The notes under the pieces are model-generated. The model worked only from the letters and a program-made list of their open reading frames with translations. It was not told the DNA's origin and did no database searches. Shown in pieces: positions 1 through 64,000 of a DNA stretch of 64,000 nucleotides; positions within the stretch are counted from its first letter, which is position 1; the number at the start of each line of letters is the position of its first letter. Origin of the DNA: an uncultured Opitutia bacterium. GTDB lineage: Bacteria; Verrucomicrobiota; Verrucomicrobiia; Opitutales; Opitutaceae. The translations under genes and the position numbers were made by a program. The stretch covers positions 62,001-126,000 of the forward strand of contig CAIMAQ010000002.1 in assembly GCA_903839035.1 (NCBI GenBank), in the 5' to 3' direction.

Positions 1-1018
1 CCTTGGCGGCGGAATCCTTTACGAGCAGCTCGAGGTGCTCGGGGGCGATGTAGTTCGCAACCTCGGCGGCCTGCGCGAGGGTCTTGACTTCGACGGCCAG
101 GAAACCCTCGGCGAGCACGCGCGCCATTTTCTCCGAGCGCGACAGGAGATGCAGCTGCTTTTCCATCTCGGCGACGATGTCGGCGATGATCTTGGTCGAG
201 GTGGCAACGAGGAAGACCTTCTCCCGGCCGGAACCGTGCTCGGCCTGCGCGAGCAGGTCGGCGGCGGCAAAATCCGCGCGCGCGGTCTCGTCGGCGATGA
301 CCATCAGTTCGCTGGGACCCGGTAGTGAGTCCACGCCGACGGTGCCAAACACCTGGCGCTTGGCCTCGCAGACAAAGGCGTTGCCGGGGCCAAAGACCTT
401 GTCGACCGCGGGGATGGTCGTCGTGCCATACGCCATGGCGCCGATGGCGTGCACGCCACCGATCTTGTAGACCTCCTCCACCCCGACGAGGTGCAGCGCG
501 GCCAGCAGGCCGTCGGCGATCTTGCCGGAGGAATTGGACGGGGTGAACACGGCGATCTCCGGGCAGCCGGCGATCTTGGCGAGGGTGGCGGTCATCAGCA
601 CGCTGGAGACCAGCGGGACCTGGCCGCCGGGCACGTACAGGCCGACACGGCGGATGGGGTCGAATTTCTCGCCGACCGTGGCGCCGTGCTTGTTTTTCGC
701 GGTCCAGGGCTGCGGCAAGCCGCGGCGGTTGAAGGCGATGATACTCTCGTGGGCGGCAACCAGCGCCTTGCGCTCGGCGGTAGGCAGGCGCTTTGCGGCG
801 GCGGCGATTTCGGCCGGCTTCACCCGGAAGTCGCGGGCCTGCAGCTTGGCGCCGTCAAATTTCGCGGCGTAATAGCCGACGGCCTCGTCTCCGCGCTCAT
901 AGACGGCGGTGAGGATGGCGGCGACGCCCGCGGAGAGTTCGCGGGAGACGAGGCTGCCGCGGCAGAAGGCGGCCAGGTCCTCGGTAAAAGTCCGGGAAGT
1001 GATGGAGAGGGTGCGCAC
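1..1018 (-). CDS. hisD: Histidinol dehydrogenase, C-terminus cut by window start
   Basis: Catalyses the last two oxidations of histidine synthesis, L-histidinol to L-histidine with NAD+, in the cytoplasm. About 339 residues are visible and roughly 90 C-terminal residues lie outside the window. Zinc and catalytic residues are present: Gln258 and His261 in LLAQAEHG, and Glu327-His328 in APEHLEL, matching Gln259/His262 and Glu326/His327 of the E. coli enzyme. The start is a GTG at 1018, chosen because the HisD N-terminus (RTLSITSRTF) follows directly. It is the last gene seen of the minus-strand cluster, 26 bases after the LolA-like gene. Confidence 0.95.
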   Translation of the reverse strand, partial: MRTLSITSRTFTEDLAAFCRGSLVSRELSAGVAAILTAVYERGDEAVGYYAAKFDGAKLQARDFRVKPAEIAAAAKRLPTAERKALVAAHESIIAFNRRGLPQPWTAKNKHGATVGEKFDPIRRVGLYVPGGQVPLVSSVLMTATLAKIAGCPEIAVFTPSNSSGKIADGLLAALHLVGVEEVYKIGGVHAIGAMAYGTTTIPAVDKVFGPGNAFVCEAKRQVFGTVGVDSLPGPSELMVIADETARADFAAADLLAQAEHGSGREKVFLVATSTKIIADIVAEMEKQLHLLSRSEKMARVLAEGFLAVEVKTLAQAAEVANYIAPEHLELLVKDSAAK

Positions 1019-1044
1019 GGGAATGGGTTACGGGTAAAAGCGGG

Positions 1045-1806
1045 TTACCGGGAAAACGAGGGAATCGCAAACTGGCTGGCCGGGAAGGTTTCGTTCACGG
1101 TGATGGTGTCAAAGGTGATGGTGACGGTCTGCTCTTTGCCGTCGGCGGTCTTGATGGAATTGGTGATCTTCCGCGGGAACCGGATGCCGGTGACCATGAT
1201 TTCGCCCTGCTCGCGGATCGAGCTGCCATTTTCGGTCTCGGTGAGCATGAGCCGGCCGGTGGCGACGGCGAAGTAGCGGTAGAAAATCAGGTCGGGGGCG
1301 TGGATGAAGGCTACCTTCCGGCAGGCGACGCCCTCCAGGGTGACGGGACCCTGGTCAACCACGCTGCCGCCCGCCTGTTCCAGGCCGCGGTAGAAGGCGA
1401 GGTTCTCCCAGACAATGGCCCGTTGCCGCTTGACCTGGTCCGTCGGGAGCAGTTGCAAACGCCAGCGGGTGGGATCCTTGGCATCTTGGATTTTCTGCCA
1501 GCCATCGTAGTCATCGAGTGCACTCGTATCCACGATGCTGGTGGTGGTGCGGACCGTACGCTGGCGATAGGGTGTCTGAAACATGATCTCCACCCCGACG
1601 GTCAGCGGCTTGGTGGCGTCCGCCCCAACGGGCGCGAGCATCGAGCCGGTGTAATGCACCGATTTGACCGCGTTGAGCGCCGCTTCGGACCCTAGGTAGG
1701 CCCGGGCCTTGGCGATGATCGCGGGCTCGGCCTGCACGGCCGCAGCCGGCACACAGACGAGGGCCAGCAGCGCGGCAAACCGGCGGGAAGACAGGGTGAG
1801 CATCAC
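1045..1806 (-). CDS. Secreted LolA-like (lipoprotein-sorting-type) protein of unknown role
   Basis: A 253-residue protein with a clear signal peptide (Arg-Arg, then a hydrophobic stretch, probable cleavage after AVQA near residue 26). The rest looks like the half-barrel fold of LolA/LolB and COG2834 proteins: alternating beta strands, a lipid-facing pattern, and a middle segment (about 120-180) with motifs such as VTLEGVACRKV. No lipobox is seen, so it is probably periplasmic. It lies between guaA and hisD on the same strand, which does not define a job. A starts-at-Met2 form (1803) is equally possible. The fold assignment is by eye only and the function is unknown. Confidence 0.6.
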   Translation of the reverse strand: MMLTLSSRRFAALLALVCVPAAAVQAEPAIIAKARAYLGSEAALNAVKSVHYTGSMLAPVGADATKPLTVGVEIMFQTPYRQRTVRTTTSIVDTSALDDYDGWQKIQDAKDPTRWRLQLLPTDQVKRQRAIVWENLAFYRGLEQAGGSVVDQGPVTLEGVACRKVAFIHAPDLIFYRYFAVATGRLMLTETENGSSIREQGEIMVTGIRFPRKITNSIKTADGKEQTVTITFDTITVNETFPASQFAIPSFSR

Positions 1807-1855
1807 GAACCCCAGGTTGGACTATAGTTCGCCCCGAGGAAAGCCCGGTTCCGGC

Positions 1856-3394
<1,539 letters not shown>

Positions 3395-3470
3395 GGCGGC
3401 CGGAAAAACGAATAAACGGACAACAAACCGCAGGCGTGTCAATGGCCCGCTCCGGCCGCACCCCCGGCGG

Positions 3471-3698
3471 TCAGAATTTCAACCGGGTGTTCTCGTGGGC
3501 ACAGCGCGGACATTTCGCGAGTTCGGTCCCAATGGGCGCGGTGTAGAGGGCGTCGCAGCGGATGCAGTGGAAGGTCGTCTTGCGGCGCTCGACCTCGAAG
3601 CGGGCATGGTCGCGCCGGTCGTAATAGAACCACACGCCGAGGAATACCGCGGCCAGCAACGTGCAGTAAACCACGACGGCGGGAGTCAGCTCGAGCAT
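3471..3698 (-). CDS. Small one-helix membrane protein with zinc-ribbon tail
   Basis: Seventy-five residues. One membrane helix (about residues 7-26) is followed by a charged linker and a compact zinc ribbon with two CxxC knuckles, Cys45/Cys48 and Cys63/Cys66, at the C-terminus. With the N-terminus outside, the ribbon would face the cytoplasm. It lies just after the rplQ terminator and before guaA on the same strand. I do not recognise a named family. Possible roles (metal-dependent membrane adaptor, ribosome or RNA contact at the membrane) are speculation. The regular cysteine spacing argues for a real gene. Confidence 0.7.
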
Positions 3699-3715
3699 GG
3701 CGAAAGGGCTAAATG

Positions 3716-3747
3716 AAAAACGCGCCGAAGGAAACCTTCGACGCGTT
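3716..3747 (-). terminator. Intrinsic terminator after rplQ
   Basis: On the minus strand a 13-base stem with one mismatch (AACGCGTCGAAGG paired with its partner), a three-base loop TTT and a run of five T. It lies 20 bases after the rplQ stop and ends the ribosomal-alpha transcript. Confidence 0.85.
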
Positions 3748-3767
3748 GGAGTGGGGAGCGGAGGGGC

Positions 3768-4277
3768 TCAGGCCTTGGTTTCAGGCGTGGCCTCGGCGGC
3801 GGCCGGGGCGGCCGTCTCGGCTTCGGCCTTCGGGGCCTTGGCCTTCTTGGCCTTGGCGGCCTTCTTGCCCTTCGACTTCTTGTAGCCGGTGTCGTCCGCC
3901 TTCACGAACTCGATGAGCGCGAGCTCCGCGGCGTCGCCGAGGCGCTGGGCACCGAGCTTGTAGATGCGGGTGTAGCCGCCGTTGCGGTTCGTGAACTCCT
4001 TGTGCTTCTCGTTGAAGAGGAGCGTCAGGGCGGTCTCGTCGCGCACGTCGGAGTGGGCCAGGCGGCGGAGGTGGAGCGCGTCCTTCGGGTCGGTCTTGGC
4101 CGCGGCCTGCTTGGCCTTGGTGATGACCTTCTCGATGAAGGGACGCAGGGCCTTGGCCTTGGTCAGGGTGGTCTTGATGCGGCCGTGGGTGATGAGCGAG
4201 GCGGCGAGATTGGACATCATCGCCCGGCGGTGCTCGACGGTTACGCCCAGGGAAGCGTGGTGTTTATTGTGACGCAT
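3768..4277 (-). CDS. rplQ: Large ribosomal subunit protein L17, extended
   Basis: L17 of the 50S subunit, lining the tunnel exit region. The conserved start (MRHNKHHASLGV) and the core to about residue 125 are typical. About 45 extra residues at the C-terminus are rich in Lys, Ala and Glu and look disordered. Family members are usually 115-130 residues; this one has 169. It ends the alpha part of the cluster, with a terminator right behind it and a 174-base gap before it that carries an AU-rich hairpin element. Confidence 0.97.
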   Translation of the reverse strand: MRHNKHHASLGVTVEHRRAMMSNLAASLITHGRIKTTLTKAKALRPFIEKVITKAKQAAAKTDPKDALHLRRLAHSDVRDETALTLLFNEKHKEFTNRNGGYTRIYKLGAQRLGDAAELALIEFVKADDTGYKKSKGKKAAKAKKAKAPKAEAETAAPAAAEATPETKA

Positions 4278-4358
4278 TGGATTTGGTTTTTAAGCGGGGC
4301 CCGATCGGCAATCCGGTCGCAGCGTGGCGCGGCAGCGGACGGCGCGAGCCCCTTGGGT

Positions 4359-4450
4359 TATTTTCGAATTTGGATTTTCGCTTTTCGAATCCCGATCCGG
4401 ACTTCCAACTGCCGGAGCAATTGAAAGTCGGAGATCGAAGTTCGAAATTC
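4359..4450. repeat. AU-rich imperfect palindrome, copy A (rpoA-rplQ gap)
   Basis: About 92 bases of TTTCGAA/TTCGAAA-type sequence forming a long imperfect inverted repeat around a centre that contains CCAACTGCCGGAGCAA. A related element lies between rplO and secY (9970-10065): both begin TTATTTTCGAATTT and share the GGAGCA centre. The left end of the rpoA coding region starts directly after it. It could fold in the mRNA as a long hairpin. Confidence 0.75.
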
Positions 4451-4451
4451 C

Positions 4452-5453
4452 TCAGGCTTCCTTCTTGGTGTCGAGGAGGCGCTCGTCGAACTTCATGCCG
4501 AGCGAGAGGCCGAGGGCCTCGAGCTTTTCCTTGATTTCGTTGAGCGATTTTTTGCCGAAGTTGCGGTACTTGAGCATCTCCTGCTCGGTCTTCATCGCGA
4601 GCTCGCCGACGGTGGTGATGTTCGCGTTGTTGAGGCAGTTGGCGGCGCGGACCGAGAGCTCGATCTCGTTGACCGACATGTTGAGGAGCTTGCGGAGCTT
4701 GTTCTGCTCCTCGCTGACCTCGGACTGCTGGCTCTCGAACTCGAAGGCCTCCTCGGAGACGCGATCGAACACGTCGAGGTGGTGCTTCAGGATGGAGGCG
4801 GACTGCTTGAGGGCGTCGTCCGGGGTGATGCGGCCGTCGGTCCAGACCTCGAGCACGAGCTTGTCGTAGTCGGTGATCTGGCCCACGCGGGTCGCCTCGA
4901 CGGCGTACTTCACGAGGCGGACGGGCGAGAAGAGGGAGTCGATGGAGATGACTCCGATCGCCTGCTCTTCCTTCTTGTTGGCCTCGCCGGGGTGGTAGCC
5001 GCGGCCGGTCTTGATCTCGATCTCGGCCTCGAAGGTGCGCTTCGTGTCGAGGGTGCAGATGACCTGCTCGGGATTGACGATGGTGATGTTGGCGTCGGCC
5101 TGGATGTCGGCGGCGGTGACGACGCCGGTCTTGGTGGCCTTGACCTGGAGCGTGATGGGCTCGCGCTTGGCGGAGACGATCAGGATCTTCTTCAGGTTCA
5201 GGACGATGTCGGTGACATCCTCGACGACATTGTCGATGGACTGGAACTCGTGGTTCACGCCGTCGATCTTGATGGAGGAGATGGCGGCGCCCTCAATGGA
5301 GCTGAGCAGCACGCGGCGCAGGGAGTTGCCGATGGTGTGGCCGTAACCGGCCTCGAAGGGCTCGGCGATGAACTTGGCGTAGGTCGGGCTGGAGCCTTCC
5401 TCGACTTTGGTGAGCTTGGAGGGGAGTTCGAACTTTCCGAGACGTTTGGGCAT
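4452..5453 (-). CDS. rpoA: RNA polymerase subunit alpha
   Basis: Alpha subunit, 333 residues, the usual length. The N-terminal dimerisation domain (about 1-235) contains GYGHTIGNSLRRVLLSS and the hinge into alpha-CTD lies near 240-255. The C-terminal domain (about 260-320) binds UP elements and activators, with the helix-hairpin-helix pattern SVRAANCL...LKYRNFGKKSL. It lies in the normal rpsD-rpoA-rplQ order, with 52 bases between it and rpsD. Confidence 0.98.
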   Translation of the reverse strand: MPKRLGKFELPSKLTKVEEGSSPTYAKFIAEPFEAGYGHTIGNSLRRVLLSSIEGAAISSIKIDGVNHEFQSIDNVVEDVTDIVLNLKKILIVSAKREPITLQVKATKTGVVTAADIQADANITIVNPEQVICTLDTKRTFEAEIEIKTGRGYHPGEANKKEEQAIGVISIDSLFSPVRLVKYAVEATRVGQITDYDKLVLEVWTDGRITPDDALKQSASILKHHLDVFDRVSEEAFEFESQQSEVSEEQNKLRKLLNMSVNEIELSVRAANCLNNANITTVGELAMKTEQEMLKYRNFGKKSLNEIKEKLEALGLSLGMKFDERLLDTKKEA

Positions 5454-5505
5454 GGCGATGAACTCTGAGTTGAGCGTTGAGGTTAGAGAAGGGTTGGAAG
5501 GTGGC

Positions 5506-6117
5506 TTAGAAGCGCGAGTAGAACTCGACGATGAGCTGCTCGTTGACGTTCTGTTCCATCTCGTCGCGCGTGGGCAGGCGGTTGACGACGGCCTTGAAGG
5601 CCTCGGCGTTCAGCGTGAGCCAGCCGGGGACGTTGCGGATGCGGTTCTCCTCGAGGTTGCGCGTGGCAAACTGGCGGGAGGCCGGGGCGTTCTTGACCTC
5701 GATCTCGTCGCCGGGCTGCACGTTGTAGCTCGCGATGTCGACCTTGTGGCCGTTGACGCGGATGTGCCCGTGGTTGACGAACTGGCGGGCGGCGGCGCGG
5801 CTCTTGGCGAGGCCGAGGAGGTAGACGGTGCTGTCGAGGCGCGTCTCCAGGAGCTGGAGGAAGCGCTCGCCGGTGACGCCACGCTCCTTCTTCGCGATCT
5901 CGAAGGTGCGGCGGAACTGACGCTCGAGCAGGCCGTAGGTGTAACGGAGCTTCTGCTTTTCGTTCAGGCCGACGGCGTATTCGGAGACCTTGCGGCGGAG
6001 CTTCGCGCCGTGCTGGCCGGCGGGATAGGCGCGACGCTCAAAGGCCTTGCCGGAGCCAAGGATAAGTTGGCCAAAGCGGCGGCTGATGCGGGTGGTGGGA
6101 CCGGTGTAACGAGCCAT
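5506..6117 (-). CDS. rpsD: Small ribosomal subunit protein S4
   Basis: Primary 16S rRNA binder and ribosomal accuracy protein, 203 residues. The S4 RNA-binding domain lies at about 94-155 (RLDSTVYLLGLAKSRAAARQ, then VNGHKVDI). The N-terminal region lacks the CxxC zinc motif found in some S4 proteins, so this is the zinc-free form. The start MARYTGPTTRISRRF is standard. In E. coli S4 represses this operon; no leader structure is visible here. Confidence 0.98.
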   Translation of the reverse strand: MARYTGPTTRISRRFGQLILGSGKAFERRAYPAGQHGAKLRRKVSEYAVGLNEKQKLRYTYGLLERQFRRTFEIAKKERGVTGERFLQLLETRLDSTVYLLGLAKSRAAARQFVNHGHIRVNGHKVDIASYNVQPGDEIEVKNAPASRQFATRNLEENRIRNVPGWLTLNAEAFKAVVNRLPTRDEMEQNVNEQLIVEFYSRF

Positions 6118-6144
6118 TGTAGTAAAGTGACGAGGGTTGGGAAA

Positions 6145-6798
6145 TTAGACGCGGCGACGTTTGCGCGGGCGGCAGCCGTTGTGCGGGATGGGGGTGACGT
6201 CGACGATCGACGTGATCTCGAGGCCGATGGCCTGGAGGGCGCGGATGGCGGAATCGCGGCCGAGGCCGGGACCGGAGACGCGGATGACGACGTCCTTGAG
6301 GCCGTGCGACATGGCGTTGCGGGCGGCATCCTGCGCGACAACCTGGGCGGCGTAGGCGGTGGACTTGCGCGAGCCGCGGAAGTTGCACTTGCCGGCGCTG
6401 GACCAGGCGATGACCTGGCCCTTGTGGTCGGTGATGGAGACGATCGTGTTGTTGAAGGAGGCGAGGACGTTGACGAAACCGGAGGTGACGTTCTTCGAAC
6501 CCTTGGCCTTGCGGACCTTGATGGTGCCGAGCTCTTCCTTGAGGAGGTCCTCAGCGGTGGGCTGCTTGGCGACGCCACCGATCATCTCGACGGGCTTGTC
6601 GGACGGGGCGGCGGCCTTCGGGGCGGTTTCACCGGCGGCGCCAGGAGCGGTGCCCTCGGCGGCGGCAGCCTTGTCGGCAGCAGCCTTGAGGCCCTTCGCC
6701 TTCTTTTCGGCGGGCGTCTCGGTAGCGATGGGCGCGCCGTCAGCGGCGACAACCTTCGCGGGTTTCTCTTTCTTGGGAGCGGACTTTTCTTCGGCCAT
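6145..6798 (-). CDS. rpsK: Small ribosomal subunit protein S11 with long N-terminal extension
   Basis: S11 sits at the platform of the 30S subunit near the mRNA exit. The conserved core starts near residue 92 ([15 protein letters not shown]) and runs to the end [13 protein letters not shown]. Ahead of it are about 90 residues rich in Ala, Lys, Pro and Glu, with no similarity to S11. The usual length is about 130; this is 217. The long start (6798) lies only 12 bases after the rpsM stop, which supports the extension being translated. Confidence 0.96.
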
Positions 6799-6810
6799 GT
6801 TCGTAAGGGA

Positions 6811-7191
6811 TTAAACTTCCTTGGCTTTGGTGACGCCAACGGTCTTGCGCGGGCCCTTGCGGGTACGGGCGTTGGTGCTGGTGCGCTGACCGCGGACCGG
6901 GAGGCTGCGGCGGTGGCGGATGCCCCGGTAGCAGTTGATGGCCTGGAGGCGCTTGAGATTGCCCGCGATTTCGCGGCGGAGGTCACCCTCGAGCACCCAT
7001 TTGTGCTCGGTGATGATGTTGAGGATCTTGTTCAGCTGTTCCTCGGTGAGGTCAGCCGCCCGCATATCGGGGTTCAGGCCGGCCTCCTTGACGAGGAGAT
7101 CAGCCCGCGTGGGGCCGATGCCGTTGATGTAACGGAGGGAGTACGCGACTTTCTTTTTCGCGGGGATTTCTACACCGAGGAGACGTGGCAT
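6811..7191 (-). CDS. rpsM: Small ribosomal subunit protein S13
   Basis: S13 of the 30S head, contacting the P-site tRNA and L5. It has 126 residues, with the helix-two-turns-helix region [10 protein letters not shown] and the basic tail [13 protein letters not shown] that reaches the tRNAs. Gene order is map-rpsM-rpsK. infA and rpmJ, often found just ahead of rpsM, are absent from the 58-base gap to map. Confidence 0.98.
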
Positions 7192-7249
7192 GGGATTTTG
7201 AGTTGTGAGTTAAAGTTTAAAGGAAAAGGGAACTGGCTGAATCTTGGCC

Positions 7250-8020
7250 CTAGCGGCGCGGGAGCGTGAGGATCTCGGGACCGGTTTCCGTCGTGAGCAC
7301 GGTATGCTCAAAATGGGCGGAAGGCGAACCGTCGGAAGTGACGACCGTCCAGCCGTCGGCGAGCGTTTTGATCCGGTGACCGCCGACGTTGACCATCGGT
7401 TCGATCGCGAGGGTCATGCCGGGCCGGATCTTTTCCCCGGTGCCCTTGCGGCCGAAGTTGGGAATTTCCGGCGGCTCGTGCATTTTGACCCCCACCCCGT
7501 GCCCGACCATTTCGCGCACCACGCTAAAACCGTGGGACTCGACGTAGGCCTGGATCGTGGCGGAGATGTCGCCGATGCGATTGCCGACCACCGCCTGGCG
7601 GATGCCGAGGTCCAAGGCGTCACGGGTGACATCGAGGAGTTCGGTGAGGCGCGGGGTAATCCGGCCGACGGGGACCGTGACAGCGTTGTCGCCGATGTAA
7701 CCGTTGTAGGTGACGGTGACGTCGAGCGAAACGATGTCGCCGTCGCGCAAAACGCGGCGGATGGACGGGATGCCGTGGACGACTTCCTCGTTGACCGAGA
7801 TGCAGGTGTGCGCCGGGTAGCGGCGGGAACCGATCTGGTAACCGTAATCGGAACTGCGGGCTCCATGGCTCGCGATCAGGTCGCGGCCAGCTTCTTCCAA
7901 GTCTTGCGTCGTGAGACCGGGCCGGACCAGTTGCTTGAGGGAATCAAGCACCGTGGCGGCGACGGCACACGCCTCGCGCATGCGGGCGATCCCCTCCTTG
8001 TTTTTGAGGGGAACGCTCAT
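7250..8020 (-). CDS. map: Type I methionine aminopeptidase
   Basis: Removes the initiator Met from nascent proteins; cytosolic dinuclear-metal enzyme. It has 256 residues with the pita-bread fold. Metal ligands are seen as Asp in SLDVTVTYNGYIGDN (two Asp), His in GHGVGVKMHEPP, Glu in LAIEPMV and Glu in HFEHTVLT. Its start overlaps the stop of the preceding adenylate-kinase-like gene by four bases (ATGA), so translation is probably coupled. Confidence 0.97.
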   Translation of the reverse strand: MSVPLKNKEGIARMREACAVAATVLDSLKQLVRPGLTTQDLEEAGRDLIASHGARSSDYGYQIGSRRYPAHTCISVNEEVVHGIPSIRRVLRDGDIVSLDVTVTYNGYIGDNAVTVPVGRITPRLTELLDVTRDALDLGIRQAVVGNRIGDISATIQAYVESHGFSVVREMVGHGVGVKMHEPPEIPNFGRKGTGEKIRPGMTLAIEPMVNVGGHRIKTLADGWTVVTSDGSPSAHFEHTVLTTETGPEILTLPRR

Positions 8021-8445
8021 GTCGCGGGGCCGCCGGCCTCCAGGAGGAGACCGAGCGTGCGATAGTGTGCGACGACAGGCCCGGGGGAGCCGGGGCCGGC
8101 GAGTGCGGCGCTGAGCGCTTCATCACGGGCATCGAGCCATTCGTCGAACACTTTGGCTTGGAGCAGCGTAGCCGGGAAGTCCGCGAGGACAAAACCCGCA
8201 TCAGGTTTGCGCGCGAAGAACCAGCGGCGCAGACGCGCCAGCGTGGTCGCTTCATCCGATCCGGCAGGGCCGGGTCGGCGCGAAATCTCCGACCGCATCA
8301 GGGTGGCGGGAGAGACGTGCTCAAGATTCAAAGAACGCACCTGGTTCATCAGGTTTTCGGAACGAAAATCGGGTGAACCGAGGAGAAGGAGTTTGGTTTT
8401 GGCGGGAGGGCCGAAACGCGAAAAGAGGTCGTTGATGCCTGCCAT
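8017..8445 (-). CDS. Degenerate adenylate-kinase-like protein in the adk position
   Basis: A 142-residue protein exactly where adk lies in many genomes (secY-adk-map). The N-terminus KLLLLGSPDFRSE lines up with the P-loop strand and loop of adenylate kinase, but the Gly-rich GxxGxGK is lost. Residues VSPATLMRSEI match ISTGDMLRAAV, and GFVLADFPATLLQA matches GFLLDGFPRT with the key Asp and Arg changed. The C-terminus VVAHYRTLGLLLEAGG resembles the late YYRxxGLLVEIDG segment, so the LID region appears deleted. True Adk has about 214 residues. The frame is open, is flanked by coupled genes and overlaps map by four bases. It is probably not a kinase; the role is unknown. The alignment is by eye. 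Confidence 0.75.
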   Translation of the reverse strand: MAGINDLFSRFGPPAKTKLLLLGSPDFRSENLMNQVRSLNLEHVSPATLMRSEISRRPGPAGSDEATTLARLRRWFFARKPDAGFVLADFPATLLQAKVFDEWLDARDEALSAALAGPGSPGPVVAHYRTLGLLLEAGGPAT

Positions 8446-8463
8446 CGAGGCCAGAGTAAAGAA

Positions 8464-9966
8464 CTAAAGCGCCCAGTGGCGGACAACCCAGGAGATGATG
8501 CCAATCAGGGCGATCGCGCCGAGCGCAAGCCACAGGGTACCAACGGTTTTCATATCTGCCGCCTCGCCCAGGGCGCCGGCGACATTCGGGTTGCGGGCGC
8601 GGATCCGGCCCTTTTTCAGGAAGCCGTCGTAGTGGCGCTGGAGCAGGAAGGTTTCGACCTGCCGCATGGTGTCCAGGATGACGCCCACGGTGATCAGCAT
8701 GCCCGTGCCGCCGAAGAAGATGGAGATGCGCTGCGGGACGTGCAGCCAGTTGAGCATCAGGTCGGGCATGACGGCGATGACCGTGAGGAAGACGGCGCCC
8801 GCGAGGGTCAGGCGGGTCATGATGAAATCGAGGAACTGCGCGGTCGGCTCGCCGGGGCGGACACCGGGGACGTAGCCACCGTATTTCTTGAGGTCATCCG
8901 CGATCTGGATCGGCTTGAACATGACGGACACCCAGAAATAGCTGAAGAACAGGATCAGCATCGTGTAGAGCACGTAGTAAATCGCGTGCCCGCGGAGGAA
9001 ATCTTGGGAGACATCGCGGAAGAACTTGATGTCCCAGGCCGAGCCCGCCCACGAGAAGATCGTCTGCGGGAACAGCATGATCGAGCTAGCGAAGATGACG
9101 GGCATGACGCCGGAGTAGTTCACCTTCAGCGGCAGGAAGGAACTCTGGCCGCCCATGACCTTGTTGCCGACAACGCGCTTGGCGTACTGGACGGGGATTT
9201 TGCGCTGCCCCTGCACGACCATGATGATGCCCATGGTAACGGCGAAGAAGAGCGCGATCATGATGACCGCCTGCGGCAGGCCGAGGCTCGCGCCGGTGCC
9301 GACGGGGCGGAAGAACATCTGGTAGGTCTGCTGGGCGGCGCCGGGCAGGTCGGCGAGGATGCCGACGGTGATCAACAGGGAGACGCCGTTGCCGATGCCC
9401 CGCTGGGTGATCTGCTCGCCGAGCCACATGAGCAGCATGGTGCCCGCGGTCATGAAGATGACCGAGGTGACGAGGAAATACATCTTCCCGGCCAGCACGA
9501 TGTGGCCGTAGGTGTTGATGTCGTAGCCCGGGAACATCCGGTCGGGGTGCTCGAGGGAAAGGATGAGCATGGTGCCCTGGATGAGGCAGAGGGCGACCGT
9601 GGCGTAACGCGTGTACTGCGTGAGCTTCTGGCGGCCGACATCGCCCTCCTGCTGCAGGCGACTGAGCGCGGGGACGACCGCGGTCATGAGCTGGAAGATG
9701 ATCGAGGCGCTGATGTACGGCATGATGCCAAGCGCGCCGACGGCGCCCTTCAGGAGCGCGCCGCCCGTGAACATGTTGTAGATGCCGACGAGGGCGCCGC
9801 CGCCGCCCGCGGTCTGGTCCTCGAAGAACTTCTGCAGCGGGTGCGGGTCGATGCCGGGCAGCACGATGTGCGCGGCGACCCGGGCCACGAAGAGCAGCGC
9901 CAGCGTGTAGAGGATCCGCGAGCGCAGCTCGGGGATCTTCATCGAGTTCGTGAAAGCGGAAATCAT
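8464..9966 (-). CDS. secY: Protein translocase subunit SecY
   Basis: Pore subunit of the Sec translocon in the cytoplasmic membrane, with ten hydrophobic segments over 500 residues. That is longer than the usual 430-445 because of loop insertions, for example the Gly-rich periplasmic loop near 50-60. The N-terminus MISAFTNSMKIPELRSRI is the standard SecY start, so I chose 9966 over the internal Met at 9942. It follows rplO; the gap carries AU-rich hairpin element B. Its partner secE is at 34139 in the same cluster. Confidence 0.98.
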   Translation of the reverse strand: MISAFTNSMKIPELRSRILYTLALLFVARVAAHIVLPGIDPHPLQKFFEDQTAGGGGALVGIYNMFTGGALLKGAVGALGIMPYISASIIFQLMTAVVPALSRLQQEGDVGRQKLTQYTRYATVALCLIQGTMLILSLEHPDRMFPGYDINTYGHIVLAGKMYFLVTSVIFMTAGTMLLMWLGEQITQRGIGNGVSLLITVGILADLPGAAQQTYQMFFRPVGTGASLGLPQAVIMIALFFAVTMGIIMVVQGQRKIPVQYAKRVVGNKVMGGQSSFLPLKVNYSGVMPVIFASSIMLFPQTIFSWAGSAWDIKFFRDVSQDFLRGHAIYYVLYTMLILFFSYFWVSVMFKPIQIADDLKKYGGYVPGVRPGEPTAQFLDFIMTRLTLAGAVFLTVIAVMPDLMLNWLHVPQRISIFFGGTGMLITVGVILDTMRQVETFLLQRHYDGFLKKGRIRARNPNVAGALGEAADMKTVGTLWLALGAIALIGIISWVVRHWAL

Positions 9967-9969
9967 CGG

Positions 9970-10065
9970 ATTATTTTCGAATTTCGAATTTCGATTTTCG
10001 ATTACGCGGATTTCGACCAGTGCGGGAGCAGCAATCGAAAATCGAAACTCGAAAACCGAAAATCA
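9970..10065. repeat. AU-rich imperfect palindrome, copy B (rplO-secY gap)
   Basis: About 96 bases of repeated TTTCGAATTTCGAATTTCG on one side and ATCGAAAATCGAAACTCGAAAA on the other, around a centre GACCAGTGCGGGAGCAGC. Same family as 4359-4450. In the minus-strand transcript it would form a long A/U-rich hairpin directly between the rplO stop and the secY start. Confidence 0.8.
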
Positions 10066-10066
10066 G

Positions 10067-10513
10067 TTAGCCGACGATGGCTTGGCCGCCGGCCTTCTCG
10101 ATCTTGGCCTTGGCCGATTCCGAGAATTTCGCCGCGGTGACCTTGAGCGCGCGGCTGATTTCGCCGTCGCCGAGGATCTTGACCGTCTTCTCGCCGCCAC
10201 GGATCAGGCCGCTGGACGCAAGGACCCCGGCGTTGACCTCGGTGACCTTGGCGTCGAGGGACGCGAGGTCGCCGACGTTGAGGATCGCGATCTCGGTGCG
10301 GTGGTTGTAATTGTTGAAGCCGCGGTGCGGGAGCTTGCGGTAAAGGGGCATCTGGCCGCCTTCGAAGCCCGGGCGGATGCTGCTGCCGGAGCGCGCGCTC
10401 TGGCCCTTGCCGCCGCGACCGGAGGTCTTGCCGTGGCCGCCGCCTTCGCCGCAGCCGACGCGCTTCTTGCGGTGAATGGCACCGGCGACGTTCTTGAGTT
10501 CGTGAAGTTTCAT
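10067..10513 (-). CDS. rplO: Large ribosomal subunit protein L15
   Basis: L15 of the 50S subunit, a 23S rRNA binder acting late in assembly. It has 148 residues, with a Gly/Arg-rich N-terminal tail (HRKKRVGCGEGGGHGKTSGR) and the core PHRGFNNY onward. The ATG at 10513 gives the family start MKLHELKN; a longer in-frame reading upstream lies in the rpsE coding region and is rejected. rpmD (L30), which usually precedes rplO, is absent. Confidence 0.97.
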   Translation of the reverse strand: MKLHELKNVAGAIHRKKRVGCGEGGGHGKTSGRGGKGQSARSGSSIRPGFEGGQMPLYRKLPHRGFNNYNHRTEIAILNVGDLASLDAKVTEVNAGVLASSGLIRGGEKTVKILGDGEISRALKVTAAKFSESAKAKIEKAGGQAIVG

Positions 10514-10580
10514 GATGGTTCCTGGGAGGGGGCGCCCCACCCCGCAAAAGTTGCGCGGAGCGGGACTCGGATGGATGGAC

Positions 10581-11270
10581 TTAGAGTTTGTCGGCGTCGG
10601 TGACCGTGGTGCGCATCGACGAGATGTCGGCGGCCATGCGGAGCTGGAGCAGGCCGTTGAGCGTGGCGTGCACGACGGCGATGTGGTTGCTGGAACCCAT
10701 CGACTTCGTGAGCACGTTCTTGACCCCGGCCGCCTCGAGGACGGCGCGGACAGCGCCACCGGCGATGAGGCCGGTACCGGTCGTGGCGGGACGGAGGAGG
10801 ACCTTGCCGCCATCGTATTCACCGAAGACCTCGTGGGGAATGGTGTCGCCCTTGAGCTTGACGCTCACGAGCTTCTTGTGGGCGTTGGCGGTGCCCTTCT
10901 TGATGGCGTCGGGGACCTCGTTGGCCTTGCCGTAGCCGATACCGACCTTGCCCTTGCCGTCGCCGACGACGGCGAGGGCGGAAAAGCTGAAGCGGCGGCC
11001 GCCCTTGACGACCTTGGCACAGCGGTTGATGAAGACGACCTTCTCGATCATCGTCGGGCCGTCGCCCTGGTCCTTGTTGTCGCGGTTGTTGCGGTTGCGG
11101 TCGTCGCGGCGGAAGCCGCCACCGGGACCATCACGGCGGGGGCCGCGGTTGCCACCGGGGCCGCCGGGACCGCGGTTCTCACGAGCGGGTGCGGGGGCAG
11201 ACGTGGGCGCGGCGGCGGGAGCGGTCGGGACGGAAGCGGGAGCGGAAGTGGATTCGTTGCTCATGGGCAT
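10581..11270 (-). CDS. rpsE: Small ribosomal subunit protein S5 with Arg/Gly-rich N-terminal extension
   Basis: S5 sits at the mRNA entry of the 30S subunit and affects accuracy. The conserved core begins near residue 74 ([20 protein letters not shown]) and contains the dsRBD-like domain and [12 protein letters not shown]. The first 73 residues are low complexity: Pro/Ala-rich to about 30, then Arg/Gly/Asn/Asp-rich repeats. The usual length is about 165; this is 229. The start at 11270 lies three bases after the rplR stop; Met3 (11264) is an alternative. Confidence 0.96.
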
Positions 11271-11273
11271 GGA

Positions 11274-11636
11274 TTAAAACTGGAGGCCACCTTCGCGCGC
11301 GGCGTCGGCGAACACTTTGACTTTACCGTGATAAAGGGCGCCGGCGCGGTCGAACACGACCGAGGCGATGCCCGCGGCCTTCGCCTTGGCGGCGAAAGCG
11401 ACCCCGAGGGCCTTGGCCCCGGCGAGATTGGCGGCGAGCTTCTGCTTGCGCAGCTCGGGCGCGAGGGTGCCGAGAAACACGAGCGTCACGCCCTTGTCGT
11501 CGTCGACCGCCTGCGCGTAGATGTGCTTCGTGGAGAAGCGCACGGTGAGGCGCGGCCGGAGGGCGGTGCCATTGACCTTCTTGCGGATTCTCCAGCGACG
11601 TTTTTGGAGGAGGCTGGCTTTGCGAATGGTATTCAT
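11274..11636 (-). CDS. rplR: Large ribosomal subunit protein L18
   Basis: L18 binds 5S rRNA with L5 and L25 in the central protuberance. It has 120 residues with the basic N-terminus [11 protein letters not shown], the core [15 protein letters not shown], and the C-terminal [25 protein letters not shown], a close family match. It is tightly packed between rplF (8-base gap) and rpsE (3 bases). Confidence 0.98.
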
Positions 11637-11644
11637 GGGTGGCC

Positions 11645-12181
11645 TTAGGCGACGGTCTTACCTTCTTTGCGGCGGACGCGCTCGCCGACGATGCGGACGC
11701 CCTTGCCCTTGTAGGGCTCCGGCGGGTAGTAGCTGCGGATTTCCGCGGTGACGGCGCCGACAAGCTGTTTGTCCGCGCCCTCGACCTTGACCTTGGTCTG
11801 GTCGGTGACGGTGAGTTTGATGCCCGCGGGGATCTCCATCAGGATGGGATGCGAGTAGCCGAGGGCGAGGTCGAGCGAAGTGCCCTTGAGGTTGGCCTTG
11901 AAGCCGACGCCCTGGATTTCGAGCTCCTTGACGTAGCCCTCGGTCACGCCCTTGACCATGCCGGCGACGATCGAGCGCGCGGTGCCATACATGGCATTCG
12001 CGAAGCGCGTGTCCTCGGTCGGGGCGAAGGTGACCTTGTTGTCGGCCACGGTGACTTTGACGGCGGAGGCGAAGGTCTTCTGGACCTTGCCCTTGGGGCC
12101 CTCGACGTGGACGGTGCCGTTGGTGACGGTGACCTTGACCTTGTCGGGGATAAGAACGGGTTGTTTGCCAATACGGCTCAT
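11645..12181 (-). CDS. rplF: Large ribosomal subunit protein L6
   Basis: L6 lies at the factor-binding site near the sarcin-ricin loop. Two repeated L6 domains are seen in 178 residues, ending with the signature [11 protein letters not shown]. The ATG at 12181 gives the standard MSRIGKQPV start; 14 further residues upstream overlap rpsH-proximal sequence and have no family support. Confidence 0.97.
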
Positions 12182-12194
12182 GGTGCGCGGCGGG

Positions 12195-12587
12195 TTACCA
12201 AACGTTGCAAAGCAGTTCACCACCGGCCTTGGAGCGGCGGCAGTCTTGGTCCTTGAGGAGACCCTTGGAGGTCGAGAGGATGCTGATGCCGAGGCCGTTG
12301 AGCACGCGCGGGATCTCAGTGTAGCCGTAGTAGAGGCGGCGGCCGGGCGAGGAGACGCGGACGAGGCCCGTGATGGCGGGGGCGCCGGCGACGTACTTCA
12401 TCGTGACGACGAGGGTCTTGTGGCCCTCAGCGCTGGTGCTGTCCTTGTAGCCGGCGACATAGCCCTCGGTGGTGAGGATGGCGGCGATGGACTCGCGGAG
12501 TTTGGAGTGCGGGGAGGAGCACTCGGCAAGGCCGGCCTTCGACGCATTGCGGAGGCGGGTCAGGAAATCACTGATCGGATCGGTCAT
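12195..12587 (-). CDS. rpsH: Small ribosomal subunit protein S8
   Basis: S8 binds the central domain of 16S rRNA and in E. coli represses the spc operon. It has 130 residues, with start MTDPISDFLTRLRNAS and C-terminal signature GLGISILSTSKGLLKD. The tail contains two Cys and ends LLCNVW, near the family consensus GE(L/I)LCYVW. Confidence 0.98.
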   Translation of the reverse strand: MTDPISDFLTRLRNASKAGLAECSSPHSKLRESIAAILTTEGYVAGYKDSTSAEGHKTLVVTMKYVAGAPAITGLVRVSSPGRRLYYGYTEIPRVLNGLGISILSTSKGLLKDQDCRRSKAGGELLCNVW

Positions 12588-12647
12588 GGTGGATGTGGGT
12601 TGGGCAGTGACGGCGGGTCATATCCGACTCCCGCCGCCGGTTGAAAT

Positions 12648-12953
12648 TTACCAGGAGGACTTGGTGACGCCGGGAATCTTGCCGTTCAGGGCGAGTTCGC
12701 GGAAGGTGATGCGGGAGACGCCGAACTTGCCGATGTAGGCGCGCGGGCGGCCGCTCATGGAGCAGCGGTTGCGGATGCGGACCTTGGAGGAATCCTTCGG
12801 GAGCTTCGCGAGCTTTTTCTGCGCGGCGAAGAACTCGACGTCGTTGGTGGCCGGGTTGGCGAGGATCGCCTTCAGCTCGGCGCGTTTGGGCGCGAACTTG
12901 GCGACGAGACGGATGCGCTTCTTGTTGCGTTCGATGGCGGAGGTTTTCGGCAT
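12648..12953 (-). CDS. rpsN: Small ribosomal subunit protein S14, zinc-free type
   Basis: S14 of the 30S head. It has 101 residues, the length of the zinc-independent (C-minus) form. Only one Cys is present, in [11 protein letters not shown], so the CxxC pair of the short zinc form is missing. The ATG at 12953 gives [13 protein letters not shown]; the upstream in-frame reading is antiparallel noise inside rplE. Start and end are conserved (GVTKSSW). Confidence 0.97.
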
Positions 12954-12966
12954 GGCGCGGGAAAGG

Positions 12967-13542
12967 TTAGGCGGCGGTGGTTTTCTGGGGGGCGGACTCG
13001 GTGCGGCGGAAGGGCATGCCGAGCAGGCGGAGCAGCTCGCGGCCCTCGTCGTCGGTCTCGGCCGTGGTGACGATGGTGATGTCGAGGCCCATGGTCTTCT
13101 TGACGTTTTCCACGGTGATCTCGGGGAAGATGGTGAAGTCGGTGATGCCGATGTTGTAGTTGCCCTGGCCGTCGAGCTTGGGCGACGTGCCGCGGAAGTC
13201 GCGGATGGTGGGGAGCGCCACCGCGAGGAGGCGGTAAAGGAACTCCCACATGGCGTTGCCGCGGAGGGTGACGTGGCAGCCGACAACCTGGTTGGGCTTC
13301 AGCTTGAAATTGGCGATGGCCTTGCGGGACCGGGCGAGCACGGGCTTCTGGCCGGCAATGGTCGTCATGTCGCGCTGGACGTCAGCGATCTGGTTCTTGT
13401 CCGCGTCGGCGTCGATGCCGGTGTTCAGGTTGATCTTGGAGATCTTCGGGACCTGGTGCTTGTTTTTGTAGCCGCGGCTCTTCACGAGCTCAGGGGCGAC
13501 CTGCTCCGTGTAGAGTTTCTTGAGAGTGGGAACGTAGCTCAT
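12967..13542 (-). CDS. rplE: Large ribosomal subunit protein L5
   Basis: L5 binds 5S rRNA and contacts the P-site tRNA and S13. It has 191 residues, with the core [24 protein letters not shown] and [11 protein letters not shown], and the late motif [18 protein letters not shown]. The C-terminus carries a short extra tail (APQKTTAA). It is separated from rplX by an unusual 74-base gap in which I see no gene. Confidence 0.98.
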
Positions 13543-13616
13543 GGCGAGGAAAGTTTGGGTGGAAAAGGGTCAGTAACGCAGGCGCGCAGGCGGTTTGGCA
13601 AGCGCGCAGTGGCGGA

Positions 13617-13892
13617 TCAGGCGGTGGCGGGCGCGGGCTTCTTGCGTTTGCTGGCGTCGAAGGTCGCCTGCAGCATGAGGTTGGAGATGTGCACGGAACC
13701 CTCGCGCTCGGCGATGGTGCCCTGCGGATGCTCCTGCGACTTCTTGAGATGGCGCTTGATCATGGCGACTCCCTCGATGCGGGCGCGCGACTTGGCGGCC
13801 AGGATCTCGAGGATCTTGCCTGTCTTGCCCTTGTGGGAACCGGCGATGACGACGACGGCGTCGCCGCGCTTGACGTGAAATTTCGTGGCCAT
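13617..13892 (-). CDS. rplX: Large ribosomal subunit protein L24
   Basis: L24 is an assembly initiator of the 50S subunit at the tunnel exit. It has 91 residues with a KOW motif near the start (KRGDAVVVIAGSHKGKTGKI) and the KKSQEHPQGTIAEREGSVHISN segment. It is shorter than the usual 102-105 residues because the C-terminus is abbreviated. One base separates it from rplN. Confidence 0.97.
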   Translation of the reverse strand: MATKFHVKRGDAVVVIAGSHKGKTGKILEILAAKSRARIEGVAMIKRHLKKSQEHPQGTIAEREGSVHISNLMLQATFDASKRKKPAPATA

Positions 13893-13893
13893 G

Positions 13894-14259
13894 TTAGAGA
13901 ACCTCCGGAGCGAGCGAGATGATCTTCATGAAATTCTTCGCGCGCAGCTCGCGGGCGACGGGGCCGAAGATGCGCGTACCGCGCGGGTTGTTGGTGGCGT
14001 CGATCAGGACGATCGCGTTGCTGTCAAAGCGCAGGTAGCTGCCATCGGCGCGGCGGACCGCGGCCTTCGTGCGGACGACGACGGCCTTGGCGACCTCGCC
14101 CTTCTTCACGGTGGCTTCGGTCGAGCTTTGCTTGATGTGGACGGTGATGATGTCGCCCACGCCGGCCGTGTCCGTGATCTGGCCCTTGCGGCTGATCATG
14201 GCGGCTCGGCGGGCACCGGTGTTGTCGGCGACTTCGAGAATGGAACGCAGTTGAATCAT
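13894..14259 (-). CDS. rplN: Large ribosomal subunit protein L14
   Basis: L14 lies at the subunit interface and binds ribosomal silencing factor in many bacteria. It has 121 residues, the normal length, with start [17 protein letters not shown], internal [20 protein letters not shown] and end [12 protein letters not shown]. Confidence 0.98.
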
Positions 14260-14297
14260 GGCGGAACTCCGGTGGAGAAAAGGTTAGGGAAAGGCGC

Positions 14298-14639
14298 TCA
14301 GGCCTTGGTGATCTTGGTGGGAACGGTCTCGGCGACATCCTTTTCGGAAATCGCAACGCCGATGTCGGCCACGGCGGCCTGGACGACGGAAATGACGCGC
14401 CAGCGCTTGAGGCGGCTGAGCGGGCGGGTCTCCATGACCTCGACCTTGTCGCCGACCTTGGTCTCGTTCTTCTCGTCATGCACGTGGAGCACGGTCTGAC
14501 GGTTGACGACCTTGTGGTAGAGCGGGTGCGGGGTCTTGTAGGCGATGGTGACCTTGACGGACTTGTCGCCGGAGCGGCTCGTGACGAAGCCGATCTGGGT
14601 TTTGCGCGAATTGCGCGAGCCGGGAGTGACGGAGGACAT
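14298..14639 (-). CDS. rpsQ: Small ribosomal subunit protein S17
   Basis: S17 is a primary 16S rRNA binder with an OB fold. The core (about 8-85) contains VTSRSGDKSVKV and KVGDKVEVMETRPLSRLKRW. At 113 residues it carries a C-terminal extension of about 25 residues beyond the usual 80-90. It lies between rpmC (26 bases) and rplN (38 bases). Confidence 0.97.
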   Translation of the reverse strand: MSSVTPGSRNSRKTQIGFVTSRSGDKSVKVTIAYKTPHPLYHKVVNRQTVLHVHDEKNETKVGDKVEVMETRPLSRLKRWRVISVVQAAVADIGVAISEKDVAETVPTKITKA

Positions 14640-14665
14640 GGCGGTAAGTGGGTTCAGGCGGACGC

Positions 14666-14869
14666 TCAGGCGGCGACGGCCGCGCGTTTCTTTTCGTTGA
14701 GGATGGTTTCGAGGCGGGCGACGTCCTTGCGCAGGGTGCGCAGTTCATGGGTCTTTTCGACCTGGCCGGTCTGGCGGCGCATGCGGAGCTGGAGGAGCTG
14801 CTCGCGGATCTCGCGGAGCTTGGTGGTAATCTCAGCCGGGGCGAGATCGCGGATTTCTTTGGAAGTCAT
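14666..14869 (-). CDS. rpmC: Large ribosomal subunit protein L29
   Basis: L29 is a two-helix protein at the tunnel exit where SRP and trigger factor dock. It has 67 residues, start MTSKEIRDL, and the family pattern [18 protein letters not shown] then [17 protein letters not shown]. It is in the normal rplP-rpmC-rpsQ order. Confidence 0.97.
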
Positions 14870-14904
14870 GACGGAACGGGATGGAAGTTTAGCGGCCGGA
14901 GGCC

Positions 14905-15327
14905 TCAGGAAGCGGCGCCATCGCGGACGATGAAGCGGCAGTGGAAGGGCAGTTTCGCGTCGGCGAGGCGGAAGGCCTCCTTGGCGACGGTGGTGGGAAT
15001 GCCGGAGAGCTCGAAGAGGACGGCGCCGGGCTTGATGACGGCGACGTAGAACTCGACCGGGCCCTTGCCCTGGCCCATGCGGGTCTCGGCGGGCTTCTTG
15101 GTGACGGGCTTGTGCGGGAACACGCGGATCCAGAGCTTACCCTTGCGCTTGAGGTGGCGCGAGATGGTGACGCGCGCGGCCTCGATCTGCTGGCCGGTCA
15201 TGGGGCCGCGGGTGAGCGACTGCAGGCCGTACTCGCCGAAGGCGAGCGTGTTGCCGCGCTTGGCATTGCCGGCGCGGGAGCCTTTTTGCGATTTGCGGTA
15301 TTTGGTGCGAGCGGGAGCGAGAGCCAT
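14905..15327 (-). CDS. rplP: Large ribosomal subunit protein L16
   Basis: L16 sits at the A-site finger and helps place the acceptor arm of tRNA. It has 140 residues, with start [16 protein letters not shown], then [19 protein letters not shown]-like [16 protein letters not shown], and [15 protein letters not shown]. All blocks are conserved. Its stop is 35 bases ahead of rpmC. Confidence 0.98.
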
Positions 15328-15367
15328 GGGAGAATTCTCCTAAATTTCGGGATGCGCGGGAGCGCGA

Positions 15368-16000
<633 letters not shown>

Positions 16001-16008
16001 GGTAAAGG

Positions 16009-16350
16009 TTAGTTGGAGTTGCCGTCAGAGAGGACGATGCGGATGTGCGACATTTTCTTGCGGCGGGGCATCGCGGTACCGCGGGCGCCGGCCTTGAAGC
16101 GCTTGAGGACGGGACCGTTCTCGATGATGGCGAGCTTCACGATGAGGCTGTCGGCCGAGAGGTTGTTGTTGTTCTCGGCGTTCGCGATGGCGCTCTTGAG
16201 CGTCTTGGCGATGAGGCGGGCGGACTTGCGCGGGATGAGACCCAGATAGTCGACGGCCTCCGGGGCCTTGCGACCCTGGATGGTGTTGGCCACTTCGCGC
16301 ATTTTCTTGGGCGACATGCGCGCGTAGCGGGTGAGAGCTTGGACTTCCAT
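16009..16350 (-). CDS. rplV: Large ribosomal subunit protein L22
   Basis: L22 lines the exit tunnel with its beta-hairpin loop. It has 113 residues, with start [20 protein letters not shown], and [18 protein letters not shown] preceding the tunnel loop [18 protein letters not shown], the region where macrolide-resistance changes map in other species. It looks wild-type. An 86-base spacer separates it from rpsS. Confidence 0.98.
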
Positions 16351-16436
16351 GATGGTTTAGATTCCGGTTAAGGCGGCAGCAGCGCGCGGGGCGCCCTGCC
16401 CTTTCGGGTTCGATATGGGTGTGGTTAAAGGGCGGT

Positions 16437-16712
16437 TTAGATTTCCTTGCGCGTCATGCCGCCGTGCGACTTGAAGATGCGCGTCGGGGCGAACTCGCCG
16501 AGCTTGTGGCCGACCATGTTCTCGGAGACGTGGACGGCGATGAAGACCTTGCCGTTGTGCACGCTGAACGTGTGGCCGATGAAGTCGGGGGTGATGGTCG
16601 AGCGACGCGACCAAGTCTGGATGGGCTTTTTGGCGCCGGCCTTGGTGGCCTTCTCGATTTTCTCGAGGAGGTGATAGTCGACGAAGAAGCCTTTTTTGAT
16701 GGAACGTGCCAT
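16437..16712 (-). CDS. rpsS: Small ribosomal subunit protein S19
   Basis: S19 of the 30S head, forming a pair with S13. It has 91 residues, start [15 protein letters not shown], with signature [20 protein letters not shown] and [15 protein letters not shown]. It lies 18 bases after rplB. Confidence 0.98.
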
Positions 16713-16730
16713 GGTGCGAAAGGGGCGGGG

Positions 16731-17597
16731 TTACTTCTTGCCGCGGGGTTTGCGGCCGTTGTGGTGGACGATGATCATGCTGTTCGAGAGCTTCGAGCGG
16801 CGGCGGGTGACGTAGCCCTTGGCGAGCTGGCCCCACGGGGACACGAGGTGCTGGCGACCGCCACCACCCTTGGACTTGCCCTGGCCGCCACCGTTAGGGT
16901 GGTCGACGGGGTTCATGGCGACGCCGCGGACGGTCGGGCGGACGCCGAGCCAGCGGCGGCGGCCGGCCTTGCCGAGCGACTGCTTGTTGTGGTCGCCGTT
17001 GCCGATGGAGCCGATGGTGGCGCGGCAATTCGGATGCACCAGGCGGAGTTCGCCCGAGGGCATTTTGAGCTGGGCCTGGCCGTTCTCGACGGCGATCAAC
17101 TCGGCGCTGGTGCCGGCGCCGCGGGCGATCTGGGCGCCACGGCCGGGGACGAGCTCAACCGCGTGCACGAGCGTGGACGGCGGGATGAGGGCCAGCGGGA
17201 AGTTGTTGCCGACGAGGAAATCGTTCGTCGTGGCCTTGTTGGAGGTCACGATGGTGGCGCCGACCGCGAGGCCCTCGGGGGCGAGGATGTAGCGCTTCTC
17301 CCCCGTCGCGTAGGCGAGCAGGGCGATGTTGGCGGACCGGTTCGGGTCGTACTCGATCGCGTGGACGCGGGCGGGCAGGTCGAGGAGGTCGCGCTTGAAG
17401 TCGATGATGCGGTACAGCTGCTTGTGACCGCCGCCGCGGTGGCGGGAGGTGACGCGGCCGTAGACGTTGCGGCCGCCGGTCTTGTGCTTGGACTCGGTGA
17501 GGGCCTTCTGGGGGCGCTTCTTCGAAAGCCCCTTCTCCATGTTGAGGGAGGTGAAGCGGCCGGAAGGCGTGAGCGGGCGGAAGGAATGGATGGGCAT
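16731..17597 (-). CDS. rplB: Large ribosomal subunit protein L2
   Basis: L2 is needed for subunit joining and peptidyl transferase. It has 288 residues, slightly longer than the usual 273-277. The N-terminal OB and SH3-like domains (RHRGGGHKQLYR, KRYILAPEGL) are followed by the universally conserved C-terminal segment GVAMNPVDHPNGGG, whose His is the catalytic-centre residue. The end RGKK is basic. Confidence 0.98.
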   Translation of the reverse strand: MPIHSFRPLTPSGRFTSLNMEKGLSKKRPQKALTESKHKTGGRNVYGRVTSRHRGGGHKQLYRIIDFKRDLLDLPARVHAIEYDPNRSANIALLAYATGEKRYILAPEGLAVGATIVTSNKATTNDFLVGNNFPLALIPPSTLVHAVELVPGRGAQIARGAGTSAELIAVENGQAQLKMPSGELRLVHPNCRATIGSIGNGDHNKQSLGKAGRRRWLGVRPTVRGVAMNPVDHPNGGGQGKSKGGGGRQHLVSPWGQLAKGYVTRRRSKLSNSMIIVHHNGRKPRGKK

Positions 17598-17623
17598 GGT
17601 GTGGGTCTCCGGGGGAGCGGCGC

Positions 17624-17905
17624 TTAGACGAGCTCGATCTTGTCGCCCGCCTTGAGGGTCACGATCGCCTTCTTGAAGTCGGAGGTCATGCTCGGGCGGC
17701 CGGCGCGGCTCTTCTTGTTCTTGCCGGGATAGTTTTGGACGTTCACGCGGCGGACCGTGACCTTGAAGGTCTTTTCGACGGCCTCGGCGATGGCGTGCTT
17801 GTTAGCGTAGCGGAACACCTCAAAGGTGTACTGGCCCAGCTCGGAGCTGAGCTTGCTGGACTTCTCGGAGAGAAGCATCTGTTTGAGAACCTTGTGGGCG
17901 TTCAT
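17624..17905 (-). CDS. rplW: Large ribosomal subunit protein L23
   Basis: L23 is the docking site for trigger factor and SRP at the tunnel exit. It has 93 residues, with LLSEKSSKLSSELGQYTFEV and the conserved KANKHAIAEAVEKTFKVTV-like helix-strand (YANKHAIAEAVEKTFKVTVR). Its ATG shares one base with the rplD stop (TGATG), so translation is likely coupled. Confidence 0.98.
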   Translation of the reverse strand: MNAHKVLKQMLLSEKSSKLSSELGQYTFEVFRYANKHAIAEAVEKTFKVTVRRVNVQNYPGKNKKSRAGRPSMTSDFKKAIVTLKAGDKIELV

Positions 17906-18540
17906 CAGTTTTTACCTCCGGTGACGCGGGCGATGATCGCCTCGAGCGCCTTCGTGCTGACGATGATTTTCTTGTACTGCGCGAGATCGAGGGTGTTGAG
18001 CTTCGCGGCCTCCTGGAGGGAGACGCGCTCGATGTTGCGGGAAGCGCGGGTGGCCTCGGCGGCGAACGGGGCGTCCACCAAGAGCACGCGGCCCTTGGGC
18101 GCGATGCGGGTGACGACCTGGTTCATGGCCTTGGTCTTGCCGGTCGTGGCGACGAACGCCTCGATGACGGCGATTTCACCGGCGACGGCGCGGTCGAAGA
18201 GGGCGCGGCTGAAAGCGAGGTCCTTCACCTTGCCATTGATCTTCTTGGAATAGTCGCGCGGCTTCGGGCCGAACACGACGCCACCCCCACCCCACAAGGG
18301 CGAGCGGATGGAGCCGGCGCGGGCGCGGCCGGTACCCTTCTGGCGCCACGGCTTCTTGCCACCGCCGCGGACTTCGCCGCGGGTCTTGGTGGAATGCGTG
18401 CCCTGGCGGTTGTTGGCATTGATGGCGACGATGACTTCCTTCACGGCCTGGAGGCCCTTGTCGCCCTCGAACACGGGGAGACCGGCGAAATCCTTTTCGC
18501 TGCTGGTCGTCCCATCGGAATTAAAAACGGTAAGTTTCAT
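17905..18540 (-). CDS. rplD: Large ribosomal subunit protein L4
   Basis: L4 reaches into the exit tunnel and in E. coli also represses the S10 operon. It has 211 residues, with the tunnel-loop signature GGGKKPWRQKGTGRARAGS and the flank IRSPLWGGGGVVFGPKPRDY. The globular domain follows to the end. Directly coupled to rplW. Confidence 0.98.
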   Translation of the reverse strand: MKLTVFNSDGTTSSEKDFAGLPVFEGDKGLQAVKEVIVAINANNRQGTHSTKTRGEVRGGGKKPWRQKGTGRARAGSIRSPLWGGGGVVFGPKPRDYSKKINGKVKDLAFSRALFDRAVAGEIAVIEAFVATTGKTKAMNQVVTRIAPKGRVLLVDAPFAAEATRASRNIERVSLQEAAKLNTLDLAQYKKIIVSTKALEAIIARVTGGKN

Positions 18541-18557
18541 GGCTGGATATCTCCGGG

Positions 18558-19211
18558 TTAGGCTTTGACGACCCTGGGTTGACCCTTGATGGCCGAGCGG
18601 ACGATGACATCGTCACCATTCGCACCGGGGATCGCGCCCTTGACCAGGATAAGGTTTTTCTCGGCGAGGATCTTGACCACGCGGAGGTTTTGCACGGTGC
18701 GGGCGTCGGTGCCCATGTGGCCGGGCATGCGCTGGTTTTTCCACACGCGACCGGGGGTCTGGCGCATACCGACCGAGCCGATGCGGCGGTGGAACATGGA
18801 GCCGTGCGCGGCGGGACCGCCGGCGACACGGAAGCGTTTCACGACACCTTGGAAGCCCTTGCCCTTGGTGACGCCGATGACGTCCACCAGCTGGCCCTCC
18901 GTGAAGGCAGCGACGGTGACGATGTCACCGACCTTGAGCGTGGACGCGGCGGTGAGGCGGACCTCGCTGAGCACGCGGGGCGTGTCGGTGAGACCGGCCT
19001 TGGCGGCGTGCTGCTGCTCGGCCTTGGAAGTGTTCTTGGGCTTCTTTTTGGAGAAGCCGATCTGGACGGCGTGGTAGCCGTCGGTTTCCGTGGTCTTGAC
19101 TTGGACGACGGCGCAGGGGCCGGCCTCGACCACGGTGACCGGGATCAGACAGTTTGCACTGTCGTAGACCTGGGTCATGCCGATTTTTTTGCCTAGAAGC
19201 GATGAGATCAT
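18558..19211 (-). CDS. rplC: Large ribosomal subunit protein L3
   Basis: L3 reaches the peptidyl transferase centre through a long loop. It has 217 residues, start MISSLLGKKIGMTQVYD, and the conserved loop GKGFQGVVKRFRVAGGPAAHGS then RRIGSVGMRQTPGRVWKN. The glutamine that PrmB methylates in other species is recognisable in GKGFQG. A 109-base leader separates it from rpsJ. Confidence 0.98.
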   Translation of the reverse strand: MISSLLGKKIGMTQVYDSANCLIPVTVVEAGPCAVVQVKTTETDGYHAVQIGFSKKKPKNTSKAEQQHAAKAGLTDTPRVLSEVRLTAASTLKVGDIVTVAAFTEGQLVDVIGVTKGKGFQGVVKRFRVAGGPAAHGSMFHRRIGSVGMRQTPGRVWKNQRMPGHMGTDARTVQNLRVVKILAEKNLILVKGAIPGANGDDVIVRSAIKGQPRVVKA

Positions 19212-19320
19212 GGGCTAAGTGGTAGGTGGAAGAATTTCCGTTTAACGACCTACATTAGTCGAAACCTGGCGGTCCCGCAGGGGGGACACAGGCAACTGCT
19301 AACGTTGTAAGTTAAGAAAT
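19212..19320 (-). promoter_or_regulatory. rpsJ-rplC spacer with a hairpin
   Basis: A 109-base spacer, long for this packed cluster. On the minus strand a GTCCC/GGGAC stem flanked by CCTG/CAGG (19265-19292) could fold. No convincing -35/-10 pair or T-tract terminator follows it. It may be a leader or processing site for the rplC transcript. Confidence 0.35.
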
Positions 19321-19629
19321 TTAGACGTTGATGGTGATGTCGACGCCGGACGGGAGGTTGAGTTTCTTGAGTTCGTCCACCGTCTGGGCGGTGGGCTCGA
19401 TGATGTCGATGAGGCGCTTGTGGGTGCGCGTCTCGAACTGCTCCATCGACTTCTTGTCGACGTGCGGCGAACGGTTGACGGAAAGCTTCTCGATGCGCGT
19501 GGGCAGCGGGATCGGGCCGGAGACGCGGGCGCCGGAGCGCTTGGCGGTCTCGACGATCTCGAGGGCGGACTGATCGATGACGCGATAGTCGTAGCCCTGG
19601 AGTTTGATGCGGATGCGTTGACCTTTCAT
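19321..19629 (-). CDS. rpsJ: Small ribosomal subunit protein S10
   Basis: S10 of the 30S head, also the NusE antitermination partner of NusB and NusG. It has 102 residues, start [19 protein letters not shown], with [17 protein letters not shown] and the loop [20 protein letters not shown]. It follows fusA by 18 bases, so the str and S10 operons are joined; tuf, often between them, is instead at 34.5 kb. Confidence 0.98.
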
Positions 19630-19647
19630 GGGGACAAAGAACGAGGG

Positions 19648-21837
19648 TTAGGTACGGGCCGGGGCCTTGGTGGAGGACTCGACAATCTTGGCGAGCAGCG
19701 AATTCGGGACCTGCTCGAAATGGGACGGCGTGATCGAGGCACTGGCGCGGCCCTTCGAGAGCGAGCGGATGTCGGTGACGTAGCCGAACAGCATCTCAAG
19801 CGGGACGGTGGCAGTGATGATGCACGCGCCGGCCTTGTTTTCCATGGCGCTGATACTGCCGCGGCGGCGGTTGATGTCGCCGACGAGGTCGCCCTGGTAA
19901 TCCTCGGGCGTGGTGACCTCGACGCCCATGATGGGCTCGAGGAGGATCGGGTTGGCCTTCTTCATGGCCTCCTTGAACGCGAAGATACCGGCCATCTTGA
20001 AGGCGAGTTCGGACGAGTCGACCTCGTGGAACGAACCGTCGACGATCTTAACGATGACGTCGACGACCGGGTGACCGGCGACGGTGCCGTTGTTGCAGGC
20101 CTCCATGAGCCCAGCGATGGAGGGCTTGATAAATTCCTTCGGGATCGAGCCACCGACGATCTCGTCGAGGATTTCGATGCCCTTGCCCTTTTCATTCGGC
20201 TCGAGCGTGATGCAGACGTGGCCGTACTGGCCCTTGCCACCCGACTGGCGGATGAACTTGCCCTCAGCCTCGGCGGCCTTGGTGACGGTCTCGCGGTAGG
20301 CGATCTGCGGTTTGCCGGAGGTGGCCTCGACCTTGAACTCGCGCTTCATGCGGTCGCGGATGATGTCGAGGTGAAGCTCGCCCATGCCAGAAAGAATCGT
20401 CTGGCCGCTGTCCGGATCGGTCGAAACACGCAGGGTCGGATCTTCGGCGACGAGGCGCTGGAGGGCGGTGCCCATTTTTTCCTGGTCGGCCTTCGAGTTC
20501 GGCTCGATGGACATCGAAATGACAGGCTCGGGGAAGGACGGCGGCTCGAGGCGGATATCGAAATCTTCGTCGCAGAGCGTGTCACCGGTGATGACGTCCT
20601 TGACGCCAACCAGCGCGCAGATGTCGCCCGAATAGGCGGTGTCGATTTCCTCGCGATCCATCGCGCGCATCAGCACGAGGCGGGAAACGCGCTCGCTGCG
20701 GCGGGTGCGCGGGTTGTACAGCGACATACCCTTGGGCAGTTTGCCGGTGTAGACGCGGAAGAAAACGATTTTGCCGACGAACGGGTCGTTCCAGAGCTTG
20801 AACGCGAGGCCGGCCATCTTGGCCTTGTCGTCGACGATGGCCTCGACTTCCTTGCCGTCCGAGTCCTGCCCTTTCATGGGCGGCACATCGATCGGGTTCG
20901 GCAGGTAATTCACGACGCAGTCGAGCAGGCGCTGGACACCTTTCTTCTTGAACGCGGAGCCGGGAATCACGCCGGTGAAGTTGAGCGAGATTGTCGCCTT
21001 GCGCACGCCGAGCATCAGCTCTTCGACCGAGATCGGGGCACCGGAAAGATACTTGTCGGCGATGACGTCGTCGAAATCACAGACGGCCTCAATCAGCTTC
21101 TCGCGGTATTCCTTGGCCTGAGCGGCCATGTTTTCCGGGATCGGCATCGTCACGGGGTTCATGCCGAGCAAATCCTTGGAATCTTCGTCGAAGCTATACG
21201 CCACGTTCTGCACGAGGTCGATCAGGCCGGAGAAGCCCTCTTCCTTGCCGATCGGGAGGAAAATCGCGTGGGCGTTCGCCTTGAGCTTGTTGCGGATGTC
21301 GTCGATACAGTGAAAGAAATTCGCGCCGACCCGGTCCATCTTGTTGATGAACGCAATGCGCGGGACGTTATACTTGTTGGCCTGGCGCCAGACGGTCTCG
21401 GACTGGGGCTGCACGCCGGCGACGGCGTCAAACACGGCGACGGCGCCGTCGAGCACGCGGAGGGAGCGCTCGACCTCGGCGGTGAAGTCCACGTGGCCGG
21501 GGGTGTCGATGATGTTGATGCGCTGCTTGATGCCCTTCCAGGGGCCCCAGGAGGCGTTCCAGGCGCAGGAAATGGCGGCGGCGGTGATCGTGATCCCGCG
21601 TTCGCGCTCCTGTTCCATCCAGTCGGTCACCGTGGTGCCCTCGTGGACCTCGCCCATCTTGTGGACGGCGCCAGAGTAGAAAAGGATACGCTCGGTGGTC
21701 GTCGTCTTGCCGGCGTCGATATGCGCGGCAATGCCGATGTTACGCGTCCATTCCAGGGGGAACGGGCGGTCCTTGGCGTTGGCCGGGGAGACCTTGGCCT
21801 TGTCGGTAATGACGGAAATGGTGGGAGCAGCGGACAT
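19648..21837 (-). CDS. fusA: Elongation factor G
   Basis: Ribosomal translocase and recycling GTPase. It has 729 residues, slightly long because of about 25 extra residues at the N-terminus and a short insertion after switch I ([11 protein letters not shown]). G1 is [12 protein letters not shown] (38-49), G3 DTPGHVDF and G4 NKMDRVG. Domains II-V follow, with the domain IV tip region. It is in the normal rpsL-rpsG-fusA order. Confidence 0.98.
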
Positions 21838-21862
21838 GGGCGCGATACGGCTAATTGCTGGA

Positions 21863-22336
21863 TTACCAGCGGAGGTGGGCGAAGGCGCGGTTGGCCTGGG
21901 CCATCTTGTGGGTGTCTTCCTTCTTCTTCACGACGCTGCCCGTGTTGTTGTAGGCATCGACGATCTCGGCGGCGAGGGCGTCGCGCATCGGGATACCCTT
22001 GCGCGTTGTGGCGGCGGCCACGATCCAGCGGAGGGCGAGGCTCTCCTGGCGCTCGAAGGAAATTTCGATCGGGACCTGGTAGGTGGCGCCACCGACGCGG
22101 CGGCTCTTCACCTCGAGGCGGGGGCGGGCGTTCTCGAGCGCGCCCAGGAGGAGATCAACCGGGTCGCCCTTCTCGAGCTTCTCGGAAACTTTTTCGAAGG
22201 CACCGTAGACGATGCGCTGGGCAAGGTTCTTCTTGCCGTCCTGCATGATGACATTGACCAAGTGCGCGACGAGCGGGCTCTTGTAACGGATATCCGGCGT
22301 GGCTTGACGTTTCTCAGCTCTGTGGCGGCGTGACAT
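21863..22336 (-). CDS. rpsG: Small ribosomal subunit protein S7
   Basis: S7 nucleates the 30S head and contacts mRNA at the E site. It has 157 residues, start [20 protein letters not shown], with the core [21 protein letters not shown]-type helix and end AHLRW. In E. coli S7 represses the str operon; no matching leader was identified between rpsL and rpsG (30 bases). Confidence 0.98.
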
Positions 22337-22366
22337 GGTGAGTGGTGGCTAGGAAGGAACGGTTGA

Positions 22367-22747
22367 TTACTTGGCGGCCTTCGGGCGCTTGACGCCGTAC
22401 TTGGAGCGGCTGCGACGACGTTTCTCGACGCCGGTGGCGTCGAGGGTGCCGCGGACGATATGGTAACGCACGCCGGGGAGATCCTTCACGCGGCCACCGC
22501 GCACGAGCACGATCGAATGCTCCTGGAGGTTATGACCCTCGTCGGGGATGTAGGAAATGACTTCATTGCCGTTGGTGAGACGGACCTTGGCGACCTTGCG
22601 GATGGCGGAGTTCGGCTTCTTGGGGGTGCGGGTCATGACCTGCACGCACACACCGCGGCGGAACGGGTTACCGTCGAGCGCAGGAGACTTCGACTTGACG
22701 CGCACCTTGCGGCGGCCTTTGCGCACGAGTTGATTGATGGTCGGCAT
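22367..22747 (-). CDS. rpsL: Small ribosomal subunit protein S12
   Basis: S12 acts at the decoding centre. It has 126 residues, start [14 protein letters not shown], with the loops [13 protein letters not shown] and [13 protein letters not shown]. Lys43 and Lys88, the residues changed in most streptomycin-resistant mutants, are wild-type. It is the first gene after the rpoC terminator and a 290-base spacer, so it probably has its own promoter. Confidence 0.98.
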
Positions 22748-23037
22748 GGAAGGTTTGTAGAGTGGGAATTAGGGAAAAGAGGAAAAAGCTACCAAGCCCC
22801 AAAAGCTCGGCAAGAACTTTCTGGCCAAAAGGAGAAGGTTTTCGCCAAACCCGGGATTTAGCCCCGGCTGGCGAGAGAAGAAACACTGTCCAGCTGTAAG
22901 GCCGGAAGCGCGTCAGAAGGAAAAAGGAGGGGCGAAACTCACGGCCACGGGCCGAAACTCAAGCGGAAACGCTGGTTTATCCGGAAATCGTGCCCGGCGG
23001 GCGCTGATTCCACGTCCGGGGCCCTCCCCCACCCGGC
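22748..23037 (-). promoter_or_regulatory. rpoC-rpsL intergenic region, probable rpsL promoter and leader
   Basis: A gap of about 290 bases without a gene, right after the rpoC terminator, the longest in the ribosomal cluster. A promoter for rpsL-rpsG-fusA and the genes beyond is expected here. The minus strand holds only weak matches, for example TTGCCG then 16 bases then TAGCTT (about 50 bases before rpsL). Three GTTTC/GAAAC-like AT-rich patches are present. No ORF here has family support. Confidence 0.4.
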
Positions 23038-23077
23038 AAAAAAGAAGCCGCGGACCCCTTCCGGGATCCGCGGCTTC
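23038..23077 (-). terminator. Intrinsic terminator after rpoC
   Basis: On the minus strand a perfect 11-base stem (GAAGCCGCGGA with its partner) and a loop containing CCCGGAAGGGG, followed by six T. It lies 20 bases after the rpoC stop. Confidence 0.93.
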
Positions 23078-23097
23078 GGCTAAGACGTAAGCGTGGT

Positions 23098-27237
<4,140 letters not shown>

Positions 27238-27292
27238 TTAATTTTTTCTTCCTGGTGAACGTTGAAGGCGGAGAAGTGAAACCCCGGGCGGC

Positions 27293-31072
<3,780 letters not shown>

Positions 31073-31160
31073 GAGAGTTCCCGATGAGGGTTAGGAGACG
31101 AAAAAAGGAAAGGCGCCGGACTCAGCGTGCGGCGCGGAGAACCAACGAAAGAACAATTAC

Positions 31161-31202
31161 GGAAAAGGGAAAGGACAGGCCGGGGATGAACCCGGCCTGT
31201 CC
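31161..31202 (-). terminator. Attenuator-like hairpin between rplL and rpoB
   Basis: On the minus strand a perfect 12-base stem (GGACAGGCCGGG with its exact complement), a six-base loop TTCATC, then TTTCCCTTTTCC. It lies 43 bases after rplL and about 90 bases before rpoB. It is in the position of the E. coli rplL-rpoB partial terminator, which lowers rpoBC relative to rplJL. The T-run is interrupted, which fits partial read-through. Confidence 0.8.
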
Positions 31203-31244
31203 GACTGAAAACGGACGGAATGCGGATGAAATCGCCAAGCGGTC

Positions 31245-31628
31245 TTACTTGAGTTCGACCTTGGCGCCGGCGGCCTCGAGCTTCTTCTTGAGCTCCTCGG
31301 CCTCGGCTTTGGCGACGTTCTCCTTGACGTTCTTGGGGGCCGCCTCGACGAGGTCCTTGGCCTCCTTGAGGCCGAGGCCCGTGATCGCACGGACTTCCTT
31401 GATGACGCCGATCTTGTTCGCGCCGGCCTCCTTGAGGACGACGGTGAACTCGGTCTGCGCCTCAGCGGCGGGAGCCCCGGCAGCGGCGGCGCCCGCGGGA
31501 GCGGCGGCGACGGCAGCGGCGGCGGACACGCCCCACTTGCCCTCGAGATCCTTCACGAGGGTCGCGAGTTCGAGGACGGGCTGGCTCGAGAGCCATTCGA
31601 TGACTTGGTCTTTGGTGATGTTGCTCAT
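31245..31628 (-). CDS. rplL: Large ribosomal subunit protein L7/L12
   Basis: Stalk protein that recruits translational GTPases. It has 127 residues. The N-terminal dimerisation helix (about 1-30) is followed by an Ala-rich hinge (about 38-55) and the C-terminal domain with [20 protein letters not shown], the factor-contact helices. A good Shine-Dalgarno (AAGGAG, 8 bases ahead) supports high expression. A 139-base leader separates it from rplJ. Confidence 0.98.
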
Positions 31629-31767
31629 GGTGACTGCTCCTTGGAGTGGACTAGCGGTTTCGGGAAGTGAAACGCGTTTAAGAGACGTATCCCCTAGCCT
31701 GTTCCGGTGGATTTATTGCTTCCCCGGCTGACGCCGGAAAAATTGGGTTGGGTTGATAAGTTGGGGG
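31629..31767 (-). other. rplJ-rplL spacer
   Basis: A 139-base spacer without an ORF. It contains a small hairpin (TTCCGGC/GCCGGGGAA, 31720-31739) and a second GCGTTTC/GAAAC pair nearer rplL. The T-rich side lies before the first stem on the minus strand, so it is not a terminator. It may serve as a processing site or as a separator that boosts rplL translation. Confidence 0.35.
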
Positions 31768-32292
31768 TTAGGCGGCCGGGGCGGCGGGAGCCGCCGGGGT
31801 CTCGGGAGCCGCGGGCGACTCCTTCTTGACCTTGGCGTCGAGCACGCGGACGAAGGCCGCGGCGTTCTGGGTGAACAGGCCGAGCAGTTGCGAGCGCAGC
31901 GCCTCGAACGAGGGCAGGTCCGCAATCTTGGCGAGGTCGGCGGCGGAGACGATTTTCTTCTCCATCACGCCCACCTTCACCTCGAGCTTCTGTTTGTCCT
32001 CGAAGAACTTCTTGAGGATCTTCGCGACGCCGGCGGAGTTCTTGCCACCCACGACGACGGCCGTCGGGCCGGTCAGGGCGCTCTCGAACTCGGGCAGGCC
32101 CAGGGCCTTGGCCGCGACGCGGAGGGAGCTGTTCTTGACGACGTGAAACTCGGCCTTCTCGGTGTCGAGGCGCTTGCGCAGCTCGGCAACGTCGGCGACC
32201 GTGACCTTCGTAAAGTTGGTCAGGATGACGTAGTCGGATTTCTTGAGGTGGGTCTCAACCTCGGCGATCAGGTAATTTTTTTCGGCTCTCAT
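31768..32292 (-). CDS. rplJ: Large ribosomal subunit protein L10
   Basis: L10 anchors the L7/L12 stalk to 23S rRNA. It has 174 residues, with the globular domain 1-130 (SDYVILTNFTKVTVADVAEL; GPTAVVV) and the C-terminal stalk helix that binds L12 dimers, then an Ala/Pro-rich tail. A Shine-Dalgarno GGAG lies 8 bases before the ATG. Only 14 bases separate it from rplA. Confidence 0.98.
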   Translation of the reverse strand: MRAEKNYLIAEVETHLKKSDYVILTNFTKVTVADVAELRKRLDTEKAEFHVVKNSSLRVAAKALGLPEFESALTGPTAVVVGGKNSAGVAKILKKFFEDKQKLEVKVGVMEKKIVSAADLAKIADLPSFEALRSQLLGLFTQNAAAFVRVLDAKVKKESPAAPETPAAPAAPAA

Positions 32293-32306
32293 GGTTGGGA
32301 CTCCGT

Positions 32307-33005
32307 TTAGTATTTGCTGAACTCGGTGGACGCGACGTGGACGCCGGGGCTCATGCTGGACGAGAGGGCGACGGTCTTGATGTAGTTGCTGCCCTTGAAC
32401 GTGGAGGGCTTGGCCTTGCCGACGGCCTCGATGACGACGTTGGCGTTCTCGAGGATTTGGGCGGCGGTGAACGAGCGCTTGCCGATGCCGACGCCGATGT
32501 TGCAGGCCTTGTCCATCTTGAACTCCACGCGGCCGGCCTTGACGGCCTTGATGCCGGCGGGGATGTCATCGGTCACGGTGCCGGACTTCGGGTTGGGCAT
32601 CAGGCCCTTCGGGCCGAGGACGCGGGCGATCGTACGGACGGTCTTCATCGCCTCGGTCGTCGCGATCGCGACGTCGAAGTCGAGCCAGCCCTCGTTGATC
32701 TTGGCCATCATGTCCTGGAGACCCGCGTGGTCGGCCCCGGCGGCGATCGCCTTGGGCGCGTCGTCGGTGAAGACGAGCACGCGGACCTTCTTGCCGGAAC
32801 CGTTCGGGAGCGGCGTGGTGCCGCGCACCATTTGCTCGCCGGCGGTGGCGTCGACCCCGAGGCAGAAGGACAGCTCGACGGTCTCGTCGAACTTCGCCTT
32901 GGGGAATTTGGTGAGGACTTCCACGGCTTCCGCCAGCGGGTAATCCTTGGTGAGATCAGCGACCTTGAGGGCGCTGGTGTATCGTTTGCTATGGGCTTTG
33001 GGCAT
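32307..33005 (-). CDS. rplA: Large ribosomal subunit protein L1
   Basis: L1 forms the mobile stalk at the E site and in E. coli represses rplK-rplA. It has 232 residues, with the signature KAGRVEFKMDKACNIGVGIG and the conserved LGPKGLMPNPKSGTV. The ATG at 33005 (MPKAHSKRYTSAL) has a good AAGGAG six bases upstream; the longer in-frame reading reaches back toward rplK and is rejected. Confidence 0.97.
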   Translation of the reverse strand: MPKAHSKRYTSALKVADLTKDYPLAEAVEVLTKFPKAKFDETVELSFCLGVDATAGEQMVRGTTPLPNGSGKKVRVLVFTDDAPKAIAAGADHAGLQDMMAKINEGWLDFDVAIATTEAMKTVRTIARVLGPKGLMPNPKSGTVTDDIPAGIKAVKAGRVEFKMDKACNIGVGIGKRSFTAAQILENANVVIEAVGKAKPSTFKGSNYIKTVALSSSMSPGVHVASTEFSKY

Positions 33006-33075
33006 TAGGGACTCCTTGCGGTGCGAACGTTCCGGGTGGAACTCCCGCGTTGAGTTGGGTTGTCGGGTGGAAAAA

Positions 33076-33501
33076 TCAGTCGATGACGTCGATGCCCATG
33101 TTGCGGGCGGTGCCGGCGATGATCTTGATGCCGGCGGCCTCGTCCTTGGCATTCATGTCGGCCTTCTTCAGCTTCCAGATCTCGGCCAGCTGCTTCTTCG
33201 TGACCTTGCCGACCTTGTCCTGGTTGGGCTTGGCGGAGCCGCTGGCGATGTTGGCGGCCTTCTTGAGAAGGACCGACGCCGGGGGCGACTTGAGGATGAA
33301 GGTGAAGCTCTTGTCCGTGAACACCGTGATGACCACGGGCAGGATCATGCCGTTCTGGTCCTTGGTGCGGGCGTTGAAGTCTTTGCAGAACGCCATGATG
33401 TTGACGCCCTGCGCGCCGAGCGCGGGACCGACCGGGGGCGCGGGATTCGCGGCGCCGGCGGGCAACTGGAGGCGGATGTAACCTTGGATCTTCTTGGCCA
33501 T
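33076..33501 (-). CDS. rplK: Large ribosomal subunit protein L11
   Basis: L11 binds the GTPase-associated region of 23S rRNA and takes part in the stringent response through RelA. It has 141 residues, start [20 protein letters not shown], with [20 protein letters not shown] and the C-terminal RNA-binding domain ending [10 protein letters not shown]. In the normal nusG-rplK-rplA order. Confidence 0.98.
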
Positions 33502-33549
33502 AAGCGGTGGTGTTTAGTTAGAAAAAATTGGGGTGCAGGGGGTGGCGCC

Positions 33550-34131
33550 TCACTCGGTGACGCGCGAGACCTGCCAGTATTCGAGCTCGACCGGGGTGAA
33601 GCGGCCGAAAATGGAGACGGAAACCTTGAGCTTGCCGCGGTCGGGGTCGATTTCATCGATCCGGCCCGTGAGGCTGGCGAACGCGCCGTCGTTGATCTTC
33701 ACTTCCTCGCCAATGCTGTACTGGACCTTCGGCACTTCCTTGCCGTTGGCCGCCTCGATGCGGGCGCGGATCTCGTCGATCTCGGACTGGCGCAGGGCCG
33801 CGGGGGCCTCGCCGCCGACGAAGCCGATCACGCCGGAGACTTCCTTCACGAAGTACCACGGCTTGTTGATGAGCATCTTGTCCTCGCCGAAGAGCACCAT
33901 CTGGATGAAGACGTAGCCCGGGTAAAGCTTGCGCACCTTCGTGCTCTTCTTGCCGTTCTTGACCTCGGACACGACCTCGGTCGGGAGGAGGACCTCGAAA
34001 ATGGCGTCGTCCAACTCCTCGGCCTTTTTGAACTTCTCGATGTAGTTCTTCACCTTGTTCTCCTGGCCGGAGAGCGTGTGCAGGGCGAACCACTGGGCGG
34101 TGGCGGGAGCGGTGGGGCTGGAAGTGGGCAT
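33550..34131 (-). CDS. nusG: Transcription elongation and termination factor NusG
   Basis: NusG couples RNA polymerase to Rho or the ribosome. It has 193 residues, with the NGN domain (WFALHTLSGQENKVKNYIEK; LYPGYVFIQM) and the C-terminal KOW domain (GEEVKINDGAFASLTGRI). I chose the ATG at 34131; about 54 more residues upstream in frame are antiparallel to secE and unlike NusG. It overlaps nothing and follows secE by seven bases. Confidence 0.97.
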   Translation of the reverse strand: MPTSSPTAPATAQWFALHTLSGQENKVKNYIEKFKKAEELDDAIFEVLLPTEVVSEVKNGKKSTKVRKLYPGYVFIQMVLFGEDKMLINKPWYFVKEVSGVIGFVGGEAPAALRQSEIDEIRARIEAANGKEVPKVQYSIGEEVKINDGAFASLTGRIDEIDPDRGKLKVSVSIFGRFTPVELEYWQVSRVTE

Positions 34132-34138
34132 GGCGCGG

Positions 34139-34342
34139 TTAGCTGACCAACCTCGTGAACAGGTCGACGAAGTTATAGAGGGCGAAATCGCTGATGGAGG
34201 TAAACACGCCCAGGATGACCGCGGCGAGGATGACCACGACGGTCGAATCGCGCAGTTCGGTCCAAGTCGGCCAGGTGGCCTTCTTGAGCTCATCGATCAT
34301 CTCGACGACGAAGATGCGGGTGCTGCTGAACGGGTTTTTCAT
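34139..34342 (-). CDS. secE: Protein translocase subunit SecE
   Basis: Essential single-helix partner of SecY. It has 67 residues, with an amphipathic segment ending in the hallmark ELKKATWPTW, then one membrane helix (about residues 34-55, STVVVILAAVILGVF). The ATG at 34342 (MKNPFSSTRIF) is preferred to a more distal start that overlaps the tRNA-Trp gene. Confidence 0.96.
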   Translation of the reverse strand: MKNPFSSTRIFVVEMIDELKKATWPTWTELRDSTVVVILAAVILGVFTSISDFALYNFVDLFTRLVS

Positions 34343-34353
34343 GGGCTGGAATT

Positions 34354-34429
34354 TGGCAGGCGCGGAGGGAATCGAACCCCCAACCAACGGTTTTGGAGAC
34401 CGCTACTCTACCAATTGAGCTACACGCCT
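34354..34429 (-). tRNA. trnW: tRNA-Trp (anticodon CCA)
   Basis: A 76-base cloverleaf with CCA encoded. The acceptor stem is AGGCGTG with CGCGCCT, the anticodon loop CTCCAAA gives CCA for UGG codons, and the T-loop is TTCGATT. It lies between tuf and secE, the common tuf-trnW-secE order, so it is cut out of a longer transcript. Confidence 0.97.
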
Positions 34430-34454
34430 GTAATGGGCTTTCTTAGACGACGCA

Positions 34455-34480
34455 GCCGAGGCCCCCGAAAGGGCCTCGGC
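34455..34480 (-). terminator. GC-rich hairpin between tuf and tRNA-Trp
   Basis: A perfect 10-base stem (GCCGAGGCCC with its complement) and a six-base loop, 29 bases after the tuf stop and 26 bases before the tRNA. No T-run follows. It could be a weak terminator or protect the tuf mRNA end while tRNA-Trp is processed. Confidence 0.5.
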
Positions 34481-34508
34481 GTCGCCGAGTTAAACGGTTG
34501 ATGGAGAC

Positions 34509-35699
<1,191 letters not shown>

Positions 35700-35777
35700 G
35701 TGGAGTTTGAGCGTTAACGGGTTAAACGATGATTTTGACCTCTATTTTTACGTCGCAGAAGTCGTGCGACGTTGACC

Positions 35778-35853
35778 TGGAGCCCAGAACCGGATTCGAA
35801 CCGGCGACCTCCCCCTTACCAAGGGGGTGCTCTGCCAACTGAGCTATCTGGGC
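35778..35853 (-). tRNA. trnT: tRNA-Thr (anticodon GGT)
   Basis: A 76-base cloverleaf with CCA encoded. The acceptor stem is GCCCAGA with TCTGGGC, and the D-arm contains GCTCAGTTGGCAGAGC. The anticodon stem is CCCCC/GGGGG with loop TTGGTAA (anticodon GGT, codon ACC), and the T-loop is TTCGAAT. It lies 78 bases ahead of tuf, as thrT does in E. coli. Confidence 0.97.
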
Positions 35854-35946
35854 AGACCAAGGGAGGGTCAAAAAACGAAAAAGAGGGTAGAAAGTGCAGG
35901 CCGTAAAATAGACCGTCAACAGCAAACTACACTTTCTCCGAAAAAA
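35854..35946 (-). promoter_or_regulatory. Probable promoter region for the tRNA-Thr-tuf cluster
   Basis: A 93-base gap upstream of tRNA-Thr, AT-rich compared with its surroundings. On the minus strand a TTGACG (35914-35919) resembles a -35 box; the -10 candidates 17 bases on (CACTTT) are weak. The upstream end also holds the stop of the TonB-like gene. Placement of a promoter here rests mainly on context. Confidence 0.35.
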
Positions 35947-36663
35947 CTACGGGCCGATGCAGATGCGATAGAAACCCGGGGCCAGTCGCTGACCGGCATG
36001 AAGCGTTTTTACGAGGTAATTTTGGAAATATCCGTCCACGACGGCCACCCGCGAGCTCTCGGTCAGCGTGGGCGGACCCACCAAGCCCATCGCATCGACC
36101 GCCACCAGAAACTCCATCGGCTGCCAGGCCCCGCCCGGGGGGCTGGCATTGGCCAAAGGTTGGGCCATAAGTCGCTGGCCATTTACCGCCGCAATAACCT
36201 CAATATATGCATTTCTAGTAATGAGTTGCGTAACAGGTCGATCCGTTTGACCAAGGCCCAAGAATGACAGCCCGGACCGATCCGTCGCCAATGCATCCGC
36301 CGGTCGCGCTGGCACCGCAATGGCGGCGGGAAAGCTCAAATTAAGCTCAGTTTCCGCAAACGCCAGTTTGGCGGGATACCCCTGAAAAGAGCCGCCCGGC
36401 TCGCGTTGGGTGTTCGCCGGCAGGGCATTTTGGCCGGCATTCCACTCCGTCGGCAAAAACAGCGGGGTCGGATCGGTCAGGGCCGCCTCATTGGGCTTCA
36501 GGCTCACCAGCCTGACGGCGCCTCCGGGCGTTTTTGCCGGCGGCAGGGGCCGCACCTGCGTGCTGCCCGGCGCCCGAAAAAACAGGGAGAACGCGACCAG
36601 CATGACGCCGGCGCCAGCCACCGCATAAACCCACCGGTATTGCCGGCCCGCCGCGGTTTTCAT
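35947..36663 (-). CDS. TonB-like protein of an ExbBD operon
   Basis: A 238-residue protein with an N-terminal membrane helix (about 12-29), then a Pro/Ala-rich linker and a C-terminal domain (about 155-238). The domain ends with a strand-rich segment (FLVAVDAMGLVG; APGFYRICIGP) resembling a TonB C-terminal domain. It is last of the TPR-exbB-exbD set, five bases after exbD, so it probably spans the periplasm and passes proton-motive energy to outer membrane receptors. The TonB assignment is by pattern and context, with no strong sequence signature. Confidence 0.6.
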   Translation of the reverse strand: MKTAAGRQYRWVYAVAGAGVMLVAFSLFFRAPGSTQVRPLPPAKTPGGAVRLVSLKPNEAALTDPTPLFLPTEWNAGQNALPANTQREPGGSFQGYPAKLAFAETELNLSFPAAIAVPARPADALATDRSGLSFLGLGQTDRPVTQLITRNAYIEVIAAVNGQRLMAQPLANASPPGGAWQPMEFLVAVDAMGLVGPPTLTESSRVAVVDGYFQNYLVKTLHAGQRLAPGFYRICIGP

Positions 36664-36668
36664 CGTCG

Positions 36669-37118
36669 TCAGCGACCCGGAGCCGGATAGGCCGCGGGTT
36701 CTTCCGCCGCCAGGGTGATGTTCGAACCGAAGCCCGCCTCCCGGGCGGCGCTGACAATTTCATTTTGCACCGACACGGGGACGCCGGCGCTCATGCGCAC
36801 CAGCAGGGAGGGATGCTTGTTTTTCTTCGCCTCGGTTTTCAGCCATTCGCGCAACTGCGGCAGGCTGAGCAAGCCGTCGGCAAAAATCTGCCCGGAGTTC
36901 TTCACGCTGATGGTGCTCGTCGTCGTCACGGCGTTGCTCACCGCGCCGGGCAGTTTCGGCAGCTCAAAATCCACGCCCAGACCCGGCGCGAGTACGAAAC
37001 GGGAGCCGAACACGAAGAAAAAAAGCACCAGCATGCCCGCGTTCACATAGAACAACGCATCGAGGCTCCGCGGCTCCACCCGCAGCTTGGAGGCGAGATC
37101 AAGCGGACGCGTGATCAT
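36669..37118 (-). CDS. exbD: ExbD/TolR-family biopolymer transport protein
   Basis: A 149-residue membrane protein: one helix (about 21-39) and a periplasmic domain of TolR/ExbD type with the pattern GQIFADGLLSLPQLREWL. In ExbD the helix carries an essential Asp near its start. Here an Asn (Asn26, YVNAGMLVLFFF) stands at that place and the nearest Asp is Asp20. Its ATG overlaps the exbB stop by four bases. It forms the energy complex with the neighbouring ExbB-like protein. The name is family-level; TolR is the alternative. Confidence 0.75.
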   Translation of the reverse strand: MITRPLDLASKLRVEPRSLDALFYVNAGMLVLFFFVFGSRFVLAPGLGVDFELPKLPGAVSNAVTTTSTISVKNSGQIFADGLLSLPQLREWLKTEAKKNKHPSLLVRMSAGVPVSVQNEIVSAAREAGFGSNITLAAEEPAAYPAPGR

Positions 37119-37786
37119 TTTTTCTCCCCCGCCCCACCCTCGCCGGCGGGCCCGGTGCCCGGCGACACGCCGCGGTAGTCCGTCTGCAGGTATTTCATGA
37201 TTTCATTCCCCGCCCACTCCACATCGCGCACGATGGCGCGCACGCGGCCGCTCAGGAAATGGTGCGCCAGGTGCGCCGGAATCGCGAGCATCAGGCCGCC
37301 CGCCGTGCAAAGCAGCGCCTGCCACATGCCCTTGGCGAGCACACTGGCCGTGGCGTAGTCCCGTTCGAACGCGAGAAACGTGGTGACAAAGCCCAGGACC
37401 GTGCCGAGCAGGCCGACGAGCGGCGCAACCTGGGCGATCGCCGCGATGCTGCCGAGCCGCCGCTCCAGCACGGGCAGCTCGACGATCGCGGCCTCCTGCA
37501 CATGGAAGCGCATCGCGTCGGCGCTGTCGTCCGCGTGCAGCAGCGCCGCCTTCACCACCGCCGCCACCGGGCCGGGGGTTTCCTCGCACACCGTCAGCGC
37601 CTCGACGATGCGGCGCTTGGCGAGGATGTTCTTGATGCCGCCGATGAAGGCCGTGGATCGGATCTGCCCGCGGTGCAGGTAAAGCGTGCGCTCGATCACG
37701 AGCATAAGGCAGAGCAGGCCGAGCGCGAGCAGCACCCACATCATCGGGCCGCCCTTGGCGAAGAGACTGAAGTCAAAAACGGACAT
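37115..37786 (-). CDS. exbB: ExbB/TolQ/MotA-family proton channel
   Basis: A 223-residue membrane protein with a first helix (about 15-33), a cytoplasmic loop and two further helices (about 115-135 and 155-175). It contains the family block IAQVAPLVGLLGTVLGF and GLMLAIPAHLAHH. It would form the pentameric proton channel with ExbD. It ends in a short Gly/Glu/Lys tail. It follows the TPR gene by 63 bases and overlaps exbD, so one operon. Confidence 0.85.
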   Translation of the reverse strand: MSVFDFSLFAKGGPMMWVLLALGLLCLMLVIERTLYLHRGQIRSTAFIGGIKNILAKRRIVEALTVCEETPGPVAAVVKAALLHADDSADAMRFHVQEAAIVELPVLERRLGSIAAIAQVAPLVGLLGTVLGFVTTFLAFERDYATASVLAKGMWQALLCTAGGLMLAIPAHLAHHFLSGRVRAIVRDVEWAGNEIMKYLQTDYRGVSPGTGPAGEGGAGEKK

Positions 37787-37849
37787 CGTGAGCGGGAGTT
37801 AGACTGGGTTCATTCCGTGGCGTAAATCCGAAAGCATGCGGGGGCGCAC

Positions 37850-40441
37850 TCAGGGTTTCGTCTCCGGGAGTTTGAAGCGGGCCAGCCGCGCCTTCGCCAG
37901 GTCCTCGCCCGGGCTCAGCCTGGCCTTCAGGATCAGCAGCCAGGCCTCCTTGGCCTGCTCGAGTTTTTCCTGCGATTCAAACAGCGTGCCGAGTTCGAGC
38001 AGCGTGCGCGCCATCCAGTAGCGTCCCTTTGCCCCCAGCTGCGCCGCGAGCGCGGGATCCCTGAGCAGGAACTCGTGCACCACGTCCTTCCACCACACCT
38101 CCTCGGCCCGGGCGGCGTCGCCCCGGCGCGCAAACAGATAGCCGAGGTTGAACCCGGCCTCAACCCGCACGTCCACCGGCGCGTCTACGCGGTCGCGCAG
38201 GTGCTCAAACAGGACGATCGCGCGATCCGCCTGGCTGGGGTCGCTGGCGGATTGCGCGTTGTGACATTCCGCCAGCGCGAGCTGTGCGAGGATCACATCC
38301 TTGTGCGCCACGTAGTTGTTCACGAGCGTTTCGTAAACCTGCTGGGCCTGCGGAAACTGGTTAAGTTTCCGCAGCAGGTCGCCCTGCTTGAGCCGGGCGT
38401 AGAACACCAGGTCGCTCTGCTGATACCTCTTCACCAGGTCCTCGATCAGCCGGTTGGCCTCCGCGAAATTCGCGTCCTGGCCGCGGCGCTCCGCCTGCAG
38501 CGCCGCCTGGTAGAGCGCATAGGGTGCGTAGGTGTTGTCCGGAAATTCTTCGGCGAGCTTCGTGAACAGCTGCTGGGCCTCCACGGTCTTGTCCTGCTTC
38601 TCGTAGTGCTCGGCCTCGACAAAGTAGGAATACACCGCGGCGTCCGACCGAGGGAAATCCGCGCGCAGTTTCTTCAACAGCTCCAGCGCATCGGCCTCGC
38701 GCTGAAGGGCAAAGCTCGCCTCGCCCTTCAGCAGCGCGCCCGTGCTTTCCATCTCGCTCTTCAGCGCCGCCGCCACGCCCTCCAGTTTCGCCGGCAGCGC
38801 GTCCACCAGCTTGAGCGTCTGCTCCGGCTGGCCCGCCTCAAGTGACAGCCGGGCTTGCAGCCACGCCATCCGGGCCTGCAACTCCGGCGGCAAGGCCCCG
38901 GGCGCCAGCCGCGGCAACGCGATCAGCCGGTTCACCCGGTCGTAGGCGGCCTTCGTCTGGTCATGCGTCTGCAGCGCGCGCGCCAGGTTCCACTCCGCCT
39001 GCCAGCGGTTCACCGCGTCAAAGGCCGGGTTTTTCGCCAGGTCGTCGAGCACCGTCTGCGCCGTGTCCAGCGAACCGGCCTCCATCTCGGCGAGCACGCG
39101 TTGAAACATCAGGTTGCCCGGCGGCACGCCCGCCGGCGGCTCGGCCAGCGTCGCCGCGTAGGCGTCGGCCGCACTGCGAAAATCCCGCGCCCGGAACCAT
39201 GCCTCGGCCACGAGCACCCCGAGCTGGGCATGTTCCGGACCCGCGGCCAGTTCCGCGCGCGCCTTGGCCGCGTTGTCAGCCGCCGTGCGGTAGCGCAGTT
39301 GCGCCCAGGCCGAGCCGGTCAGCACGCCGAGAGCGTGGGCCTTGAGCGGCGAACCGGGAAACTTCTCCAACAACGCGTGCGCGTCGTCCTCGGCCTGCGC
39401 GTAGTTCCGGTCCGCCAGCGCCAGTTCGGCCCGGAACAGCAGCAGATCCTCCAGGATCGGATGGGCCGCCGGCAGCCCGATCAGCGAATCGAGTTTCTTG
39501 CGGAATTCCGCCCGCGCCGGATCGTGGTCGGACGCCCGGGCGAGCAGCTGGAGGGCGATGCGCTGCTTGTCACGGTCGGCGCCATCGCGCAGCAGTTCGT
39601 TGAGCGCGGTGCGGCCGGCACCTTCGTCCGCACCGGCGATCAGGCCCAGCACGAGGCGCGCGCTGTCCAGCTCGTCCCGTTCCTCCGCCGGCATCGTGGC
39701 GAGCTGCCGTTGCAGGAGTGCGATGGCCTCGCTCTTCCGGCCAAGAGTGTCGAGCATGGCCGCATATGTTCGTGCGATGCCGTAGCCGATCTTGCGGCCT
39801 TGAAACTGTTCGAGGTTCTTGCGCTGGGTCTCCGCCTCGGCGTCCGTCACCGGTCCGAGCCGCAGCCTCGCCTGCTCCCGCGCGAGGATGAAACGCGCCC
39901 GGGAAAAGCTGGTCCCGGCCGCGCCCTCCGCCTGCTGGTAAAGATCCTTGGCCCCGTTCACGTCATTCGCCGCGTCCGCCACCAGCCCCTGCAGGTAGAA
40001 AAACCACGCCCGGTCGGTCACAGCGACCTCGTCGGCCTTGATCGCCGCCAGTTCGGCCCGCGCCACGTCCACCTTGCGCTGCTGAATCGCGGCGAGCGCC
40101 GCGCGCAGATGCCAGGCCGCGCCGTGCCAGCCAATGTAACCCTGCAGGGCCTGCTCCGCCTCGGCCGCCCGGCCGTCGTCCAGCAGCGCGGTGGCCAGCC
40201 GGAGGGTCAGTCGCGCACGATCGCCATCCGGCGCCGCCAGGAGCTTGCGGTACAACTCGGCCGCCACGGCGGGAAATCCCATCTCCGCCGCCCGGTCCGC
40301 CGCCGCCAAGGCGAGGGCATTGTCCCCCGGGGAGGCCGCGCGGGTCGCAGCCACGAGCGGGACCGGGGCGAAGAGCGGCGCCTGCGCGCGCAGGATCATG
40401 GCCGGGGCCAGCAGGAGGACGGGGAGAATTCGAAATCGCAT
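37850..40441 (-). CDS. Large secreted TPR-repeat protein of the ExbBD operon
   Basis: An 863-residue protein with a signal peptide (RFRILPVLLLAPAM, cleavage after about residue 20) and tetratricopeptide-like helical pairs throughout. It resembles the TPR partner proteins coded with ExbBD or TolQR, and BamD/YbgF-type repeats near the C-terminus (EYEKQ..QQLFTKLAEEFPDN). The ATG at 40441 starts the signal peptide; about 30 upstream residues are not coding-like. First gene of the four-gene operon. Probably periplasmic; the partner is unknown. Confidence 0.75.
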   Translation of the reverse strand: MRFRILPVLLLAPAMILRAQAPLFAPVPLVAATRAASPGDNALALAAADRAAEMGFPAVAAELYRKLLAAPDGDRARLTLRLATALLDDGRAAEAEQALQGYIGWHGAAWHLRAALAAIQQRKVDVARAELAAIKADEVAVTDRAWFFYLQGLVADAANDVNGAKDLYQQAEGAAGTSFSRARFILAREQARLRLGPVTDAEAETQRKNLEQFQGRKIGYGIARTYAAMLDTLGRKSEAIALLQRQLATMPAEERDELDSARLVLGLIAGADEGAGRTALNELLRDGADRDKQRIALQLLARASDHDPARAEFRKKLDSLIGLPAAHPILEDLLLFRAELALADRNYAQAEDDAHALLEKFPGSPLKAHALGVLTGSAWAQLRYRTAADNAAKARAELAAGPEHAQLGVLVAEAWFRARDFRSAADAYAATLAEPPAGVPPGNLMFQRVLAEMEAGSLDTAQTVLDDLAKNPAFDAVNRWQAEWNLARALQTHDQTKAAYDRVNRLIALPRLAPGALPPELQARMAWLQARLSLEAGQPEQTLKLVDALPAKLEGVAAALKSEMESTGALLKGEASFALQREADALELLKKLRADFPRSDAAVYSYFVEAEHYEKQDKTVEAQQLFTKLAEEFPDNTYAPYALYQAALQAERRGQDANFAEANRLIEDLVKRYQQSDLVFYARLKQGDLLRKLNQFPQAQQVYETLVNNYVAHKDVILAQLALAECHNAQSASDPSQADRAIVLFEHLRDRVDAPVDVRVEAGFNLGYLFARRGDAARAEEVWWKDVVHEFLLRDPALAAQLGAKGRYWMARTLLELGTLFESQEKLEQAKEAWLLILKARLSPGEDLAKARLARFKLPETKP

Positions 40442-40568
40442 GCGAGCGCGGCTAAGTTGCTGCGCCCCATGGAAACAATCAACCGCGTTGTAATCAGTTC
40501 CTTCTGGCGCGCCCGGGTTCCCTCGGCACACTCTCCGGCGTCAGATTTCCCCTTCAATTCATCCCATC

Positions 40569-41171
40569 ATGAGCATCGCACTTATTGTCCTCGGTGTCCT
40601 TCTCGTCGTCCTCGTTGTCCTCGGCCTCTGGGTCATGGGCATCTATAACGCCCTCGTCGCCCTCCGCAACCGCTTCAAGAACGCGTTCGCCCAGATCGAC
40701 GTTCAGCTCAAGCGCCGCTACGACCTCATCCCCAACTTGGTCGAGACCGCCAAGGGCTACATGAAGCACGAGAGCTCCACCCTCGAGGCCGTCATCAAGG
40801 CCCGTAACATCGCCCTCGCCGCCTCCCAGTCCGCCGCCGCCAACCCGGCTGACGCCAACGCCATGAAGAGCCTCGGCGCCGCCGAGTCCGGCTTGGGTGG
40901 CGCCCTCTCCCGCCTGATGGTCGTCTCCGAGCAGTACCCCGACCTCAAGGCCAACCAGAACATGATGCAACTCACCGAGGAGCTCACTTCCACGGAAAAC
41001 AAGGTCTCCTTCGCCCGCCAAGCGTACAACGACAGCGTCATGGGCTACAACACGACCCGCGAGACGTTCCCCAACGTGATCTTCGCCGGCATGTTCGGCT
41101 TCCTCCCCGCCGAACTGTTCAAGATCGACGACCCCACCGAGCGCAACGCGCCCAAGGTCAGCTTCACCTGA
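40569..41171 (+). CDS. lemA: LemA family protein
   Basis: A 200-residue protein with one N-terminal membrane helix (about 3-24) and a cytoplasmic helical coil. Family signature: NRFKNAFAQIDVQLKRRYDL then IPNLVETAKGY. Role unknown; LemA proteins are often coded with M48 proteases or TPM-domain proteins, as here. It starts the plus-strand set lemA-ybjQ-M48. Its start lies 127 bases from the divergent TPR gene; that gap probably holds both promoters. Confidence 0.9.
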   Translation: MSIALIVLGVLLVVLVVLGLWVMGIYNALVALRNRFKNAFAQIDVQLKRRYDLIPNLVETAKGYMKHESSTLEAVIKARNIALAASQSAAANPADANAMKSLGAAESGLGGALSRLMVVSEQYPDLKANQNMMQLTEELTSTENKVSFARQAYNDSVMGYNTTRETFPNVIFAGMFGFLPAELFKIDDPTERNAPKVSFT

Positions 41172-41191
41172 GGCCCCGGACTGCTCCCGCC

Positions 41192-41509
41192 GTGCATAAT
41201 ACCACCGGCATTTCGCTCACCGGGTTCCTCGCCACCTCGGAACTCGGGACCGTCCGCGGTATCGTCGTCCGCTCCCGCTCCGTGGTCGGCAACATCGGCG
41301 CGAGCATCCAGACGCTGTTCGGCGCCATCACGCTCTACACCGAGCTCTGCGAGCATGCCCGCCAGGACGCGTTCGAGCGGATGTGCCGAGAAGCCACCGC
41401 CCGCGGCGCCAACGCCATTCCCGGTCTGCGCTACGACGCCACCGAGCTCTCCCCCGGCGTGACCGAGGTGCTGTGCTACGGCACCGCCGTCGTCGTCACC
41501 CCCGGTTAA
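41192..41509 (+). CDS. YbjQ/UPF0145 family protein
   Basis: A 105-residue protein of the heavy-metal-binding-like YbjQ family (DUF74). Pattern: LGTVRGIVVRSRSVVGNIGA, then EMCxx-like ERMCREATARGANAIPGLRYD. It starts with GTG at 41192, 20 bases after lemA. YbjQ proteins form pentameric rings in known structures; the function is unresolved. Its place between LemA and an M48 protease suggests a shared envelope job. Confidence 0.85.
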   Translation: MHNTTGISLTGFLATSELGTVRGIVVRSRSVVGNIGASIQTLFGAITLYTELCEHARQDAFERMCREATARGANAIPGLRYDATELSPGVTEVLCYGTAVVVTPG

Positions 41510-41572
41510 TTCCCGCCGGCCGCGGCGGCTCCCGATTCCTCGTTCCACGCCTCCGCAACCGCCCGTCCCGAC

Positions 41573-43546
41573 ATGGATTTCTTCGAAGCTCAGGCCCGCG
41601 CCAAGCAACGCACCGGGCGGCTCGTCGCGCTTTTCGTGGTCGCCGTGATCGGCACCATCCTGGGCGGCTATTTTGCGACGATCTTCCTGCTGGCCTACAG
41701 CCCGACGCGCACCAGCCGCCATCGTTACTATCAATCGCTAAATATCGAGACGACGCCGGTTCAGCTCTGGCAGCCGCAGGTGTTCCTGACGGTCACGGTT
41801 GGCACGCTCCTCGTCGTGGGCATCGCCTCGCTCGTCAAATGGCAGGAGTTCTCCGCCGGCGGTTCTGCCGTCGCCGAGAGTGTCGGCGGCCGGCCCATCA
41901 ATCCGCACACCACCGACCTGCGTGAGCGTAAGCTCCTCAACGTCGTCGAGGAAATGGCCATCGCCTCCGGCATTCCCATGCCCGCGGTGTACGTGCTCGA
42001 CCAGGAACCCGCCATCAACGCCTTCGCCGCCGGCCTCACCACCAGCGATGCCGTCGTCACCGTCACGCGCGGCACGCTCGACAAGCTCACCCGCGACGAA
42101 CTCCAGGGCGTCATCGGCCATGAGTTCAGCCACATCCTCAACGGTGACATGCGGCTCAACCTCCAGCTCAGCGCCCTGCTCTTCGGCATCCTTGTCATTG
42201 GCCTCGCCGGCCGTGGCATCCTCTGGGCCATGACCCGCGGCCGCATCCGCGGCGACGGCAAGAACTCCGGCGGCGCCGTTATCGCCATCGCCGCCGTCGG
42301 CCTCGCCCTGCTCATCCTCGGCTACGTCGGGTATTTCTTCGGCAAGCTCATCCAGGCCGCCGTCTCCCGCCAGCGTGAGTACCTTGCCGACGCCTCCTCG
42401 GTGCAGTTCACCCGCAACCCCGGCGGCATCACCGGTGCACTGAAAAAGATCGGCGGCTTCGCCCTCGGCTCCTCGCTCGAGTCGAACAAGAGCTCGACCA
42501 TCGGCCATTTCTTTTTTGCCCAGGCCTTCGATTCGAGTTTCGGCGGGCTCTGGGCCACGCACCCGACCCTCGACTCGCGCATCCGCGCCATCGACCCGCA
42601 GTTCGACGGCCAGATGTTCGACCCGCCGGAGGTTGTAGACGTGAGCCAAGAAACCTTCGCGAAGGCCGGTTTCGCCCCCGGCGCCCTCGATCATTCCTCC
42701 CTCAAGCGTCCCACCGCCCCGCTCCCCTCGCCCGTCGCCATCATCGCCACCATCGGCACGCTCGCCCCGGCCAACATTGCCCATGCCGAGACGCTCCTCG
42801 CCTCTGTGCCCCCCCGCCTCCGCGATGCCGCCCGCTCGCCCACCGAGTCAGCCGCCCTGCTCTACGGCCTGCTGCTCGACGGCAATGAGGCGATGCGCGA
42901 ACGCCAGCGCACCCTCGTCGCCGCCAAGGCCGGCCCCGAGGCTCGGCGACTGCTCGGCGAACTCGAACCTGCCCTCGGATCGCTTGGACCCGAGCACAAA
43001 CTCCCCCTGCTCCAGCTGGCGGTACCCGCTCTCCGCCACCTGCCGCCGGCCTCACTCGCCCCCTTCCTCGACACCCTCGACGAACTGGTCCACGCGGACG
43101 GCAAGGTTTCCACCTTCGAGTTCGCGCTGCAAAAACTCCTCACGCGCTCCCTAGCCCTCGGTGAAAAACCCGGCGCTGCCGTCGTCCAAGTCTACTCGTT
43201 CAACGCCGTCGCCAGCGAGATCAGCATCGTGCTCTCCGCCCTCGCCTACACGGCGAGCAACGGGGGGCTCGACGCCGCCGGGGCCTTTGCCGCCGGGGCC
43301 GACCAGTTGAAACTGCTCGAGGGCAAGCTGGCCCTGCTCCCGCCCGCCGTCAGCGACTTCGTCCAGCTCGACGCCGCCCTCGACAAGCTCGCCACCGCGA
43401 GTGGCCCGATCAAGCAGCGCCTCCTGTTCGCCAGCGCCCACGTGGTCGGCGCCGACGGCACGATTCTCATCGCCGAGGCGGAATTGCTCCGCGCCATCGC
43501 CGCCGCCCTCGACTGCCCGATGCCGCCGCTCCTTGCGGCCGCGTAA
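41573..43546 (+). CDS. M48 family membrane metallopeptidase with extra C-terminal region
   Basis: A 657-residue protein. Two N-terminal membrane helices (about 16-43 and 68-84) precede a HtpX/Ste24-type protease. The motif HEFSH is at 183-187 (ligands His183, His187) and the third ligand is Glu269 in REYLAD. A second pair of helices (about 205-260) follows the motif. From about 370 to the end is an extra cytosolic part of about 290 residues with two ADGxxxxxE motifs (LVHADGKVSTFE and VGADGTILIAEAELL), resembling TerB-type acidic helices. Probably a membrane quality-control protease. Its neighbours are lemA and ybjQ. Confidence 0.85.
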   Translation: MDFFEAQARAKQRTGRLVALFVVAVIGTILGGYFATIFLLAYSPTRTSRHRYYQSLNIETTPVQLWQPQVFLTVTVGTLLVVGIASLVKWQEFSAGGSAVAESVGGRPINPHTTDLRERKLLNVVEEMAIASGIPMPAVYVLDQEPAINAFAAGLTTSDAVVTVTRGTLDKLTRDELQGVIGHEFSHILNGDMRLNLQLSALLFGILVIGLAGRGILWAMTRGRIRGDGKNSGGAVIAIAAVGLALLILGYVGYFFGKLIQAAVSRQREYLADASSVQFTRNPGGITGALKKIGGFALGSSLESNKSSTIGHFFFAQAFDSSFGGLWATHPTLDSRIRAIDPQFDGQMFDPPEVVDVSQETFAKAGFAPGALDHSSLKRPTAPLPSPVAIIATIGTLAPANIAHAETLLASVPPRLRDAARSPTESAALLYGLLLDGNEAMRERQRTLVAAKAGPEARRLLGELEPALGSLGPEHKLPLLQLAVPALRHLPPASLAPFLDTLDELVHADGKVSTFEFALQKLLTRSLALGEKPGAAVVQVYSFNAVASEISIVLSALAYTASNGGLDAAGAFAAGADQLKLLEGKLALLPPAVSDFVQLDAALDKLATASGPIKQRLLFASAHVVGADGTILIAEAELLRAIAAALDCPMPPLLAAA

Positions 43547-43633
43547 AGCCGGCGCCACCACCGCCGGGCGCTTGAACATTCGTTAGAAAACCATTGCCCG
43601 GCCGCGCCCGGTCGCCGTCCATGGACGCCACCC

Positions 43634-45403
43634 ATGCGCGCCGTCGACATCTCCGCCGTCAAACGTCCCACCCGCCGCCGGGCCGCCGGCCGCGATGAAC
43701 TCGCCTGGTGGCGTGAGGCCCGCTTCGGCCTCTTCATCCACTGGGGCCTGTACGCGATTCCCGCCGGCGTCTGGCGCGGCCAGCGCGTGCCCTACATCGG
43801 CGAGTGGCTGATGTTTCGCGAAAAAATTCCCGTCGCCACCTACGCGCAACTCGCCGCGAAGTTTCACCCGCGCCACTGGGACGCCGCCGCCGTCGTCCGT
43901 CTCGCCCGCGAGGCCGGCATGGGCTATCTCGTCGTCACCACGAAGCATCACGACGGCTTCGCGATGTACCGCTCGACCGTCAGCCCGTACAACGTCGTCG
44001 ACGCCACCCCGTGGCACCACGACCCCATCGCCGATCTCGCCCACGAATGCCGCCGCCAGGGCATCCGCCTGTGTTTCTATTACTCGCAGGATCTCGACTG
44101 GCACCACCCCGACGGCGCGTGGAACACCTGGGACTACGCGAAGGAAACGAAAAATCCCGACCGCTATCTGCGCGAAAAAGTCCTCCCGCAGCTTACCGAA
44201 CTGCTCACGCGCTACGGCCCCGTCGGCATGGTCTGGTTCGACACGCCGCTCACGCTGACGCGCGACCAGAGCGCCTCGATCCGCCGCCACGTGAAACGCC
44301 TGCAGCCGCACTGCCTCGTCTCCGGTCGCATCGGCCACGGGCTCGGCGACTACAGCCTGCCCCGGGATAATTTCCTGCCGCCCGGCCGCCTCGAGGGCGA
44401 CTGGGAGACCTGCGCCACGCTCAACCACACCTGGGGTTTCAAAAAGCACGACCACGAGTGGAAGTCCGCCGCCAACCTCATCACTACGCTGGTGGATCTC
44501 ACCAGCAAGGGTTCGAACTACCTCCTCAACATCGGCCCCGACGCCGACGGCCGCGTCCCCGCGCCGAGCGTCCAGCGGCTCCGCGCCATCGGCGCTTGGC
44601 TGCGCGTGAATGGTACCGCCATCCATGGCGCCTCGCCCAGCCCGTTCCGGTACGAGTTCCCCTGGGGCCGCATCACGACCAAGGGCCGCACGCTCTATTT
44701 TCATTTCTTCGCGAAGCCGCCGCGTTCCTTCCTGCTCCACGGTTTGAAGACGCGCGTCACCTCGGTCGCCGCCCTCGCCGCCCCGCGGAAAAAATTCCCC
44801 TTTCGGCAAACCACCGCGGTCGCGACGGGCACCCCCCTTCTCGCGCTCGACCTGACCGGGCTGCGTTTCTCCGCGCCTGTGACCGTGGTCGCCGTGCAGC
44901 TTGCCTCCCCGCCCGCCGTCGAGGCGCTCACCCTCCAGCAGCCGGACCGCGCCGTCACCTTGATCGGCCCGCTGGCCTGCGTCGGCACCGACGCGAAAGT
45001 TGCCACCATGCGCATGGGCGGCAACGGACTCACCGAAAACTGGCGAACGACCTCCGACTGGCTCCAATGGCGTTTCACCATCCTCCAACCGGGCACCTAC
45101 GACGTCACCGTGGTCACCACGCACCAGCATCTCGAACCTTGGAGCGGGGGCCACACCCTGCGCGTGGACTGCGCCGACCGCACCCTCCGCCGCAAAACCA
45201 CGCGTGAGGCCATCCTGCCCGGCCTGCGTTCCGCCTATTTTCCGCAAATCGCCACGCACTTCGGCCGGCTCGCGTTCGAGCACGCCGGCACCTTCCCGCT
45301 CCGGCTCCAGGCCACCCGGCTGAATCTCCCGAAGAAGAACAAAACCCTCTTCTCCGACGGCGGCATCCAGTTCTCGGAAATCCGGCTGACCCCTGCACGG
45401 TAA
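43634..45403 (+). CDS. Alpha-L-fucosidase (GH29)
   Basis: A 589-residue GH29 enzyme. N-terminal features are RFGLFIHWGLYAIPAGVW and the AKFHPRHWDA region, then TTKHHDGFAMY. The nucleophile is Asp203 in VWFDT, where many relatives have WFDG. It contains WGFKKHDHEWKSAANL, GSNYLLNIGPDADG and a beta-sandwich C-terminal domain. No signal peptide, so it appears cytosolic and would act on imported fucosides. The stop lies 16 bases from the LysR gene, convergent. Confidence 0.93.
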   Translation: MRAVDISAVKRPTRRRAAGRDELAWWREARFGLFIHWGLYAIPAGVWRGQRVPYIGEWLMFREKIPVATYAQLAAKFHPRHWDAAAVVRLAREAGMGYLVVTTKHHDGFAMYRSTVSPYNVVDATPWHHDPIADLAHECRRQGIRLCFYYSQDLDWHHPDGAWNTWDYAKETKNPDRYLREKVLPQLTELLTRYGPVGMVWFDTPLTLTRDQSASIRRHVKRLQPHCLVSGRIGHGLGDYSLPRDNFLPPGRLEGDWETCATLNHTWGFKKHDHEWKSAANLITTLVDLTSKGSNYLLNIGPDADGRVPAPSVQRLRAIGAWLRVNGTAIHGASPSPFRYEFPWGRITTKGRTLYFHFFAKPPRSFLLHGLKTRVTSVAALAAPRKKFPFRQTTAVATGTPLLALDLTGLRFSAPVTVVAVQLASPPAVEALTLQQPDRAVTLIGPLACVGTDAKVATMRMGGNGLTENWRTTSDWLQWRFTILQPGTYDVTVVTTHQHLEPWSGGHTLRVDCADRTLRRKTTREAILPGLRSAYFPQIATHFGRLAFEHAGTFPLRLQATRLNLPKKNKTLFSDGGIQFSEIRLTPAR

Positions 45404-45419
45404 TCCCGTCGGCGGATCC

Positions 45420-46322
45420 TCAGGGCAGCTTGTCCGCCACGGCCCAGTCCGGCCAGGTGTCGTGTGAATAGTCGCGCACGGCCTGGATCACCGCCCGCAC
45501 CAGGAGCGAAGGTTCGACCCGCCACAGCAGACCCATCGTCAGCGGCGCAAACCCCGCCAGCGGCAGCGCGCGCACGTTGCGGTGCTTGATGATCGCGGGA
45601 ATGCCTAGGTTCACCCCGCAGCCGTCGCCGTTCGCCACATAGCACGTGACGAGTTCGACCGACGTCGCCTCCACGGCCTGCGGCCACGTCACGCCCAGCC
45701 GTTTCAGGTCCTTCTGGAAGTTCTGCATGACGCTCGTCGCCGCAGGCAGGCCGATGAGTGGCTCCGGGACTTTCTTCTTCGCCCATAACTCGGCCGCGTA
45801 CTTCCAGGGCCGGTCGCGGGGCACGAGCAGCACCAGCGGCACGCATGCAAGGCGCAATTGCCGGAGCCGCACCGGCGGCCGGGCATCGACCGGCCCCACC
45901 GCGAGGTCGATTTTCCCGTCCAGCAGCAGGGCCTCGAGCTGCGCCTGATGACCCGCCTGCAGGCTCAGCCGCATCCGCGGGTGCAGCGCCCGTACCCGCT
46001 GCATCACCACCGGCATGTGGTCGCGCAGCACCAGCTCCGCCCCGCCGATGCGCAATTCCGGGTCCGCGTCACCCTTCAGCTCGCTCGCCACGCCCCCGAG
46101 GTTTTCGAAAAACGGCTGCACGTGCGCGAAGAGCTTCTCCCCCGCCGGCGTCAGCCGGAACGGGCTGCGCTCGAAGAGTTTCGTCCCGACCGCCTTCTCC
46201 AGCTTCCCCATCTGCCCACTCACCGCAGGCTGCTGGATGCCGTACGGAATGCGCCGCACCGCCGCGCTGATGCCGCCGTGCTTCGCGACGTAATAGAACA
46301 GCTCGAGGTGATGCACGTTCAT
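45420..46322 (-). CDS. LysR-family transcription regulator
   Basis: A 300-residue regulator with a winged HTH at about 1-60 (HHLELFYYVAKHGGISAAVR, QQPAVSGQMGKLE) and a two-lobed effector domain after about 90. It is divergent from the CarF-like gene, with a 284-base gap that probably holds both promoters. LysR regulators often control the divergent gene, so the lipid desaturase is a candidate target. It is convergent with the fucosidase gene, with a 16-base gap. Effector unknown. Confidence 0.9.
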   Translation of the reverse strand: MNVHHLELFYYVAKHGGISAAVRRIPYGIQQPAVSGQMGKLEKAVGTKLFERSPFRLTPAGEKLFAHVQPFFENLGGVASELKGDADPELRIGGAELVLRDHMPVVMQRVRALHPRMRLSLQAGHQAQLEALLLDGKIDLAVGPVDARPPVRLRQLRLACVPLVLLVPRDRPWKYAAELWAKKKVPEPLIGLPAATSVMQNFQKDLKRLGVTWPQAVEATSVELVTCYVANGDGCGVNLGIPAIIKHRNVRALPLAGFAPLTMGLLWRVEPSLLVRAVIQAVRDYSHDTWPDWAVADKLP

Positions 46323-46606
46323 CCGCCACCACGAAACCCCCGCGACGAGCCCCGCGCAACGCCGTTTTCCCGTCCCCGCGGCCGTTCGCGACGCCAGATA
46401 TTTCGAAAAGTGGAATCAAACTCGCCGGGTGCCTGGAACCCATTTCCTCTCACCCATCGCCCCTCGCTCGCCGCCCCCGGCGGCCCCCATCACCAAAAAC
46501 GATGCCCGGCATCAGACTTATCAACTCACGCCCCCGCAGCCTTTCGGATATTCTCATCCCGTCCCGGCCAAGCCAGCGGACCAACCAGCCTCAACCCTCC
46601 ACTCCC
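46323..46606. promoter_or_regulatory. Divergent lysR/carF control region
   Basis: A gap of 284 bases between the divergent LysR gene and the CarF-like gene, rich in C on the plus strand. An in-frame ATG at 46502 extends carF by 35 residues of Pro/Ser/Arg-rich sequence that look non-coding. I do not see a clear promoter or a T-N11-A palindrome with confidence. Confidence 0.35.
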
Positions 46607-47248
46607 ATGGCCTTCCTCCTTCTCACCCTCCGCCTCATCTTCCGGATCATCCTCGTCATTGCCCTCGCCGACTTCCTGGCCGGCACCATCCACTGGGCCG
46701 AGGATGCCTACTTCACCGAAACCACGCCGGTCGTGGGCCCGCTCTTCATCCGGCCCAATATCGTTCATCACCACCATCCGCGTTTCTTCACGCATCTCAC
46801 TTGGTGGCAGAGTTCGTGGGACCTCGCCCTCGTGGGCGCCCTTGTCCTCCTCGCTGCGTGGCCGCTCGGCCTCTTGGGGTGGCCGCTCGGGCTGTTCGTG
46901 GCCCTCAGCGTCAACGCCAACGAGATCCACAAATGGTCCCACCGCACCCGCCAGGAGAACGGCCGGATCATCTCCGCTCTCCAGGACTGGCATGTTCTCC
47001 AAACCCCCCGCCATCACGGCGTCCATCACTCCGATCCCAAGAACACGTACTACTGCCCGATCACCAATTTCGTGAATCCCGTGCTGGAGCGCGTGGAATT
47101 TTGGGCATGCACCGAGGCCGTGATCGAGCGCTTTACCGGGGTGAAACACCGCGTTGACACCGCCGTCCGCGGACAGGGGCCGGGCCCGGCCTGGCTCGCC
47201 GAGTACCGCCGGGATCCGGCGGCCGCCCAATTGCCACGGGCCGCTTAA
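46607..47248 (+). CDS. carF: CarF/TMEM189-type plasmanylethanolamine desaturase
   Basis: A 213-residue membrane protein of the Kua/TMEM189 family. In animals and myxobacteria these enzymes introduce the vinyl ether bond that makes plasmalogens. The His-rich pattern is complete: His29 (DFLAGTIHW), four His at 54-57 (NIVHHHHPRF), His108 and His112 (EIHKWSH), His129, and HHGVHHSDPKNTYY (136-149), then FVNPVLERVEFW. About four membrane helices. The ATG at 46607 begins the first helix. The activity is inferred from the motif pattern. Confidence 0.85.
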   Translation: MAFLLLTLRLIFRIILVIALADFLAGTIHWAEDAYFTETTPVVGPLFIRPNIVHHHHPRFFTHLTWWQSSWDLALVGALVLLAAWPLGLLGWPLGLFVALSVNANEIHKWSHRTRQENGRIISALQDWHVLQTPRHHGVHHSDPKNTYYCPITNFVNPVLERVEFWACTEAVIERFTGVKHRVDTAVRGQGPGPAWLAEYRRDPAAAQLPRAA

Positions 47249-47268
47249 GCGCCGACCCATCCCCCACC

Positions 47269-47358
47269 ATGATCTTCTGCCTCCTCATCCTCGGCCTCCT
47301 CGTCACGCTGGTCGCCTTCGATTCGGACGAACGCGAGCGGCCGGACGCCTCGCCATGA
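47269..47358 (+). CDS. 29-residue membrane miniprotein, coupled to the next gene
   Basis: A short ORF of 29 codons: MIFCLLILGLLVTLVAF, then an acidic tail DSDERERPDASP. It is one hydrophobic helix, typical of a tiny membrane protein. Its stop overlaps the next gene's ATG in ATGA, so translation may be coupled. It starts 20 bases after the carF stop. I do not recognise a family. It could be a chance ORF, but the hydrophobic-then-acidic shape and the coupling argue for a real gene. Confidence 0.5.
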   Translation: MIFCLLILGLLVTLVAFDSDERERPDASP

Positions 47359-48152
47359 GTACCCCCGGCCCCACTTTCCGTTCCACACACCGGTGCGGCT
47401 TGCGTCTGGTGATCCTGATGCCCGCGCTGCTTGCCCTCACCGGCTGCGTCACGTCCAAGAAATACCGCCTCGCCAAGCCCGATACTCCGCCCGCAAAAGT
47501 GCTGAATTGGCGGACCCTGACCCCACCCGTGGAGCTCACCCTCCAGACGGTGATCATCTTCAAGGGCCCGGGCTCATGGAAGCGCGAGGCCCGCTGGGAC
47601 GAATACCGCGTGGAATTCGCAAATCACGGCGACCAGCCCGCCACGGTGGATTCCGCCACCCTGACCGACCTACAAGGCACCCCGCAGTTTCCCGGCAACG
47701 AACCTTGGGTGCTCGAAAAAATGAGCTACACCAACTGGGATAAATACGGGAAAAATGGGGTCAAGCTGCTGGCGGGGGCGGGGGCTTTGATGCTGTACGG
47801 CGTCGCGGTCGAGGCCGCCGCGTTAAGTTCGTTTCTTGCTGGCGGAGCGACCACCGGCGCGGTGGCGTTCGTCGAGGCCATCCCGGTGGTAGCGGTGGTG
47901 GACATCGCTGTTGTAGCCGTTATGAACCACAACAACAAGTTCAAGGTGCAGCAGGAATTTACCCGGCGCCGCGTGGCACTGCCGCAGACCCTCCAGCCCG
48001 GGAAATCTGTCGCCGGTAGTCTGTTCTTCCCCATGACGCCGGGCCCGCAGCGGCTCAGGGTGAAGGGAAGATCCGGGGCCACCCCATTCGAACTCGTGCT
48101 CGAGCTCAAGCTACTCGCCGGCCTTCACCTGAAACCCGCCGCCGCAAAATAG
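47355..48152 (+). CDS. Putative lipoprotein of unknown function
   Basis: A 265-residue protein with a signal sequence and lipobox LTGC (Cys31), so probably lipid-anchored. It has a beta-rich early part (about 55-125) and a central hydrophobic part (about 135-190). The C-terminus (about 195-265) contains QQEFTRRRVALPQTL and FFPMTPGPQRLRV. The ATG at 47355 is preferred; 67 residues upstream in frame run through carF and look non-coding. The protein is not recognised. Coupled to the miniprotein gene. Confidence 0.7.
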   Translation: MSTPGPTFRSTHRCGLRLVILMPALLALTGCVTSKKYRLAKPDTPPAKVLNWRTLTPPVELTLQTVIIFKGPGSWKREARWDEYRVEFANHGDQPATVDSATLTDLQGTPQFPGNEPWVLEKMSYTNWDKYGKNGVKLLAGAGALMLYGVAVEAAALSSFLAGGATTGAVAFVEAIPVVAVVDIAVVAVMNHNNKFKVQQEFTRRRVALPQTLQPGKSVAGSLFFPMTPGPQRLRVKGRSGATPFELVLELKLLAGLHLKPAAAK

Positions 48153-48204
48153 GCCGTGCGTCAATGCGTTTGCCTCCCGCGCTCCGCTGCGTTGATGCTG
48201 AGCC

Positions 48205-49071
48205 ATGCTCCTGGCCCTCGCGCTCTACCTCGCCGCCTATGCCCTCTGCCTGGCCGCGCTCTGGCTCTTCCGCACCAACCGCCGCCGCGAGCGTCCGCCC
48301 GTCGCCCCCAAGCTGCTCCGCGGTCCCGGCGAGTCGCTCCGCTGGCGCCTGCAGCGGCTCGACGACGTCCTCCTGCTCCACGCCTTCGGCGCCGCTTTCC
48401 TGCCGATGGGCGTCTTTGTCGGCGGGCTCATGCTCGCACTGAACAACCCCAACGCGAAGGAACGCGACGCGATCATGTTCGGCGCGTTCGCACTTTTTCT
48501 CGTCACGCTTTATTTCTGCGGACGCTGGATGCTCGACAAATTCACCCTCCGCCGGGACTGCCACCTCGGCCTGCTCGGCGAAAAGATTGTCGCCGAGTCG
48601 ATCCAGCCGCTCACCGCCGAGGGCTGCCGCATTTTCCACGATGTCCCCGCCGCCGGCTTCAACCTCGACCATGTCATCGTCGGACCGACCGGCGTCTTTG
48701 CGATCGAGACCAAGACCCGCCGCGCCGGCCGCGCCGAGCCCGGCCGCCGGCCCGACGAGATCACCTTTGACGGCGCGCTGCTGATTTTCCCGTGGGGCCA
48801 GGACATCTACGGACTCGAGCAGGCCCGCCAGCACGCCGCGTGGCTTGGCACCTGGCTGCGCGACACCACTGGCGAACCCGTGTTGCCCGTCCCCGTCCTC
48901 ACCTTTCCCGGCTGGAACGTCACGACGACCGCCGCCGGCGCCGACGTGTCCGTCGTCTCGCCGAGCGCCATCCCCGGCCTCGTCCGCAACCGCCCCGGCA
49001 CGCTCAACGACCTCCAGATCGACCACATCGCCCGCCAGCTCGAGCTCAAGTGCCGGGACGTGGAGTTCTGA
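48205..49071 (+). CDS. Membrane protein with NERD nuclease-related domain
   Basis: A 288-residue protein. Three hydrophobic segments (about 1-21, 56-80, 90-105) are followed by a cytoplasmic NERD domain (about 121-235). Its PD-(D/E)xK-like core is seen as GEKIVAES (125-132), Asp155 in NLDHVIVG, and Glu168-x-Lys170 in AIETK. NERD domains are predicted nucleases linked to DNA processing or defence; activity is not shown here. It lies 52 bases after the lipoprotein gene on the same strand. The substrate is unknown. Confidence 0.8.
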   Translation: MLLALALYLAAYALCLAALWLFRTNRRRERPPVAPKLLRGPGESLRWRLQRLDDVLLLHAFGAAFLPMGVFVGGLMLALNNPNAKERDAIMFGAFALFLVTLYFCGRWMLDKFTLRRDCHLGLLGEKIVAESIQPLTAEGCRIFHDVPAAGFNLDHVIVGPTGVFAIETKTRRAGRAEPGRRPDEITFDGALLIFPWGQDIYGLEQARQHAAWLGTWLRDTTGEPVLPVPVLTFPGWNVTTTAAGADVSVVSPSAIPGLVRNRPGTLNDLQIDHIARQLELKCRDVEF

Positions 49072-49183
49072 GGCGGTGACGGCGCCGCGAGAGCCGTCAG
49101 CGATCAGCTGTCAGTTCATGAATTCGCCAGCCGTGTAAGCGCTGGAGTTGAAACCCGGGCGCACCCGCCCCACGTTTTCAAGT

Positions 49184-49594
49184 GTGCCTCCGACCGATCG
49201 CCAACAGCAGCTCGTGGATGACCTCCTCTTCATCGAGGACTCGCAGGAGCGCCTCAGCGCCGTGGTGGACAAGGCGAAGCGGCTCCCGCCTCTACCCGCT
49301 GCGGATCGCACCGAAGAAAACCGCGTGACGGGCTGCATCTCGCAGGTGTGGGTTCTGGGTGAACTCCGCGATGGTCGCTGCTACTTTCGCTGCGATGCCG
49401 ACGGTCCCCTGGTGAAGGGTCTGGTGGCGTTTCTCTGCGAATTTTACTCCGGCGCTACGCCCGCCGAGATCACCGCGAGTACGGCTGATCCCATCGAATC
49501 CCTCGGCCTGCTGCGCAATCTCTCCCCCACCCGCGTCAACGGCCTCGCCGCCGTCCGTACCCGCATCCGCGCGCTCGCAGCAAAAATGGTTTAA
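49184..49594 (+). CDS. sufE: Cysteine desulfuration protein SufE
   Basis: Accepts sulfur from the SufS cysteine desulfurase in Fe-S cluster assembly. It has 136 residues. The sulfur-carrying Cys51 sits in VTGCISQVW, the same number as in E. coli SufE, which is why I prefer the GTG at 49184 to the TTG at 49148 that adds 12 residues. No sufS or sufBCD is near, so it is stand-alone here. The nested repeat region begins at its stop. Confidence 0.92.
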   Translation: MPPTDRQQQLVDDLLFIEDSQERLSAVVDKAKRLPPLPAADRTEENRVTGCISQVWVLGELRDGRCYFRCDADGPLVKGLVAFLCEFYSGATPAEITASTADPIESLGLLRNLSPTRVNGLAAVRTRIRALAAKMV

Positions 49595-49762
49595 CCGCAA
49601 AGATCGCGAAGCGCGCAAAGCCCTGACTTGTCATTCTGAACAGAGTGAAGAATCCAGTTGGATTTAATCGCAGCCCCCGCCGGACTCTCACTCGATTCTT
49701 CGCCACGCTCAGAATGACAATCGGCATTCATTCGCTTAAATTCGCGGCCATCGCGGTGAAAA
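49595..49762. repeat. Nested inverted repeats between sufE and tatD
   Basis: A gap of 169 bases filled by two nested palindromes. The inner one (49628-49720) has arms TTGTCATTCTGA...GAAGAATC and GATTCTTCGCC...CAGAATGACAA. The outer one has ACCGCAAAGATCGCGAAG and, at the other end, a complementary CGCGGCCATCGCGGTG. It ends almost at the tatD start. Such GTCATTCTGA palindromes are known as dispersed repeats in other bacteria. Confidence 0.8.
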
Positions 49763-49763
49763 A

Positions 49764-50606
49764 ATGAACCTCTACGACGCCCACGCCCACTTGCAGGACG
49801 CCGAGCTTGTGCCGCACTACACGCGGGTATTCTGCGATCTCGCCGCCGGCGGCGTGAAGCGCGTCGTCACCAACGGCTCCAGCGAGGCCGACTGGCCCGC
49901 CGTCGCCGCCCTCGCCGCCGCCTATGCCGTCGTGCTGCCGAGTTTCGGCCTGCACCCGTGGGACGCCGGCAACCGTTCACCCGCCTGGCAGAAGCACCTC
50001 CTCGCCCACCTCGACGCCCACCCGAGCGCCGCCGTCGGGGAGATCGGGCTCGACCGCTGGATTCTCACCCGCGCCAAACCCGACGACCCGCGCCTGACCG
50101 GCCTCCGCCGCGCCCCCATCGAGGAACAAGCCGAGGTGTTCCTCTGGCAGTTCGCCCTCGCCGCCGAACGCAATCTTCCCGCCGCCATCCACTGCGTCGA
50201 CGCCCACGGTCTGCTCCACGATGCCATCCGCGGCGTCAAGCGTCCCGCCCGTGGCTTCCTGCTCCACTCCTACGGCGGCTCCGTCGAAATGGTCGCCAGC
50301 TTCGCGCAGCTCGGCGCCTATTTTTCCTTCAACGCCAGTTTCCTCGACGCCCGCCGCGCCCGTCTACGCGAAGTCTACGCCGCGGTCCCCACTGACCGGC
50401 TGCTCGTGGAAACCGACGCCCCGTCCATCCGGCCGCCCGCCGCGCAGGAGGAGTTCACGCTGCCGGCCACCGCCGACGGGCGCCACGTCAACCATCCGGC
50501 CAATCTCACCGCGACTTACGCCGCCCTCGCCGACCTCCGCGGCACCACCGTCGAAGCCCTCACTGCCCAGGTGGAGAAAAACTTCCTCCGCCTCTTCGGT
50601 TCCTGA
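49764..50606 (+). CDS. TatD family metal-dependent hydrolase
   Basis: A 280-residue TIM-barrel hydrolase related to TatD deoxyribonucleases. Metal ligands appear as His7 and His9 (YDAHAHLQD), Glu in VGEIGLD, His in AIHCVDAHG, and the terminal Asp in LVETDAPSIRPP. The sequence is more divergent than standard TatD (DTHCHL is DAHAHL here). It is probably cytosolic. Followed by a palindromic repeat and the convergent tcdA gene. Confidence 0.9.
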   Translation: MNLYDAHAHLQDAELVPHYTRVFCDLAAGGVKRVVTNGSSEADWPAVAALAAAYAVVLPSFGLHPWDAGNRSPAWQKHLLAHLDAHPSAAVGEIGLDRWILTRAKPDDPRLTGLRRAPIEEQAEVFLWQFALAAERNLPAAIHCVDAHGLLHDAIRGVKRPARGFLLHSYGGSVEMVASFAQLGAYFSFNASFLDARRARLREVYAAVPTDRLLVETDAPSIRPPAAQEEFTLPATADGRHVNHPANLTATYAALADLRGTTVEALTAQVEKNFLRLFGS

Positions 50607-50617
50607 ATTCGGATTTG

Positions 50618-50697
50618 CACGCAGAGGCGCAAAGTCGCCGAGCCGCGATCGAAGCGAGCCTCTCTGTTCCGACTCTGCGGCTCAGCGGCTCTGCGTG
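50618..50697. repeat. CACGCAGAGGCGC palindrome, copy 1 (overlaps tcdA 3' end)
   Basis: Arms CACGCAGAG...GCGCAAAG...CGCCGAG and, on the other side, the complement of CACGCAGAGCCGCTGAG, 80 bases in total. The right arm contains the last codons and the stop of tcdA. Copy 2 is at 59486-59560. Confidence 0.8.
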
Positions 50698-51506
50698 ATA
50701 TCCTTGACCACCTCGCCCGCGGCGATCAGCCCGAACGCCCCGGTCACGAACACCGCCGAGCCAAAGCCTGTCTCGCAATCCATCATCAGGTTGCTGCCCG
50801 GCTCCGGCACCGCGGCACACGTGCCGTCCGCCCAGGGATAGATCGGCGGCTCGGTCGACCATACGCAGCGCACATCGAGCTTCGCGATCTTCTTGGTCGT
50901 GCCGTGCGTGAAACCGTAATCGCGCCGCAGTTTCTTTCGCACCTGTCGCAGCAGCTCGTCACTGAACGCCTCGCCGAGGTCCCCCGTTTGAATCTTCGTG
51001 GCGTCACGCTTTCCGCCCGCCACGCCCACCGTCAGCACCCGCTTGCCGAGTGCCCGGCTCTCCGCAATCAGCAGCGCCTTGTTCGACATGCGGTCGATGG
51101 CATCCACCACGTAGTCAAACGGCGCCGCGAGCAACCGGTCCGCCGATGCCTTCGTGAAAAATTCCTGCACCGTCGTCACTTTGCAGGCCGGGTTGATCGC
51201 CGCCACCCGCTCCGCCAGCACCGCCACCTTCGGCCGGCCAATCTGGCCGTCGAGCGCGGGCAACTGGCGGTTGATGTTGGTCACGCACACGTCGTCGAGA
51301 TCCACCAGCGTCAGCGCGCCGATCCCGCTGCGCGCCAGCCCTTCCACCGTCCACGAGCCCACGCCGCCAACACCCACGACGCACACATGCGCCGCCTGCA
51401 GCCGCGGCATAGCCGCGGCTCCGTAGAGCCGCCCAATGCCGCCGAAGCGCTGGAGATAGTCCGCGTTCACGCCGGCACTCGTACCCAGCACCGCGCACGG
51501 CGCCAT
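50682..51506 (-). CDS. tcdA: tRNA threonylcarbamoyladenosine dehydratase (ThiF/E1-like)
   Basis: Cyclises t6A at position 37 of tRNA to ct6A using ATP. It has 274 residues from the ATG at 51506; Met at 51536 would add ten. The E1-like nucleotide loop GVGGVGSW and the block LVDLDDVCVTNINRQLPAL are conserved, as is the C-terminal region with SNLMMDCETGFGSAVFVTGAFG. The last codons (ITQSR-stop) lie in a dispersed palindrome. Convergent with tatD. Confidence 0.9.
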   Translation of the reverse strand: MAPCAVLGTSAGVNADYLQRFGGIGRLYGAAAMPRLQAAHVCVVGVGGVGSWTVEGLARSGIGALTLVDLDDVCVTNINRQLPALDGQIGRPKVAVLAERVAAINPACKVTTVQEFFTKASADRLLAAPFDYVVDAIDRMSNKALLIAESRALGKRVLTVGVAGGKRDATKIQTGDLGEAFSDELLRQVRKKLRRDYGFTHGTTKKIAKLDVRCVWSTEPPIYPWADGTCAAVPEPGSNLMMDCETGFGSAVFVTGAFGLIAAGEVVKDITQSR

Positions 51507-51691
51507 CCCAAAAATTTTCACCCTCCTGCGCCACATTCGTCCGCATATCTTGTCATTAGCATGCGCAGCCTCGCGCCATCCGTTCTGTGATGAATGCGGG
51601 ACGACAGGGTTTATCGCTTCGGACCGCCCCCATGGGCCGCTAGCCTCCGGCCCATGCAGGAGCCCGCATCGGGCACTCCCTCAACCATGCC

Positions 51692-53335
51692 ATGAACGCG
51701 AAACCAGACCTCCACGGGAAACGCGGCGCCGATCTCCTCCACGACCCGCTCCTCAACAAGGGCACCGCCTTCACCGAGGCGGAGCGCGACGCCCTCGGCC
51801 TGCGCGGCCTCGTGCCGCCCCACGTCGCCACCCTGGAGTCCCAGACCGCCCGCGTGCTGGAGACCGTCCGCCGCAAGTCCACCGACCTCGAAAAATACAT
51901 CTACCTTGTGTCGCTGCAGGAGCGGAATGAGACCCTGTTCTACCGGCTCATCACGGACCACGTCGCCGAGATGATGCCGCTGATCTACACGCCGACCGTC
52001 GGCCTGGCCTGCCAGCGCTACGCCCTGATCTTCCGCCGGCCGCGCGGCCTCTACATCAGCCTGCGCTACCGCGGCAGCGTGAAGCAGGTGCTGCAAAACT
52101 GGGCTCACCGCGACGTCCGCATGATTGTCGTCACCGACGGCGAGCGCATCCTCGGCCTCGGCGACCTCGGCTCGAACGGCATGGGCATCCCCGTCGGCAA
52201 ACTCTCCCTCTACACCGCCTGCGCCGGCGTCCCGCCCGACCAGTGCCTGCCCGTCATGCTCGACGTCGGCACCGACAACGCGGCCATGCGCCAGGACCCG
52301 CATTACATCGGCACCAACCAGCCGCGCGAACGTGGCGCGGCCTACGACGCGCTCGTCGCGGAATTCATCACCGCCGTGCAGGAGGTGTTCCCCCGCGCCT
52401 GCCTCCAGTTCGAGGATTTCGGCAACGCCAACGCCTTCCGGCTCCTCCGCCAGTACCGGGACCGGATCTGCACGTTCAACGACGACATCCAGGGCACCGC
52501 CTCGGTCGCCCTCGCCGGCGTTTACTCGGCCCTGCGCCTCACAAAGGGCAAACTCGCGGACCAGCGTTTCCTTTTCCTCGGCGCCGGCGAGGCCGGCATC
52601 GGCATCGGCGAACTCATCGTCGAGGCCCTCAAGTCCGAGGGTGTCACCGAGGCCGCCGCCCGCCGCCAGTGCTGGTACGTGGACGCCAACGGCCTCGTCT
52701 CGGCCAGCCGCACGGATCTCGCCGCCCACCAGAAACCCTTCGCCCATGACCAACCGGGCAGCGGCACGCTGCTGGGTGAGATCGAAACGCTGAAGCCCAC
52801 CATGCTCATCGGCGTGTCCGGCACGCCCGCGACCTTCACCGAACCCGTGGTCCGCGCCATGGCGAAGCTGAACGCCCTCCCGGTCATCTTCGCGCTCTCC
52901 AATCCCACCTCGCGGGCGGAGTGCACCGCGGAACAAGCCTACACCTGGACCGGTGGCCGGGTGGTGTTTGCCAGCGGCAGCCCGTTCCCGGATGTCACGC
53001 TCAACGGCCGGACGTTTTCTCCGGGCCAGAGCAACAATTCCTACGTTTTCCCCGGCATCGGCCTCGGCGTCATCGTCAGCCAGTCCCGCCGCGTGACCGA
53101 CGAGATGTTTTTCGTCGCCGCCAAGGTGCTCGCGAGCCTCGTCAACGAGCAGGATCTCGCCGCCGGCCGGATTTTCCCCGCGCTGCAGCGCATCCGCGAG
53201 GTCTCCGCCGCCATCGCCGCCGCCGTGGCCCGGGTCGCCTATGCGCGCCAGCTCACCCCCGGACCCTGCCCGGCGGATCTCCCCTCCCTCGTTCAGGCCG
53301 AGATGTACGAGCCCACCTACCGCAGCTACGTCTGA
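51692..53335 (+). CDS. maeA: NAD-dependent malic enzyme
   Basis: Oxidative decarboxylation of malate to pyruvate. It has 547 residues with the family blocks IYTPTVGLACQRY, RGLYISLRYRG, the Asp/Glu metal site region LQFEDFGNANAFRLL, and the Rossmann part FLFLGAGEAGIGIGELIVEAL. The C-terminal region contains GSPFPDVTLNGRTFSPGQ and ends YRSYV. It resembles SfcA/MaeA and eukaryotic mitochondrial types. NAD versus NADP preference is not decided by sequence here. Confidence 0.95.
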   Translation: MNAKPDLHGKRGADLLHDPLLNKGTAFTEAERDALGLRGLVPPHVATLESQTARVLETVRRKSTDLEKYIYLVSLQERNETLFYRLITDHVAEMMPLIYTPTVGLACQRYALIFRRPRGLYISLRYRGSVKQVLQNWAHRDVRMIVVTDGERILGLGDLGSNGMGIPVGKLSLYTACAGVPPDQCLPVMLDVGTDNAAMRQDPHYIGTNQPRERGAAYDALVAEFITAVQEVFPRACLQFEDFGNANAFRLLRQYRDRICTFNDDIQGTASVALAGVYSALRLTKGKLADQRFLFLGAGEAGIGIGELIVEALKSEGVTEAAARRQCWYVDANGLVSASRTDLAAHQKPFAHDQPGSGTLLGEIETLKPTMLIGVSGTPATFTEPVVRAMAKLNALPVIFALSNPTSRAECTAEQAYTWTGGRVVFASGSPFPDVTLNGRTFSPGQSNNSYVFPGIGLGVIVSQSRRVTDEMFFVAAKVLASLVNEQDLAAGRIFPALQRIREVSAAIAAAVARVAYARQLTPGPCPADLPSLVQAEMYEPTYRSYV

Positions 53336-53349
53336 GTCAGCCCGGCGGC

Positions 53350-53895
53350 CTACCGCGCCAGCAGGCGCGTGACGGCGTCAACCGCCAGGCGGTTCCGCTG
53401 TTCGCCGTCGCCCCGGATTTCCACGCAGGGCAGACCGCGTTGCTCCAACGCTTCGCACCAAAGCTGACGTCCCCGGGCGCGGCCGGCGGCATCAGGAAAA
53501 CTGCGCTGCGGGTCCGGCACGAAGGGAATGTCCGTGTCACACAGCAGCCACAGCGCGACGCCCTTCGCCCGCTCCTCCGCCTCCGCCCGCACCCAGGGCG
53601 GACACGCACCGGGAAACAGCACGTCATCCCAGAGCGTGCACGTGATGAGATCGGTATCGAGGAACACCACCCGCCGCGCCAGCGCCACGGCGCGGTCCTC
53701 GTTGGCCATTTGTCCGAGGGCGATCGTGCCGAGATCAGCCGCGGTAATCTTGCCGGCCTTCACGTCCCAGAACTCGCGCACAAACTCCGGCGCCCACGGT
53801 GCGCCGAAATGGGCCGCGAGATTCTGGGCCAGTGTCGTCTTGCCGGTGGACTCCGTGCCGAAGACCACGACGCGTTTTGGACCGGCGTCAGGCAT
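53350..53895 (-). CDS. NadR-like nicotinamide riboside kinase
   Basis: A 181-residue P-loop protein (GTESTGKTTL) matching the kinase domain of NadR: EFVREFWDVKAGKIT, then LDTDLITCTLWDD and DIPFVPDPQRSFPD. It lacks the HTH and adenylyltransferase domains of full NadR, so it is a stand-alone ribosylnicotinamide kinase by family. Its ATG overlaps the pnuC stop by eight bases. Paired with the PnuC transporter, it would phosphorylate imported nicotinamide riboside. Confidence 0.85.
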   Translation of the reverse strand: MPDAGPKRVVVFGTESTGKTTLAQNLAAHFGAPWAPEFVREFWDVKAGKITAADLGTIALGQMANEDRAVALARRVVFLDTDLITCTLWDDVLFPGACPPWVRAEAEERAKGVALWLLCDTDIPFVPDPQRSFPDAAGRARGRQLWCEALEQRGLPCVEIRGDGEQRNRLAVDAVTRLLAR

Positions 53896-54496
53896 GGTCG
53901 GCCTTCCAGGATCGCCGCCACGCGCGCAACCCGCTCCATGCCATCAGCCAGAACAGGAAGTAGAGCACGGAGAACCAGTAGTACTCTTTCACCCAGAAAA
54001 CGCCCACCGCAACGGTGTTGACGACAATCCAGCCGATCCAGTTCTCGAACGCCTTGCGGGCCTGCAGCCACTGCGCCGATACACTCCCGGCAAAAACAAA
54101 CCCATCCCAATAGGGCAAGGCCGCGTCGGTGAAGCGGTGCATGCACGTTCCCCAGACGGCCCACAGCCCCAGCGTCGCGGCCGTCCACCCCGCAACCCCG
54201 GCGGCCGTCAGGCGTTGCACGCGCAGCGGCTGGGCGTCCCGGCCGCCATGCGTCCAGTGCCACCAGCCGTAGACCATCGCCGCCATGTACACGACCTGCA
54301 GCACGGCATCCGAGTAAAGTTTACCCTGGAAACAGACCCAGCCGAAGATCGCCGCCTGCACGAGGCCAACGGGGAAGTTCCACAGGTTTTCCCGGATGGC
54401 CAGCCAGACGAACAGGAGGCCGAGCACCGTGGCGATTTGCTCGGGCCAGCTGGCGGAGAGGGCGCCGTCGAGGATTTGCCGCAGGATGGAATGCAT
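53888..54496 (-). CDS. pnuC: Nicotinamide riboside/mononucleotide transporter PnuC
   Basis: A 202-residue membrane protein with seven or so hydrophobic segments. The family pattern includes IRENLWNFPVGLVQAAIFGW, the Trp-rich MVYGWWHWTHGG, and FENWIGWIVVNTVAVGVFWV. The ATG at 54496 (MHSILRQIL) is chosen because the longer reading adds 25 residues that overlap the 3' end of hslO. It couples to the NadR-like kinase that overlaps its stop. Confidence 0.9.
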   Translation of the reverse strand: MHSILRQILDGALSASWPEQIATVLGLLFVWLAIRENLWNFPVGLVQAAIFGWVCFQGKLYSDAVLQVVYMAAMVYGWWHWTHGGRDAQPLRVQRLTAAGVAGWTAATLGLWAVWGTCMHRFTDAALPYWDGFVFAGSVSAQWLQARKAFENWIGWIVVNTVAVGVFWVKEYYWFSVLYFLFWLMAWSGLRAWRRSWKADHA

Positions 54497-54551
54497 GCCG
54501 GAAGGTGCAGCACTCAGCCCGAGGCGCCCGGCCGCTGCAAGCCGGCTCCGC

Positions 54552-55355
54552 TCACTTCGTATCGGCGACAAACGCCTCCATCGCCTCGCGGGTGACCGCG
54601 TGGCGCGCCCCGCAGCGCGGGCAGCGGATCTCGAGCTTCTCGCCGTCGCCGAACAGCACGCGCGGATCCTGCCGCATCGTGGGCCCGAGCACCTCCAGCA
54701 TCCGCGTGTGATTACAGCCGCAGTGCCAGCGGCAGACGCGCTTCTCCATCAGCACGAGGGTCTCGGTCTTGTCCAGGTCGCGCACGGCGCTGGGCGTGAG
54801 CCCGCGCACCCACGCGAGGTCCGCATCCGGATGCTCGGAGATGAGGGCAAATTCCTCCTCCGCCAGCTGGAAATAGCGCGCCAGCCGCTGCTCGCTCTGG
54901 CTGTAGAAATTCTCCGCCGCGACCAGCGGGTCGTTGCCCGCAAAGGTCACGGTGCTGCGCCGCTTCGGCTGCCCGCGGCGGACCACATCGGAGTAAAACA
55001 GGTTCTCCGGCAGCTCCTTCACGTCCTCCTCGAAGATCTGGCCCGTCACGGTGCCGAGTTCGTTGTCCCCGGTGAGGAAGAGATTCACCAGCGGGGACTG
55101 GCAGTTGATCGTCCACGCCGTGAGCTCGTTCCGCGGCCGGGAGGCGTTGTGCAGCACGAAGCCCGCGAGCGCGCGCTTGAACATCGCCGTCGCCTCGGTG
55201 GATGGCTTCATCCGCTGCGCCCCGAGGTGCAGGTAGTAGTCCACGTACAGCTCGCTGAGTTCGGCGCGGGCGAGCAGCACGTTGCGATTGCGCACGAAGT
55301 AGGTGCACACCTCCAGACCGAGGTCGGCATGGTTCGAGGGCGTGAGGTCGGACAT
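54552..55355 (-). CDS. hslO: Redox-regulated chaperone Hsp33
   Basis: Holdase chaperone activated by oxidation. It has 267 residues. The C-terminal zinc switch is intact: CGC, then 30 residues, then CPRC (near family CxC-x27-32-CxxC). The ATG at 55355 (MSDLTPSNHADLG) is preferred; 21 further residues upstream are not family-like. It precedes pnuC by 55 bases on the same strand, so the three genes may be one transcript. Confidence 0.9.
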   Translation of the reverse strand: MSDLTPSNHADLGLEVCTYFVRNRNVLLARAELSELYVDYYLHLGAQRMKPSTEATAMFKRALAGFVLHNASRPRNELTAWTINCQSPLVNLFLTGDNELGTVTGQIFEEDVKELPENLFYSDVVRRGQPKRRSTVTFAGNDPLVAAENFYSQSEQRLARYFQLAEEEFALISEHPDADLAWVRGLTPSAVRDLDKTETLVLMEKRVCRWHCGCNHTRMLEVLGPTMRQDPRVLFGDGEKLEIRCPRCGARHAVTREAMEAFVADTK

Positions 55356-55494
55356 GGACCACAGCGTCGCCGCAAATCGCGGAATGTAAAGCGACCCGGG
55401 CCCTTTCGCCCACGGCACACACGGACGACACGGAAAATAATTCCGACCGAGCCGCGCCCCGGAATTCCGTATTTTCCTTGGGCGAAACGCAGGC

Positions 55495-56094
55495 TCACTT
55501 CCCCGCCGACAGGTGGTCCTTCAGCTTCTTCACCTTCGGCGCGATCACGAACTGGCAGTAGCCCGCGTCGGGGTTCTTGGCGAAATAGTCCTGATGGTAC
55601 TCCTCCGCGGGCCAGAACACCGCCAGCGGCACAATCTCGGTCGTGATGGGGTCGCGGAAGACCTTCGCCGCCTCGGCGCGCGACTTCTCGGCGGCGGCCT
55701 TCTGGGCCGCATCGGCATAGAGGATGATCGAGCGGTACTGCGGACCCATATCATGGCCCTGGCCGCCGACCTGCGTCGGGTTGTGGATGGACCAGAAGTA
55801 ATCGATGACCGCGCCGAGCATCACGACCTTCGGGTCGAACTCCACCTTCACCACCTCGGCATGCCCCGTGGTGTGCGCGCAGATGTCCTCGTAGGTCGGA
55901 TTGCGCTCCGTCCCGCCCGCGTAGCCGCAGGTGACGCGGGTCACGCCGGATAGGAGCTTGTAGGCGGCATCAGTGCACCAGAAGCAGCCGCCTCCGAGGA
56001 CGATGGATTCGGTCTTAACCGGGGGAGTTTTGGCAGCGGTCATGGCGGAAAAGGAAAGCCCAAAGAGGGAGAGAAGCAAAGCGAGGCGTTTCAT
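55495..56094 (-). CDS. msrA: Peptide-methionine (S)-S-oxide reductase MsrA, secreted
   Basis: Reduces methionine-S-sulfoxide in oxidised proteins. A 199-residue protein with an N-terminal signal peptide (LALLLSLFGLSFSA, cleavage about 20), so periplasmic. The catalytic Cys37 is in GGGCFWC, with GHAEVVKVEFDP and QYRSIILY conserved; a further Cys in GYCQ may be resolving. With hslO it forms an oxidative-damage group, though a separate transcript is possible (139-base gap). Confidence 0.95.
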   Translation of the reverse strand: MKRLALLLSLFGLSFSAMTAAKTPPVKTESIVLGGGCFWCTDAAYKLLSGVTRVTCGYAGGTERNPTYEDICAHTTGHAEVVKVEFDPKVVMLGAVIDYFWSIHNPTQVGGQGHDMGPQYRSIILYADAAQKAAAEKSRAEAAKVFRDPITTEIVPLAVFWPAEEYHQDYFAKNPDAGYCQFVIAPKVKKLKDHLSAGK

Positions 56095-56235
56095 GCGGAT
56101 AAGAGCGGGGCGCCGGGAAATTATTCCCCGGCGTCGTTGATCGTCACGGAGTGAAGGTTGAAAGCCAATACGCGCAACCAGGCCGGTTGGATTCGTTTCC
56201 CGTCATCCGGTCGCTCAAACTTTAACCGGCCTCTC

Positions 56236-57060
56236 TCAATTCGCCGGCTTCCGCCCACCCAGCACCGGCACTTGCCAGACCGCGTATTCCTCCGGGTGGA
56301 GGATGTTGGTGATCATCGCGTCGAAATACGCGCGGACCTCCGCCTCACTCCGCCCGGCCTGCTGGCTGATCACCCCGGTGTAGCCGTCGCGCCACGCCTC
56401 GATGATCGCAGCGAATGTTTCGCGCGGCACCCGCAGCGTGTCCACCGTCACATAGTCGACGGTCAGTTGCTCCAGGCCAAGCGCGCGCAACAGCGTCCAC
56501 GTGCGCCGGCCGATGCGCTCGTCCACCCCCATGCCCTTGCACGCCGCCGGCACCAGTTCCTGCCAGAGACGGTCGGGATCCAAGTGGCCCGGCATGAAAT
56601 GCAGCATGCGGTAGTCCTCGCTCAGCACGTGCAGCCAGCCGCCCGGCCGGGCGATACGCTTCATCTCCGCGAGCACCCGCTCGGGTTCGGGGATGGACTG
56701 CGTCACGTGGCGGCAGACGACGAGGTCAAAGTGCCCCGACGGCAGCTTCAGCTCGAAGGCATCGCCCTGCTGGAACTGCACCCGCGGGGCGAACGACGCA
56801 TACCGGCCCCGCGCCAGCTCCACCGTGTGCTCCAAAATGTCGATGCCGACGATCTCCGCCCGCGGATACAACGCCGCCAGCCGCGAGGTGATTTCGCCGC
56901 TGCCGCACCCAATGTCGGCGATGCGGCAGTCGGGCGGCAGGTTGTAGCGCGCAAACAACGCCCGCTCCTGCGGCCAGATCGCATTCGCCTGTGCCGTCAG
57001 GTTGCGGATCATGGACTCGTCGGCCATCTGCTCGGCCTGGGGATTGCGGTCTTGGCTCAT
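56236..57060 (-). CDS. SAM-dependent methyltransferase of unknown substrate
   Basis: A 274-residue class I methyltransferase. SAM motif I at 48-57 (ADIGCGSGEI), motif post-I Asp in VGIDILEH, and motif IV VVCRHVTQSIPEP. The C-terminal part (about 185-265) is unlike common families. The ATG at 57060 is chosen over the longer reading that overlaps the divergent GH78 gene. The substrate is not predictable. It lies 141 bases from the msrA start, on the same strand. Confidence 0.8.
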   Translation of the reverse strand: MSQDRNPQAEQMADESMIRNLTAQANAIWPQERALFARYNLPPDCRIADIGCGSGEITSRLAALYPRAEIVGIDILEHTVELARGRYASFAPRVQFQQGDAFELKLPSGHFDLVVCRHVTQSIPEPERVLAEMKRIARPGGWLHVLSEDYRMLHFMPGHLDPDRLWQELVPAACKGMGVDERIGRRTWTLLRALGLEQLTVDYVTVDTLRVPRETFAAIIEAWRDGYTGVISQQAGRSEAEVRAYFDAMITNILHPEEYAVWQVPVLGGRKPAN

Positions 57061-57165
57061 GGGAGCGCCGAAGTTGGTGACAGGACGAAGCGCTGCCAAG
57101 GCCAGATCCGCGCACGCGAATCGGCTCGAATCAGCGGGGCGTTGCTGTTCCATCCAGCCTTCCCC

Positions 57166-59475
57166 ATGCCCGCCGCCTCCCCCGCTGCCGCCGCCCCGCA
57201 ACTGCCGTTATTCTGGCACCCGGACCACAAGCCGGACGACAAGGACGCCTACGTCGCCTTCCGCGGGGAGTTCGAGCTGCCCGCCGGCGGCGAGGTTTCC
57301 TTCCGGCTCTTCGGCGCCTCCTGGTTCACCGGCTGGATCGATGACAAATATTTCTGCGAGGGTCCGGCACGCTTTCCCCACGCCTTCCCTGAATTCCAAA
57401 CCTACGTGGAAAAACTCGGCGCCGGCCGGCATGTGCTGGCGATTCAGGTCCGCCATCTCGGCGCCCCCACGCGCAGCCTTTTGCCCATCGACCCGTTCCT
57501 CGGCTGCACCGCCCACGCCGGCGGCCGCGAGCTGCCGATCCGCTGGAAATGCCTCCGGCTCACCGGGTACTCGCCGGCGGTGCGCTTCATCAACTTCACG
57601 CTCGGCTTCATCGAGTGGTGTGACACCCGGGAAGTTCCCGAATGGCGACCCGCCGCGTTCGACGACCAGGCGTGGATCGCGCCTGTGCCCGTCACCCGGC
57701 CCCTCGGGCCGCTCAAGGCGCTCCCCAGCGGCAACACCCACGCCCTTCCGCACGACGTCAAGCTCCTGGCCGCCGGCGAATTTGTCGAACGGTTCGCCTA
57801 TGACCGCGACGACCCGCCCGCGCGGTTCTACCTGCGCGACCTCGCACCCAAGGAACAGCCGCCGCAGGGTATCTGGCGCCGTTATGACCTCGGCCGGGTG
57901 CGCCTGATGCGCCCGCGCTTCGAATTCGAGCTGCCCGCCGGGACCATCGTCGAGTTCGCCTACTGCGAGTCGCTCATCGAGGGCCGCGTGAACCCGTGGA
58001 TCACGCTGTCCACGAGTTCATCCTGCAACATGGACCACTACGTCGCGCGCGGCGGCCGGCAGGAGTTCTTCCCGCTCACGCCTCGCGGCGGCCGGTTCAT
58101 CGAGCTGCACATTTTCGCCCCCGCCAGCGCGGTGAAGTTCCACCGCGAGGGCGTGCTGGAGCGCGTGTACTACGACGCGGCCGCCGGGTCGCTCAGCACG
58201 GGTGACGCCCTGCTGGACCAGGTCTGGTCCGTCGGCGTCGAGACGCACCGCGCCTGCGCCGAGGACGCGCTCACCGACTGCCCCACTCGCGAACGCGCCC
58301 AGTGGGCCGGCGACGTCGTCACCGTCGGCATGGACATCGCGGCCGTGGCGTTCTCCGACCTGCGCATGTGCCGCCGCGGCCTCGTGCAATGCGCGCAGTG
58401 CGCCCGCGAGGACGGCCTCGTGGCGGGCTTGTGTCCCGGCGACTGTGGCTACCTCACCACCTATGCCGCGCAGTGGATCACCGCGTGCCTGCACTATTGG
58501 GAACTGACCGGCGACCGCGCGCTGCTCGAGGAGATGCTCGGTTACGCCGAGCGCAATGTCAGCGCCTTCGAGAAGAACCTCACGCCCGATGGCCTGAAGG
58601 ACGACATGGGCTGGGGCTTTGTGGACTGGGGCTACGTGCGCAACCCCGGCCCGAGCGACATGGCCGTGAACCTGCATGTCCTCGCCGCCATCCGCGACAT
58701 GGCCCGCTGGTGCACGGCGCTCGGCCACGCCGACCGCGCCGCCAACCACCAGGCACTCGCGGACCGGCTGGAAGCGATCATCGCGAGCTACTTCGCCGGG
58801 GAGTTCGCCACTGGCGGCGACACCTGGGCGCGCATCGGTTACCACCGCGCGGCGCTCGGACTGCGCCTGGGTTTCTTCGACACCGCGCCGGCGAAAGCCG
58901 GCCGCGCTTTCCTGAAGGAACACATGTTGCGCTGTTTCCCCAACAATCCCGCCGCGCCGCGACTCAGCGATCCCGCCGCGAACAACCCGCAGCTCATCAC
59001 CCCCTACTTCGGCCACTTCGCGCTGCCGGAGCTCATTGAGAACGGGGACATGGACTTCGTTCTCGGCCAATATCGCACCTGCTGGGGCTGGTCGCTCGGC
59101 GACGGCCGCACCACGTGGCTTGAGGTCTTCGACACCCGCTGGAGCCACTGCCATCAATGGGCCGGCTGCCCGACGTGGCAGCTGTCGCGCGCCCTCCTCG
59201 GCCTCCGCCCGCGCTTCGACCTCGGCGCGATGAACTTCGATGTCTCTCTGGCCACCGGTTCGCTGACCACAGTCTCCGGCCGGGTCCCCGTCGCCGGCAC
59301 GAATCACGTTCTCCAGGTCGTCTGGACCAAGGACCCCATCGGCCTGCACTACACCCTGGAGAGTCCCGTGCCGCTCACGCTGCACCTCGATGCCCGCCTG
59401 ACTGGCGGCCAGCCGCGCAGCGTAAAGGTCGACCGCTCGTTCGCTGCCACGTGGGCTCTCGCCGCCTGCAGCTGA
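57166..59475 (+). CDS. GH78-like alpha-L-rhamnosidase, cytosolic
   Basis: A 769-residue protein. An N-terminal beta-sandwich part (about 1-330) is followed by an alpha/alpha-barrel. The acid residue is probably Glu376 in DCPTRERAQWAGD, the GH78 signature form (DCPxRxExxxWxGD). The barrel includes the GWSLGDGRTTWLEVF and HCHQWAG blocks. The ATG at 57166 is chosen; the reading upstream is antisense to the methyltransferase. No signal peptide. The specificity (rhamnosidase or related) is not proven. Confidence 0.8.
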   Translation: MPAASPAAAAPQLPLFWHPDHKPDDKDAYVAFRGEFELPAGGEVSFRLFGASWFTGWIDDKYFCEGPARFPHAFPEFQTYVEKLGAGRHVLAIQVRHLGAPTRSLLPIDPFLGCTAHAGGRELPIRWKCLRLTGYSPAVRFINFTLGFIEWCDTREVPEWRPAAFDDQAWIAPVPVTRPLGPLKALPSGNTHALPHDVKLLAAGEFVERFAYDRDDPPARFYLRDLAPKEQPPQGIWRRYDLGRVRLMRPRFEFELPAGTIVEFAYCESLIEGRVNPWITLSTSSSCNMDHYVARGGRQEFFPLTPRGGRFIELHIFAPASAVKFHREGVLERVYYDAAAGSLSTGDALLDQVWSVGVETHRACAEDALTDCPTRERAQWAGDVVTVGMDIAAVAFSDLRMCRRGLVQCAQCAREDGLVAGLCPGDCGYLTTYAAQWITACLHYWELTGDRALLEEMLGYAERNVSAFEKNLTPDGLKDDMGWGFVDWGYVRNPGPSDMAVNLHVLAAIRDMARWCTALGHADRAANHQALADRLEAIIASYFAGEFATGGDTWARIGYHRAALGLRLGFFDTAPAKAGRAFLKEHMLRCFPNNPAAPRLSDPAANNPQLITPYFGHFALPELIENGDMDFVLGQYRTCWGWSLGDGRTTWLEVFDTRWSHCHQWAGCPTWQLSRALLGLRPRFDLGAMNFDVSLATGSLTTVSGRVPVAGTNHVLQVVWTKDPIGLHYTLESPVPLTLHLDARLTGGQPRSVKVDRSFAATWALAACS

Positions 59476-59485
59476 CCGGATTTTT

Positions 59486-59560
59486 CACGCAAAGGCGCAG
59501 AGCCGCTGAGGTTGCTGACAGGCGCTGCCTCCAAACTCCGCGGCTTTGCGCCTCTGCGTG
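59486..59560. repeat. CACGCAGAGGCGC palindrome, copy 2
   Basis: Arms CACGCAAAGGCGCAGAGCCG and the complement of CACGCAGAGGCGCAAAGCCG with few mismatches, 75 bases in total, in the 98-base gap between the GH78 gene and ettA (convergent). Same family as 50618-50697. It may act as a two-way terminator hairpin. Confidence 0.85.
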
Positions 59561-59573
59561 CGACCCCGAGTCC

Positions 59574-61259
59574 TTACCGCGCCAGCTTCCGGTACTTGAT
59601 CCGGTGGGGCTGATCGGCCTCCTTGCCCTTCCGGCGGCGGAAATCCTCGAGGTAGCTCGAGTAGTTGCCGTTGAACCAGTGGACGTAGCTGTCGCCCTCG
59701 AACGCGAGGATGTGCGTCGCCACGCGGTCGAGGAACCAGCGGTCGTGTGACACCACCACCGCGCAGCCGGCGAAATTCTCGAGGCCTTCCTCGAGGGCGC
59801 GGATCGAGTTCACGTCGAGGTCGTTGGTCGGCTCGTCGAGCAGGATGAGGTTCGCGCCACTCTTCAGCAGTCGCGCCAAGTGTACGCGGTTGCGTTCGCC
59901 GCCGGAGAGCACGCCGACTTTCTTGCTCTGGTCCGCGCCGGTGAAACCAAACTGGGCGCAGTAGGCGCGGCTGTTGATCTCCCGGCCGGCCAGCCGCATG
60001 ATTTCCTCCCCGCCGCTGATCGCCTGCCAGATCGTTTCCTTGTCGGGGAGCGCATCGCGCGACTGGTCCACATGCGCGATCTTCACCGTCTCGCCGACGC
60101 GCAGCGTGCCCGCCGTGGGTTTTTCCGCGTCAACGATCAGCCGGAACAGCGTGGTCTTGCCCGCGCCATTGGGGCCGATCACACCGACGATGCCGCCGGG
60201 CGGCAGCGAGAAATTCACCTTTTCGAACAGCAGGTTGTCGCCGTAGCTCATCGTCAGGTCCTTCGCCTCCACGACGAGCGCGCCGAGCCGCGGGCCGGGC
60301 GGGATGAGCAGCTCGAATTCCTTTTCCCGCTCCGCGACGTTCTGCTTCAGCATGTTTTCGTAGGCGCTGATGCGGGCCTGTGACTTCGCCACGCGGGCCT
60401 TCGCCGACTGGCGGATCCACGCGAGTTCGCGCGCCATCGCCTTCTGCCGGCGGTCCTCCGTGCGCTGCTCGACACCGAGCCGGGCCTGCTTCTGCTCGAG
60501 CCAGGAGGAGTAATTGCCCTTCCACGGAATGCCGTGCCCGTGCGCCAGCTCGAGGATCCACTGCGCGACATTATCCAGGAAATAGCGGTCGTGCGTCACC
60601 GCGATCACGGTGCCCTCGTAGCGCGCGAGGTGCTGCTCCAGCCACTGCACGCTCTCGGCGTCGAGGTGGTTGGTCGGCTCGTCGAGCAGGAGGATGGACG
60701 GCTTCTGCAACAGCAGCCGCGCCAGAGCCACGCGCCGACGCTCGCCGCCGGAAAGTTTTTCCACGGGCTGGTCGCCGGGCGGGCAGCGCAGGGCATCCAT
60801 AGCCATCTCCACCTGCGGGCCGACATCCCACGCGCCCAGCGCGTCGATCTTCTCCTGCAGTGTGCCCTGCTTCTCGGTGATCTTGTCCTTCTCCGCGTCA
60901 TCGGTCGCCGCGCTGAGCTCGTCCCAGGTCGCATCGTAAGCCGTGGTCAGGTCGGTGAGATGCTTCACCCCCTCCTCGACGCAGGCGCGCACCGTCGAGC
61001 CGGGAGTGAGGTGCGGCTCCTGTTCGAGGAAACCGATCGGGTAGCCGGGCTCAAAGTGCACGCGGCCGTCGATGTCGGTGTCGCGCCCGGCGAGGATGCG
61101 CAGCAGCGAGGACTTGCCGGAGCCGTTGAGGCCGAGCACGCCGATCTTCGCGCCGTAGTAAAACGACAGGGAGATGTCGCGGAGGATTTCCTTGCGCTCG
61201 ATCTTCTTTGAGACGCCCAGCATGGAGAAAATGATCTTGGGCTCTTCGGGTTTGGCCAT
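59574..61259 (-). CDS. ettA: Energy-dependent translational throttle protein EttA (ABC-F)
   Basis: An ABC-F protein that gates the ribosome E site by energy state. It has 561 residues. Domain 1: Walker A GLNGSGKS at 43-50, signature LSGGERRRVALA, Walker B LLLDEPTNHLD. Domain 2: GPNGAGKTT, LSGGERNRVHLA, ILLDEPTNDLD. The arm and linker (PWKGNYSSWLEQKQAR) fit EttA. The ATG at 61259 (MAKPEEPKII) is chosen; the longer reading is through a low-quality region. Divergent from the POT gene. Confidence 0.95.
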   Translation of the reverse strand: MAKPEEPKIIFSMLGVSKKIERKEILRDISLSFYYGAKIGVLGLNGSGKSSLLRILAGRDTDIDGRVHFEPGYPIGFLEQEPHLTPGSTVRACVEEGVKHLTDLTTAYDATWDELSAATDDAEKDKITEKQGTLQEKIDALGAWDVGPQVEMAMDALRCPPGDQPVEKLSGGERRRVALARLLLQKPSILLLDEPTNHLDAESVQWLEQHLARYEGTVIAVTHDRYFLDNVAQWILELAHGHGIPWKGNYSSWLEQKQARLGVEQRTEDRRQKAMARELAWIRQSAKARVAKSQARISAYENMLKQNVAEREKEFELLIPPGPRLGALVVEAKDLTMSYGDNLLFEKVNFSLPPGGIVGVIGPNGAGKTTLFRLIVDAEKPTAGTLRVGETVKIAHVDQSRDALPDKETIWQAISGGEEIMRLAGREINSRAYCAQFGFTGADQSKKVGVLSGGERNRVHLARLLKSGANLILLDEPTNDLDVNSIRALEEGLENFAGCAVVVSHDRWFLDRVATHILAFEGDSYVHWFNGNYSSYLEDFRRRKGKEADQPHRIKYRKLAR

Positions 61260-61349
61260 GCCCCCACTCAAGCGCCCCCGGGTCGCGCCGCAAGCCCCGC
61301 CACACCGGGCGGCTTGCCAGCGCGGGGCGGAGTCTTTGAGGATGGGGGC

Positions 61350-62747
61350 TTGAGCGCAACCCACCCCACCCCGGGCGCCGACCGCGCCTTCCTCGGCCAT
61401 CCCCGCGGCCTCGGCTTCCTTGCCTTCACCGAAGCGTGGGAACGATTCTCTTACTACGGCATGCAGACGCTGCTTGTGCTCTACATGACGCGGCAGCTGC
61501 TGTTGCCGGGCCACGTCGAGCACATCGCCGGCTTCGATTGGTTCCGCCCCATCGTCGCGCGCATTTACGGTGACGGCGGACCGATGTCCACCATCGCCCT
61601 AGCCTCGGCCATTTTCGGGGTTTATACGAGTCTGGTCTACCTGACGCCGATCGCCGGCGGGTTCATCGCGGATCGCTGGCTGGGCCGGACGCGCACCATC
61701 ACGCTCGGGGCGTTGCTGATGACTGCGGGCCACTTTCTCATGGCTTTCGACGTCTCCTTTCTCCTCGCGCTGCTCTGCCTGCTGGCGGGCGTCGGCTGCT
61801 TCAAGGGCAACCTTGCGAGCCAGATCGGTGCGCTCTACGCGCCGGGGGATTTGCGCCGCGCCGATGCATTCCAGATCTATTACCTGTTCATCAATGCCGC
61901 GGTCATCGTCGCCCCGCTGGTGACCGGCACCCTCGGTGAAAAAATGGGCTGGCACTACGGTTTCGGGGCCGCCGGCGTCGGCATGATCCTCGGCCTGATC
62001 ATCTATCGCTCCGGCAAGAAGTGGCTGCCGGCCGAGCCCACGCGCGGCCAAACCGCCTCCGCCCCGCGCGTGCCGCTCACCCGGGATGAGAAGAAGGCCA
62101 CCTTCCTGCTCATCGCGCTGGTGCCGGTGCTGGCGCTGGGCGCCGTGGGCAACCAGCAGATTTTCAACGCCTACATGCTCTGGGTGCCGGACCACGTCAG
62201 CCTGGTCTTCTTCGGCCGGACGATGCCGACCACCTGGCTGATCACGCTGGACGCCGTGGTGAGCGTTTCCTGCCTGGTCCTGGCCGTGGGCTTTTGGCGG
62301 CTCTGGGCGAAGCGCTTTCCCGAGCCCAGCGAGGTCAACAAGATCACCCTCGGGCTCGCGCTCTGCACGGCCGCCATGGGCTGCCTCGCCATGGCAGGCG
62401 TGAGCTCCGCCTCCGGCCAGAAGGCCGGCATCGGCTGGGTGCTCGGCTTCGAGCTGCTGAACAGCATGGGCTTCGCGAACATCTTCCCCGTGGGCCTCGC
62501 CCTCTACGCGCGGGCCTCACCCAAGGCGATCGTGGGCACGATGGTCGGCGTCTACATGCTGCACCTGTTCCTCTGCAACAACCTCGTCGGCAAGCTGGGC
62601 GGTCTAATCGAGCACATGTCGGGCACCAATTTCTGGCTGCTGCACGCCGGCCTCGTCGGCGCATCCTGCGCGGCGATGTTCCTCGCCGCCCGGCTGGGCG
62701 GGCACCTCTTGAACCCGACCGGCCCCGCGGGCCAATCCGCCGCGTGA
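61350..62747 (+). CDS. POT-family proton-dependent oligopeptide transporter
   Basis: A 465-residue MFS membrane protein. The ExxERFxYYG motif at 28-37 (EAWERFSYYG) in helix 1 is diagnostic and would take part in proton coupling. It contains the POT pattern LTPIAGGFIADRWLGRTRTI and LLAGVGCFKGNLASQ. I chose the TTG at 61350 because GAGG lies eight bases ahead; a TTG at 61314 would add 12 residues. About 12-14 helices. It takes up di- and tripeptides by family. Confidence 0.9.
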   Translation: MSATHPTPGADRAFLGHPRGLGFLAFTEAWERFSYYGMQTLLVLYMTRQLLLPGHVEHIAGFDWFRPIVARIYGDGGPMSTIALASAIFGVYTSLVYLTPIAGGFIADRWLGRTRTITLGALLMTAGHFLMAFDVSFLLALLCLLAGVGCFKGNLASQIGALYAPGDLRRADAFQIYYLFINAAVIVAPLVTGTLGEKMGWHYGFGAAGVGMILGLIIYRSGKKWLPAEPTRGQTASAPRVPLTRDEKKATFLLIALVPVLALGAVGNQQIFNAYMLWVPDHVSLVFFGRTMPTTWLITLDAVVSVSCLVLAVGFWRLWAKRFPEPSEVNKITLGLALCTAAMGCLAMAGVSSASGQKAGIGWVLGFELLNSMGFANIFPVGLALYARASPKAIVGTMVGVYMLHLFLCNNLVGKLGGLIEHMSGTNFWLLHAGLVGASCAAMFLAARLGGHLLNPTGPAGQSAA

Positions 62748-62760
62748 CAAGGGGTGTGGG

Positions 62761-63015
62761 TCAGGGCTGGGACAACACTTCCAGCCGCGCCAGGAACGCC
62801 AGCGCCGCGCCCCGGTCCGCGCCGCACATTTCCTCGGTTGGCCGCAGGCTCGCGCAGAAGGCGGGGCGCTCCGGCAGCCCGAACAGGGCGCAGCGATAAT
62901 CGTCCCGGAGTTGCACGCAGGGAATACCCGCGGGCTTGCCGTGCGGCATGCCGGGGATCGGCGAGGTGATCGAGGGCGCGATGCAGCACGCCCCGCAGCC
63001 GGCACGGCAGTCCAT
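62761..63015 (-). CDS. Small cysteine-cluster protein (YkgJ type)
   Basis: An 84-residue protein with clustered cysteines: CRAGCGACC at the N-terminus, then Cys in IPCVQL, CALF, CASL and EMCGAD. The CxxxCxxCC start is the pattern of the YkgJ/UPF0153 metal-chelating proteins. It is probably an iron or zinc site; the role is unknown. It is convergent with the POT gene (14 bases) and follows the DUF748 gene by one base on the same strand. Confidence 0.8.
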   Translation of the reverse strand: MDCRAGCGACCIAPSITSPIPGMPHGKPAGIPCVQLRDDYRCALFGLPERPAFCASLRPTEEMCGADRGAALAFLARLEVLSQP

Positions 63016-63016
63016 G

Positions 63017-64000
63017 TTATTGCAGGTTGAGGAACACGCGCGGGCCCTTGTTTTGCTTGGCCGGGTCGGGGCTCTGGCTCAGGAACAGGCGGTCGGCGCC
63101 GATGCGGCCGACCGTGATCAGCTGGTCCCGCACCCGCTGGGCGCGGGCGGTGGCGAGGGCGCGCAGGTCGTTGTCATCCACGGGCATCGTCTCCGCGAGC
63201 CGCCCGGTCATTTCCTCCAGCGGCAAACCGGCCTCCGCCGCGACGGTCAGGGCCTGCTCGCGGTCGGAGACACGCTGGGCCTCGGCCTTCTTCGCCGCGG
63301 TCTTTTCGCGCTGCTCCGCAAAGGTGATGATCTTGACGACGCGCTTGAACAACCCGGGCGGCGGGGGTGGCGGCGGGGCAGCCACGACCGGGGCCTCGGC
63401 CAGCGGGGCACCGAATTTCGTGCCGGGCGGGAATTTCTCGTTGAAGAGCTGCTTCACCATCGCGGCATTTTCCTCGGGCGAAATGACCAGCTGGTCCGGC
63501 GGCGAAATGTTCGGGTTGGCCGCATGCTGCGTCTCCCAGATCTTGCGGCGGACCACGTCAGCGAGCTTCAGCCGCTTCAGCGCATAGGCGTCGGCCGTCG
63601 CGTCGAAGCTGCCCTCGATCCCCAGGCTGAGCGTGGGGCGGTTCGTGAGCGCCTTGATGAGGGTGTCGAGCTTCGGCTGCTCCGCCGGCTGCAGCCGGCT
63701 TTCACCGGGCACAAAATCCTGGAACGCCAGCTCGTCGCCGCCGCCGCCGAACATCGAGCCGAGCAGCGAGAACGGCGATGTCGCCGCCTTCAGGAGGAGA
63801 TTGCCGATCACGCGCATCACCACCTTGCCATAGCGGAAATCCGGGTCGTCGAGGCTGCCCTGCACCGGGAAATCAATGATGATTCTGCCGTCCGTGTCCT
63901 TCAGCAGCGCCACGCCCAGCCGCACGGGCAGGCCCGTCGCCTCCGGGCTGTTGGTCGCCGCGCCAAAGGTGAACTGGTTCAGCGTGATGACATTCGCCGA
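63017..64000 (-). CDS. DUF748/AsmA-like envelope protein, N-terminus cut by window end
   Basis: About 328 C-terminal residues of a long protein. Typical DUF748 pattern: NVITLNQFTFG, then LPVRLGVALLKDTDGRI, PVQGSLDDPDFRYG, and IGNLLLKAATSPFSLLGSMF. After it come a Pro-rich loop (about residues 230-240 of the visible part) and a helical tail with DDNDLRALATARAQRVRDQL. DUF748 proteins are large, envelope-spanning and AsmA-related. The start lies outside the window. It precedes the Cys-cluster gene with a one-base gap. Confidence 0.85.
   Translation of the reverse strand, partial: SANVITLNQFTFGAATNSPEATGLPVRLGVALLKDTDGRIIIDFPVQGSLDDPDFRYGKVVMRVIGNLLLKAATSPFSLLGSMFGGGGDELAFQDFVPGESRLQPAEQPKLDTLIKALTNRPTLSLGIEGSFDATADAYALKRLKLADVVRRKIWETQHAANPNISPPDQLVISPEENAAMVKQLFNEKFPPGTKFGAPLAEAPVVAAPPPPPPPGLFKRVVKIITFAEQREKTAAKKAEAQRVSDREQALTVAAEAGLPLEEMTGRLAETMPVDDNDLRALATARAQRVRDQLITVGRIGADRLFLSQSPDPAKQNKGPRVFLNLQ

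Follow-up and report, generated by a model that had tools for sequence, protein, structure and literature searches.

A Ton/Tol-type operon of Opitutia bacteria with a repeatedly lost proton site: a putative unpowered link across the cell envelope

ExbBD, TolQR, and MotAB, as far as such complexes are characterised, are understood to be motors driven by protonation of one Asp in an inner helix, and GldLM is thought to be driven by a Glu of its outer subunit. The Ton literature describes Asp25 of ExbD as essential (PMC6778125, PMC9022066), and another report gives D23 of TolR as co-conserved with T178 of TolQ and the SHLS motif as essential (PMC8928145). In the TonB2-type operons of Vibrio, the TPR protein TtpD2 is coded with ExbB, ExbD, and TonB (PMC6957404), and the PVC group is described as having TPR-TolQ-TolR-TolR-vWA clusters, where the TPR gene stands before the TolQ/TolR-like genes (PMC12204202). 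The window, that is, the whole stretch of 64,000 nucleotides analysed from an uncultured Opitutia bacterium, carries a comparable set of four genes, which an earlier note on this DNA had read as an operon with overlap and gaps of 5-63 bases; all four are indeed found there on the minus strand:

37850..40441, minus strand: TPR protein gene (open reading frame, 863 aa), with a signal-peptide-like N-terminus and a mature chain predicted to be an all-helical TPR superhelix
37115..37786, minus strand: ExbB/TolQ-family gene (223 aa; PF01618 MotA_ExbB, 87.2 bits, above the cut-off)
36669..37118, minus strand: ExbD/TolR-family gene (149 aa; PF02472, 35.6 bits, cut-off 25.4)
37041..37043, minus strand: AAC codon of ExbD Asn26, the residue that aligns with the proton-binding Asp25 in E. 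coli ExbD (HMMER alignment)
35947..36663, minus strand: TonB-like gene (open reading frame, 238 aa; predicted structure model)
36580..36651, minus strand: residues 5-28 of the TonB-like protein, its single N-terminal membrane helix (predicted model)
36439..36474, minus strand: linker motif DPTPLFLPTEWN of the TonB-like protein, residues 64-75 (conservation in 67 sequences)
35950..36216, minus strand: C-terminal domain of the TonB-like protein, about residues 150-238, with a predicted TonB/TolA-like fold (model and VIA-align)

The ExbB and ExbD genes overlap by 4 bases, and the gaps are 63 bases between TPR and ExbB and 5 bases between ExbD and the TonB-like gene. We confirmed that this four-gene operon is real and beyond chance. 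It recurs across the host's order, and its ExbB-ExbD-TonB-like version recurs across the class. The co-occurrence that the earlier note had proposed to check was borne out, with all four genes in range and on one strand at 172 of the 184 loci inspected, which is a count of synteny and not of prevalence, because the loci were found via ExbB or TonB-like matches and some genomes appear twice. The other loci had the TonB-like gene only (3), ExbD and the TonB-like gene (3), no TonB-like gene (3), no TPR gene (1), ExbB only (1), or none of the four (1). A TPR homologue lay upstream in 18 of 20 loci of the order vs 4 of 79 loci of the class, as detected with an HMM built from the order that distant TPRs may escape, and it would thus be mainly an order-level feature of the operon.

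Compared with the Ton system, the operon has the same three membrane parts in the order ExbB-ExbD-TonB, a predicted TonB-fold C-terminus, and an arm (238 aa) roughly as long as TonB. Unlike the Ton system, it has Asn for Asp25 in ExbD, no His in the TonB helix, no Pfam TonB_C match, no receptor gene nearby, the extra linker motif, and a TPR gene in first place. The likeness to Tol-Pal lies in the ExbB, which scores best as TolQ, in the arm, which also matches TolA domain III, and in the TPR protein, whose family matches are weak (TPR/YbgF/BamD-type) and whose C-terminus resembles YbgF/CpoB and BamD; however, the operon has no Pal, the TolR Asp and the TolA His are missing, and no TolB_N match was found in the genome, which is 97% complete. 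Set against the TonB2-type operons, the locus has no TtpC, its TPR gene comes first and not last, its proton site is missing, and its TPR protein is twice as long as TtpD2 (863 vs 425 aa); the true TonB2-type look-alike in the host genome is another cluster (L111). With the PVC vWA clusters the operon shares the place of the TPR gene and an N-terminally anchored periplasmic protein, but this fourth protein has a predicted TonB/TolA fold and not a vWA domain, there is one TolR-like gene, and the SHLS His is retained in the vWA family as described (PMC12204202). The periplasmic flagellar scaffold of Campylobacter jejuni (PDB 9hmf) also places a long periplasmic TPR chain by a 5:2 motor; it came up at ranks 32 and 37 when the TPR protein was searched with Foldseek (TM-scores by query length of 0.21 and 0.15), a likeness of TPR arrangement only that gives no evidence of kinship.

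The TPR protein begins with a signal-peptide-like segment, MRFRILPVLLLAPAMILRAQA, as judged by eye. The structure check proposed for this protein returned a predicted all-helical superhelix that takes up the entire mature chain (AlphaFold2, 44 helices, mean pLDDT 89.1), and Foldseek with this model gave generic TPR scaffolds only and no informative relative. The TonB-like protein shows as little family signal as the earlier note had stated, with no Pfam or NCBIfam match at E<=1, TonB_C and TonB_2 included; a relative from the class (L297) reached 24.5 bits in the TonB_C/TonB_2 test, just below the cut-off of 24.6. Its C-terminus is nevertheless predicted as TonB-like, as had been suggested. 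The pLDDT of this domain is mostly above 90, and the top four VIA-align rows were TolA domain III and TonB CTD (1lr0, 9ddz, 9dc4, 6s3w), with modest Z scores of 5.3, 5.3, 5.2, and 4.2 and a next row at 2.9. TonB/TolA ranked first by VIA-align only, which followed a Foldseek search with the whole model that gave no match at E<=0.001 and a TonB CTD at row 28. The models therefore support an N-terminal membrane anchor joined to a probable TonB/TolA C-terminal fold. In the linker motif, D64, F69, and L70 are invariant among the 67 sequences, and P67, L68, P71, T72, and N75 are nearly so.

The window ExbD has the PF02472 domain with its periplasmic part, but carries Asn26 at the proton site. Position 26 of the ExbD profile falls on Asp25 of E. 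coli ExbD 6tyi, which the profile (A3) matches at E 3.7e-15, the best ExbD structure being matched at E 3.3e-17. The site is Asn in 139, Ser in 4, and Asp in 36 of 179 ExbDs of the order (L180 and L226 were read as Asn from the right frame), and among 128 representatives the counts are 93, 3, and 32. The Asn type includes a member in culture, Cephaloticoccus (L180 and L198). Outside the order, Asp is missing in 58 of 75 ExbDs, L342 having been left out as a frame artefact, and no ExbD was found at 8 of 100 further loci. Sequencing error or misalignment was excluded, given the agreement among many independent genomes and an alignment free of gaps around the site. As a control, non-operon ExbDs of six genomes were scored (30 of the 38 matches were fetched); all 26 of them keep the Asp, as do the four other ExbDs of the host genome. 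In the order tree, 89 Asp-less rows, the window included, form one clade with support 100, and the Asp-less L056 stands separately. The class ExbB tree of 136 rows (60 Asp, 76 non-Asp) requires 15 changes by parsimony, of which at least 6 are forced by supported branches, and contains one 35-row clade wholly without Asp. A full-text literature search, with most subscription journals and preprints outside its coverage, gave no description of an ExbD without the Asp.

Residues that face this site show a related pattern. The window ExbB has the PF01618 domain and the pore Thr pair, with Thr129 and Thr161 (T148 and T181 of E. coli ExbB) kept. Across the class, the T181 equivalent is Thr or Ser in 60 of 60 Asp rows vs 47 of 76 non-Asp rows, so that the facing Thr is lost in none of the former and 29 of the latter. 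Random losses on the tree spared all Asp rows in 2/4446, 2/6683, 0/11587, and 0/16355 simulations, which used one midpoint-rooted tree without reversals. No other test was positive for the Thr link, and when His, Thr, and Ser were compared with Asp by independent-pairs sign tests, significance was not reached. In the TonB-like protein, Leu22 stands where most Asp-bearing relatives carry a His like His20 of TonB, so the His of the SxxxH (SHLS) motif is missing, and ExbB Gly23 aligns with Ser28 of TolQ in the alignment to PDB TolQ/ExbB. In the order, none of the 138 non-Asp rows that could be read has the mid-helix His. Both Asp and His are missing from all readable rows of the window's clade, and most of the order's other families have the two. 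We rejected a strict co-loss of these residues: it seemed perfect in the order but breaks down in the class, since the His is retained by 26 of the 69 non-Asp rows for which there were data (the edge cases L298, L319, L324, L340, L353, and L377 were set by hand to no His); the co-loss would hold only as an order-level pattern. The dN/dS of ExbB is 0.011-0.071 in 11 pairs of the non-Asp clade, indicating strong purifying selection.

We consider it somewhat probable that the operon codes for a complex of the Ton/Tol type that had its proton site repeatedly dismantled and persists as a putative unpowered tether or scaffold, and we give about an even chance to the broader reading that the family shed this site many times, by at least 6 forced and 15 parsimony changes, and was kept, its ExbB strongly selected, as a putative unpowered envelope-spanning link. 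The products would form an inner-membrane complex, probably with five ExbB subunits surrounding two of ExbD and the TonB/TolA-fold arm beside them, and the large periplasmic TPR scaffold may join this complex. The proton-binding site would have been dismantled in the window's clade and independently in several other clades of the class, with Asp25 replaced in many lineages by residues presumably unable to carry protons, the facing ExbB Thr relaxed in Asp-less rows only, and, within the host's order, a further loss of the His in the TonB helix and of the ExbB Ser that presumably contacts it. From these losses we infer that proton flow has ceased to turn the complex, which may act as a fixed or tension-bearing link from the inner membrane to the wall and to a TPR or outer-membrane partner. 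Such a widespread, strongly conserved Asp-less family would separate the role of the 5:2 architecture itself from the contribution of proton flow. Since one order holds operons with the Asp and operons without it, and canonical systems are present in the same genomes, a non-proton role of ExbBD is directly testable, and close relatives that still have Asp and His offer before-and-after pairs; if true, this would be a motor turned scaffold. A domain name alone is an unsafe basis for calling operons of this kind proton channels or energisers of uptake.

An ordinary proton-driven TonB-type machine for the uptake of large polymers, a role suggested in the earlier note, could draw on the predicted TonB/TolA fold of the arm, on the TPR partners known from TonB2 operons, and on the other families of the order, most of which have both residues. 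It is nonetheless very improbable for this locus. A proton channel driving the arm does not agree with the Asn of the window ExbD, the lack of Asp throughout its clade, and the missing His. The uptake of large polymers is likewise unsupported: all 10 plug matches to TonB-dependent receptors in the genome fall outside the window, and some 66 kb separate the operon from the nearest one on this contig. Moreover, L111 provides a complete ExbB-ExbD-ExbD-TonB-TPR cluster elsewhere in the genome, with the Asp and an SLAIH helix. Another residue or ion might instead drive the ring, as the strong purifying selection on ExbB and the Glu that some rows carry at the site aligned with the TolQ TM3 Glu would allow, but we regard this as quite improbable, since neither the ExbD helix nor TM2/TM3 of ExbB has a column that gains an acid in the non-Asp rows, gained acids sit in the TM1-TM2 loop or near the chain ends, and an acid at ExbD position 20 is equally common in both groups (0.63 of Asp rows vs 0.66 of class non-Asp rows). 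Column scans of ExbD and ExbB thus yielded no relocated acid within the membrane.

Less improbable, although still unlikely, is a mixed motor, in which the Asn-type ExbD and an ExbD from another locus that carries the Asp form the pair inside the ExbB ring, the partner supplying proton flow and the operon ExbD tuning it. The four other ExbDs of the genome could be such partners, and clusters of the PVC group can hold two TolR-like genes that differ from each other (PMC12204202); however, the single ExbD of the operon has its own dedicated ExbB, and a proton-fed ring would hardly tolerate the Thr losses confined to non-Asp rows. For the unpowered complex that we favour, the counterpoint is that the Asn might have an active role. 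Nearly all replacements in the window's clade are Asn and not random residues, which implies that the site is still under selection and counts against dismantling, and Asn is described as a mimic of protonated Asp in MotB (PMC9389320). Pointing the same way, the 14 scanned rows of the order with Asn or Ser all keep Thr129 and 12 of them keep Thr161, ExbB Pro170 is kept as well, the sign tests given above fall short of significance, and the His persists in the class rows counted above.

The operon encodes a Ton/Tol machine that retains its parts but lacks the proton site. Its four ORFs all lie on the minus strand where the earlier note had placed them, and the spacing was also borne out, with a 63-base gap between the TPR and ExbB genes, a 4-base overlap of ExbB and ExbD, and a 5-base gap before the TonB-like gene. 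However, the claim that ExbB/ExbD are proton channels does not fit the ExbD alignment, in which the position of the membrane Asp (Asp25 of E. coli ExbD 6tyi, aligned with position 26 of the family profile) is Asn in the window (codon AAC at 37043-37041). The features are as follows.

40441-37850, minus strand, TPR gene (ORF)
37786-37115, minus strand, ExbB gene (ORF; passes the Pfam cut-off)
37118-36669, minus strand, ExbD gene (ORF; passes the Pfam cut-off)
36663-35947, minus strand, TonB-like gene (ORF)
36439-36474 of the window, TonB-like protein, short conserved motif of the disordered linker (D-P-x-P-L-F-L-P-T-x-W-N)
6845-10479 of L111, on contig C52 of the window's genome, canonical counterpart cluster: ExbB, two ExbDs with the Asp, TonB (SLAIH helix, TonB_C domain) and TPR protein

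The replacement of the Asp is widespread. In the order, 139 of the 179 ExbD rows have Asn, 4 have Ser and 36 have Asp, and for the 128 representatives left after dropping rows more than 95% identical in ExbB the numbers are 93, 3 and 32, respectively. In a 122-row tree of TPR and ExbB, from which six representatives lacking a usable TPR, including L069, were omitted, the Asp-less rows form a single clade of 89 with a support of 100, adjoining nine rows of the same family that have the Asp; one Asp-less row, L056, stands apart. A further 100 loci yielded 92 ExbDs, of which 91 were scored (L342 was left out), 29 with Asp and 62 without. A hand count outside the order gave 17 with Asp and 58 without among 75, the replacements being Gly, Ala, Asn, Ser, Cys, Thr and, once each, Met, Ile and Gln. 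The class tree of ExbB has 136 rows, 60 with Asp and 76 without; many of its inner branches are weak, 31 of 133 being starred. On it, 15 changes are needed to explain the distribution of acid and non-acid, starred branches forcing at least 6 of them, and one 35-row clade is entirely without the Asp. This count is unrooted and thus the same for loss or regain, but because canonical ExbD, TolR and MotB all have the Asp, loss is the natural reading. An acid gained elsewhere was sought in the ExbD helix and in TM2/TM3 of ExbB of the aligned rows, and none was found. No decay of the operon is under way in the non-Asp clade, where the Nei-Gojobori dN/dS of 11 close pairs was 0.011-0.071 for ExbB, 0.047-0.213 for ExbD, 0.058-0.241 for TPR and 0.109-0.301 for the TonB-like gene.

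The simplest account of the operon is an unpowered or locked complex, which would connect the membrane, the wall and a TPR scaffold. Because Asn is nearly fixed in the window's clade and does not drift, a held conformation is suggested, by analogy with MotB, in which the same change, Asp to Asn, is described as imitating the protonated state (PMC9389320, PMC9022066). The site looks free in those clades of the class that have Gly, Ala, Cys or Ile there. The main rival is a mixed pair of the operon ExbD and an Asp-bearing paralogue. The other ExbDs seen beside ExbBs in the window's genome (one on contig C40, two on C52, one on C12) all have the Asp, and the C52 cluster is complete in the order ExbB-ExbD-ExbD-TonB-TPR; with its Asp ExbDs and SLAIH TonB, a canonical look-alike is therefore present in the same genome. 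In a control of six genomes, which covered 30 of 38 matches, mostly the best-scoring, and leans to canonical proteins, all 26 scored non-operon ExbDs have the Asp, and the four operon ExbDs among the fetched loci gave two Gly, one Asn and one unscorable there.

The partner residues also differ between the two groups. The ExbB position of T181 (T178 of TolQ) is Thr/Ser in 60/60 Asp rows versus 47/76 non-Asp rows, and random Thr losses on the tree, in runs with 24-34 lost rows, spared all Asp rows in 2 of 4446, 2 of 6683, 0 of 11587 and 0 of 16355 runs. D23 of TolR and T178 of TolQ are described as co-conserved and near each other in a model (PMC8928145). Both pore Thr are absent from ExbB in the order-level group L290-L293, a broken-up version of the operon: TPR-ExbB-ExbD is present, the Asp site is Leu/Ala, and no TonB-like gene adjoins. 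Within the order, 29 of 35 Asp rows have a His in the TonB-like helix, against 0 of 138 readable non-Asp rows; the pattern is looser in the class (46 with and 8 without among Asp rows; 26 with and 43 without among non-Asp rows). ExbB position 23, placed on Ser28 of TolQ by a weak alignment, is Ser in 29/32 Asp versus 1/96 non-Asp representatives. Reported contacts are TonB Ser16/His20 with ExbB Ser34/Trp38 and TolA Ser18/His22 with TolQ Ser28/Trp32 (PMC12215075).

The TonB-like protein has little family signal, as had been noted (no family match at E<=1). In the AlphaFold2 model from 67 sequences, an N-terminal helix (5-28) leads into a linker of low confidence, and the C-terminal domain, made up of strands and a single long helix, is confident. 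TolA and TonB chains fill the top four ranks of 717 re-aligned chains (TolA domain III 1lr0, Z 5.3; TonB C-terminus 9ddz, 5.3, and 9dc4, 5.2; TolAIII 6s3w, 4.2), the fifth reaching 2.9. The Z values of this predicted TonB/TolA assignment are modest, but the top chains agree in family and are clear of the remaining ones. The linker motif reads DPTPLFLPTEWN in the window; its D64, F69 and L70 do not vary among the 67 sequences, and class relatives have a related DPxxFxLP. It is a candidate for docking to the TPR protein, which was itself predicted as a TPR superhelix of 44 helices (mean pLDDT 89).

The expected co-occurrence of the four genes was found, the complete set being present at 172 of 184 loci. 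A single-sequence search matched the TonB-like protein in 54/132 genomes of the order, and most of the first 41 neighbourhoods (40 fetched plus the window) have TPR, ExbB, ExbD and TonB-like in this order; L060, L073 and L075 have the TonB-like gene alone, L072, L065 and L079 have no family ExbB in reach, and L069 has no TPR. The ExbB profile matched 369/384 genomes of the class (E<=1e-30), including, as counted from the listing, 74/74 listed genomes of the order. In loci beyond the order, the gene after ExbB and ExbD usually codes for a related protein whose end is more clearly TonB-like; for one of seven tested (L297), the TonB_C match was just under the cut-off (24.5 bits, E 3.8e-5). The TPR homologue is mainly an order-level feature (18/20 order loci versus 4/79 class loci). 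Loci L278 and L283 have the family ExbB without ExbD, and both genomes carry ExbD and TonB-like genes at another locus (L079, L065). Order loci L286-L288 are another broken-up version, in which an ispH-like gene comes after TPR-ExbB and ExbD was not found, and in class loci L303, L302, L327 and L352 the ExbD ORF apparently has a second periplasmic ExbD-like domain.

A TPR partner of ExbB-ExbD-TonB is already known from TtpD2 systems, as described in PMC6957404, and the reported operon is alike in this. PVC bacteria have clusters described as TPR-TolQ-TolR-TolR-vWA (PMC12204202), whereas here TPR accompanies ExbB-ExbD-TonB-like. In the literature searched, we found no report of ExbD/TolR families without the Asp. 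The window's genome (3.39 Mb, 126 contigs) is 97% complete; ExbB is 99% identical in Opitutae/Verrucomicrobia metagenome genomes, and many remaining relatives are called Opitutaceae, which makes it very probable that the window belongs to that group. Downstream of the operon on the same strand lie tRNA-Thr, tuf, tRNA-Trp, secE/nusG, ribosomal-protein genes and rpoB, the protein genes being named by eye from translations. The sign of the GC skew flips at the operon, at about 36000-40000 of the window, past the co-directional rpoB/ribosomal/tuf cluster.

Follow-up and report, generated by a model that had tools for sequence, protein, structure and literature searches.

Does a CarF/TMEM189-type gene in a member of the Opitutaceae make plasmalogens, or does it act on some other membrane lipid? 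The question is raised by a locus within a 64-kb stretch of DNA (hereafter, the window), in which a predicted desaturase gene lies divergent to a LysR-type regulator. According to the original prediction, the gene product is a CarF/TMEM189-type plasmalogen desaturase homologue that possesses all histidine clusters of its family, CarF being an enzyme that makes vinyl-ether lipids, and the adjacent LysR regulator suggests that ether-lipid desaturation may be under stress control. Our preferred explanation, held with modest confidence, is that the locus encodes a membrane-bound, O2-dependent di-iron acyl-lipid desaturase under the control of a dedicated divergent LysR switch. The features on which the argument relies are as follows.

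45423–46322, minus strand: LysR-family regulator of 300 amino acids, divergent from the desaturase (Pfam HTH_1 and LysR_substrate domains, conserved partner, clade support 97/99)
46501–46530, plus strand: putative operator of LysR, in which AGACTTATCAACTCACG comes after the dyad GATG-CCCGG-CATC (a conserved part of the intergenic alignment)
46511–46530, plus strand: operator core ATCAGACTTATCAACTCACG (ATCAnnnTTATCnAnTnACG), part of the putative operator at 46501–46530
46549–46554, plus strand: predicted -10 box TATTCT, which follows the operator core at a distance of 18 bp (inferred from the intergenic alignment)
46607–47248, plus strand: PF10520 lipid desaturase of 213 amino acids (Pfam 130.9 bits, alignment of 35 relatives, residue check, AlphaFold2)

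The desaturase and its active site

The family assignment stands. The product of 46607–47248 matches PF10520 (Lipid_desat) with 130.9 bits (E 7e-38) over profile positions 2–174 of 175, well above the curated Pfam cut-off of 26.4 bits; this is the only Pfam match in the protein, and the gene is the only PF10520 gene in its own genome (3.39 Mb, 97.24% complete, so that about 3% may be missing). The start at 46607 is preferred because a longer mechanical reading frame, opening at 46502, would begin inside the operator and upstream of the predicted promoter. Relatives of the desaturase come from metagenome genomes that belong to the class Opitutae and fall within or close to the family Opitutaceae, and the nearest homologue, from 'uncultured Opitutae bacterium YR2_bin-0342', shares 93% protein identity. 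Judging from the substitutions that separate these two genes (dN 0.03, dS 0.25, dN/dS about 0.13 by a Nei-Gojobori count), the desaturase gene is under purifying selection. The AlphaFold2 model, for which 35 collected sequences served as input, is all-helical (pLDDT 87, pTM 0.80), and according to this model the desaturase is a helical membrane protein. No PDB chain is similar to it by sequence, and a fold search of the PDB with the model returned no relative (best E 5.4). Downstream, positions 47355–48152 of the window encode a putative lipoprotein with a lipobox-like LLALTGC, which has no match in Pfam or NCBIfam; of the relatives, only the nearest also has it beside the desaturase.

Residue equivalence to PEDS1, CarF and FAD4 was based on published residue numbers and spacing. 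The eight family histidines (H29, H54, H55, H108, H112, H137, H140 and H141) are all present, invariant in 35 homologues and spaced as published for mouse PEDS1; indeed, the published spacing of H96, D100, F118, H121, H122 and H131 fits H29, D33, N51, H54, H55 and L64 free of gaps. D33, four residues past the first histidine, thus corresponds to D100, which is essential in PEDS1 (PMC9131029, PMC8960569), and it too is invariant in the 35-sequence alignment. Given this invariance of the eight histidines and the D100 equivalent, the di-iron site is probably active. It is therefore correct that all of the histidine clusters are present, but the eight histidines are common to PEDS1 and FAD4 (PMC9131029, PMC8960569), so that on their own they do not indicate plasmalogens.

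Two other positions set the protein apart. The site of PEDS1 F118, three residues ahead of the HH pair, is occupied by N51, and Asn is found there in 35/35 aligned relatives, which span Verrucomicrobiota and Planctomycetota; the F118A variant of the mouse enzyme retains about 6% activity (PMC9131029, PMC8960569). The ninth histidine, ten residues past H121 (H131 in mouse, H113 in CarF), is required for CarF function (PMC9131029) and is replaced here by L64. H63, next to L64, is out of register by one residue, and most relatives have Lys or Arg there. Two related genomes also carry second PF10520 paralogues (L050:1444-2076 and L051:1423-2037), which have neither a LysR link nor an operator. Both paralogues have His at position 64 while keeping Asn at position 51, so position 64 appears to be labile within the clade. 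Residue differences taken alone do not define the substrate.

The desaturase resembles Myxococcus xanthus CarF and TMEM189 (PEDS1) in its PF10520 superfamily membership, its membrane character, the H96/D100/H121/H122 spacing and the HxxxH and HxxHH motifs. It differs from them in having Asn in place of F118 and Leu in place of the ninth histidine, in falling below the CarF equivalog cut-off, in the lack of recognised ether-lipid genes and in its dedicated LysR neighbour; in addition, the equivalent of the PEDS1 H122–H187 loop is shorter (53 vs. 65 residues). With FAD4, the phosphatidylglycerol delta-3-trans desaturase of plant and algal plastids, it shares PF10520, the eight histidines and the lack of the ninth; FAD4 acts on an ester phospholipid, which is our working model for the desaturase as well. 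To our knowledge, no bacterial FAD4-type activity has been described. However, FAD4 has Phe at the F118 site and usually Arg at the ninth-histidine site, where the desaturase has Asn and Leu (PMC8960569, PMC9131029). Alphaproteobacterial CarF homologues, such as that of Bradyrhizobium, are likewise bacterial PF10520 proteins that, by their published description, lack the ninth histidine, and they are reported not to complement carF (PMC9131029). In our preferred explanation, the desaturase comes from a clade that is of neither the characterised PEDS1/CarF type nor the FAD4 type.

Ether-lipid genes and the case for plasmalogens

The NF045946 CarF equivalog model is the sole NCBIfam match of the desaturase, but its score of 83.6 bits is far below the cut-off of 500 bits. 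Nor did the genome supply recognisable ether-lipid precursor genes, the absence of which the original prediction had itself named as a refutation: this holds for every known bacterial route that was sought, and plasmalogen synthesis is thus not supported. No AGPS was recognised in the 97.24% complete genome, which encodes two PF02913 proteins. The first was rejected as AGPS since its best matches, over the full length, are glycolate/lactate oxidase structures, AGPS matching mainly in the FAD-binding half; the second was rejected as a 979-aa FAD/Fe-S protein. No fatty-acyl reductase/ElbD was recognised either: the PF07993 matches score 61 bits at most, which is weak, and sit in open frames of 271–389 amino acids that read as SDRs of the sugar-epimerase/dehydratase type. 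One of these frames, scanned with Pfam, scores better with 3Beta_HSD and Epimerase and is OleD-like. As for PlsA/Ger, DUF2229 is absent from the genome, and the lone BadF-type match is a 309-aa protein.

An epimerase beside an AMP-ligase was rejected as a candidate ElbE/ElbD, the pair being OleD/OleC-like. On contig C62 of the same genome (L084:5137-7930), an OleD-like reductase (NF042422, 390 bits) adjoins an OleC-like beta-lactone synthetase (NF045786, 538 bits); this is possibly a long-chain olefin pathway, and no oleA or oleB was recognised among the scanned neighbours.

The search for AGPS and PlsA/Ger also covered another seven genomes that carry the desaturase, among which one consists of a single contig. 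None of the seven has DUF2229, and none of their PF02913 matches points to AGPS: those of full length can be aligned to the pair of reference proteins, and for two of them the PDB gave confirmation. Other members of the Verrucomicrobiota do possess homologues of elbD and agps, and Pontiella, which has elbD homologues, showed no ether lipids (PMC11868695). In the literature searched, neither a published verrucomicrobial PF10520 enzyme nor plasmalogens in Opitutae were found, which is weak evidence. The host genome encodes five classical fatty acid desaturases, so that O2-dependent acyl desaturation is possible in this organism. With both the PEDS1-specific residues and every known ether route that was sought missing, we consider an acyl chain close to the glycerol a likelier target than an alkyl ether, and it appears from the sequences that desaturation of ordinary membrane lipids is more likely than plasmalogen synthesis.

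The LysR regulator and its operator

That the desaturase is linked to LysR, as first proposed, is strongly supported by a conserved divergent pair, a single LysR clade and a conserved operator. As for control by light, singlet oxygen or stress, evidence was found neither in favour of it nor against it. The regulator at 45423–46322 carries an N-terminal HTH_1 and a C-terminal LysR_substrate domain. Divergent LysRs with about 56–88% identity stand beside the desaturase in 26 examined loci (about 23 distinct genomes), and the pair is kept in most Opitutae relatives; in one genome (G054), two LysR genes lie 2.6–4.4 kb from the desaturase. The cultured Brevifollis gellanilyticus (L024) carries the desaturase gene with no LysR beside it. 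In the tree, desaturase-linked LysRs form one clade (25 rows, support 97/99). Two genomes of the same genus without the desaturase have no close LysR, the best showing about 28% identity.

The other neighbours of the desaturase vary between loci. An M48 protease, a DUF7133/cytochrome c protein, Fic, SufE, TatD and CTP synthase recur; on inspection, none of these was accepted as a functional partner. The protease, encoded at 41573–43546 of the window, is HtpX-like with a long C-terminal extension and is found near the LysR-desaturase pair in several loci of Opitutaceae (L002, L007, L014, L032 and L082). The DUF7133 protein, with 1018 amino acids and a C-terminal cytochrome c-like domain, is encoded convergently downstream of the desaturase at L019:2122-5175 and in 15 other loci. 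A record titled Akkermansia muciniphila (HRS-HS9-bin-183; L012) contains a LysR-desaturase locus of the Opitutae type, almost the same as L008, and is possibly a mislabelled metagenome genome.

The conserved intergenic block consists of a GATR-N5-YATC dyad, the left side of which is less strict, then AnnnTTATCnAnTnACG, and then a TATNNT-like -10 box 18–19 bp further on. The putative operator lies between the two genes, where it borders on or overlaps with the -35 region of the predicted desaturase promoter; since it is placed between both genes, autoregulation of LysR is likely on this arrangement. The operator core has one match in the window (0.06 expected), one perfect match in the whole 3.39-Mb genome and exactly one match per locus in 29 of 51 loci. 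It is retained at some desaturase loci without an adjacent LysR (L003 and L032) and is missing from the loci of Planctomycetota, Verrucomicrobiaceae and second-copy desaturases. Covariation within the dyad (GATA/TATC vs. GATG/CATC) is suggestive, although not significant (Fisher p 0.08). Beyond the perfect match, the genome scan yielded only two matches with two mismatches vs. one in a reversed-pattern control, and on this basis we propose no larger set of targets.

The divergent target, the operator in the shared intergenic region near -35 and the likely autoregulation are those of a classical LysR-type system, whereas the PF10520 target is not, nor is the fact that a sister clade with a near-identical operator faces another operon. 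This sister clade (52–54% identity) occurs in Opitutaceae that lack the desaturase. In three of its genomes (L075, L076 and L077), LysR is divergent to the gene of a rhombotarget lipoprotein (TIGR04179, 297 bits), behind which lies that of an LplT-like transporter scoring 212–216 bits, under the LplT cut-off of 297. The intergenic region there carries nearly the same operator (e.g., ATCGGGTTTATCGATTAACG), as does locus L079; thus, the motif goes with the LysR subfamily rather than with the desaturase alone. The operon context of the sister clade hints that this subfamily may respond to membrane-lipid signals.

Competing explanations and proposed function

Among 61 sampled members of the family, 4 carry PF10520, as do 6 of 384 sampled Verrucomicrobiota genomes; it is absent from two genomes of the same genus, and no relatives of the desaturase were found on plasmids or viral contigs. 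With such an occurrence, the desaturase is a rare, accessory trait. This very patchy distribution, including the absence from the two same-genus genomes, might suggest a horizontally acquired remnant that is decaying or non-functional; however, the low dN/dS, the invariant active site and the conserved operator and regulator largely refute such an explanation, which we regard as highly improbable. A genuine plasmanylethanolamine desaturase of the PEDS1/CarF type, obtaining alkyl-ether precursors through an unrecognised pathway or from the environment, deserves more attention, albeit as an unlikely case. CarF is the bacterial PF10520 enzyme that has a published function (PMC9131029), its model is the one that the desaturase matches, and the eight histidines and D100 equivalent are retained; moreover, the possibility that precursors come from outside has been considered for Leptospira, in which AGPS is present and FAR1 absent (PMC9131029). 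Nonetheless, the plasmalogen reading is weakened by the lack of both F118 and H131, by the score far under the CarF cut-off, by the lack of recognisable AGPS, FAR/ElbD and PlsA/Ger in the desaturase's own genome, and by the absence of AGPS and Ger from the seven others.

It is also conceivable, if rather doubtful, that the protein is a di-iron enzyme, either hydroxylase or desaturase, whose chemistry is new to PF10520, its substrate being, for example, a head group, a hopanoid or another lipid. This would account for the Asn that distinguishes the clade beside the metal site. The invariance of this Asn in 35 members from two phyla suggests selection and not drift; as the PDB holds no family match by sequence or fold, the active site of the clade is unexplored. 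The genomic context, however, points to no particular substrate, the neighbours other than LysR being variable. A broader proposal, towards which we lean less than even but more than towards either of the last two explanations, is that the Asn-marked PF10520 clade of Verrucomicrobiota and Planctomycetota performs a lipid oxidation new to the superfamily, that the Opitutae LysR senses a signal derived from membrane lipids, and that an almost identical operator serves the sister LysR clade at its LplT-like operon.

For the acyl-lipid desaturase that we prefer, LysR, responding to some ligand, would act at 46501–46530 next to the -35 region and thereby control desaturase transcription. The desaturase would oxidise an intact ester phospholipid, as FAD4 does, introducing a double bond (or a related oxidation) in the acyl chain near the glycerol. 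The family, the active-site residues, the conservation of gene pair and operator, and the lack of recognisable ether-lipid genes are shown by the data; we infer the acyl substrate and the double-bond position, together with LysR-operator contact, activation and not repression, and the identity of the inducer.

CarF/TMEM189 homologues are easily read as plasmalogen enzymes, and the present case indicates that histidines alone are insufficient for equating PF10520 with plasmalogens: in a conserved bacterial clade, the di-iron site is retained, whereas the residues specific to PEDS1 and the pathway are lacking. The locus also constitutes a compact regulatory system, with one regulator, one perfect operator in the genome and one enzyme, in which the inducer could reveal the function.
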